A model generated the notes under the pieces. The model did no database searches and was not told the origin of the DNA. It saw only the letters and a program-made list of their open reading frames with translations. Of a stretch of 34,284 nt of DNA, positions 1 through 34,284 are shown one piece after another. The position numbers were made by a program, and so were the translations under genes. The DNA is taken from IMG/VR virus record IMGVR_UViG_3300046466_000220, positions 1 through 34,284 of that record; one strand, written 5' to 3'. How positions within the stretch are numbered: position 1 is the stretch's first letter; each line of letters begins with the position of its first letter. The stretch comes from a virus.

Positions 1-35
1 TCATCTATTTTTATTATTGAATAATACTCTTTCAT
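1..35 (-). CDS. 5' end of an unidentified gene, cut by the window edge
   Basis: Only the first eleven codons are inside the window (MKEYYSIIKID). The ATG lies three bases after the stop of the preceding membrane peptide, as expected for the next gene of the same tightly packed operon. Nothing can be said about function. Confidence 0.4.
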   Translation of the reverse strand, partial: MKEYYSIIKID

Positions 36-38
36 ATC

Positions 39-215
39 TTATTGTTTTAATTCTCTTTTTAATTTATAATTTTTTTTAAATAATTCTAATGTATTATTTT
101 TATTTTTTCTAAATATCAATCCCTTAATTACATTAAAAACAGTTATAATTATCGCTAAAGGAAATATTATAACAAACAAAATCCACTTAACTACTTTTTT
201 TAAAATATTTTTCAT
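39..215 (-). CDS. small membrane protein, 58 aa
   Basis: Unrecognised short protein, MKNILKKVV at the start. A basic N-terminus is followed by one hydrophobic segment at about residues 11-32, then a Lys/Arg/Asn-rich tail, so it probably spans the inner membrane once with the tail in the cytoplasm. Its ATG shares one base with the stop of the preceding gene (TAATG), which suggests translational coupling. It is one link in a chain of overlapping micro-genes at the left end. Function unknown; holin-like or superinfection-related roles are possible but unsupported. Confidence 0.55.
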   Translation of the reverse strand: MKNILKKVVKWILFVIIFPLAIIITVFNVIKGLIFRKNKNNTLELFKKNYKLKRELKQ

Positions 216-349
216 TATTTGTTGTTTTTTTTATCAAATTTTTTTAAGTTTTCTTCAATATTATTTTCGTCCATAAATTTAGTGCAGAAAATCGCCTCTA
301 ATATACAAAGTATTATTATTATTCCCCAAATCATTGTTAATATCTTCAT
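215..349 (-). CDS. small membrane protein, 44 aa
   Basis: Starts MKILTMIWG with one hydrophobic segment at about residues 5-22, followed by an acidic then basic tail (about residues 26-44). I prefer the ATG at 349 because it overlaps the stop of the 20-aa peptide before it as ATGA. A GTG at 400 in the same frame would give 61 aa but would overlap that peptide along most of its length. No family recognised. Confidence 0.5.
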   Translation of the reverse strand: MKILTMIWGIIIILCILEAIFCTKFMDENNIEENLKKFDKKNNK

Positions 350-408
350 TCTCTTAATTTTCTTATTAGCCACATCACAATGGCTGTTATTATTACCCAC
401 CCTATCAT
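346..408 (-). CDS. membrane micropeptide, 20 aa
   Basis: A 20-residue reading frame (begins MIGWVIITA, ends RKLRE) that is almost wholly one hydrophobic helix with a basic C-terminus. Its ATG overlaps the stop of the upstream 122-aa gene (ATGA), and its own stop overlaps the ATG of the next peptide (ATGA). This double coupling is the main evidence that it is translated. Function unknown. Confidence 0.4.
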   Translation of the reverse strand: MIGWVIITAIVMWLIRKLRE

Positions 409-773
409 GTTAGTAATTTTGGTTCTGGTCTGTAATGCAAAACTGATTTAGGGTTTTCTCCTCTATCAACTTTTGCTCTAGCATCCCATATTAAATCTTT
501 ATGTTTTCTTAACCACTTCATATAAGTTGGCACATTAAGGTGTATGAAATCTCCATTAATAGGACTTCTAACCCCTAAGTTGAATGCTTTTTGAGCATCT
601 TCAAAGTAAAAATTTCTATAAGTTTTAGACAAATCATCTGCTAAACTTTGAGCAAGAACCATTATAGTATCTTCTTCAATATTATTTTGCCCCAACTCAA
701 TATAGGTTTTGCTAATTAAATCTACTGCACCCATAAGCAGTTCTTCTTTTGTCATTGTTTTTATCTGTTTCAT
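405..773 (-). CDS. conserved-looking phage protein of the replication region, 122 aa
   Basis: Mostly helical soluble protein: an N-terminal helical part (MTKEELLMGAVDLISKTY, about residues 7-24), a middle with LADDLSKTYRNFYFEDAQKAF, and a C-terminal NVPTYMKWLRKHKDLIWDAR stretch. Proteins of this shape (a pattern with GVR, NVPTYxxW) often sit next to HTH replication proteins in Bacteroidota phages and mobile elements, in my recollection. Its ATG overlaps the stop of the replisome-organiser-like gene as ATGA, so a partner role such as helicase loading is plausible but only inferred from position. No enzymatic motif is visible. Confidence 0.7.
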   Translation of the reverse strand: MKQIKTMTKEELLMGAVDLISKTYIELGQNNIEEDTIMVLAQSLADDLSKTYRNFYFEDAQKAFNLGVRSPINGDFIHLNVPTYMKWLRKHKDLIWDARAKVDRGENPKSVLHYRPEPKLLT

Positions 774-1411
774 TGTTTTAGTTGTTGTTTTAGTTTTTCT
801 TTTACATTCATATTCTTTTGTAAGTGAGAGTGTATCTTACTCATACCTGAATTGTTTTTAATTTGTCTTTTCTCCCAAGTTCTAACACAAGCCTTCCATG
901 CCTTCATTTTATTGTTTCCTATCTTCCAATCTTTACTTTCATAAAAATCATAAAAAGTTTCTGCATCTATACTGTTCTTTCTTTCAATACAATAATCAGC
1001 AATTTCATTAACAGTTGGTTTTTTAAAACGCACCTTATTATTACTATATGTAATATTATTATTAATACTTGTATTATTATCCTTAAAGTTTTCTTTAATA
1101 CCCCCCTTGTCGTTTTCTTTAATACCCCCTTTAAGAATACTTAAATACCTCCTATCAATTTCTTTAGTACCCTGCTTGTACACATAACTAGATGATATAT
1201 AGCCATTTAAAATAAGTTCACCTATCCACTTTGAAATAGTCACTATACTCTTACCATAAAGATTAGAAAAATATTTGTTTGTAGCAAAGCACTCTCCATT
1301 CATATTAAGTAGTGCTGTAATTTCAGCATATAATAATTTTGCATTTGCAGTTAGATTTTTATCGTACCTAACCTCAGCACTTATTATAGCATAGTAGTTT
1401 GGTTGTTTCAT
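770..1411 (-). CDS. replisome-organiser-like HTH protein, 213 aa
   Basis: The N-terminus (about residues 4-75) matches the pattern of HTH_36-type winged-helix domains of phage replication proteins: YYAIISAEVRYDKNLTANAK, then a helix-turn-helix around LYGKSIVTISKWIGELILNGY. A polar Asn-rich linker follows (about 95-125, with a repeated GGIKEN unit), then a C-terminal segment with FYDFYESKDWKIGN and MKAWKACVRTWEKR. That C-terminal pattern is common in DnaD-like or primosomal proteins that bring the helicase to an origin. It is likely to bind phage origin DNA; no origin is identified. It follows the PD-(D/E)XK-like gene by three bases. Confidence 0.75.
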   Translation of the reverse strand: MKQPNYYAIISAEVRYDKNLTANAKLLYAEITALLNMNGECFATNKYFSNLYGKSIVTISKWIGELILNGYISSSYVYKQGTKEIDRRYLSILKGGIKENDKGGIKENFKDNNTSINNNITYSNNKVRFKKPTVNEIADYCIERKNSIDAETFYDFYESKDWKIGNNKMKAWKACVRTWEKRQIKNNSGMSKIHSHLQKNMNVKEKLKQQLKQ

Positions 1412-1414
1412 TGT

Positions 1415-1924
1415 TTAATTGTGTTTTTGTATTTCTAACTCATAGCACTCTGTATAAGTTGACATGACTACACCCCACTTACTTACATCTTCATACTTAA
1501 ACCAGCAAAATCTTGCATATAAGGCGTTTAATGGCTGTATGAATAGATAGTGCGTAACTTTCTTTTGAGGGTTGTTATGGGCTTTAAAATTAACTCTAAG
1601 GGCGTTTCCACCACTCCTAACTCCTTTTACATCAATATAGTTTAACTCACCAATACCTTTCATAACTATATCGGCATCAACTACTGGTCTTTTATCAATC
1701 AATGGTGCTGCTTTAAATTGTACCCCTTTATTATTTTCTAGTATATGTCTAGCAACTAACTCTGCAAATATTCCTAGACTTTGAATAGTGTGTTCTTGAC
1801 TTCCTCTGTATTTTTCTGTATTCTCGTTATATACATCAGAAGACAGCATACTTCTTACCTTAGCAAGTTCATCAGACAATCCAATGAAAGTGCTAGGGTA
1901 GGTAGTATTTTTCCACTTAATCAT
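1415..1924 (-). CDS. PD-(D/E)XK-like nuclease candidate, 169 aa
   Basis: The core resembles restriction-like endonucleases: a helix with a possible acidic residue (GIFAELVARHIL, E55), then DADIVMKG (D84) and, after a turn, NYIDVKGVRSGG (D98-V-K100), the spacing expected of the D...(D/E)xK site. The chain then continues as beta strands (KVTHYLFIQPLN). Sequence outside the motif is unfamiliar. Its ATG shares a base with the SSB-like gene stop (TAATG), so it belongs to the replication/recombination operon. It could be a structure-specific or recombination nuclease; a non-catalytic member of the fold cannot be excluded. Confidence 0.6.
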   Translation of the reverse strand: MIKWKNTTYPSTFIGLSDELAKVRSMLSSDVYNENTEKYRGSQEHTIQSLGIFAELVARHILENNKGVQFKAAPLIDKRPVVDADIVMKGIGELNYIDVKGVRSGGNALRVNFKAHNNPQKKVTHYLFIQPLNALYARFCWFKYEDVSKWGVVMSTYTECYELEIQKHN

Positions 1925-2199
1925 TAGAACGGAAGGTCATCATCCTCGTTTTTTGCTTTTACTTTCTTAGGAGATGTTTTATTTTCTTCTTTCGGCTCGT
2001 AATCGTTTACATAGGCATAATGGGTAGCCCCTTTTTCTGATGGCTCTTTTCTTTCTACAATGACCATAGACACCCATCCGTTCTTTGAGTTTGCCTGAAG
2101 TTCATCAACTTTGAAGTTCCCAATAAGCATACTTCCATACTTGGTTTCAATGTTTTTAATGCTACTCGGTAAGTAGACTTTCTCTTTCTTGTCTTTCAT
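1924..2199 (-). CDS. minimal single-strand DNA-binding-like protein, 91 aa
   Basis: A short protein with a beta-rich core (KYGSMLIGNFKVDELQ, WVSMVIVERKEPSEKGATHYAY, about residues 20-67), a charged Lys/Glu linker, and the C-terminal tip EDDDLPF. The acidic tip ending in PF is the hallmark by which bacterial and phage SSB proteins recruit partner proteins. The body is shorter than a standard OB-fold SSB, but similar small proteins are frequent in Bacteroidota phages. It overlaps the DnaA-like gene by 38 bases. Role inferred: coating ssDNA during replication or recombination. Confidence 0.65.
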   Translation of the reverse strand: MKDKKEKVYLPSSIKNIETKYGSMLIGNFKVDELQANSKNGWVSMVIVERKEPSEKGATHYAYVNDYEPKEENKTSPKKVKAKNEDDDLPF

Positions 2200-2602
2200 T
2201 TTTTAATTTATTTATTTTATACAATTTGGTTAATGATTTGTTTATTTTATCTAATTGTTGTTCTAGACCTGCAATCTCCTCATCTATTTCAACTTCAATT
2301 ATCATGCTCTCCACTCTTTCAAAATTTTCAGTATCTTGAATGTAGTTCTTGTAAAAAAACTCAAACTGTCTTGAATGGTGAATTACAGATGCATGATGCA
2401 AATTTGTTACCTCAGCAATCTCCTTAAGAGTTAGTCCAAACATTTCTCTTAATACATAGATATATAGTCTTTTAGCAAATATAATATTTTTCTTTCTGCT
2501 TCCCAAAAATATCCTATCCTTGTCTACATTGTAAATAGCCGCTATCTCTTTGATAATTATATCATGATAATAGTCGCTAAATTTCAATCTTCTTCTTTTC
2601 AT
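2162..2602 (-). CDS. stand-alone DnaA domain IV-like DNA-binding protein
   Basis: 146 aa. Residues about 14-80 read like the C-terminal DNA-binding domain of DnaA: a basic helix region (FLGSRKKNIIFAKRLYIYVL) followed by GLTLKEIAEVTNLHHASVIH, equivalent to the DnaA signature helix-turn-helix that ends in DHTTVxHA. There is no AAA+ ATPase part (no Walker A). The rest (about 95-146) is a charged, coiled-coil-like helix (LEQQLDKINKSLTKLYKIN). It may mark the origin by DnaA-box recognition and dimerise through the coil, or compete with host DnaA. It lies between an HTH gene and the SSB-like gene. Confidence 0.8.
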   Translation of the reverse strand: MKRRRLKFSDYYHDIIIKEIAAIYNVDKDRIFLGSRKKNIIFAKRLYIYVLREMFGLTLKEIAEVTNLHHASVIHHSRQFEFFYKNYIQDTENFERVESMIIEVEIDEEIAGLEQQLDKINKSLTKLYKINKLKNERQERESLLTE

Positions 2603-2612
2603 TATTTTTATT

Positions 2613-2855
2613 TTAAGTTAAGTCGTACACTATTGTATCAACTATATCTTGCGTTTCAAGCCCTATAAAGTCTGCTAATCTTTTAGCGTGTATAAACCTC
2701 ATGGTGCTTGGATTCTCTATAAACTTTTTACTTGTAAGGTAGTTAACCTCAATAACCTTGCATAGCCTTAAGTTAGATATTCCGTATATCCTTAACAAAG
2801 CCTCAAACTCGTTTCTTGATTTTCTAATTTTATCTAAAGAATATTTATTTGTCAT
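2613..2855 (-). CDS. small HTH protein (XRE/Cro-like), 80 aa
   Basis: One compact helical domain. FEALLRIYGISNLRLCKVIEVNY reads as helices 1-3 of a lambda-repressor-like fold, followed by KFIENPSTMRFIHAKRLADF, the usual position of the later helices that set the recognition helix. It ends IGLETQDIVDTI, typical of the last helix in these domains. It may act as a regulator of the replication operon, in which it sits as fourth gene after the HNH and annealing-like genes. The DNA target is not known; the direct repeats at 4532-4554 are one candidate. Confidence 0.55.
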   Translation of the reverse strand: MTNKYSLDKIRKSRNEFEALLRIYGISNLRLCKVIEVNYLTSKKFIENPSTMRFIHAKRLADFIGLETQDIVDTIVYDLT

Positions 2856-3114
2856 TTCTTAGTAAGTATTTATCCAATTTCCATTTCTCTATCTTAAATT
2901 TTTTTTTACCTGCAAAATAAAAGTCTACCAACTGGTTTTTATTTAATAGTTGTATTATTGAATCTTCAACAACCTCTCCTAAAATATTTTTCTTATTCCA
3001 TAAAATGTAAGAGTGGGGATTTTTAAAATGGTCATAAATCTCTATGTCCAAAAACTCCTTCTTTGAACATTCTTTCCCATTGTTTTCTAGGGTCGCTGTC
3101 ATATTTGTTCTCAT
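2845..3114 (-). CDS. unknown protein with possible DNA-binding C-terminus, 89 aa
   Basis: No confident family. The C-terminal part (IIQLLNKNQLVDFYFAGKKK then FKIEKWKLDKYL) has the layout of excisionase/MerR-like small winged helices, where a basic beta wing is followed by a helix ending in xxLDxYL. This is weak resemblance only. Two ATGs occur (3114 and 3102). Either makes this gene overlap the previous gene by 71-83 bases in another frame, unusual here; a TTG at 3051 would cut the overlap to 20. The start is therefore uncertain. Confidence 0.5.
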   Translation of the reverse strand: MRTNMTATLENNGKECSKKEFLDIEIYDHFKNPHSYILWNKKNILGEVVEDSIIQLLNKNQLVDFYFAGKKKFKIEKWKLDKYLLRNDK

Positions 3115-3301
3115 TTATTAAAGTTATTACTGCTGTTGCTTCAAGTTCTGTTAAGTTTTGCAAATCATTAAGTATACCTGCTTTCATTGATAATGGTAGC
3201 GAAGTTCCATCTATGTTACCCTCAATGATGAGCCATTGCGTATCTGTAATAGGCGTTGGCTCACCATCAAGAACTTCATCTATCCAATCATAATCACTCA
3301 A
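3032..3301 (-). CDS. conserved-looking small phage protein, 89 aa
   Basis: Acidic helical protein starting MSDYDWIDEVLDGEPTPIT. A middle helix-rich part (LPLSMKAGILNDLQNLTELE) leads to a C-terminal DPRKQWERMFKEGVFG stretch, which I associate with small proteins of Bacteroidota phage replication regions. The function is unknown. It begins directly after the stop of the annealing-like gene. Its 3' end overlaps the next gene in a different frame. Confidence 0.65.
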   Translation of the reverse strand: MSDYDWIDEVLDGEPTPITDTQWLIIEGNIDGTSLPLSMKAGILNDLQNLTELEATAVITLINENKYDSDPRKQWERMFKEGVFGHRDL

Positions 3302-3877
3302 TTATTTTGCATTTGAATCGCCAGACATTTCAAACTCCATTTCATCTTTACTATACATTCCTTGTTCGTAAAATCCTGCCAACTTGAGAACAACTCTACC
3401 CATTGCTCTTTTTTCGGCCATGGAAACGAGCCACTTCTTACCGCCTCCAGTAAGATTGTTACTTACACTAGCCTCTCCAAAACTCATTACATTCCTAACA
3501 TCGTTACCAACTTTCATGGTCGCTGCTGCTTTAAGCACACACTCCCCTTTTTCTATATCTAAAAGTATAACTTCATAGCCTATAGTTATCCCATTTTTAG
3601 CAGCAATCTTATCTACACCACTTCTTGTTATGGTAGAGAATCCTCTAGGGTCTTTATGCACATCTTCTCTTACTAAGCCATTCTCTTTATAGAGTCTTGT
3701 TAAAACTTCTTTTCTGGTTTCTTGAACAGGCTCAGGCTGTTTCATTAGTTTTTCTCTCATTTTTTTTGTCATGTTGTTATTGTTTAATTGATTAATACTC
3801 GGCTGTTGTGCAATGTCGTGCATTGCGTTAATTGTTTCTTCTCTTTCTTTCATAAATTGTTCTTTCATTTTTCCCAT
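3302..3877 (-). CDS. candidate single-strand annealing or recombination protein, 191 aa
   Basis: Residues 1-60 are polar and low-complexity (helical, Met/Lys/Gln-rich). The body (about 75-175) contains a beta-rich part (GYEVILLDIEKGECVLKAAA) and an AEKRAMGRVVLKLAGFYEQG block at 154-173. The latter recalls the AEKRAxxRAILxLxG segment of Rad52/Erf-like phage annealing proteins. The position supports recombination: it is next to HNH, SSB-like and nuclease genes. The resemblance is to one motif only, so other roles are possible. It is preceded by the recurring leader-like sequence AATA(T/A)TTAACTAAAAAC rather than a Shine-Dalgarno. Confidence 0.5.
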   Translation of the reverse strand: MGKMKEQFMKEREETINAMHDIAQQPSINQLNNNNMTKKMREKLMKQPEPVQETRKEVLTRLYKENGLVREDVHKDPRGFSTITRSGVDKIAAKNGITIGYEVILLDIEKGECVLKAAATMKVGNDVRNVMSFGEASVSNNLTGGGKKWLVSMAEKRAMGRVVLKLAGFYEQGMYSKDEMEFEMSGDSNAK

Positions 3878-3901
3878 AATTTTATAGTTTTTAGTTAATA
3901 T

Positions 3902-4468
3902 TTATTTATTATAATAATTGTTCCATTCTTGTATATCTTTAAATTTACTATAGTATTTTTCCCCATCTAATACTAGATGCCATTTATCCCATGCGATATT
4001 TTTTGTTTCTTCTATAGGCATTACATCACATTCATAATTTATTCCTATATGGTCACACATCATACCTGCATGAAAATGCATTGGTAAATTATTGTCCCTT
4101 AATATTGTCATTCCATGATTCAGAACTTCAAGTATTTTAAGACATCCTTGCTTTGTTTTCTGGTTAACCATTATTAATCTACCACAATGTATAAAATTGT
4201 GACAACTATGACATAAAGGTATTATTTCTTTAACATTCATTATACCATTTTCATAATCTATAGTATAATCTTCATGTGCTTCTAGCCATTGATGATATTT
4301 GGCTTTAGTCTTATGAACACCACAAGCCAAGCAATGATATTTAGTTGAAGCATAAGCCTCCTGTCTTGTTTTGTCCCACCACTCCTGTCCTTTTATTACT
4401 CTCGGTGCAAGTCCGTGTAGAGGTTTAGGGATATTAGGGTGCTGTAGTAATTGAGGTCGCTTTTCCAT
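3902..4468 (-). CDS. HNH endonuclease, 188 aa
   Basis: A Zn-ribbon HNH nuclease: YHCLACG (C46, C49), AHEDYTIDY (H65, E66) and IIPLCHSCHNFIH (C86, C89, H90, H94) give two metal-binding CxxC pairs around a beta-beta-alpha metal site. The N-terminus is Pro-rich and carries a WWDKTRQEAY helix. The C-terminal half (100-188) is unfamiliar. As first gene of the replication operon it might be a homing-type insertion or a phage nuclease acting in recombination or packaging. It is transcribed from the promoter at 4589-4619 through a structured leader. Confidence 0.85.
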   Translation of the reverse strand: MEKRPQLLQHPNIPKPLHGLAPRVIKGQEWWDKTRQEAYASTKYHCLACGVHKTKAKYHQWLEAHEDYTIDYENGIMNVKEIIPLCHSCHNFIHCGRLIMVNQKTKQGCLKILEVLNHGMTILRDNNLPMHFHAGMMCDHIGINYECDVMPIEETKNIAWDKWHLVLDGEKYYSKFKDIQEWNNYYNK

Positions 4469-4588
4469 TAATTAGTTTTTAGTTATTAAAGTTTAGTGTA
4501 GAATCTGAGAGGGCATTTTACCCTGCCTTTTAAGTATTACGACAAGTATTACGATAGTTAGGTTTGGAACCTCTCAAAAACTACAATG
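4469..4588 (-). promoter_or_regulatory. structured 5' leader of the replication operon
   Basis: About 115 bases separate the promoter from the HNH start codon. On the transcribed strand, TGAGAGG (4576-4570) can pair with CCTCTCA (4512-4506), closing a loop of about 57 bases. Inside are smaller possible stems (AGGTT/AACCT around 4572-4560; GGCA/TGCC around 4527-4512) and two direct repeats. The leader ends in AATAACTAAAAAC just before the ATG. A protein-operated leader or an unknown RNA switch is possible. I could not match it to a known riboswitch class. Confidence 0.4.
4532..4554. repeat. two tandem 12-bp direct repeats (AAGTATTACGAY)
   Basis: AAGTATTACGA occurs at 4532-4542 and again at 4544-4554, exactly 12 bp apart, just downstream of the replication operon start of transcription. 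Likely an operator or iteron-like binding site for one of the operon's HTH proteins; this is inference. Confidence 0.65.
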
Positions 4589-4619
4589 CAAATATATAAA
4601 ATTGGATTGTTCTGCCAAG
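4589..4619 (-). promoter_or_regulatory. Bacteroidota-type promoter for the HNH/replication operon
   Basis: On the minus strand the sequence reads CTTG, 19 bases, TATATTTG. This matches the flavobacterial pattern (TTTG or TTG, about 19, TAnnTTTG), with the -7 box at 4596-4589 and the -33 box at 4619-4616. Transcription should begin near 4582. Confidence 0.75.
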
Positions 4620-4648
4620 CGTTTTTTAACATTTTTTTTATAAATGTT

Positions 4649-4661
4649 TATCTACTAGATA
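4649..4661. repeat. perfect 13-bp inverted repeat (TATCTA-C-TAGATA)
   Basis: A palindrome in the short gap between the metallophosphoesterase stop and the replication promoter, about 30 bases upstream of the -33 box. It could be an activator or repressor site. It is AT-rich, so chance is a real alternative. Confidence 0.35.
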
Positions 4662-4677
4662 TAAAATTGTTTGATTT

Positions 4678-5769
4678 TTAAAAATAATGAACCAATCTTG
4701 CTACTTGCCCACTCTCTTTTTCGTGTAAAAATCCTTCAACCGCTTTAGGAACACCTGTAAATCCTTTTCTTGAGTGCCAACTATCTGTTCCTGATGGTGA
4801 ACGCATATACTCTACAGTAACTCCTATAAAATCTTTAGCATCTCTCCATTTATGTTTTACTTTATGATGTATATGGTGCAAGTACCAGTACCTATATTTA
4901 GTTTTACTCCACATTTCTGGTTTTTCTTGAGCCATTAACAGAGGCAAGTTGTCCATCTTAGCACCATCCCCATGCTCTAAACCTATTAAGTTGCTTCCAT
5001 ACTGATAATACTTTCTGTGAGTCACACTAATATCAAAATCAATCTCCTTATCTTTTCTAAACCAACTTTTTAAAGCGTGTGCCAAATGAAACCCACTCTG
5101 ATAATCGTGGTTAGACATAGAGTGAACAATATCTACAGTTGCCACCTCTCTAAGCATTTCTACACATTTTACATATAGTGCTAACGCCACTTCAAAATGT
5201 TCCCACCATTTGCCATCGGTATCTTGATATGTCCCCTTAGTTGTAGTGCCATAAACATTGTCAATATGTAAAACATCGTTCCCTATGCAAAATAAAACCT
5301 TTTCTACATCAAACCCTCTTGACTTGTCTATAAGTCCCTGTAGCCCCTCCAGAACCCTCATACATGCAGTTTCAACATCGTAGCCGTCTCCAGTTTCTGC
5401 TGCGTTTGCATACTTGCCTATATGAATGTCTGCTGGATTAACCACAAGTAAGTGACTACCTTCTTTCTTTTTTCTTTTAACAGGAGGGTATTCAGGAGAA
5501 TGGCTGTCTATAAAGTCTTTAATCTTTTCTGTAATGTTATCAGCATCCGTAGAAACATCTTCTTTAGTGACAATGCTAAATCTATACTGCCCACTTGCAG
5601 ATTGCCAATGCTTAACAGAAACCACATCTTTCTTGGAAATTCCTCTTTCTGAAAGGTGAATATCTAAAGCAGTATTTCCATTAAAATTAGTTGTGCTTTC
5701 GGCTCTATTTTCATAAACCATTTCAACTTCTTCTTCAGAAAGTCTAAGTCTTTTTCCATATTTTTTCAT
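4678..5769 (-). CDS. calcineurin-like metallophosphoesterase, 363 aa
   Basis: The catalytic part spans about residues 105-360. The expected metal-site motifs appear in order: NPADIHIG (D114, H116), IGNDVLHID (G163-D165), SMSNHDYQ (N220-H221-D222), GLEHGD (H266) and YLHHIHH (298-302). This is the layout of SbcD/Mre11-like phage phosphoesterases, probably a nuclease or repair exonuclease. The first 100 residues are separate: a short helix-rich start (RLRLSEEEVEMVYENRAE) and a small beta region (VVSVKHWQSASGQYRFSIV). No SbcC-like partner is seen. It stands alone between the late terminator and the replication promoter. Confidence 0.85.
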   Translation of the reverse strand: MKKYGKRLRLSEEEVEMVYENRAESTTNFNGNTALDIHLSERGISKKDVVSVKHWQSASGQYRFSIVTKEDVSTDADNITEKIKDFIDSHSPEYPPVKRKKKEGSHLLVVNPADIHIGKYANAAETGDGYDVETACMRVLEGLQGLIDKSRGFDVEKVLFCIGNDVLHIDNVYGTTTKGTYQDTDGKWWEHFEVALALYVKCVEMLREVATVDIVHSMSNHDYQSGFHLAHALKSWFRKDKEIDFDISVTHRKYYQYGSNLIGLEHGDGAKMDNLPLLMAQEKPEMWSKTKYRYWYLHHIHHKVKHKWRDAKDFIGVTVEYMRSPSGTDSWHSRKGFTGVPKAVEGFLHEKESGQVARLVHYF

Positions 5770-5811
5770 AGTGTAATAATTTTATTGCAATATACCAAAA
5801 AAAAAGATTAT

Positions 5812-5847
5812 ATAAAACAAAAGTGAGATGCTTGTTAACACCTCACT
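5812..5847 (-). terminator. intrinsic terminator at the end of the late block
   Basis: On the minus strand AGTGAGGTG, an 8-base loop and CATCTCACT form a 9-bp stem (one G-U pair), followed by TTTTGTTTTAT. It lies 66 bases after the last membrane gene of the lysis region. If the promoter at 5904-5935 is real, it also sits in that transcript's leader as an attenuator. Confidence 0.75.
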
Positions 5848-5903
5848 CTTGAAAACTATAAACAATGAAAACAAAAACAGGAACAACCCTGCCTAAGTTA
5901 ACA

Positions 5904-5935
5904 CAAAGATAATTATTTTTCCTTATTACAGCAAG
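5904..5935 (-). promoter_or_regulatory. possible promoter for the metallophosphoesterase gene
   Basis: Minus strand reads CTTG, 20 bases, TATCTTTG, close to the flavobacterial consensus. It overlaps the 3' end of the 92-aa membrane gene. The start of transcription would be near 5897, upstream of the terminator hairpin at 5812-5847. Confidence 0.4.
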
Positions 5936-6191
5936 GATTACAATTATTTTTTTCAAATACTGAAAAACATAATGGCAGTACACCTAGCCCAGTCAATATA
6001 AGAGAGTTTGTATCTATACCATTCTTTTCAATATATAGACTTGCAGCCACAACTATTACCCCACTAATTGTTCGTTTACTACTCCACTTACCTTTGGAGT
6101 CTGTAAAAAGTTGTTTTACCGCTTTTAACAATTCTGTTATCGGCTTAACACCTCCACTAACGAGTGCCTCACCTATCCATTTTTTTATCAT
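5913..6191 (-). CDS. membrane protein, holin candidate, 92 aa
   Basis: A basic amphipathic N-terminal half (ITELLKAVKQLFTDSKGKW, about residues 18-36) is followed by two hydrophobic stretches, about 41-54 (TISGVIVVAASLYI) and 65-80 (LILTGLGVLPLCFSVF), joined by a short polar turn. It ends Cys-rich (NNCNPCCNKEK). It comes right after the M15 endolysin and the 57-aa membrane gene (sharing TAATG), so a holin or spanin-type lysis role is plausible. No named holin family is recognised. Confidence 0.6.
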   Translation of the reverse strand: MIKKWIGEALVSGGVKPITELLKAVKQLFTDSKGKWSSKRTISGVIVVAASLYIEKNGIDTNSLILTGLGVLPLCFSVFEKNNCNPCCNKEK

Positions 6192-6364
6192 TATTTCTTA
6201 ATGTCTGCTATTCCTTGACCTAAGATTAATGTGAGAATCGCATAATAAACTTTCTCAACTTCGGTCTCAGTAAGACCTAATTTAACCGCTACAAAAGGAA
6301 CAAATATTGCCCCTATTGTGTACCAAAACTTTCTTGAATCAAACATTTTTTTTAAGGTTTCCAT
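6191..6364 (-). CDS. small holin-like membrane protein, 57 aa
   Basis: Starts METLKKMFDSRKFW. It has two hydrophobic segments (YTIGAIFVPFVAVKLGL and VYYAILTLILGQGIADI), and the tail QGIADIKK is a pattern common in short phage membrane proteins near lysis genes. Placed between the M15 endolysin and the 92-aa membrane gene, it is probably part of the lysis cassette. The stop overlaps the next ATG (TAATG). The call rests on size, topology and position. Confidence 0.65.
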   Translation of the reverse strand: METLKKMFDSRKFWYTIGAIFVPFVAVKLGLTETEVEKVYYAILTLILGQGIADIKK

Positions 6365-6392
6365 AATATATATTTAAAATTAATACTCTGTT

Positions 6393-6749
6393 TTAATAAA
6401 GCCAAATAACTGGACTTGGCTTGTCTACTACATCTATATCTGCATGAATAAAAGACTTATCAATTCCAAACCTTTCAAATTCTGCATATACTAAAGCGTC
6501 TATCATAATAGCCCTAGTGTTACTATCACTACATTTAATATCTACTGCTAATCCTTTTATATGTGAGGATGTTGGGTTTTTCTTACTTTCTGGATGGTTA
6601 TCACATCTATAACCACTTGTTACAACAAATGGTATTTTAGCAAAACCTCTAGCCTTATCTAGCATTTGTAATAACTCTTCACTAATAATAGTTTTATCAC
6701 ATCCACACTTACAAGTGAACTCTGATTTTTTGAAATATTTATATTTCAT
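6393..6749 (-). CDS. peptidase M15-type endolysin, 118 aa
   Basis: A Zn peptidase that cuts the peptide crosslinks of peptidoglycan. The family pattern is clear: FVVTSGYRC, then SSHIKGLAVDI (H63, D70 as metal ligands) and FIHADID (H102). The N-terminus KYFKKSEFTCKCGC is typical of the M15_3 type. I place the start at ATG 6749, two bases after the preceding stop. A longer frame from 6830 would add 27 hydrophobic-basic residues but would lie inside the previous gene. No signal peptide with this start, so release would need a holin. Confidence 0.9.
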   Translation of the reverse strand: MKYKYFKKSEFTCKCGCDKTIISEELLQMLDKARGFAKIPFVVTSGYRCDNHPESKKNPTSSHIKGLAVDIKCSDSNTRAIMIDALVYAEFERFGIDKSFIHADIDVVDKPSPVIWLY

Positions 6750-6750
6750 T

Positions 6751-7230
6751 TTATTTTTTACTGGAAAGTTTATTAATAATCTCTTGAAAAAAACTTTCAA
6801 AATCTTCCTTAATATTATTTTCAGAGTCAATTTGTTTTAATTTTTTTATTGCCCAATTTATACCAGCATCACCTCCCCAACAGTCCCACATTAAACCTCC
6901 ACATCCTTCGTCATAAGGTACATCTTTATGTTGTTGGTGCCTTTTAAATGAAGCCATACGAGCAATCGTATCTCTTGACAAACTTTCTCTATTTGCTAAT
7001 TGTCTTGCTCTTTTTTTCCCCACATCAGTTCCGCAAGAACCCCAACCATTTTTTTCTACCCATTTTAATGCTCTCTTTGCATTATTGGTAGCCGCTTGAG
7101 GATAATCATTGTATGTTTCTGCTGCGTAATAATCTTTATTAGCAGTTTCACAGTCTGACTTAGAGTCATACTGACAACTCCCAGTTTCTCCAAATCTCCA
7201 TTTTTTATTTTCACATTCGTAACAAGGCAT
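6751..7230 (-). CDS. phage protein with Cys-rich N-terminus, 159 aa
   Basis: Begins MPCYECENKKWRFGETGSCQ, with four Cys in the first 30 residues, then NNAKRALKWVEKNGWGSCGT. A conserved-looking block follows, RARQLANRESLSRDTIARMA...KRHQQHKDVP, then GGLMWDCWGGDAGINWAIKK. A related RAxxLANxxxLSxxTIxRMxSF...WGGxAGxxWA pattern occurs in phage head proteins, often beside or fused to proteases. Here it lies in the lysis region, so its role is open. Residues 140-159 are a charged helix. Confidence 0.65.
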   Translation of the reverse strand: MPCYECENKKWRFGETGSCQYDSKSDCETANKDYYAAETYNDYPQAATNNAKRALKWVEKNGWGSCGTDVGKKRARQLANRESLSRDTIARMASFKRHQQHKDVPYDEGCGGLMWDCWGGDAGINWAIKKLKQIDSENNIKEDFESFFQEIINKLSSKK

Positions 7231-7241
7231 ATTATTTATTT

Positions 7242-7370
7242 TTATCTTCCCTGACCTTTGTATTTTTTTTTGTACGCATTCTGACTTTTAGAAGCATTTT
7301 TAGAGTGTACTCCTTTACGCTTTTTCCTAGCATTTCCCTTGAATTTAAAAATAGCCGCTTTCTTAGCCAT
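7242..7370 (-). CDS. very basic small protein, 42 aa
   Basis: Rich in Lys and Arg (MAKKAAIFKFKGNARKKRKG at the start), ending SQNAYKKKYKGQGR. The KKKYKGQGR ending is one I associate with small phage proteins of unknown function. It may bind nucleic acid by charge alone. The start overlaps the stop of the secreted-protein gene (TAATG). Confidence 0.65.
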   Translation of the reverse strand: MAKKAAIFKFKGNARKKRKGVHSKNASKSQNAYKKKYKGQGR

Positions 7371-7885
7371 TATTTATTTCGCTGAAAGATAATAAATTTT
7401 TTCTTATCCAATATATACATTGTGTTCTTTTTTATATCGGTCACAACTCTCCCCTGCATATCATGAAGTATATGTTTATTCTTCTCTGGCATTTGTAATT
7501 CCTCTACACCAACAGTGTTATTCCACTCTACCCACTCAGTACCATTGTGTACTATCCACTCACACACATCATAACAAGATATAGTTGGGCTAGGCGGATT
7601 CATTATATAAGCATTGTAACATACTTTTACTGTATCTGTGGTTTGTATTATAGGGAATGAATAAAAAGCACCAAAACCATTAAAGCAAAGTTGCAGATTA
7701 CAAACTGCCCATGCAACATCTACAGTATCACAATAATTATCTAAAGAGTCTGTTGTTTCAATCATTACGCTAAAAACACTATTAGTGTTTGGTAATACCG
7801 AATATGATATTGAGTCACACCAATTTACCTGTGCGTTTAAATTTAATCCAAACAGCAATAATAATGATAGTAAAACACTACGCAC
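7370..7885 (-). CDS. secreted protein with a sorting-domain-like C-terminus, about 171 aa
   Basis: The N-terminus (VLLSLLLLFGLNLNAQ) is a clear Sec signal peptide with a cut after AQ, the usual Bacteroidota form. The mature middle (about 100 residues) is Cys-rich and beta-like. The last 40 residues (NKHILHDMQGRVV, then KKNTMYILDKKKF) follow the shape of type IX secretion C-terminal sorting domains: xxYDxxGRxV ... GxYIxxxxK. This looks like a host-type cargo protein carried by the phage. No ATG is available; I chose GTG 7885, which overlaps the stop of the 28-aa peptide. TTG 7909 would give 179 aa. Confidence 0.65.
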   Translation of the reverse strand: MRSVLLSLLLLFGLNLNAQVNWCDSISYSVLPNTNSVFSVMIETTDSLDNYCDTVDVAWAVCNLQLCFNGFGAFYSFPIIQTTDTVKVCYNAYIMNPPSPTISCYDVCEWIVHNGTEWVEWNNTVGVEELQMPEKNKHILHDMQGRVVTDIKKNTMYILDKKKFIIFQRNK

Positions 7886-7964
7886 AGTTACACTTTTTAC
7901 ACCAACCAATACAAACCTTACCTAAAGTAAGTTTGCAAACTAATTTACATATTTTTTCTTTCAT
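7878..7964 (-). CDS. Cys-rich micropeptide, 28 aa
   Basis: Reads MKEKICKLVCKLTLGKVC with five Cys plus basic residues, ending in CKKCNCA. The ATG lies a few bases after the preceding 114-aa gene, and its TAG overlaps the preferred GTG of the secreted-protein gene. Could bind metal or be membrane-active, but nothing is known. Confidence 0.4.
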   Translation of the reverse strand: MKEKICKLVCKLTLGKVCIGWCKKCNCA

Positions 7965-7969
7965 GTCTT

Positions 7970-8314
7970 TTATTCTGGTTTAACATTGTCTCCGTTAGCA
8001 TCTATACTGTAACCTGCAAATCCATGTACGCAATCAGTAGGAGTTATAGTATGAGTTCCAAAGTCTATATGTTGAGTAGTCATTATATCGTAAAAAACCC
8101 CATCATAATAAACAGGAGGTGTTATTACATGACCATCAGGGTCATAAGTACCTTGAGTTTCTATTATTTTTCCTAAGTCTACTACTGCTTGAGTTGCTTC
8201 AGCATAAACAGTATGCTGCTCTCCCTCTGCCTCTACAGTATGCACTACTCCTTTGTCTAAAAAGTCAGCATCTGCTTGTTCTTTGTTATCGTATTGTAAT
8301 TTGTATATATTCAT
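7970..8314 (-). CDS. small protein following the fibres, 114 aa
   Basis: Mixed alpha/beta, acidic: MNIYKLQYDNKEQADADFLD at the start, a VYAEATQAVVDLGKII strand-helix, a linker (TYDPDGHVITPPVYYDGVFYD) and an end with FAGYSIDANGDNVKPE. Proteins with this look often follow fibre genes in Bacteroidota phages, so it may be a tail-fibre-associated protein or chaperone. The stop of the fibre gene lies one base before its ATG. Confidence 0.6.
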   Translation of the reverse strand: MNIYKLQYDNKEQADADFLDKGVVHTVEAEGEQHTVYAEATQAVVDLGKIIETQGTYDPDGHVITPPVYYDGVFYDIMTTQHIDFGTHTITPTDCVHGFAGYSIDANGDNVKPE

Positions 8315-8315
8315 A

Positions 8316-9479
8316 TTATGTTGTTAAAGTTAAAAGTTGTGCATCTGTTAGTTTTGCATCATATACTTGCATTTGTTTTATTTTCCCATCAAAAGTGTAT
8401 AAAATATTCGCTAGTTTTCCTCCAAATACATCCATATCAGTAGCACTAGGAGTTCCTGTTGCACTTGATGTATATATTTCTACTCCATCTAGCCAAACAG
8501 CATTATCACCACCTCCATATTTAAAGGCAATTTTATGAAAGTTTGCATCTATTGCACCAAGACTTGTTTGTAATACTACAGGCGAATTACTAAAATAGAA
8601 AAATACTGACCAATTGCCATTATTATATCCTCCAATACTAACATGGTCAAAGCCCCATTGCCCTATTCCTATAAATTTTGGCACTGTTGGTGCTTCCAAA
8701 AATTGTGTTTCTAAAAAAAGAACCCCCTCTGTTTGTCCTATTAAACTTGACAATCCTGATTTAGTAAATGTAGTCGCATTTCTAGTTACACTTGCTGCCG
8801 TAGTGGGAATGTAAGAACTAGCATACGAACCCACCTCAACTTGTGAACCAAACAATAAAAAATCTCCTAAAGAGCCCGAACCAACCTGCTCTACACCTAT
8901 TAAAGTTGTACCTGACGGAACTGTAAAAGTAAAAGAAACTCTAGTCCATGTAGAAGTGTTTACCTGTGAAATATAAGAAAAAGGGGAAACTATGTTTGCA
9001 AAAGTATTACCACTAAAAATCCCTACTTTCATTTCGGTGGCATTTATGTTTTTTGCATAAAATGAGCAAGTATACTCTCCTGCTGTAACGCTATAAAATG
9101 TACCCCAAGTTAACATATATCCACCTGATGACACTTCAAATTTGGTTGCATTATTAGTTCCATCAGGCGATGTTGCAGCATTAGCAGTAACTACGACATT
9201 AGAACTTGTCCTGTTAGTTGTGTAATCATTACTATAAATATTAATATTAGTTCTTTGAGGTTCTAATAAAAAACTTGGACAACTGCCATCTGTATAGTCA
9301 AGTTGAGGTTCATTAACAGCAACAGATTCTATTACACCTGATTCGTTAACTATTGTAGCGGTTGTTGACCTTGTAACATCTAAATCTGCTAATCCACTCT
9401 CTGGCTTAATACTATAAAGAGTCCCTGCTTTAGCGGCATTTGCAGTTGTAATTATTTTAGCGTCATCTAATATGGTCAT
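8316..9479 (-). CDS. tail fibre-like protein with concanavalin-like domains, copy 2, 387 aa
   Basis: Begins with a short helix and strand region (AKIITTANAAKAGTLYSIKP) and a linker holding FLLEPQRTNINIYS. Two beta-sandwich-like parts follow: about residues 75-230 (sugar-binding-like, with SPDGTNNATKF and TWTRVSFTFTVPSGT) and about 235-387 (LamG-like, with FHKIAFKYGGGDNAVWLDGV and ending LTDAQLLTLTT). These features fit a fibre or host-binding protein. It is a paralogue of the next gene upstream, with matching order throughout. Confidence 0.8.
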   Translation of the reverse strand: MTILDDAKIITTANAAKAGTLYSIKPESGLADLDVTRSTTATIVNESGVIESVAVNEPQLDYTDGSCPSFLLEPQRTNINIYSNDYTTNRTSSNVVVTANAATSPDGTNNATKFEVSSGGYMLTWGTFYSVTAGEYTCSFYAKNINATEMKVGIFSGNTFANIVSPFSYISQVNTSTWTRVSFTFTVPSGTTLIGVEQVGSGSLGDFLLFGSQVEVGSYASSYIPTTAASVTRNATTFTKSGLSSLIGQTEGVLFLETQFLEAPTVPKFIGIGQWGFDHVSIGGYNNGNWSVFFYFSNSPVVLQTSLGAIDANFHKIAFKYGGGDNAVWLDGVEIYTSSATGTPSATDMDVFGGKLANILYTFDGKIKQMQVYDAKLTDAQLLTLTT

Positions 9480-9486
9480 CTTTTTC

Positions 9487-10662
9487 TTAAGGAGTAGTTA
9501 AATCTAATAGTTGAGCATCTGTTAGCGTGTCTTCATAGTATTGTATTTGTCTTATTTCTCCAAAGAATGGCCAAAAACCACTCATACTACCATAACTACC
9601 TGCAATTTCATCCATGTTTGTTCCAGTAGGTGCGCCAGTAGTTGTTGACGAATTTGTTTCAACCCCATCAAACCAAATAGCACAATCACCACTTTTATAT
9701 TTAACAGCAATTTTATGAAAATTTGAGTCAACAGCAGGTTGGCTTCCTATAGCGAACATTAAATGACTACTATTCATAGTTACTTGTCCAAAATAACCAC
9801 CCCAATGTCCTATGTTTACCATGTTTGTTGTATTACCACTATTTAAACTAAAAATGTTTGTAGACATGTCTGTGCTTCCATGAGGAAATCTTATCTCTGC
9901 CATTAACACCCCCTCTGTTGGTTTTACTATAGTAGAAAGTCCTGTTGTTTCCCATACTGTTTTTACTCTTGTTACTGATGCTGAAGTTGTAGGAATGTAA
10001 GAAGTGGCTGCTGAATACTGTTCTATTTGAAAGCCCCACAGAGATACAGTTCCTATACCTGATACCCCACTTCCATTTATAGGATAAAAACGAGTATTTC
10101 CTCCATTAACGCCAGTTGTAAAAGTAAAAGAAACTCTTGTCCAACCACTACTTAGTTCAGAGAAATAACTTCCGCTATCATACTCTCCATCTCCATTCAT
10201 ATTGAAAATCTGCTGCCCTATATTACTTATAGTTCCTTTTTTAACATAAAAACTCCAAGTATAAGTTGTATTGGATGCTAGAGAAACTTGTTGGTATAAT
10301 TGAGCATACTGACCAACAGTACATTCATCAGCATTTTCCGTACCATCAGGAGATTCTTGAGAATCAGCATTAACAGTTACATCGCTTTTTTGATAAGCAG
10401 CATTGTCAAGTTCTTCGCTATAAAGGTGTAAATTTGTTCTTTGTGGTTCTACTAAAAAAGCAGCACAGCCACCTGAATAATTAAGTTGAGGTGCATTTAT
10501 TGCAACAGACTCTATATTACCAGAACTGTTTATCCTTGTAGCAGTTGAAGAACGAGTTATAGTAAAATCTGCAGTTCCATCATCAGGCTTAATACTATAA
10601 AGAGTTCCTGCTTTAAAAGAGTTAGCAGTAGTAATTATTTTAGAATCATCTAATAATGTCAT
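9487..10662 (-). CDS. tail fibre-like protein with concanavalin-like domains, copy 1, 391 aa
   Basis: Same architecture as its downstream neighbour: N-terminal SKIITTANSFKAGTLYSIKP, linker FLVEPQRTNLHLYS, a first beta-sandwich (SPDGTENADE, GWTRVSFTFTTG) and a LamG-like second one (FHKIAVKYKSGDCAIWFDGV), ending LTDAQLLDLTT. The first roughly 75 bases of both genes are close at the DNA level, while the middle of the proteins has diverged, as expected of a duplicated receptor-binding gene. Its ATG overlaps the stop of the 58-aa gene (ATGA). Confidence 0.8.
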   Translation of the reverse strand: MTLLDDSKIITTANSFKAGTLYSIKPDDGTADFTITRSSTATRINSSGNIESVAINAPQLNYSGGCAAFLVEPQRTNLHLYSEELDNAAYQKSDVTVNADSQESPDGTENADECTVGQYAQLYQQVSLASNTTYTWSFYVKKGTISNIGQQIFNMNGDGEYDSGSYFSELSSGWTRVSFTFTTGVNGGNTRFYPINGSGVSGIGTVSLWGFQIEQYSAATSYIPTTSASVTRVKTVWETTGLSTIVKPTEGVLMAEIRFPHGSTDMSTNIFSLNSGNTTNMVNIGHWGGYFGQVTMNSSHLMFAIGSQPAVDSNFHKIAVKYKSGDCAIWFDGVETNSSTTTGAPTGTNMDEIAGSYGSMSGFWPFFGEIRQIQYYEDTLTDAQLLDLTTP

Positions 10663-10835
10663 GATATGTCATTTATAAAAGTTAGTATAGCGGTTAAACA
10701 AGAAGTCCCTTCATTAGTACCTCCATCAGTTGTTACTCTGTCCTGAAAATCAGAAATCATGTGTGCTAGAGGGTCTGCACCTCCACCGCCCCCTAAAGGT
10801 CTTAATCCGAGAAATCTACCTAGTGCTAATCTCAT
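10659..10835 (-). CDS. small protein with an RVxxDGG-SCL motif, 58 aa
   Basis: Starts MRLALGRFLGLRPLGGGGGA, where the Gly run looks like a flexible arm, then FQDRVTTDGGTNEGTSCLTA and ILTFINDIS. The second half matches the C-terminus of the 283-aa virion protein encoded at 20759-21610. It may be a small virion or fibre-adapter piece. Both ends overlap neighbours (TAATG and ATGA). Confidence 0.6.
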   Translation of the reverse strand: MRLALGRFLGLRPLGGGGGADPLAHMISDFQDRVTTDGGTNEGTSCLTAILTFINDIS

Positions 10836-11122
10836 TACGCAGAAGTATTTCCGTCACTCTCTCTGTATCCAATCCCCATTCCACTTGTTAAAGTTATTGA
10901 AGTAACTCTAAGAAGTAACGAAGACCCAGCAGCCATAGTCTGCCCTGCAAGAGCAGTAATGTTAGTAGCATCACCCGCTATAGAAGAGATTACTGATTCA
11001 ATTGGGAAATATATGCAGTACCAATCTTTTCCTGTTTGTGCAACAGTAGTAAAAACTTCTGTTCCATTGCCTTTACCTAGCATCTCAAAAAGTAGTGTAT
11101 TATCTGTATCGTATGTACTCAT
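10835..11122 (-). CDS. small probable virion protein, 95 aa
   Basis: Beta-rich: TGKDWYCIYFPIESVISSIA, then AGQTMAAGSSLLLRVTSITL and SGMGIGYRESD. This alternation of short strands resembles small trimeric virion proteins of Bacteroidota phages. Function unknown. It sits between the coiled-coil membrane protein and the 58-aa motif protein. Confidence 0.55.
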   Translation of the reverse strand: MSTYDTDNTLLFEMLGKGNGTEVFTTVAQTGKDWYCIYFPIESVISSIAGDATNITALAGQTMAAGSSLLLRVTSITLTSGMGIGYRESDGNTSA

Positions 11123-11152
11123 TTTATTATTTTTTTATTGTTATTTTTTATT

Positions 11153-11386
11153 TTATTCTGTAAATATTTTTATTATAGCACCTAGAGTTATAGTGTATAT
11201 AACCCACATCGCTTTAACTAAAACCTTTCTCATTGATGTGTTTCTGTTAACTCTAGCAGTTACTCCATTATCTGGATTTAAAAGTTTATCAGTTAACATG
11301 TCTAATTTAGAATCAATGTTATCTATCTTCCCATTCATGGTGGTTATGTCTTTCTTCATTGCAATCAATTCTTCTTTAGTAGTCAT
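11153..11386 (-). CDS. coiled-coil membrane protein, possible XhlA-like holin, 77 aa
   Basis: The first half is a charged coiled coil (MKKDITTMNGKIDNIDSKLD), and the C-terminus has one hydrophobic segment (AMWVIYTITLGAIIKIF, about residues 59-75). This is the layout of XhlA-type accessory holins and of some tail-associated anchors. The endolysin is about 4.4 kb downstream, so a lysis role is less certain than for the 57- and 92-aa proteins. Its ATG shares a base with the preceding stop (TAATG). Confidence 0.55.
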   Translation of the reverse strand: MTTKEELIAMKKDITTMNGKIDNIDSKLDMLTDKLLNPDNGVTARVNRNTSMRKVLVKAMWVIYTITLGAIIKIFTE

Positions 11387-12039
11387 TAGAAAGTAGTTGT
11401 TCTTATAGTTAGATTAAATTGAATCTCATTCCCTGTTTCCACAACTTGTCTTATCATTGGGAATATAATATCTCCTGCAGAAATTTCCGCATCTATTGCT
11501 GCTGCAAATGTGGTTTCGTCTACAGATATTAACTCATCTAAACTCCCTAGACCAGTTTTAGTGATTTCCTTTATTACAGTAGGTGCTACTGCTGCACTCG
11601 CCCCAGCAACTGGAGTTATCTTGCATATGGCTATCGTAAAACCAAGTGAACCAGTAGATGAAGCCCATCCTTTTATTGAAGTGACAGTAGCGTTTTCAGG
11701 CACTACACATCCTAGACCAATAGCAGAAAACCTACTAGGTGCAATAGTTATAGAAGACACAGCAGTACCTCCAGCATCTACACTTATTAAAAATGGTGAA
11801 AGATTATCTGCAATAAGTGAGCCATATTGATAATTACTTGTCGCTGCGGCAGTATATCCTTGCATTTTGTAGTTGCTAACACCCATCAAAGACTTATCTT
11901 GCCATATAAGATTACCATCAGTCCCAGTAGCACTCGTCCCTATAGACTTACTACAAACAGTATCGTTGATAGCACTTTCAAACCCTTTAGGATTATGCCT
12001 GTTAATATCGGTTAAATTTTTATGTTCGTTTGCAGCCAT
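11386..12039 (-). CDS. probable virion protein, 217 aa
   Basis: Starts MAANEHKNLTDINRHNPKGF, an N-terminal pattern I associate with Bacteroidota phage fibre or spike proteins. The rest is Ser/Thr/Ala-rich and beta-like (FLISVDAGGTAVSSITIAPS, VPENATVTSIKGWASSTGS), ending EIQFNLTIRTTTF. No catalytic motif. Position after the connector and before the fibres suggests a structural part of capsid surface or tail. Confidence 0.6.
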   Translation of the reverse strand: MAANEHKNLTDINRHNPKGFESAINDTVCSKSIGTSATGTDGNLIWQDKSLMGVSNYKMQGYTAAATSNYQYGSLIADNLSPFLISVDAGGTAVSSITIAPSRFSAIGLGCVVPENATVTSIKGWASSTGSLGFTIAICKITPVAGASAAVAPTVIKEITKTGLGSLDELISVDETTFAAAIDAEISAGDIIFPMIRQVVETGNEIQFNLTIRTTTF

Positions 12040-12050
12040 TTTTTTTTATT

Positions 12051-12635
12051 TTAACAGTCGTCACATGGACAGTAATTTTTCCAACTTCCATAATTTCTAG
12101 TTGGTCTTGAATATATACTGTCATACATTATTATTCCATGATTCTTGTAAACATTTTCATTACAAGGTTTGTTAGATTCATAAGTTGGGTATAAACCACT
12201 TTGGTCATCGTCATTCATGTAATCTAACATATCTTTTAAATATATCTCTGATTTTCTATAAGTATCTTGCTTGTAAGCATTCAACTCTGAAGGGTCTATA
12301 ATAGTAGCAAACTCATCTATGTTATGAACTATCCCAGCACTACTACTATTACTCTGAACTTCATTAATTACTTCAAACCTAACAAACCAACAAAGACACC
12401 TAACAAGAAAGTCATCCATTAAAGTCTGATTTGCTGCCGTTAAAGTTCCGTTATGATGTTGTGTTTTTATCTCTTCATAGAATTTATTCCCTATTGCTGA
12501 TTTTAGGTGCGCTAACTCAGAAAGGAGTATAGTGTTGTTAGATATTAAAGCAGGGTCAGTATTAGCATTTGTAAAACTATTGCTTATAACTTCTTCTGCA
12601 GTAACTAAAGGATTATATTGGTTTACATTTGCCAT
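12051..12635 (-). CDS. head-tail connector candidate, 194 aa
   Basis: Helical: LISNNTILLSELAHLKSAIG, then MDDFLVRCLCWFVRFEVINEV and a helix with YRKSEIYLKDMLDYMND. It ends in a Tyr/Cys-rich tail (YGSWKNYCPCDDC). Helical proteins of this size directly after the portal are usually adaptor (gp6-like) proteins that extend the portal ring. The call rests mainly on position and fold impression. Confidence 0.5.
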   Translation of the reverse strand: MANVNQYNPLVTAEEVISNSFTNANTDPALISNNTILLSELAHLKSAIGNKFYEEIKTQHHNGTLTAANQTLMDDFLVRCLCWFVRFEVINEVQSNSSSAGIVHNIDEFATIIDPSELNAYKQDTYRKSEIYLKDMLDYMNDDDQSGLYPTYESNKPCNENVYKNHGIIMYDSIYSRPTRNYGSWKNYCPCDDC

Positions 12636-12637
12636 AG

Positions 12638-13960
12638 TTATTGTTTTGTTTCAGTTACTTGTAAGTCACCAGCATCGTCATCACCTATACCATCCGCATC
12701 ATCATCTCTTGTTACTATGATTTGCTCTCTGTCTGTTATAAACATATTCCCTTCTTCAAGCATAGGCAAGTCCTCGTCTAGCATTTTTCTTTGCTCGTTT
12801 ATAGTAAGAATTGCTTTAGGGTCAATTTGAGTTGCAAAACTAATTGGCGGCTCATAGTGTATTATTAACTCTTCTGGCAAGAACCCCATTTCTTTATATA
12901 AAACAGTTCTTATGCCATTTAAAAGTAAATCAGAAGTGTCTTTAATTACTGTAGTCATTGCTAAATCATAAGCAATCCTAATCTCACTACCTGTATTGTT
13001 CATTTTTCCAGAACTTACTAAGCCACTTAATGATGGCTGCCACCTGTGAGCAGTTACAATATTCTGGTCGGTTATTCGTTGTAAGTCTATCCAACTCCCC
13101 TCTTGGTCATCTTTTATAATTTGAACATTAGCATTTGAAGCATCCCCATTCTTAACAATAAACATTATCTTGCCATTGTTGCCATCTCCAACAAACTTCT
13201 TCTGCGCCTCTCTTACTAATTTTTTTGCTTCTTCTTCCCCCATATCACCATTAATCTCAATAATGGCAGAAGGTTGAAAGCCATTTTTGAATTTAGTGTG
13301 ATTCCATTTACCAATTTCATAGTCTACAGCAATATGCTCTAAAGCAGCAACATAATCTGGCAATCCGTAAAATTGGAATGTTGGTTCGTAATCTTTAAAT
13401 TGAAGGATAAATCTACTAGCCTTACTGTTTGGGTAAAGAGGAATAATAGATAATTTATCTTTCATTGTATTGTACTTAGCCCAGTCTGGGTGTACATATA
13501 CTTCTTTCTTGTTTTTAGACATTCTAACAGTAGTTGCATCTATGTGATATAGATTCAGTCCACCATCATATAATACGCCCTCTAAATAGGCGTTTCCAAA
13601 AGTGTAATAATCATCAGCAAGTTTCTTAAAAACATCTCTTAATGACTCACCATCAGCATTCACATCTTTGATATAATCTTTAACAGTTTCATTGTTAGTT
13701 ACAAACTTTGCACCACTTGTGAAAACTGCCTTTTGTGCTAAGACACTTCTATGTGTACTAGACTTTCTTTTTAATTCTGCTAAATACTGAGGAAAAAGGT
13801 TATTAGTACCAAAAGGTATGAATCTGGTTCTTACCTTTGCTAAATCTTGTGGTTCTTCAATATGCTCAGGAATTGCTAAATTAAAAACCCCGAACTCAAA
13901 AGTATTACTCTTCTGATTCTGTAGATTTTTTACCTGACTTTTTTGTTTTCTTTGGCTCAT
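12638..13960 (-). CDS. portal protein, HK97-like, 440 aa
   Basis: The ring protein through which DNA enters the head. It has portal-type features: an early RFIPFGTNNLFPQYLAEL region, a core with FGNAYLEGVLYDGGLNLYHI, a long wing and stem region (SIIPLYPNSKASRFILQF, HTKFKNGFQPSAIIEI), the conserved clip-like stretch QPSLSGLVSSGKMNNTGSE, and an acidic C-terminus (DDDADGIGDDDAG). The N-terminal 18 codons overlap the preceding 88-aa gene by 56 bases in another frame. It lies after, not before, the capsid gene. Confidence 0.85.
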   Translation of the reverse strand: MSQRKQKSQVKNLQNQKSNTFEFGVFNLAIPEHIEEPQDLAKVRTRFIPFGTNNLFPQYLAELKRKSSTHRSVLAQKAVFTSGAKFVTNNETVKDYIKDVNADGESLRDVFKKLADDYYTFGNAYLEGVLYDGGLNLYHIDATTVRMSKNKKEVYVHPDWAKYNTMKDKLSIIPLYPNSKASRFILQFKDYEPTFQFYGLPDYVAALEHIAVDYEIGKWNHTKFKNGFQPSAIIEINGDMGEEEAKKLVREAQKKFVGDGNNGKIMFIVKNGDASNANVQIIKDDQEGSWIDLQRITDQNIVTAHRWQPSLSGLVSSGKMNNTGSEIRIAYDLAMTTVIKDTSDLLLNGIRTVLYKEMGFLPEELIIHYEPPISFATQIDPKAILTINEQRKMLDEDLPMLEEGNMFITDREQIIVTRDDDADGIGDDDAGDLQVTETKQ

Positions 13961-14171
13961 CTTTTGTTTTTGTAGTTGATAATTTTTCTACTAATGTAGT
14001 TAAACCTAAATCTTCGTATAAGTGTGACAACTCTTCTTGTGATGATTTTCTTAGCACAAAAGTTTTACCATCCCTTATAAGAACAACATCTTTTTTTGCT
14101 TTGTATCCTGCCATAACTGTATATATTTTTAAGTGTGATAAATCTACAATTTTTTTCCCACAATCACACAT
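13905..14171 (-). CDS. small protein before the portal, 88 aa
   Basis: Begins MCDCGKKIVDLS, with a CxC pair, then a beta-like core with VMAGYKAKKDVVLIRDGKTF, and ends in a Lys/Ser/Glu-rich tail (TKDEPKKTKKSGKKSTESEE). Tails like this are common in small head or tail-associated proteins. The last 56 bases also code for the portal N-terminus in another frame. Function unknown. Confidence 0.6.
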   Translation of the reverse strand: MCDCGKKIVDLSHLKIYTVMAGYKAKKDVVLIRDGKTFVLRKSSQEELSHLYEDLGLTTLVEKLSTTKTKDEPKKTKKSGKKSTESEE

Positions 14172-14251
14172 TATTGAAAAAAGATATTAATAGGGAAATG
14201 TTATAAAACTTTTTACGAACAAAGTCCAACCTATTGATATACCTTTAATTA

Positions 14252-14836
14252 TTAATCTGTTGTTGCAGTTATTCCTGTACCAGTAATTGTGATTCCAGTT
14301 CCAGAAGCAACATATTCTCTTGGCATTTCAAATTGTCTTGCCATAAGAGAAATAGTCATTCCGTTTTCGTCAGAATAAGCAGCCCCTGTACCACCTTCAG
14401 CAGATGCAAAATTACCAAAAGTTTGATTTCTAGTTTCGTCTTTAGTGTTGCTATATTTTTCAGAAACACCTATAACAAAAGCCTTGTCATTAGTGTCTAC
14501 AGCGATTATCATTAAACAAGCGTTTAACATATCTTGAATCGCATTAAATTTACTCACATCCATTTTTGGAACATTAAAAGAAAGACCACACTCAAAAGCG
14601 GTTGAGCCATTCTCTTTAGTTGCATTAACTGTTAATGCTGGAGTTTCATTTTTAAATTCATAAACACCCCAAGTAGCATCTGTTCCACCAGTATCTTTTA
14701 TACTTGTAATTGTATGAGTGCTTGTCCCATATAAGATTGTATCTCCAGTAGCCCAAGACCTTAGCAGTATGTGTTTTATACCGCCAGTTGCTTGTAAGTC
14801 TGAACATCCAATCGCTAAACCTGTATCTATTGCCAT
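14252..14836 (-). CDS. major tail (tube)-like virion protein, 194 aa
   Basis: Beta-rich: MAIDTGLAIGCSDLQATGGI start, GVYEFKNETPALTVNATKEN, a helix around FNAIQDMLNACLMIIAVDTN, then KAFVIGVSEKYSNTKDETRN and GAAYSDENGMTISLMARQFE. A strand, helix, then DxxDxxFVIGxSExYxxT... layout is one I associate with Bacteroidota phage tail-tube proteins. It directly follows the capsid gene and the hairpin. A head decoration protein is the main alternative. Confidence 0.5.
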   Translation of the reverse strand: MAIDTGLAIGCSDLQATGGIKHILLRSWATGDTILYGTSTHTITSIKDTGGTDATWGVYEFKNETPALTVNATKENGSTAFECGLSFNVPKMDVSKFNAIQDMLNACLMIIAVDTNDKAFVIGVSEKYSNTKDETRNQTFGNFASAEGGTGAAYSDENGMTISLMARQFEMPREYVASGTGITITGTGITATTD

Positions 14837-14873
14837 TTTATTTTATTTTTATTGATTATTCAAAAGTAATTAA

Positions 14874-14896
14874 GAGAGGAGGACTAGCCTCCCCTC
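14874..14896 (-). terminator. strong hairpin between capsid and tail-tube-like genes
   Basis: On the minus strand GAGGGGAGG, a 5-base loop, and CCTCCTCTC form a 9-bp stem (one G-U; on the plus strand this pair is a mismatch, so the fold is better in the minus transcript). A weak T-rich stretch follows. Probably an attenuator or 3' stabiliser of capsid mRNA. Confidence 0.5.
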
Positions 14897-14911
14897 ATTA
14901 TTACATTATTA

Positions 14912-15937
14912 TTATGTTGTTATTACTCCCCATTGAACTAAAGAAGGGTATAAGAACTGTACTCCTAACTTGAAGTAACCTCTGAAGAACATTTTTTCTT
15001 CTAAATCATCATAAAATACTTTGAAAGAACCTTCTGGGTCAGTTACATCAGAACCAATGATTAAGTTCTCAACTGCACAGTAACATACACCATTGGTAGT
15101 GTTACCTGTTGCTAATGCACTCTGGTCAGCAAAGATTGCTGGGTTAAGTGCTGCTAAGATAGTATCCCATTCGTACATAGGTACTAATTCAACACCTCTA
15201 AACATTACTCTTCGTATTCCGTCTTGTTGATTAACTATTGCTAAGTCAGCAGAAGAACCTTCTAAGTTTGCTAAATAAGCGTTAAACATTTTAGGTGTTA
15301 CGAACATTTTCTTATCACCTGCTGGTACTTGCTGAAGTGCTGCTGGTGCTTCGTCATATGCTTTTCTTATAAGTCCTATTGCGTGTCCTGCAGTTACAGT
15401 ATCTACAGTAGTCGCACCAGTCTGTTGAACTTGAGCAGCCAATACTGTTGCATCAGCACCCATTAATTTCATCCAACCGTCAAAAGCATCATAATTTGCA
15501 CTTGAGCCATCACCTCCCCATGCTAATCTTACTACATCAGAAGCGATACCATTAACTGCTCTGTTTACGATTGCATTTCCTAATTGAGTTCCCTCAAGGT
15601 TAGTTACATCTGCACCGCTTCGGTACATTTCCTCAATGAAAGTACCTTTAAATTCATCCCAACATTGAGATAAAGCAACTCTACATCTACCTGCAGTTAT
15701 TACTTTGTCATTTACATCAAAAGTTCCACTTTCATTACCAGTGTTACAAGTCGTGTAAGGTTGTACTATGTTTGTTAGAGCAGCAGAAGTGTAAACATTC
15801 ATTTTATGTTTTACATTAGGAATAACTCTATAGTTACGCATAATGTCATCACTTCTAAATACTGGCTCGTAAAATATTTCGTTTAGTTGTGCGCCACCAT
15901 AAGTTGCCGCTATACTATCTGTTGCTACATTTGCCAT
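14912..15937 (-). CDS. major capsid protein, HK97 fold, 341 aa
   Basis: The main shell protein. An N-terminal arm (LNEIFYEPVFRSDDIMRNYR) leads to Thr/Val-rich strands, a central helix (LEGTQLGNAIVNRAVNGIAS), a domain rich in short strands (KKMFVTPKMFNAYLANLEGS, GIRRVMFRGVELVPMY) and a C-terminal GYFKLGVQFLYPSLVQWG. Length and content fit HK97-fold capsids. It follows the protease/scaffold gene and is followed by a strong hairpin. Confidence 0.85.
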   Translation of the reverse strand: MANVATDSIAATYGGAQLNEIFYEPVFRSDDIMRNYRVIPNVKHKMNVYTSAALTNIVQPYTTCNTGNESGTFDVNDKVITAGRCRVALSQCWDEFKGTFIEEMYRSGADVTNLEGTQLGNAIVNRAVNGIASDVVRLAWGGDGSSANYDAFDGWMKLMGADATVLAAQVQQTGATTVDTVTAGHAIGLIRKAYDEAPAALQQVPAGDKKMFVTPKMFNAYLANLEGSSADLAIVNQQDGIRRVMFRGVELVPMYEWDTILAALNPAIFADQSALATGNTTNGVCYCAVENLIIGSDVTDPEGSFKVFYDDLEEKMFFRGYFKLGVQFLYPSLVQWGVITT

Positions 15938-15949
15938 TTTTTTTATTTT

Positions 15950-16360
15950 TTAGTTATTAATTCCTGTGTTAATTCTTCCTGCTAGTGCCGCATAAAAACC
16001 TGCATTAGCATCTTCTTTTTTGTTTTCAACTATTGCAGGGTCTGCTTCAGTTTCAATTTCTGTACCTTTAGCATCTGCTTTGTTGATTTTAGCGTTTAAC
16101 GCCTCAACTTCTCCAGTTAAAGTTTCGTTAGTTCCTTTTGCAGTCGCTAACTCTTCCTCTAATAAAGAGATTTTGTTTGATAACTCAATGTTGTTAGTTT
16201 CAAATGTAGAAATTTTATTCATAATATCTTCATTATCTCCTAAGTTAACAGTTATCGCTGTTTGTTCAGCAACATCTTCAGAAACTTTTACATCACCTTT
16301 TACAGCAGTAACAATCTCTTCAACTTTGTTGTTAAACCATTCTTTTAACTCATTAGTCAT
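15950..16360 (-). CDS. possible internal scaffold protein, 136 aa (nested in the protease gene)
   Basis: An in-frame ATG at 16360 begins MTNELKEWFNNKVEEIVTAV. It follows an AT-rich leader (TAAATAACAAAAAA) like that of other starts here. The product would be only the coiled-coil part of the gene, with heptad-like SNKISLLEEELATAKGTNE (about residues 67-85) and an acidic tail. This matches the scheme in lambda (C with nested Nu3) where the scaffold is made from the end of the protease gene. Independent translation is inferred, not shown. Confidence 0.45.
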   Translation of the reverse strand: MTNELKEWFNNKVEEIVTAVKGDVKVSEDVAEQTAITVNLGDNEDIMNKISTFETNNIELSNKISLLEEELATAKGTNETLTGEVEALNAKINKADAKGTEIETEADPAIVENKKEDANAGFYAALAGRINTGINN

Positions 16361-16984
16361 TTTTTTGTTATTTATATTAATACTTAATTTATTCTGTATT
16401 TCTTCCTGTGTGATGTTTTTAAATTTAGAAACATCATACTTCGCAGCCACTTTGATAGAATCTGATATAGTGTCAATAAAACCATAACTAAATGCTTCAT
16501 TAGCATTTAACCAAGTTTCTTCATCCATCATATCTACAAGAGAATCATATGATAATCCTGTTTTCTTTCTGTAAATGTCTGTAAGTTCACCTGTGATTTT
16601 ATCAAGTGTATCTGCAGTTTTTCTCATGTCTTTTGCTTCACCCATTGAACCTCCCCAAGCGTTATGAATCATAAACAAAGAATTTTCAGCCATAACAACC
16701 TCATCCGCACCAAGAGCAATAATAGTAGCAATACTGGCTGCTATTCCCTCAATGTAGACTGTAGTCTTAGCCTCTCTCCTTTTGATTACATTATACATTG
16801 CCATACCATCAAACACATCTCCACCTAAACTGTTAATGCGTAAATTGATTGGTGTATTCTTTAAATCTTTAATATCAGTAATAAACTCTTGAGCAGTTAC
16901 GCCATAAGTTCCTATTTCATCAAAGATATATACATCAGCAGAATTATCTGCTTTGTTTTGAATGTCGTACCATTTTTTTGTCAT
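15950..16984 (-). CDS. ClpP-like head maturation protease fused to scaffold, about 344 aa
   Basis: Residues about 1-190 are a ClpP-like serine protease: INSLGGDVFDGMAMYNVI, then the nucleophile segment YIEGIAASIATIIALGADEV (Ser84) and MIHNAWGG (His107), with EETWLNANEAFSYGFID as the final conserved block. From about 210 the chain becomes a coiled coil with an acidic end, which matches a scaffold domain removed during maturation. I start at ATG 16984; a GTG at 16990 adds two residues. The next gene is the capsid. Confidence 0.85.
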   Translation of the reverse strand: MTKKWYDIQNKADNSADVYIFDEIGTYGVTAQEFITDIKDLKNTPINLRINSLGGDVFDGMAMYNVIKRREAKTTVYIEGIAASIATIIALGADEVVMAENSLFMIHNAWGGSMGEAKDMRKTADTLDKITGELTDIYRKKTGLSYDSLVDMMDEETWLNANEAFSYGFIDTISDSIKVAAKYDVSKFKNITQEEIQNKLSININNKKMTNELKEWFNNKVEEIVTAVKGDVKVSEDVAEQTAITVNLGDNEDIMNKISTFETNNIELSNKISLLEEELATAKGTNETLTGEVEALNAKINKADAKGTEIETEADPAIVENKKEDANAGFYAALAGRINTGINN

Positions 16985-17040
16985 AGGCACAAAAATATAA
17001 TTAAGTAAAAATATATTTACCTAATTTTCTTACAAAACTT

Positions 17041-17379
17041 TTAATGGGTAATATTGCTAGAGGCAGAAGATTTTTTTCTTTCTTTATATACTATATTTTG
17101 CGCTTGACTTTCGCTTATATCGTACTTTATAGACAAATCCATCCAAGTGTGAGTTCTACTTCCCTTATTAGTGACCAGCATTCTATCAAAGTCTGCGATA
17201 ACCATAAAATTCCTAAGTCTTTTAGGTTCTATAATGCCTTTCTCAACAAAATGCTTTACAACATCTTTACAAGTTGGATATAAACCAAATCTTTTCTCTA
17301 ATGTTGCCCCAGCAATTTCAATGAAGTCTTTGACTACATCAATTTTATTTTGTTTTTGCTTTTTTCTTTTTTGAGGCAT
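17041..17379 (-). CDS. basic HTH protein, 112 aa
   Basis: A basic start (MPQKRKKQKQNKID), a helical middle (DFIEIAGATLEKRFGLYPTC) and a C-terminal helix-turn-helix pattern: TWMDLSIKYDISESQAQNIVYKE, close in shape to Mor/sigma-like DNA-binding ends. It could regulate late genes or take part in packaging, but neither is shown. It overlaps the previous gene by 35 bases. Confidence 0.6.
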   Translation of the reverse strand: MPQKRKKQKQNKIDVVKDFIEIAGATLEKRFGLYPTCKDVVKHFVEKGIIEPKRLRNFMVIADFDRMLVTNKGSRTHTWMDLSIKYDISESQAQNIVYKERKKSSASSNITH

Positions 17380-17656
17380 TAGTAGTTTTTATTGTTTTTT
17401 CTGGAGTGCTTTCTATCTCTATCCATTCGTCAACCATTTTCTCCCAAAACTTATTTACTGCTGCCCTACAAGATGTGCACTTTAAGTCTTGCTTCTGAGT
17501 AGGAAATAACAAATGCCACTCTGCAAACATTAAGTTTAATGATTCACCATGATAAGTGGGAAAGTTTCTCATGTGTTTTTGATTTCTGATAACAGCCTCA
17601 GTCATCATTCTTCTTTTGTCCTTGTTGTAGTTTTCTGCGATTTCTTTAAAATTCAT
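17345..17656 (-). CDS. small protein with a CxxC motif, 103 aa
   Basis: I use the ATG at 17656 (MNFKEIAENYNKDK), ten bases after the previous stop; an in-frame start at 17695 would overlap that gene. It is a helical protein with KCTSCRAAVNKFWEKMVDEW near residues 68-88, a CxxC region with one later helix. It ends Lys-rich (NASKKKKAKTK). It lies in a row of four small genes between tape measure and protease. Function unknown. Confidence 0.6.
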   Translation of the reverse strand: MNFKEIAENYNKDKRRMMTEAVIRNQKHMRNFPTYHGESLNLMFAEWHLLFPTQKQDLKCTSCRAAVNKFWEKMVDEWIEIESTPEKTIKTTNASKKKKAKTK

Positions 17657-17666
17657 ATGTTTTATT

Positions 17667-17861
17667 TTACCATTTGTTTTCTGGGCATTTCCCAAAAAAA
17701 TCTTTAGTTAGTGAAGTCTTTGCATCTAGGAAGCACTTGCATTTATTACATCTTGCACCTGTTGCTATCTTTGGTCTTTTAAGTAACATAAAGTTTCGGT
17801 AAAAACTACAACTTTTACATATGTCTAATCTTTGTAATTTGGTTTTTTTGTCAACAAACAT
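17667..17861 (-). CDS. small zinc-ribbon-like protein, 64 aa
   Basis: Cys pairs at ICKSC (15-18) and RCNKCKC (38-43), and a late FFGKCPENKW. The two CxxC knuckles and compact size are typical of a zinc ribbon. Proteins of this type are common in phage head or tail modules without a clear function. Overlaps the 29-aa membrane peptide by 11 bases. Confidence 0.65.
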   Translation of the reverse strand: MFVDKKTKLQRLDICKSCSFYRNFMLLKRPKIATGARCNKCKCFLDAKTSLTKDFFGKCPENKW

Positions 17862-17940
17862 TTGTTAGCATTCCTAAAGTTAATATTGTTATTATAAGAG
17901 TAAAATAAATTACATATATTTTAAACTGTTCTGATTTCAT
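17851..17940 (-). CDS. membrane micropeptide, 29 aa
   Basis: MKSEQFKIYV start followed by one hydrophobic helix (IYFTLIITILTLGML). The ATG shares its first base with the stop of the tape measure gene (TAATG), and its stop overlaps the zinc-ribbon gene start. Function unknown. Confidence 0.45.
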   Translation of the reverse strand: MKSEQFKIYVIYFTLIITILTLGMLTNVC

Positions 17941-20234
17941 TATATTCTTGCGTCTGACTGTATCACATTTACAGCATTTTGACTGCTTGTAATATCCGCC
18001 TCAACAACTACAACTTTACTCTGACCTCCCATAGCCCCCATCATTTGATTCTGTCCTAAAGCATTGAATTGCTGCTGTGAGAATGAAGGCATATTAAGTA
18101 ATCCCCCATCCGCAAACTTAACACCCCCTCCTGCAGAGTTCATTGCTGATAATTGATTTCTAAACATTGATGTACTTCTTTTATTTATTACTGCCTCACC
18201 TCCCTCTAACTCAACTACTCTTCCTCCTACTGCAAACTTCTCACCTCCTTGTGCGTGTGACCTGCCATTTACCATACCGCCATTTGCGAATTTATCAGGA
18301 ATCATAGCCATACCTTTGTCCACTAAACCTGCTACTAATAAACCTGCACCTGCCCCTACTATTAAGTTCATAGGAAAAGGAACAGTTTTCATAATGTTTT
18401 TTATTTGTATAGCGACAGCCTCCATAATATGCGCTCTTATAACAGACTTTACTGCCTCCATAGCGTTTTGCCCTGAAAGAGCAGCCCTTACGATATCCTC
18501 TTCTAATCTTTTATCTTTATCTTTAGCGGAATCAGCATTTAATTGTTTTTCTAAATTAAAAAGTTGAGTCATCATAACTTCTCTTTGCTCGGTGGTATAC
18601 ACCAACTGACTTAATAATCTCTTTAAGTCATCTATTTCTTGTTGTATTAGTCTTTTTCTTAATTCAGCCATTTGTTCTTCTTTTAGGCTTCCTTCCATCA
18701 TTAATCCTAATTGAAAATCATTTATTTCCCTATCTAAATCTAATTTTATTCTAGTTACTCTAATTAACTCTTTAGTATCCTCTGTTTCCTTTTCTTTTTC
18801 TTTCTTCTTTTTCTTTTTTGTTGGTATTATTTTTGTTTCTAAGTCTAATTCTTCTTTGTATAAACGATTTAATTCTGCTAAAGCAGTTCCTAATTGAGAG
18901 TATAAATCTTTTTCATCTTGGTTTTCTTGATTTAAAATATTTTTTGAATTTATTATTCTTGCAGTTTCTATTCTTTCTTCTTCTAAAACTTTTATTCTTT
19001 GTTTTATAAACTCTGCTTTTGTTTTTCCATAAATTTTTTGGTCTTCCTCACTTAAAGTTTTAAATAATTCAATCTGGTCTTCTAAAGAGGCTTTTACTAT
19101 TGACATTTGGTCTGCTACTATGTCTTGCGCCCACTCTTTATTGGTTTTATTATAGTCAGTTAAATTATTTAAAAGTTGAGTTGTTACATCTACTATATTT
19201 CTAATTGATGTTGTTATTTTTCCTGCCCCTTCAATAATACCAATTTGAAATCCCTCCCAAGCAGAAGTAAGTTCTCTAAAATCTCCTTCTAATGTATCGC
19301 CAATAATTTCTGACATTTCTTTTGCCGCCCCATTTGCCTCTAAAAGTGCATCTCTTAATATTAAAGCATTATCCGCACTTGTAAGCATTTGTTCAAAGGC
19401 TGCTGCTTGTCTTAAGTCAACAACCTCCATGATGTCAGCCATATTTCCTCCTTCTTTCACAAATTTTCTCATTGCAGGTAGCAATTCGTCAAACGAGTGA
19501 ATTGTTTTTCCAAAAGATTTTGTCAGGTCAGATGTTGGAGATTGCATCTTTAACAATATGTTTCTTAAAGATGTACCTGCAATAGAAGCCTCAATACCTG
19601 AATCTGCAAGTTTTGCCATTATTGCTGCTGTATCTTCTATAGAGAATCCTGCAGACTTTGCAATCGGTGCTACTTTAGTCATAGATGTTTGCCATTTTTC
19701 AATATCTAATGCAGAACTTGTAAAAGCAACAGCCATAACATCAACAACTCTTTGTGTTTCAGTAGCATCTAAGCCAAAACCTCTTACTGCAGAACCTGCT
19801 ACTATTGCTGCTCTTGCTAAATCACTACCTGTTGCCGTTGCAAGTTGTATGGTTGCTTCTTGAGCATTTAATATCTCTTCTGTTGTAAAACCTAATTTTG
19901 CATAATTTTCTTGTAAAGAACCTACTTGAGTTGCTGTAAAAAATGTAGTCCGACCTAATTGCTTAGCAGTAGTGGATAATTTGAAAAAATCTCTCTCGGT
20001 TGCCCCAGAAACCGCTTTTACTTTTGCCATTTGAAATTCAAAATCTCTAAATGTTTTTATTCCTGCCCCTATGGCTTGAGTTATTTGTCTAAATGCTGCA
20101 ACTGCACCTAATACTCCTGCAGCCATCTTCCCAAAACTTCTAGTTGTAGTTCCAGTTCTTTTCTCTAATCTTTGTAAATCTTTTTCTCCTTGTACGACTA
20201 CCTGTACTACTATCTTTTCTGTATTTGTTGCCAT
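17940..20234 (-). CDS. tail tape measure protein, TP901 type, 764 aa
   Basis: Fills the tail tube and sets tail length. The N-terminal third (about residues 60-330) carries the TP901 core pattern: FQMAKVKAVSGATERDFFKL, TQVGSLQENYAKLGFTTEEI, GSAVRGFGLDATETQRVVDV and ASIAGTSLRNILLKMQSPTS. Long coiled-coil parts follow (about 370-600, with KKKKKKEKEKETED), then a hydrophobic stretch (LIVGAGAGLLVAGLV, about 640) and Gly-rich repeats with FANGGMVNG, KFAVGGRV and KFADGGLL. At about 0.15 nm per residue it implies a tail near 115 nm. In a siphovirus the tube is non-contractile. Confidence 0.85.
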   Translation of the reverse strand: MATNTEKIVVQVVVQGEKDLQRLEKRTGTTTRSFGKMAAGVLGAVAAFRQITQAIGAGIKTFRDFEFQMAKVKAVSGATERDFFKLSTTAKQLGRTTFFTATQVGSLQENYAKLGFTTEEILNAQEATIQLATATGSDLARAAIVAGSAVRGFGLDATETQRVVDVMAVAFTSSALDIEKWQTSMTKVAPIAKSAGFSIEDTAAIMAKLADSGIEASIAGTSLRNILLKMQSPTSDLTKSFGKTIHSFDELLPAMRKFVKEGGNMADIMEVVDLRQAAAFEQMLTSADNALILRDALLEANGAAKEMSEIIGDTLEGDFRELTSAWEGFQIGIIEGAGKITTSIRNIVDVTTQLLNNLTDYNKTNKEWAQDIVADQMSIVKASLEDQIELFKTLSEEDQKIYGKTKAEFIKQRIKVLEEERIETARIINSKNILNQENQDEKDLYSQLGTALAELNRLYKEELDLETKIIPTKKKKKKEKEKETEDTKELIRVTRIKLDLDREINDFQLGLMMEGSLKEEQMAELRKRLIQQEIDDLKRLLSQLVYTTEQREVMMTQLFNLEKQLNADSAKDKDKRLEEDIVRAALSGQNAMEAVKSVIRAHIMEAVAIQIKNIMKTVPFPMNLIVGAGAGLLVAGLVDKGMAMIPDKFANGGMVNGRSHAQGGEKFAVGGRVVELEGGEAVINKRSTSMFRNQLSAMNSAGGGVKFADGGLLNMPSFSQQQFNALGQNQMMGAMGGQSKVVVVEADITSSQNAVNVIQSDARI

Positions 20235-20246
20235 ATATATTAAATA

Positions 20247-20759
20247 TTAAAATGCCTTAGTGACATTTGATTTTGGATTATTCTTTTTAATTTTGTCTGC
20301 TATCATGTTCGCTACATCTACTCCTATTGATGGTGCTAACTTTGCTACTACCTCTTTCTTCTTTTTATTTGCTACATATCCTGCAAAATTTGTTCTTCTT
20401 AAAGCGTTACCCTCAGTCCAAAAAACATAAGGTTTCCCATATCCCTTTCTTATCATCTTAGCGTAAATCCTAGTAATTGCTGCTGGTGTTGACTCTATAC
20501 CTCTTTTTGCCCTTACCCAAGATGCAATTGCATTATAACTAGGAGTTTTAGCAAAGATTGGATTGTTAACTGCTTTCCAGTAACTAACAGAAGAAAACAC
20601 ATTAACTGTATTAGATTTTTTGTCTACATGATATTTAAGACCTCTACTTAACCTACCAGTAGCGTTATGCTTTTGGTCAATAAGTTCTTGCTGCAAACCC
20701 TTTCTAAGCATAACACCAACCTCTGTTAAAGTTCTATTTGTATGCGTAAGTTTCATCAT
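20247..20759 (-). CDS. tail completion protein, HK97 gp10-like candidate, 170 aa
   Basis: Start chosen at ATG 20759 (MMKLTHTNRTLT), which shares a base with the previous stop; 20795 would overlap it. The body has LRKGLQQELIDQKHNATGRL and SRGLKYHVDKKSNTVNVFSS, close to the pattern of gp10-like tail completion proteins. A basic middle (WVRAKRGIESTPAAITRIYA) and a C-terminal helix (IGVDVANMIADKIKK) follow. It lies directly before the tape measure gene. Confidence 0.55.
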   Translation of the reverse strand: MMKLTHTNRTLTEVGVMLRKGLQQELIDQKHNATGRLSRGLKYHVDKKSNTVNVFSSVSYWKAVNNPIFAKTPSYNAIASWVRAKRGIESTPAAITRIYAKMIRKGYGKPYVFWTEGNALRRTNFAGYVANKKKKEVVAKLAPSIGVDVANMIADKIKKNNPKSNVTKAF

Positions 20760-21610
20760 TATTCGTTTATAGTTTCTAAAATTGTGGTTAAACAAGATTC
20801 AGACGCTACAGAACCCCCTCCATCTGCTGCTACTCTTGTAGAGAAGGCAGCCGTAAGGTCACCAACTGGGTCTGGTATTGTGTACGCTGCCGTACCTATA
20901 GAATCGTTGCCTTTTATGTATCTTCTTAATACTTTATGTGCATTACCAAATCTATCTTCAGCATATATAGGAATTAAATACTCTTGCTTCTCTTGTATTG
21001 ATATATTTGACATCGCAAAAGCATTCTGCGCTGAAGTTTCTTCTGTTGTGAAATATATTAAAATAATATCATTAGCAGTTTCAGAGGTAAAGTTTGATGT
21101 TACTATCCCTGTAGATGTGTTGGTAACAGGGAGTGTTATTGACACAGACGAAGTTTCTGCATATGTATCTTCAGAAGGTGTGTATGTTTTTACATATAAA
21201 GTTCCTATTGCAGTACTTATAGTGCTTTGAATTTTTATTTGATACTCTTTGCTTTCTGTTAAAGGTAATTTTTGGTATATTCCAGAGTAAGAATCTAAAC
21301 CTCCAGTTTTCTGACCATAAAACAAAAAATAATTTGCAAGAGTAGTTGGTGCAGAAACTGCTGTGTATGGTGAGCCGCTTGTGTGATACCTATACCATCT
21401 ACCTATGGTTGATGCAGGGCTGTTTATGAGTGCATCAGTATGTGGGTCTGCTGCAGTTGTTGCGTAATCTGTGTCTGCACCCATAGAAGTGCCATAAGCA
21501 AAGGCATTGCCAAAGTTTATGTATTCTCCAGTATAATTTATTACACTAGAAAAAACTTCCAGTCCACTTACATTTGCTATTCCGTTTTGTGTTATTTGTT
21601 TTTTTGCCAT
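20759..21610 (-). CDS. virion protein with beta-sandwich and RVxxDGG-SCL C-terminus, 283 aa
   Basis: Mid-part is beta-rich and Ser/Thr-rich (YQIKIQSTISTAIGTLYVKT, about residues 122-141), like sugar-binding sandwiches of tail tip proteins. A middle stretch reads QEYLIPIYAEDRFGNAHKVL. The last 30 residues, AFSTRVAADGGGSVASESCL and TTILETINE, match the 58-aa protein encoded at 10659-10835. It lies between the large tail protein and the tail completion gene, so probably a tail-tip part. Confidence 0.65.
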   Translation of the reverse strand: MAKKQITQNGIANVSGLEVFSSVINYTGEYINFGNAFAYGTSMGADTDYATTAADPHTDALINSPASTIGRWYRYHTSGSPYTAVSAPTTLANYFLFYGQKTGGLDSYSGIYQKLPLTESKEYQIKIQSTISTAIGTLYVKTYTPSEDTYAETSSVSITLPVTNTSTGIVTSNFTSETANDIILIYFTTEETSAQNAFAMSNISIQEKQEYLIPIYAEDRFGNAHKVLRRYIKGNDSIGTAAYTIPDPVGDLTAAFSTRVAADGGGSVASESCLTTILETINE

Positions 21611-21613
21611 ATC

Positions 21614-24600
21614 TTATCCGCTTCCACCAAAAGGTTGGTCATTATTAATACCTCCGCCAATTGGACTGTTACCCATATTTCCAAGCCCTGTTCCAAATGA
21701 AGGTGCTGTCGCTGCGAATGTTCCTACTTCAAACCATTCAATTAATTCTACTTTTGTGCTTTCATTTTTATTGGGCATAAAATCAATTATTTTATTTAAT
21801 CTCCAATAGAACCCATCTATATATACTAATTTTCTAAAGTCTAAATTTACAATATCACTTGTTTTTAAATCAATATTAACAGTTCTTACTCTTGGACTTT
21901 GTTTAAACATCTCAAACATTTTTTTATAATATGCCTCATACAAACCCTTTCCACCAGTATAAGAAGTATAAGTGTTTGCTGCATCATCATAATCTCTAAC
22001 GAAAACATTACCATAAGATAAAATAGGGCTAGTGCTATCATCTCTATTTATTGATGTTGCTTGAGGGTATGCATTAGAAATAATATTTGGACTTGGGGGG
22101 GATGATGTGTTAGTGGGTGCATCTGCGTTAGCCAATACAAATTTTTCCATACTTCCAACTGACCAAGTTTGGATTGAAGCAATTTTTGGCGTGTTTAAAT
22201 TTGCATCCCCTGTGGTTGGAGAATACTTATTCCAATACAATAATCTAGGAGTAAAATTAAAGCCCTTTTCTGGTCTTGATTTTTGATATGCCCATGTGAC
22301 TGCATTGTTCTCTCTTTCTTCCCATAAACAAGCAGAAAATGCAGTATCATTATAAATTGGGAATCCAAATGTGTCTTGGTCTTTAGCGTTGAAAGTACCA
22401 GCAAAAAACGGATTCTCAAAAGTAGTCACTCCTTTTTCAAAATTATTTGCCAACTCTTCCTGATATGGATATTCATCTATTACATCTTTAAAATACTCTA
22501 CCCCTCTGTACTGTACTGACGAGTCTTGACTATCTGTTTTATATTTAAAAATAAATTTTCTTTTTAGGTCTGACTCCAAGAATCTGTCCTCTATATCTTT
22601 ACTCCTGTCTAATTTGTAAGTCCAATCAATTGCACTTCCGTAAGGCAGGTAGAAATTATCAAAAGGCTCAATATTGATTTGCTTTTCTGCCTCATCAGTT
22701 GTTATGTTAAGATTAAAAGCGTGAGCAATACCCTTTATAAAGTCTATCTGTTTGTAATCTTTATTAATAACATCACTTAAATTATAAGTCTGTCCATACT
22801 CAACTTTATCTGCTGCTATTGATATATTGAAAAAATTATTGTCTTTGCAGCGGTGCATTGTATTCATCATGTAATTTTGACTACTAACATTAGAGTCTAT
22901 TATTTGTAGACCAACAGTAAGTCTTATTTTGTCATTTTTATTCAAATAATATCCTTCAAGTTCTATGCTGTTTAAATCACCCCAGTCGGTAACAACACTC
23001 TGGTCGTTATCAGTCCAACTGTCACTTGAAGTTGTTTGGGTAGGGAATTGATTATCTTCTGCCACACCAATAATGTTCCAACTTGTATGACCTACAGTTT
23101 GTACTTCTAAATTTACACAAATTTTTATCTCGTTTAAATACCTGTTTACTGTACCTCCTTTTCTCCCACTTGCAAGTCTTGCTTGTATCCCATCAAGAGA
23201 CAGGTTGTAATAACCATACTCACCTATTACAATCCAATCGTTAGCCAAGTCAACATGAGAACTACCTAGACTTATATTTAGATTTGATGCAGATATAGGA
23301 AGTAAAAGTCTACTCGCCCCAGATAAGTATTCAGTTCCTAGATTTTCTGTGAAGAACCCACCAGCCCAGTTAGTTTGAGTCCCTCCATTAAAAATCACAT
23401 TTTGTGTGTCTGTGAATGTACTTGAAGTACCCCCTGACAATTCATAAACAGTTACGGACTGAGACAATCCATTTACAAAATTTGTTCCTATAGAGTACAA
23501 CTCTACTCTTTCATCTGGATTATTATATTTAAAATTAGGTAAAAGCCATACTAATTTCTTAAACATGTCAGTATTCATAAAAGTAGAATTTATTGAATAT
23601 CCAACTTTCTTAAATATATTTTCTAATGTTGTTTTTACAAATATTGATGGTCGCCAATCAGGAGATGGCTGTGGATTGCCATAAGAACTCCCTGTGTCAG
23701 TAAACCCACTATACCCTAAACATGCAGATGGGGTTGCGGCTTGGGATGGCGAAGAAGTTCCATTGTGAGCATACCAAGTGTCAAGTAATTGAATCATGGA
23801 ATCTTCTAAACTAAAATTATAAACACCATACGATGTTACTGGATAAACTAATGGAGATGTAGAAGAATCACAATGTTCATCCGCCCAAGTAGCCATTATT
23901 TCTGCTTTCTGATAAACTAAACCATCACCATGAGTATACCAATCAATATCATTCATGTACTGACTGTCTATTAAATTAGCCCAACTCAGATTGTTGCCAT
24001 AAAAAACACAATTATAATAAGATGGCGTTTCTCCATAGCCGCCCACCCCTGTAACCTTTAATAAGCCAGATAAAGAATCCATACCACCAAGTGTAATTCT
24101 ACACTTCATGTTTTGGGTAGGTGATTTATCGTTTTGAATATTTGGGGTATATATGTTCTTTAATAAAGCATTATTGTTTTTCGTTGCAGGTATTTTAAAT
24201 GTTTTACTATAATCTCCACTTGTTGATGTTATCTCTTGTATGTCAGAAATCTGGAATGTAAGGGCTAAAGGAAAATTAGAATTATCCGTTACATCTAACT
24301 CTCCAAGAATACTTTTCTCCCAATTTATATTACTAATTGGGTATACAGCAGCATATTCTACGCTACCATCAAAAGTGTTACTCCCATATAAACTAAGTTT
24401 ATCATTATTAACATCCCCTTGTACCCAATCATAAGTAAACGCACCATTAGCATTTTGGGAGAATCCATTAGCCCCACCTGCTAAATGATTTGCCAGTACA
24501 AGATTACCGCTAGTTCTACCGCTAATTTCGTATTTTATTCTATAGGTTTGATGCTCTTCAAAAGAAACATTATTATTTTGTAAATAGCCGTAAGTACTCC

Positions 24601-24745
24601 CAATATGTGTTGCTTTTCCACTAGCAATACTCCATCCAGTTCCTGTCACCCAAGCAGTCGCATCATTAAATGAATAATCTGGAACTATCTGTCCCCCTTC
24701 AAAAGGCTCATACACATAGTCTAGTATTTCAATTTTTACTGACAT
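21614..24745 (-). CDS. large tail hub or tip protein with an inserted lectin-like domain, 1043 aa
   Basis: After a short start (MSVKIEILDYVYEPFEGGQI), residues about 20-135 form a sugar-binding-like beta-sandwich (DATAWVTGTGWSIASGKATH, YRIKYEISGRTSGNLVLANH). The known core of Bacteroidota phage tail proteins then begins: ELDVTDNSNFPLALTFQISD and GDYSKTFKIPATKNNNALLK. A long beta-rich body follows, with KRKFIFKYKTDSQDSSVQYR near the centre and SDIVNLDFRKLVYIDGFYWR near the end. The tail ends in a Gly/Asn-rich segment (IGGGINNDQPFGGSG). It probably combines structural and receptor roles at the tail tip. Confidence 0.7.
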   Translation of the reverse strand: MSVKIEILDYVYEPFEGGQIVPDYSFNDATAWVTGTGWSIASGKATHIGSTYGYLQNNNVSFEEHQTYRIKYEISGRTSGNLVLANHLAGGANGFSQNANGAFTYDWVQGDVNNDKLSLYGSNTFDGSVEYAAVYPISNINWEKSILGELDVTDNSNFPLALTFQISDIQEITSTSGDYSKTFKIPATKNNNALLKNIYTPNIQNDKSPTQNMKCRITLGGMDSLSGLLKVTGVGGYGETPSYYNCVFYGNNLSWANLIDSQYMNDIDWYTHGDGLVYQKAEIMATWADEHCDSSTSPLVYPVTSYGVYNFSLEDSMIQLLDTWYAHNGTSSPSQAATPSACLGYSGFTDTGSSYGNPQPSPDWRPSIFVKTTLENIFKKVGYSINSTFMNTDMFKKLVWLLPNFKYNNPDERVELYSIGTNFVNGLSQSVTVYELSGGTSSTFTDTQNVIFNGGTQTNWAGGFFTENLGTEYLSGASRLLLPISASNLNISLGSSHVDLANDWIVIGEYGYYNLSLDGIQARLASGRKGGTVNRYLNEIKICVNLEVQTVGHTSWNIIGVAEDNQFPTQTTSSDSWTDNDQSVVTDWGDLNSIELEGYYLNKNDKIRLTVGLQIIDSNVSSQNYMMNTMHRCKDNNFFNISIAADKVEYGQTYNLSDVINKDYKQIDFIKGIAHAFNLNITTDEAEKQINIEPFDNFYLPYGSAIDWTYKLDRSKDIEDRFLESDLKRKFIFKYKTDSQDSSVQYRGVEYFKDVIDEYPYQEELANNFEKGVTTFENPFFAGTFNAKDQDTFGFPIYNDTAFSACLWEERENNAVTWAYQKSRPEKGFNFTPRLLYWNKYSPTTGDANLNTPKIASIQTWSVGSMEKFVLANADAPTNTSSPPSPNIISNAYPQATSINRDDSTSPILSYGNVFVRDYDDAANTYTSYTGGKGLYEAYYKKMFEMFKQSPRVRTVNIDLKTSDIVNLDFRKLVYIDGFYWRLNKIIDFMPNKNESTKVELIEWFEVGTFAATAPSFGTGLGNMGNSPIGGGINNDQPFGGSG

Positions 24746-24748
24746 CTA

Positions 24749-26518
24749 TTAGTTTCTTTGTGTTATTAGTTTGTGTGATAAAGTATAATCTATATTAAAC
24801 TTAACTAAGCCATTCTCTTGATTAACAGTTTCAATATCGGTGTTTGTTATGATAACTGGTATATACTCTTTTGTGGATGGTCTTAAGTATGGATTCATGG
24901 TGTTACCCATAGCAGTTGCATCTGTATCTTTTTCTATCCATACATTTGGCGATAGCATTATTTCTTCTAGCCATTTAGCCACCTCAATGTTTAAAGGCTC
25001 TGTATAAACACTTTGATTTCTCTCAGCATTTACATTAGAAACTTCTCTGCCTCCTTTGTATATATCCCCACCTCTCATTGTGTCTGAATGATAAATAGAA
25101 TTATTTAAAGGAGTCCCTTCATTTGTATCATTCTGATACCAAGTTCTGTCAACACTCTTTCTCTCTACTACATCTCTTCCTATTGATATTCCTTCAACTA
25201 TATCTCTTTTGGCAGTATAACTATCTATGCCTCCCATAGAGTTTAACCAATGGAATCTTACAAATCCATAAGGTATTTTCTCATCTTCTCTATCTATCTC
25301 ATACCAATTACTTGAACTACTTCTTACTGATGTCCAAGTACCAGAATCATTGTAATGACCCCTATAGTAAAGCCTATACCTGTGGGTACTCGTAGTTATC
25401 GGTGAGATAGTTGTGCTATATGGGGCGTTAGCATCTTGTGGTACTTTAGCATTTGCATTTATAAAAGTAGGACTGACATTCTGAATAACCATCCTGTTTT
25501 GGTTTTGTGAAAATACAGTTACAGTAGAAACAACTTGTGTATCTAATAGTGCTGTAAAATCCACTAAAACAAATTCATTTTCTAAAGTGCCATCGGCTGT
25601 AAAAGTCTCTCCATATAGTTCTATTAAATTATAATATTCATAAGGCTTAGTTAAAGGGAAAGCATCTTTGACATAGAACTGCAACCATTCTGCCTCTTCA
25701 CTAGTTCTTACTTTTTTATTGTAAGCAACACTATTTGCGGTAGTATTATAGTACCAGTTAGGACACCTAGAGAGGAATCTTCTTGACTCTGTAGAACTAG
25801 GAACTGTTGTATTAAACACAAAATCAGTATTATAATACAAACTATCTCTTTCAAATTGATTTACAGAGTTAATAACTGTAGTCTCGTTAGATGTCATTGC
25901 AGATGTTCCGTCTGCATCTATAATTTCCCCATCCCCATTTATAACTTCAAATGTTGCTGTAACTTCTAATCTCCTATAAGTTCCATTTTTAGAAACATTA
26001 TAATTACTAACAGGATTCCCCACTAAAGCAGCATTACCAATAACATTGTCTTGCATTACCAAACCACCATTCATTCCTCCATACTTATTGCTCTGCCAAG
26101 TCCCTTTATTTATTGGACACAAACTATAAGAAAGTTGGTCAGAAACTAACTGACTTACATCTAAAGTAAATCTATGGCCAACTGCTGACAAACCATTATC
26201 GTACCTTTTATTTGCAATATCTCTTGATTTTTTTATAGTTCCAATTAACTCTTTATAAGTGCTATCCACATAAGTGTATACTTTAAAAACTATATTTACC
26301 ACATCTCCAGCAGAAGTCCCACTATCCCAATTACCTGCAGAAGGCTCTGTAGCCTCAGTAAGACCACTACTAAACCATCTAATCTCATATCTTAAAGGGT
26401 CGTTTACACTCTTTAGGTGATTTGTATTTTTTTCATAAAATGCCTGTGTCAAGTCATTAGACCCTGAACTTGCTACTGGTTGAAATCCCCAATCGGCACT
26501 TCCATTAATTATTGCCAT
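24749..26518 (-). CDS. tail protein, distal tail or tip candidate, 589 aa
   Basis: Beta-rich throughout, without a catalytic motif. Its ordered segments include FQPVASSGSNDLTQAFYEKN, KSRDIANKRYDNGLSAVGHR (about residues 98-117), a run with SQLVSDQLSYSLCPINKG, and a C-terminal stretch PSTKEYIPVIITNTDIETVN. Immediately upstream of the 1043-aa hub protein and ending four bases before it, it is likely a distal tail or baseplate-like component. The call rests mostly on context. Confidence 0.65.
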   Translation of the reverse strand: MAIINGSADWGFQPVASSGSNDLTQAFYEKNTNHLKSVNDPLRYEIRWFSSGLTEATEPSAGNWDSGTSAGDVVNIVFKVYTYVDSTYKELIGTIKKSRDIANKRYDNGLSAVGHRFTLDVSQLVSDQLSYSLCPINKGTWQSNKYGGMNGGLVMQDNVIGNAALVGNPVSNYNVSKNGTYRRLEVTATFEVINGDGEIIDADGTSAMTSNETTVINSVNQFERDSLYYNTDFVFNTTVPSSTESRRFLSRCPNWYYNTTANSVAYNKKVRTSEEAEWLQFYVKDAFPLTKPYEYYNLIELYGETFTADGTLENEFVLVDFTALLDTQVVSTVTVFSQNQNRMVIQNVSPTFINANAKVPQDANAPYSTTISPITTSTHRYRLYYRGHYNDSGTWTSVRSSSSNWYEIDREDEKIPYGFVRFHWLNSMGGIDSYTAKRDIVEGISIGRDVVERKSVDRTWYQNDTNEGTPLNNSIYHSDTMRGGDIYKGGREVSNVNAERNQSVYTEPLNIEVAKWLEEIMLSPNVWIEKDTDATAMGNTMNPYLRPSTKEYIPVIITNTDIETVNQENGLVKFNIDYTLSHKLITQRN

Positions 26519-26521
26519 ATC

Positions 26522-27661
26522 TTAATATATTTTATATTTTAAATTTAGATAACCTCTAACATCAGCAATTTCAGTATCAGTTAAGGCTCTATTAAAAATT
26601 ATTAACTCGTTAAACTGCCCTTCCATATAATTTGTACTGTTGTAAGAGCCAATATTAAATACTGCTGTATTGAAGTTAAAAGTATTGTCAAACCCAGAAT
26701 CATTATCAGTTGCAGTTATAGAATTTGCAGAATCGTAATACTCTAAATCTATTCTCTTATTGTGCTTTTTTAATACAGAAACATGGTTACTTGTTTTATT
26801 ATCAACTCCTGTATTTGCAGTTATTTGAGTAGTACCATCATTTACTGTAGCGGCAATATAACCATTGCTGTCAGTACCTATAGATATTGCAGCACCGCCA
26901 TTGTACCATCCAAAAATATTATCACTTGCCTTGTCCATTTTACTCACCTCAAATATTGTAAAATCTGTTGTTACTGGTAGATTACCTCCAGAAACTAAAT
27001 CATCATTCGTGCCATCAAACAATATATAAGACTTATCGTTCATGCCATCATATCCATATCTTAAAGGCTTTTTTGCTGCAGTTGTTTGCCCAACATCATT
27101 ACTATTACCTGACCTGTCTCCTATTGCACTCACCCTCTTACTTGCTATATCAAAAGTCACATTGCTGTCAGCACTTAGCCATACTGCTAAATCAGAATAA
27201 TCTGAAGGGAAGTTTGATTGAGGTCTAAAGCATTTTGAAAACGCACTCATAGTAAAAGTGAGTTTTATCTGAACTAATCTATCGTTTGCAACTTCTTTTA
27301 CTCTTTCAATCTCTATACTCTCATCATTAAGGTAAGCCTCTACTGTCACTCCTTGATAATTCTTCAATACAAAATCTAGCCATTCATAAGCCATATCTTG
27401 AAGATTATCCCATCTTTTCTGTAGTGTTACAACTGATTGCGCTGATTGAGAATATAAATTATAAAAATTTATTTCAAACTCATACTCTTCTCTACCATCA
27501 TATATTTCTGGAACTATAGATGATGGCGGCTGTATTAGCATTAATGGATACTGAGTGTCATGGTCTTGATTGACCTCTCCTTCATATCCAAACTTTACAT
27601 CCCCATAAACCCATTTGTTTTGAAATACTGTTACTATATCTGTTAATCTTGTTATTGCCAT
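26522..27661 (-). CDS. tail terminator-like protein fused to a LamG-like domain, 379 aa
   Basis: Residues 1-148 look like a tail terminator (gpU-like): TDIVTVFQNKWVYGDVKFGY, DTQYPLMLIQPPSS, YEFEINFYNLY and NDRLVQIKLTFTMSAF. From about 155 a separate concanavalin/LamG-like sandwich begins (DLAVWLSADSNVTFDIASKR, KSYILFDGTNDDLVSGGNLP) and ends ELIIFNRALTDTEIADVRGY. Terminators normally stand alone at about 130-150 aa, so the lectin-like extension is unusual. It follows the chaperone genes directly. Confidence 0.65.
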   Translation of the reverse strand: MAITRLTDIVTVFQNKWVYGDVKFGYEGEVNQDHDTQYPLMLIQPPSSIVPEIYDGREEYEFEINFYNLYSQSAQSVVTLQKRWDNLQDMAYEWLDFVLKNYQGVTVEAYLNDESIEIERVKEVANDRLVQIKLTFTMSAFSKCFRPQSNFPSDYSDLAVWLSADSNVTFDIASKRVSAIGDRSGNSNDVGQTTAAKKPLRYGYDGMNDKSYILFDGTNDDLVSGGNLPVTTDFTIFEVSKMDKASDNIFGWYNGGAAISIGTDSNGYIAATVNDGTTQITANTGVDNKTSNHVSVLKKHNKRIDLEYYDSANSITATDNDSGFDNTFNFNTAVFNIGSYNSTNYMEGQFNELIIFNRALTDTEIADVRGYLNLKYKIY

Positions 27662-27663
27662 TA

Positions 27664-28002
27664 TTACAATGTTATATTATTTTTATTATGTATTTTTTCC
27701 TGAACAGCAATTTCATAATCATTTTTAGCAGTATTCCAACTTAAGTAAGTTAACACTTTATATAAGTCTGTTTTTTTCACACTATCAATATCATTTTCAC
27801 CATCCATTCTAAATATCCCTTTTTCTGCAACCATGTACAGACTGTTCAGCCATCCGTATGGCCTTATGAACTTGTTGTAGATTCCAATTGTAGAAACTCT
27901 ATTTTTGCCTCCTCCACCTCCTCTTCTGTTTTCCCCAAAAACATTTGGAAAGTCCTTGTTAATTTTACGCTTTGCATTGTCAAAAAAAAACTGAACTCCC
28001 AT
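27664..28002 (-). CDS. tail assembly chaperone, gpT-like part reached by -1 frameshift
   Basis: Reads in the -1 frame relative to the gpG-like gene and overlaps it by 139 bases. The region after the overlap contains FIRPYGWLNSLYMVAEKGIF and DLYKVLTYLSWNTAKNDYEI, a layout resembling GT-type extensions that bind the tape measure protein. The ATG at 28002 exists, but the frame stays open upstream, which favours frameshifting over separate initiation. Candidate slip sites: nine T at 27982-27990, GGGGAAAA at 27929-27936, or AAAAA at the end of a GA-rich stretch (27907-27926). Confidence 0.7.
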   Translation of the reverse strand: MGVQFFFDNAKRKINKDFPNVFGENRRGGGGGKNRVSTIGIYNKFIRPYGWLNSLYMVAEKGIFRMDGENDIDSVKKTDLYKVLTYLSWNTAKNDYEIAVQEKIHNKNNITL

Positions 28003-28544
28003 ACGATGTCCATTGTCAACTCTTTGAATTTCTCTGTTTTTGATGGTATTATATCATCATCATACTCTTCATCTACCCTTCTGCACAGTATTGCCATTTG
28101 TTCTGGTAGCACATCAAATCTACCATGCTTCATTATCTCTATTGTACTCTCTAAGTGTGTTGATTCAATATAGTCACCAAAAGTGTTTCTTTTTAAAAAT
28201 TCTTTTGGGAATAAGTACACCTCTTCTTCAAGTTCAAACCTGTCTATCCCTTTTGGCTTGTATTCTTCTAGAGTACCAGAAAAAGCAGTTATCGCAGCAT
28301 TAACACTATCAACATCTAACTTTTCCATTTCATTTTGATTAAGCCCAGTTAAATACATGAAAATATCTCTATTCATTTTTAGCAACTGAACCTCTGAATG
28401 CTCTTCCTCAATTATCTCTCCATTCTCATCTCTTTTGTTGTATTGGTTTATAATAGCATAAAGCCCACACCAATATCTTACTGTCATATCTTTCCAGTTT
28501 GTTGGAATGTCATAACTCTCGTCTTGAATTTTAATTTGTATCAT
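27864..28544 (-). CDS. tail assembly chaperone, gpG-like, 226 aa
   Basis: The smaller product of the chaperone pair that coats the tape measure during tail assembly. Acidic, helical: PTNWKDMTVRYWCGLYAIIN, a middle helix with FMYLTGLNQNEMEKLDVD, then PKEFLKRNTFGDYIESTHLE and KELTMDIVWEFSFFLTMQSV. The end of the frame (EEEVEEAKIEFLQLESTTSS) lies inside the overlap with the -1 frame product. Lies between the 146-aa unknown gene and the LamG-fused terminator. Confidence 0.7.
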   Translation of the reverse strand: MIQIKIQDESYDIPTNWKDMTVRYWCGLYAIINQYNKRDENGEIIEEEHSEVQLLKMNRDIFMYLTGLNQNEMEKLDVDSVNAAITAFSGTLEEYKPKGIDRFELEEEVYLFPKEFLKRNTFGDYIESTHLESTIEIMKHGRFDVLPEQMAILCRRVDEEYDDDIIPSKTEKFKELTMDIVWEFSFFLTMQSVKLTRTFQMFLGKTEEEVEEAKIEFLQLESTTSS

Positions 28545-28548
28545 ATAA

Positions 28549-28989
28549 TTAGTTTTTACTTATTCTAGTATCAAAAATATCTTTCAGTATTTTATCGTTC
28601 TCAGTTTTATCAATTAAAACATCTGCCAGTTCGCTTGTTGTTTGCTCACAATGAAATCCTACACTCTCCACTCCTTTTCTTAGTTCTTCATCATTCTCCC
28701 CATTTTTGAGAGCAGTTAAAAAACCAACAGCAGTATAGAAACACATATTCGGTATTAAAAATAAAAACTCTGCTACTGAACCAGCGTCAGAATTATTTTT
28801 ATCTACCATAGTGCTGAAGAAATTATTAGAATACAGATATATTGAATCTAGTATAGATAAGAAGTCTTGATACTTCCCAGTACCTGTTGTTTCTGTAGCG
28901 AAATACATTAACCTCTTAACCTTTCTAATATGCCCCTCCACGATTCTTTCATGCTCGGCATTTAAATAAAACACTTCTTTATCTTTCAT
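28549..28989 (-). CDS. unknown protein between terminase and tail chaperones, 146 aa
   Basis: Helical: EHERIVEGHIRKVKRLMYFA at the front, FLSILDSIYLYSNNFFSTMV in the middle, then FLFLIPNMCFYTAVGFLTAL (partly hydrophobic, possibly packed into a bundle), and ends HCEQTTSELADVLIDKTEN. I start at ATG 28989; a TTG at 29010 would add 7 residues. It does not resemble a known terminase, portal or chaperone. A possible promoter box (TAATTTTG at 29018-29025) lies before it, but its -33 region is weak. Confidence 0.6.
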   Translation of the reverse strand: MKDKEVFYLNAEHERIVEGHIRKVKRLMYFATETTGTGKYQDFLSILDSIYLYSNNFFSTMVDKNNSDAGSVAEFLFLIPNMCFYTAVGFLTALKNGENDEELRKGVESVGFHCEQTTSELADVLIDKTENDKILKDIFDTRISKN

Positions 28990-29072
28990 AATTTTTTGAT
29001 AATTATTCAAAACGCAACAAAATTAAACTCTTTACTATAAATATTTTCATAATTTTTAAACAATCTCAAAAA

Positions 29073-30518
29073 TTAATTGAAATAAACTATCTTCCCTTTG
29101 CCATTGCCCCAAATCTCTTTGTTTACTGCCATCACTAAACAGTCAACCATGTCGTCATGTTTTGCTGCTGGAAATTTAGAAAGTTGGTCAAGAAACTCTT
29201 CATTCCATTTACCATTTAATAAACTTACTCTACCACTCTCAAGCGATGCACTAATGTCACTTACTCTCGCTACCTTGTCTTTTGTTGGCGGCTTGTCTTC
29301 CTTTACATTAAGCCCTGTTTCTCTAATTAGTGTTTGTACAATAGATTTACCAGATGCTTTTGGTTCTACATATATTCTGCTTTTTGGTGTGTATCCATTT
29401 TTCTGCACCCACTCTGGAATAAACTTTACAAGTTCTGGAAACTCTTTCCTGACATTTACACAATCTACTATCTGCCATTTATTATCTACATATGTATATG
29501 CTAGTAATGCTGATGGGTCATTCTTTTGATTTGCGGTATATGCTGGGTCTATAATAAAATTTATTGTTGCTTCTTCTTTTCTGTACCTATCTATCTTAAA
29601 CCAATCTCTATGTATCATCCCACTATCTAGTGGTGTTGGTGTTTGCTGTAGTTGACCAGCATACCCATAAGTACCCAAAGCACTTCTGTAATCATCTAAT
29701 ACTTTCTTACTAAATCTTTCCTCCCAAAACAAACCTGTTTTTTTATCGTAGAACTTGCCAAGTGATTTTGGTTTTATATTTCCATCTTCATTTGTTGCTG
29801 GTATACATATGTGTTTATAATTTAATCTTGTTTCTTTGTCTAGTAAGAATCCACTTAAATCTTCTTCATGCACTCTTTGCATAATAATTATTCTCACTCC
29901 AATGTCCGCTTGATTGAGTCTTGAGTAGAATGTTGTCCTATACCACTCATTTGCATTATCCCTTTCAGTTGCTGAGTTTGCCATTTGTGGTGATAGGGGG
30001 TCGTCCACTATTAGGAAGTCACCCCCCTGACCAGTAACTGTACCACCAACAGATGTTGCTCTTCTCATTCCAATATGATTATTCTCGTATCTCTCTTTTA
30101 GATTTTGGTCTTTCTTGATAAAGAAAACATCACTCCATCTTTTCTTAAACCAATCACTAAATATTATATCTCTTGACTTTGTTGATAGTTCAATAGATAG
30201 TGTTGCGGAATAAGATGAGGTTATAAATCTTAGTTTTGGAGATTTTATCCAAGCCCATACTGGAAACATAACTGTAACTATTAAAGACTTTGTACTACGA
30301 AAGGGTACATTAATAATTATGTCTTTTGTCTTTGGCTCTTGTCTTATTATTCTTTCGCACTCTGCCTGTAGTATGTCGCATATATATTTATGATGCCAAT
30401 TAGTAGACAGGGGTACTGCTGGTTCTACTACATGCCATGCAGATTTAAAGAACTCATAGAAACTCATCTCACAAAGTTTCTTTTCAAGAGCAAACTTTAG
30501 CAGTTTTTTATTCGTCAT
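29073..30518 (-). CDS. terminase large subunit, 481 aa
   Basis: The packaging motor. ATPase half: Walker A-like NVPFRSTKS (about 70-78, deviant but usual in terminases), Walker B DFLIVDDPLS (about 167-176), coupling region MQRVHEED. Nuclease half: IDPAYTANQ (D324), YVEPKASGKS (E385) and KHDDMVDCLVMAV (D455, D456, D459), the three-acid RNase H-like site. Length fits the family. It overlaps the small subunit gene by 11 bases and is followed by a short gap. Confidence 0.9.
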   Translation of the reverse strand: MTNKKLLKFALEKKLCEMSFYEFFKSAWHVVEPAVPLSTNWHHKYICDILQAECERIIRQEPKTKDIIINVPFRSTKSLIVTVMFPVWAWIKSPKLRFITSSYSATLSIELSTKSRDIIFSDWFKKRWSDVFFIKKDQNLKERYENNHIGMRRATSVGGTVTGQGGDFLIVDDPLSPQMANSATERDNANEWYRTTFYSRLNQADIGVRIIIMQRVHEEDLSGFLLDKETRLNYKHICIPATNEDGNIKPKSLGKFYDKKTGLFWEERFSKKVLDDYRSALGTYGYAGQLQQTPTPLDSGMIHRDWFKIDRYRKEEATINFIIDPAYTANQKNDPSALLAYTYVDNKWQIVDCVNVRKEFPELVKFIPEWVQKNGYTPKSRIYVEPKASGKSIVQTLIRETGLNVKEDKPPTKDKVARVSDISASLESGRVSLLNGKWNEEFLDQLSKFPAAKHDDMVDCLVMAVNKEIWGNGKGKIVYFN

Positions 30519-30921
30519 CTAGTTCTGTGTATTCAATATCTTCTGCATCTTCAAGACCTCTGATTTGATTTTTAATATCATCAAGTGTTGCCCCTTCACT
30601 TAAATTAATTTCAATCTTAGTATCGGTGTCCTTCTTAATTTCTGTTGATGATAATTTAGGCATAGCATAGTTCATTAGTTTTGCTATTGCATCTATGTAG
30701 GCTCTAGGGTCTTCATCAAATAAAATATCCAATGCCATCTTAATCTTTACTGGTTGTCCTTCTAATGCGTAGGCTAATGACTTCCTTGTCATCTTTGCCA
30801 CTTGTCTTGCTTCATTATTTTTTGGCATTAAAGACTTTGGTGTCTTATTATAATTTTCATCTATCTTACCAAGTTGAGGTCGCTTCTTCCTTGCCTCTTC
30901 CCCTAATTTCTTTTCTTCCAT
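30508..30921 (-). CDS. terminase small subunit, 137 aa
   Basis: Recognises phage DNA to start packaging. Basic N-terminus (LGEEARKKRPQLGKIDENYN), a middle helix pair including RQVAKMTRKSLAYALEGQPV, then KIKMALDILFDEDPRAYIDA with YAMPKLSSTEIKKD (a typical small-subunit piece before the large subunit), and an acidic C-terminus (DAEDIEYTELDDE). First gene of the late block, immediately before the large subunit. Confidence 0.7.
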   Translation of the reverse strand: MEEKKLGEEARKKRPQLGKIDENYNKTPKSLMPKNNEARQVAKMTRKSLAYALEGQPVKIKMALDILFDEDPRAYIDAIAKLMNYAMPKLSSTEIKKDTDTKIEINLSEGATLDDIKNQIRGLEDAEDIEYTELDDE

Positions 30922-31544
30922 TCTGCCAAAATACGAAATCTTTTTATTCCACTTTCATAATTATAATATAAAATTGAACAAGTGATTGTTAACATTATTA
31001 TCTATTGTAAGAAAATTATGCAAAACTATAATTTTAAAACACTAACTTCGTCCTCTTATAAGAGTATGCTCAATCCTTAAAGCCTTATAATCGTCCTCAA
31101 ATTAATAGTAAACATCATTGCTCATATCGCAAAGTGTGTACCAACCTCCAACATAGATGTTTAAAGTAAAATAACCTTTTTATAAAATTGAACTTTAATT
31201 TGGTGTGTGTAGATGTAGGTGTCAAAAGAGTATATATACTAAGGGATTACGGAAATCACCGCCACCATTAAAAATAACAATTTCAAAACTATTTTTAAAA
31301 AAAACTGTTGAAAGTTTGTTAATACTGAACTAAAACTGGTTTAAGTTTGTAAACTGTTGATAAATAATTGATTATGTACAAGAAATATCTTTTTTTTTAG
31401 TGCAAAGTTGAACAAAAAGAGAAAATTTGCCAACATATCAAAACAAATCTAATTTAATTTAACAAACAATTATTAAAAAGTAATAAGTATTTTAATAGTA
31501 TTTAAGCGTTTTAAATGGTCCTCTAGTGTGTAGATATTAAGCAT
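30922..31544. other. 623-bp gene-free stretch between early and late operons
   Basis: No convincing gene on either strand. It has perfect 12-bp palindromes at 31053-31064 (CTCTTATAAGAG) and 31229-31240 (AGTATATATACT), and isolated TAnnTTTG boxes on the minus strand at 31021-31028, 31284-31291 and 31444-31451, none with a good -33 partner. It probably holds the late promoter, recognised by the host polymerase or a phage factor. A frame at 31042-31125 (MSNDVYY, then stop, then FEDDYKALRIE) may be a gene remnant. Confidence 0.6.
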
Positions 31545-31568
31545 AAAAAAGCCCTAATTAAAGGGCTT
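31545..31568 (-). terminator. intrinsic terminator of the early operon
   Basis: Minus strand: AAGCCCT, a short loop, AGGGCTT, then a run of T. It comes 28 bases after the last early gene and ends the transcript that starts at 33606-33636. Confidence 0.85.
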
Positions 31569-31595
31569 CTAACTGCTTTATATGTTTGTTTTGCT

Positions 31596-31880
31596 TTACA
31601 ATACTATATAATTAGTCTTATTGATATTTAAACTGTCTAAGGTCTTTAAGTTTATAGTTCTATACTTATTTATGTGCATATCATAAACAATTATTAAATC
31701 GTGTTTGCTTGGGTCATATGGTCGCTGCTTTGCATCTTTTTTTAGATGCTTTTTTACCCCAAGTCTGGCCAACATTATACGCCTAGTAAAATCTTTTTTA
31801 GTAAATGAAGCCGAAAATATCTTGCCCTTACTTTCATTAATAAGTTCTTTTGCTTTTGTTTTATCTATTTTTTTATTCAT
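31596..31880 (-). CDS. SH3 barrel/WYL_2-like small phage protein, 94 aa
   Basis: The layout, a basic helical start (TKAKELINESKGKIFSASFT), then KDFTRRIMLARLGVKKHLKK, a linker, and two strands ending DLIIVYDMHINKYRTINLKT, follows a common phage family with an Sm/SH3-like barrel (WYL_2-like) and unknown role. Last gene of the early operon, followed by the terminator. Start context TAAACAATG as in the neighbouring genes. Confidence 0.65.
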   Translation of the reverse strand: MNKKIDKTKAKELINESKGKIFSASFTKKDFTRRIMLARLGVKKHLKKDAKQRPYDPSKHDLIIVYDMHINKYRTINLKTLDSLNINKTNYIVL

Positions 31881-31895
31881 TGTTTAGTGTTTTAA

Positions 31896-32060
31896 TTAAT
31901 ATTTATATTTTATTGTTGTTTTGTCTGGGCATATACTTTTAATATGATAGTCCCAGTAAGTAAAAAACCTTTCTATTTCTTCTTTGTTGTTTTCTTTTAT
32001 ATCTGTTTGTAGTTTTTTTAAGTCTTCTTTTAAAAATTCTTTTAAAGTTTGTGTATTCAT
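31896..32060 (-). CDS. small charged helical protein, 54 aa
   Basis: MNTQTLKEFLKEDLKKLQTD start, followed by KENNKEEIERFFTYWD and a short basic tail. Likely one or two amphipathic helices. It starts TTAAACAATG, the same start context as other genes of this operon. Function unknown. Confidence 0.55.
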   Translation of the reverse strand: MNTQTLKEFLKEDLKKLQTDIKENNKEEIERFFTYWDYHIKSICPDKTTIKYKY

Positions 32061-32074
32061 TGTTTAATGTTTTG

Positions 32075-32164
32075 TTAGCAGCCGCCAAAAAGCAGCGCTA
32101 AGATTAATAAAATAGTTAATTGTAAATCGCTGTAGTTTGTAAGTGGAAGTTGTCCTCTGCTCAT
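32075..32164 (-). CDS. membrane micropeptide, 29 aa
   Basis: MSRGQLPLTNYSDLQ then a hydrophobic LTILLILALLFGGC end. The ATG overlaps the stop of the preceding gene as ATGA, and the start context is TTAAAACAATG. The terminal Cys is not a lipoprotein site because it lies at the C-terminus. Function unknown. Confidence 0.45.
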   Translation of the reverse strand: MSRGQLPLTNYSDLQLTILLILALLFGGC

Positions 32165-32475
32165 TGTTTTAATTTTAAGTTAATATCTATTTTCTCTCCA
32201 TTCCACTCTTTACCATTTAAGAACCATTTAAAATTTCTTTGATATATTGATACATTAGGCAAAGCGTTTAAGCGTTCTTTTGTTGTAGGTGTAAACCAAC
32301 CACAATTAGAAATAGTTAATCTTTTGTTATCATGGTCATATGTTGCTATACAGTTATTATGTAATAAAATTCTGGATGTTTGGTCGTATCTATCATAAAA
32401 TACTGACATATTTTGTTTATTTAGTTTGCCTTTATTAAAAAAAGCGTTAATTGATTGTTGTGTTATTTGTCTCAT
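32161..32475 (-). CDS. conserved-looking phage protein, 104 aa
   Basis: Begins RQITQQSINAFFNKGKLNKQ, then the strands ATYDHDNKRLTISNCGWFTP and TTKERLNALPNVSIYQRNFK, ending WFLNGKEWNGEKID. I associate the pattern SNxGWFxxTTKERLN...WYLNGxxWxG with a frequent small protein of unknown function in tailed phages. Its ATG overlaps the preceding stop as ATGA. Confidence 0.7.
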   Translation of the reverse strand: MRQITQQSINAFFNKGKLNKQNMSVFYDRYDQTSRILLHNNCIATYDHDNKRLTISNCGWFTPTTKERLNALPNVSIYQRNFKWFLNGKEWNGEKIDINLKLKQ

Positions 32476-32636
32476 TTTTTTATTGTTTTAGTTTTTTTAA
32501 TATTTCTAATATTATTTAAGTTATTTAAATACAGTATTAAATCTACTTTGGCCATCTTGTCTAGTGACTGCATATATTTTTGCTCTTCTTTTGAGTAACA
32601 TACAATTGCCTTATCTAGTTCTGTAATTTGTCTCAT
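32472..32636 (-). CDS. small helical protein, 54 aa
   Basis: Starts MRQITELDKAIVCYSKEEQK and ends in a Lys/Thr-rich tail. The first residues resemble those of the next gene (MRQIT), which may reflect a duplicated start region. Start context ATAAAACAATG; the stop overlaps the next ATG. Function unknown. Confidence 0.5.
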   Translation of the reverse strand: MRQITELDKAIVCYSKEEQKYMQSLDKMAKVDLILYLNNLNNIRNIKKTKTIKK

Positions 32637-32640
32637 TGTT

Positions 32641-32808
32641 TTATATGTTTTTAGTTATTATTTTATTTCTTTTTATTAGTGGCTTTAAATATACCCCCCT
32701 GTCTATTTCGTGCCAAAAAGATATACTCCCACTATTAAAATAATTTGCTTTAAATATTATGTAGTTATATGTGTTTTTGCAAAAACTTAATTTATAATTT
32801 TTTTTCAT
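32641..32808 (-). CDS. small basic protein, 55 aa
   Basis: MKKNYKLSFCKNTYNYIIFK start, then GSISFWHEIDRGVYLKPLIK and a basic end. No family recognised. The frame runs from a TTAAAACAATG start context to a stop four bases before the next ATG, and the size and context fit this early operon. Confidence 0.5.
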   Translation of the reverse strand: MKKNYKLSFCKNTYNYIIFKANYFNSGSISFWHEIDRGVYLKPLIKRNKIITKNI

Positions 32809-32822
32809 TGTTTTAATTGTTT

Positions 32823-33254
32823 TTAGTTATTATATATTTTTTCTAGTTCTGGGGCTACAAATTTAAAAAAATCCTCTCGCCTCTTTTCAGATGCGTGGAG
32901 ACTTGCTAAAAGTTCAGAATTAATATTTTCTAAGGTGTAGCCGTATTCGGTCGCTAGTTCTAAAGAATCGGATAGACTTGTGTCATGCTCTTTCAAGTAT
33001 TCCATTGCAGTATGATAAGATATTATTTCAACATGAAAAAAACCAGCATCAGACAAATCTCCAAATATTTCGTTACTATCTTTGTTTCCTATGTTTTCAT
33101 TATTATGAAAGTCGGTCGCATCTTCTCCTAAATATTTGATTGTTAATTGTTGCAAAGTGTCCCGCATTAGTTCGTTTTTTGCGTGTTCTCTGTCCTCTTC
33201 TGTTTCTTTGTAGTTTATCGGGTTGTTAGGGTTGTTCTGTGTGTGTGTGTCCAT
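32823..33254 (-). CDS. acidic unknown protein, 143 aa
   Basis: Polar start (TQNNPNNPINYKETEEDREH), then a helical body: MRDTLQQLTIKYLGEDATDF, GFFHVEIISYHTAMEYLKEH (about residues 72-91) and LELATEYGYTLENINSELLA, ending KFVAPELEKIYNN. Could be a small host-takeover protein. No motif recognised. Begins after AATAACTAAAAAC, like several other genes. Confidence 0.6.
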   Translation of the reverse strand: MDTHTQNNPNNPINYKETEEDREHAKNELMRDTLQQLTIKYLGEDATDFHNNENIGNKDSNEIFGDLSDAGFFHVEIISYHTAMEYLKEHDTSLSDSLELATEYGYTLENINSELLASLHASEKRREDFFKFVAPELEKIYNN

Positions 33255-33278
33255 TTTTTTTTGTTTTTAGTTATTATT

Positions 33279-33566
33279 TTAAATTATTGTTATTTTGTCT
33301 ATAAAAATAAAAAGTTCACAAAGGCCCAAGTATAGCGCCATCATAATGCAAACGCCTATAATAGTGAAACAAATATTTTCTAATTTTTTATTAAACTTTG
33401 CGTTGTCTATTATATCCATACTTTCACATGTATAATTATATTTTTGCTTTTCTACATCATAAAATTTATTTATTGTAAAAAATTTATCTTTTTGCTCTTC
33501 TGTTAAATAATAAATCGCTTTATTATTTAAGTTTGCAATTTTGTACTGTTTAATTTTTTTATTCAT
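33279..33566 (-). CDS. membrane protein, first gene of the early operon, 95 aa
   Basis: A basic N-terminal domain of about 60 residues (KIKQYKIANLNNKAIYYLTE, QKDKFFTINKFYDVEKQKYN), then one or two hydrophobic segments (ENICFTIIGVCIMMALYLGL, CELFIFIDKITII). Probably anchored in the inner membrane with the domain in the cytoplasm. A role in early takeover or exclusion of other phages is plausible but speculative. Confidence 0.6.
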   Translation of the reverse strand: MNKKIKQYKIANLNNKAIYYLTEEQKDKFFTINKFYDVEKQKYNYTCESMDIIDNAKFNKKLENICFTIIGVCIMMALYLGLCELFIFIDKITII

Positions 33567-33605
33567 TTTTTTGTTTTTTTAGTTTGTGTAGTTTTAATTA
33601 TTATA

Positions 33606-33636
33606 CAAATATACGACACTTTTTAACATTACCAAA
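33606..33636 (-). promoter_or_regulatory. Bacteroidota-type early promoter
   Basis: On the minus strand: TTTG (33636-33633), exactly 19 bases, then TATATTTG (33613-33606). This is the consensus of primary flavobacterial promoters. The start of transcription would be near 33600, about 34 bases before the membrane protein gene. Confidence 0.85.
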
Positions 33637-33720
33637 CAAAATGTTAAAAATATTACATTAATATTCTAATTTATAATGATTCTAAATAACTAAATATCAA
33701 CGCTTTATATACAGAAACAG

Positions 33721-33786
33721 GCGTGTGTGGGCGTGTGTGCGTATAGAGCAGACCTAGCAGTTTCACCAGCAGTTTCAGCAGTTTCA
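33721..33786. repeat. short repeats downstream of the VRR-NUC gene
   Basis: A GT-rich 10-bp pair (GCGTGTGTGG at 33721-33730, GCGTGTGTGC at 33731-33740) is followed by three copies of AGCAGTTTCA (33756-33765, 33768-33777, 33777-33786). A partial copy, CAGTTTC, occurs at 33802-33808 in the end of the gene. They lie in the non-coding gap and could be a protein-binding array or slippage products. Confidence 0.7.
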
Positions 33787-33800
33787 GGGAGATTTCTCTA

Positions 33801-34157
33801 TCAGTTTCTTTTAGGAAGTTTCATGTACCAATCAAGAACATCCATACACTCTTCAAGACCTTTAACAACTTTTGCAAAGTATCCAGCATTGTTTAGATAT
33901 TCTACCCATTCTTTTTGTTCTTTAGTTGGGTAGCAGGTTTTGTCTGCTTTTATTTCTAGGAATAGTCCAGCGTAAAGGCTGTTTACTTTTAGTATTTGCA
34001 TATCTGGGAATCCTTTTACATAGCCAGTTTTCTTTGCTAATACTGCCTGTTTCATAGAGGTTCTTATGCCGCCTAAACTGGCACAGTATCTTAAGTCTGG
34101 ATAACTGTACTTCATGTATGTGCAAAACGCTGATTGTACTTGGGCTTCTTTTTTCAT
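33801..34157 (-). CDS. VRR-NUC domain nuclease, 118 aa
   Basis: A compact PD-(D/E)XK nuclease of the VRR-NUC type (virus-type replication-repair nuclease). The core reads SLGGIRTSMKQAVLAKKTGY, then KGFPDMQIL (D52) and AGLFLEIKADK (E68, K70), followed by the QKEWVEYLNNAGYFAKVVKG helix-strand. It is likely to act on branched or damaged DNA in replication or repair. It stands between the G-run repeat and the AGCAGTTTCA repeats and lies upstream of the early promoter. Confidence 0.85.
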   Translation of the reverse strand: MKKEAQVQSAFCTYMKYSYPDLRYCASLGGIRTSMKQAVLAKKTGYVKGFPDMQILKVNSLYAGLFLEIKADKTCYPTKEQKEWVEYLNNAGYFAKVVKGLEECMDVLDWYMKLPKRN

Positions 34158-34168
34158 AGTGATGGCTA

Positions 34169-34213
34169 CCCCCCTATACCCCCCTATGCCCCCCTATGCC
34201 CCCTATATCCCCC
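34169..34213 (-). repeat. 10-bp tandem G-run repeat with G-quadruplex potential
   Basis: On the minus strand: five G runs of 5-6 bases separated by 4-5 AT-rich bases (GGGGGG-TATA, GGGGGG-CATA and so on), starting at 34213 and ending at 34169. The repeat period is 10 bp. This meets the usual G-quadruplex pattern (four or more G runs, loops of 1-7). It spans the stop of the HTH gene and the leader of the VRR-NUC gene, and it stands out in this AT-rich window. Confidence 0.85.
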
Positions 34214-34284
34214 TCTGTATAGGTCGTACCCTTGATGAGTTGGTACATCAAAGGTTGAGATACGCTGTATTTTCTGGCAAGAGA
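34174..34284 (-). CDS. C-terminal end of an HTH-containing protein, cut by the window edge
   Basis: The visible part begins SLARKYSVSQPLMYQLIKGT and ends in a tail coded by the G-run repeat (GDIGGIGGHRGV). The LARKYSVSQPLMYQLIKG segment is a helix-turn-helix, as found at the end of HNH/AP2-type phage nucleases and small regulators. The stop (34174-34176) lies within the repeat, so changes in repeat number would alter the last residues. Confidence 0.5.
   Translation of the reverse strand, partial: SLARKYSVSQPLMYQLIKGTTYTEGDIGGIGGHRGV

Follow-up and report, generated by a model that had tools for sequence, protein, structure and literature searches.

A position-changing G-run array at the early/late boundary of a phage family is probably a control element, and one not dedicated to the adjoining nuclease gene

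Among the described systems closest to the element considered here is mitochondrial CSB 2, where G tracts bring about transcription termination via a hybrid quadruplex and the length of the tract is variable (PMC5027508). DNA:RNA hybrid quadruplexes need a minimum of two tracts on the non-template strand (PMC3905843), and a survey of putative quadruplex sequences in dsDNA phages has recorded their frequencies, which for Bacteroidetes phages come to 0.41 per kb (PMC8036883). A separate literature concerns psNUC and stNUC, phage VRR-NUC Holliday junction resolvases that cleave four-way junctions (PMC4103454).

The locus described here lies near the end of a linear virus contig of 34,284 nucleotides (IMG/VR record IMGVR_UViG_3300046466_000220), the whole of which is called the window and whose main genes are all on the minus strand. 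Along the direction of transcription the order is early genes (DnaA-C-like, HTH_36, nuclease), HTH, the array, VRR-NUC, small genes, a WYL_2/SH3-like gene and the terminases, which lie ~3.2 kb past the array. The features are as follows:

34174..34284 (-): 3' end of a small HTH gene (...SLARKYSVSQPLMYQLIKGTTYT-EGDIGGIGGHRGV*), whose final 13 codons pass through the array
34169..34213 (-): G-run array, G5, G5, G6, G6, G6, with linkers ATATA, CATA, CATA, TATA
34158..34168 (-): remainder of the leader, from the last G run to the VRR-NUC start codon, read from the sequence
33801..34157 (-): VRR-NUC nuclease gene, 118 aa, Holliday-junction-resolvase-like fold by Pfam, PHROG and PDB matches
33606..33636 (-): Bacteroidota-type promoter-like site TTTG-N19-TATATTTG, after VRR-NUC, from a motif scan
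31596..31880 (-): WYL_2/SH3-like gene (WYL_2, PHROG 2267), whose homologue's leader holds the array in another class of genomes
30508-30921 (-): terminase small subunit, assigned by position and type
29073-30518 (-): terminase large subunit

The HTH frame is already open at the contig end, its TAG stop (34176-34174) falls within the array, and full-length relatives of the protein have 71 aa plus the tail. The last G of the array stands 11 nt before the VRR-NUC ATG (34157). The VRR-NUC protein of the window matches Pfam VRR_NUC at E=1e-4, slightly below the curated cutoff, PHROG 5702 at E=4e-12 and the VRR-NUC entry PDB 4qbl at E=6e-12, and it satisfies the PD-(D/E)XK core, with P51 D52, E68 and K70 invariant across 23 relatives. 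For the WYL_2 assignment, the homologue in genome L193 scores 33.9 bits (E=4e-8), over the cutoff, and the window copy 25.9 bits, below 26.7. Short direct repeats (GGCGTGTGTG twice, and CAGCAGTTT units) lie 3' of VRR-NUC at 33720-33787, adjoining the promoter-like site, and may form part of a regulatory region. By the motif scan, this site follows the array in the window, whereas in the other array class the equivalent promoter precedes it. Because promoter-like sites of the TTTG/TAnnTTTG type, typical of Bacteroidota, are present and the terminases nearest to those of the window belong to phages of Croceibacter, Chryseobacterium and Cellulophaga, the hosts are probably flavobacteria, marine ones for the family. 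A search of host genomes with the VRR alignment returned distant relatives only, and a comparable array was not found in cultured flavobacterial phages with related terminases.

An earlier note on this DNA had pointed to five runs of 5-6 G, 10 bases apart, across the HTH stop and the VRR-NUC leader, and they are present at 34169-34213 on the minus strand: in transcription order, G5 at 34213-34209, G5 at 34203-34199, G6 at 34194-34189, G6 at 34184-34179 and G6 at 34174-34169, with a start-to-start spacing of ~10 bases. In a window of 33% GC, five runs of at least five G within 45 nt compare with a maximum of two in dinucleotide shuffles, none of 300 coming close, and with both strands scanned this is the sole cluster of at least three G4+ runs. 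Over the whole window, G4+ runs number 82 on the coding strand and 9 on the opposite strand, with ~60 expected by shuffles, a mild genome-wide excess; since single G4 runs thus exceed the shuffle expectation on the coding strand, lone runs are unremarkable and the cluster alone is exceptional.

How widely the runs are kept was assessed in 80 loci recovered by VRR-NUC protein search alone, with no G pattern used. G runs occupy the HTH-VRR junction in 76 of them (75 with at least three G4+ runs, one with two G6 runs) and are absent from four (L030, L077, L079 and L081). Across the whole collection, 91 distinct arrays provide the statistics: runs are mostly of 5 G (246) or 6 G (98), linkers measure 4-5 nt, and run starts are most often 9-10 bases apart within a range of 6 to 13. 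Of 334 internal runs, 320 (96%) follow an A, and 71% follow TA. Each array has 2-7 G4+ runs, and in all of them the G strand is the coding strand, a bias inseparable from replication direction since all genes are co-oriented. Each long contig has a single noncoding array. The rapid change in repeat number that had been suspected is indeed seen between close relatives, with unit number varying where VRR genes are 1-2% apart.

Some observations at the edges of the collection belong beside these. In L061 (120-205) a short hydrophobic glycine-rich ORF (MAIPGGEAGAVISGVLAGIGGIGGKG) replaces the expected HTH before VRR-NUC, and its 3' end makes the G runs. In two unrelated AT-rich phages with related terminases (L337:1361-1384 and L349:2646-2672) the large terminase gene is preceded, at a distance of ~130-180 nt, by a G-run array that lies on the opposite strand. 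G-run/TA arrays of unrelated phages were set aside, their orientation and context being mixed with no common rule. A generic scan allowing any 5-base linkers was likewise discarded, as it matched mostly poly-G contig ends; among the IMG/VR pattern matches (L085-L203), many contigs terminate in long poly-G tracts that are probably sequencing or assembly artefacts.

Pattern scans brought out a second class of genomes, in which HTH directly overlaps VRR-NUC and the array is found 1.5-2.7 kb past the start of VRR-NUC, where it occupies the WYL_2 leader directly behind a small hydrophobic ORF. A third clade has the order VRR-NUC, HTH, array, WYL_2 gene. Among loci in which both sites can be seen, 44 have the array at the junction only, 28 at the WYL_2 leader only, none at both and three at neither. 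These loci are related to one another rather than independent, and some were found via the G pattern itself, so that the array-less number is a lower bound, yet mutual exclusivity is not produced thereby. On the best VRR tree few state changes are needed, with at least two switches between sites, and the L159-type clade is nested within junction-array genomes. The three genomes without an array at either visible site indicate that it is dispensable. Dedicated control of the nuclease, as the earlier note had proposed, falls by the very condition that the note had set for refuting it: many relatives retain HTH and VRR-NUC with the G runs missing from between the two and the array standing ahead of another gene, and the three array-less genomes are also at odds with it. 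Because the downstream gene differs between relatives, the array more likely acts on passage across the early/late boundary than on any single protein, and it is probably a real control element, not dedicated to the adjoining nuclease gene.

Codon use bears on what is selected. In array tails 62% of Gly codons are GGG, against 18% in the window, and 73% of Arg codons are AGG, against 17%; the genome's usual codons are GGA/GGT and AGA. In half of the distinct junction arrays G runs are still present past the HTH stop, all three phases occur, and an RGGG motif conserved in the same HTH protein is coded AGA GGT GGT/GGA GGT, free of G runs. The codon contrast, the arrays that pass the stop and the RGGG motif without G runs argue for selection on nucleotides, and it is very probable from these comparisons that the array has been selected as a nucleic-acid element. 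The tails themselves vary from 1 to 27 aa and differ in sequence, which, with half of the arrays outrunning the stop, speaks against a switch of the HTH tail as the function of repeat-number change. The WYL_2-leader genomes, the third (shuffled-order) clade excepted, have GGG-coded G runs in HTH loop codons. Confined to WYL_2-leader genomes, L193 (2256-2285) and its clade relatives show a conserved patch of G4, G6 and G7 within the HTH coding sequence, written in rare GGG/AGG codons.

As to what such an element might form, the description of the array as quadruplex-like holds at the level of prediction, with a median G4Hunter score of 2.38 for the arrays of the family. The canonical pattern, defined as four G3+ tracts joined by loops of 1-7, is satisfied by the window array and by 65 of the 91 distinct arrays, or 82 if loops up to 12 are allowed. 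Of the 91 arrays, 82 have a quadruplex in their predicted RNA fold; the same holds for 154 of 200 shuffled versions of the core of the window array, so that the predicted fold is informative of little besides G content. In 12 of 91 arrays there are just three G3+ runs, and such three-tract arrays recur across separate lineages; a canonical intramolecular quadruplex is thus not universal, and the three-tract arrays are compatible with a hybrid quadruplex because this needs a minimum of two tracts. A hairpin with a C-rich partner was rejected, as just 2 of the 91 arrays have CCCC within 200 nt. In R-loop-forming sequences a G-rich extension zone (~40% G) follows the G clusters. Past the phage arrays such a zone was not found, the next 100 nt having a median of ~17% G (about 17-19%) and a maximum of 23%, and this low G content makes a long R-loop unlikely.

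Our preferred reading, to which we would give a probability of roughly 0.4, takes the array for a cis element that works during transcription in the form of a G-quadruplex, perhaps a DNA:RNA hybrid. Three to seven coding-strand G runs stand at one of two junctions between early replication genes and the late region, and gene order suggests that they would be transcribed. As transcription passes, G tracts in the non-template DNA strand that it displaces, in the nascent RNA, or in both may fold into a G-quadruplex, which could include a DNA:RNA hybrid form needing just two tracts from the DNA strand. The fold would slow or attenuate transcription, and perhaps translation, through the junction, and it may keep the RNA on the template.

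A doubtful alternative is that an RNA quadruplex in the mRNA leader sets the translation of the next gene, VRR-NUC here and the WYL_2 protein elsewhere. Every array does stop just short of a start codon, with 1-39 nt left to that of VRR-NUC and 35-75 nt to that of the WYL_2 gene, and RNA quadruplexes are predicted. The target gene, however, would change between relatives, and where the array is absent HTH simply overlaps VRR-NUC, so that translation control of one fixed gene does not fit; moreover, the WYL_2-class array lies mostly beyond the ribosome footprint, and gene junctions of phages may merely tolerate such sequence.

It is also unlikely, judging from the base patterns, that the array consists of binding sites at which the HTH protein or a host factor would recognise TAGGGGG units for regulation or replication. 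The A and TA ahead of internal runs could reflect protein recognition rather than a quadruplex, run length is narrow (5-6), a ~10-bp spacing is common, and an HTH gene is near or adjoins the array in nearly all genomes. Spacing nevertheless ranges from 6 to 13 without helical phasing, and tandem duplication by itself could keep the linkers similar.

A DNA site for packaging (pac/cos) or replication we consider very unlikely. There is one noncoding array per genome, close to the early/late boundary, the terminase small subunit lies 2.5-3.7 kb past it in several lineages, and contigs frequently break there, 9 of 80 in the 85 nt that follow HTH as opposed to 25 over the 1.9 kb beyond. The breaks, however, are spread over the array and the sequence ahead of it, as those at a fixed terminus would not be, and many contigs run straight across; a pile-up of contig ends at scattered positions is consistent with a stretch that is hard to sequence or assemble. 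A terminase distance of ~3 kb that looked constant in several lineages, and is 3-4 kb in most, fails in the L193 clade, where it is 6-10 kb with other late genes intervening and where a second G cluster is present in the HTH gene. The array thus has neither a fixed place by the terminase genes nor a fixed genome end, which weakens the packaging site suggested by the earlier note; its recombination site is unsupported as well, since the distance correlation across the array (0.53-0.71) is similar to that within VRR-NUC (0.62-0.75) and shows no drop.

It is highly improbable that the array is a neutral, functionless G-run minisatellite maintained by slippage: unit number does change quickly between close relatives and a few genomes have lost the array, but retention is family-wide at one of two positions, and run length and orientation are held in a genome of 33% GC. 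That the array exists to encode a Gly/Arg-rich HTH tail is scarcely credible and largely refuted, for although the HTH frame stays open through part of most junction arrays and the tails are 42% Gly and 15% Arg, the rare codons, the three phases, the run past the stop and the copies in noncoding leaders tell against selection on the tail, and array-free HTH proteins finish at KK.

Set against the known systems, psNUC and stNUC belong to the same fold family as the gene beside the array, a likeness that concerns the neighbour and not the array itself; nothing was found to connect the enzyme with G runs, and the case warns that adjacency to a nuclease gene is not evidence for a link. With the putative quadruplex sequences of dsDNA phages the array shares its G4Hunter score and its fit to the canonical pattern. 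The survey (PMC8036883) describes no conserved, single-copy, position-changing array, unlike what is seen in this family; quadruplex motifs of phages are usually reported as frequencies only, and here comparison suggests that one array per genome is under selection, as seen from the contrasting codon use within the same gene and from the array's alternative positions. In the limited literature searched, neither a published description of such an array nor quadruplex papers on flavophages were found, and the array is best seen as a variant of G-tract regulatory elements, itself apparently undescribed in that literature. Putative hybrid quadruplex sequences are those of warm-blooded animals and lie near transcription starts, whereas the phage array is at an internal operon junction. 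CSB 2 belongs to another genome and another polymerase and has two adjacent tracts where the phage array has 3-7 spaced ones; its termination has been demonstrated, and any termination or priming at the phage array would be putative. It is a speculative and decidedly unlikely extension of the co-transcriptional quadruplex that the relocatable array might be a counterpart of CSB 2, a hybrid quadruplex timing the early-to-late switch or priming replication, with its length as an evolvable rheostat. Whether G-tract structures regulate phage transcription is a question for which this family provides a compact test case.
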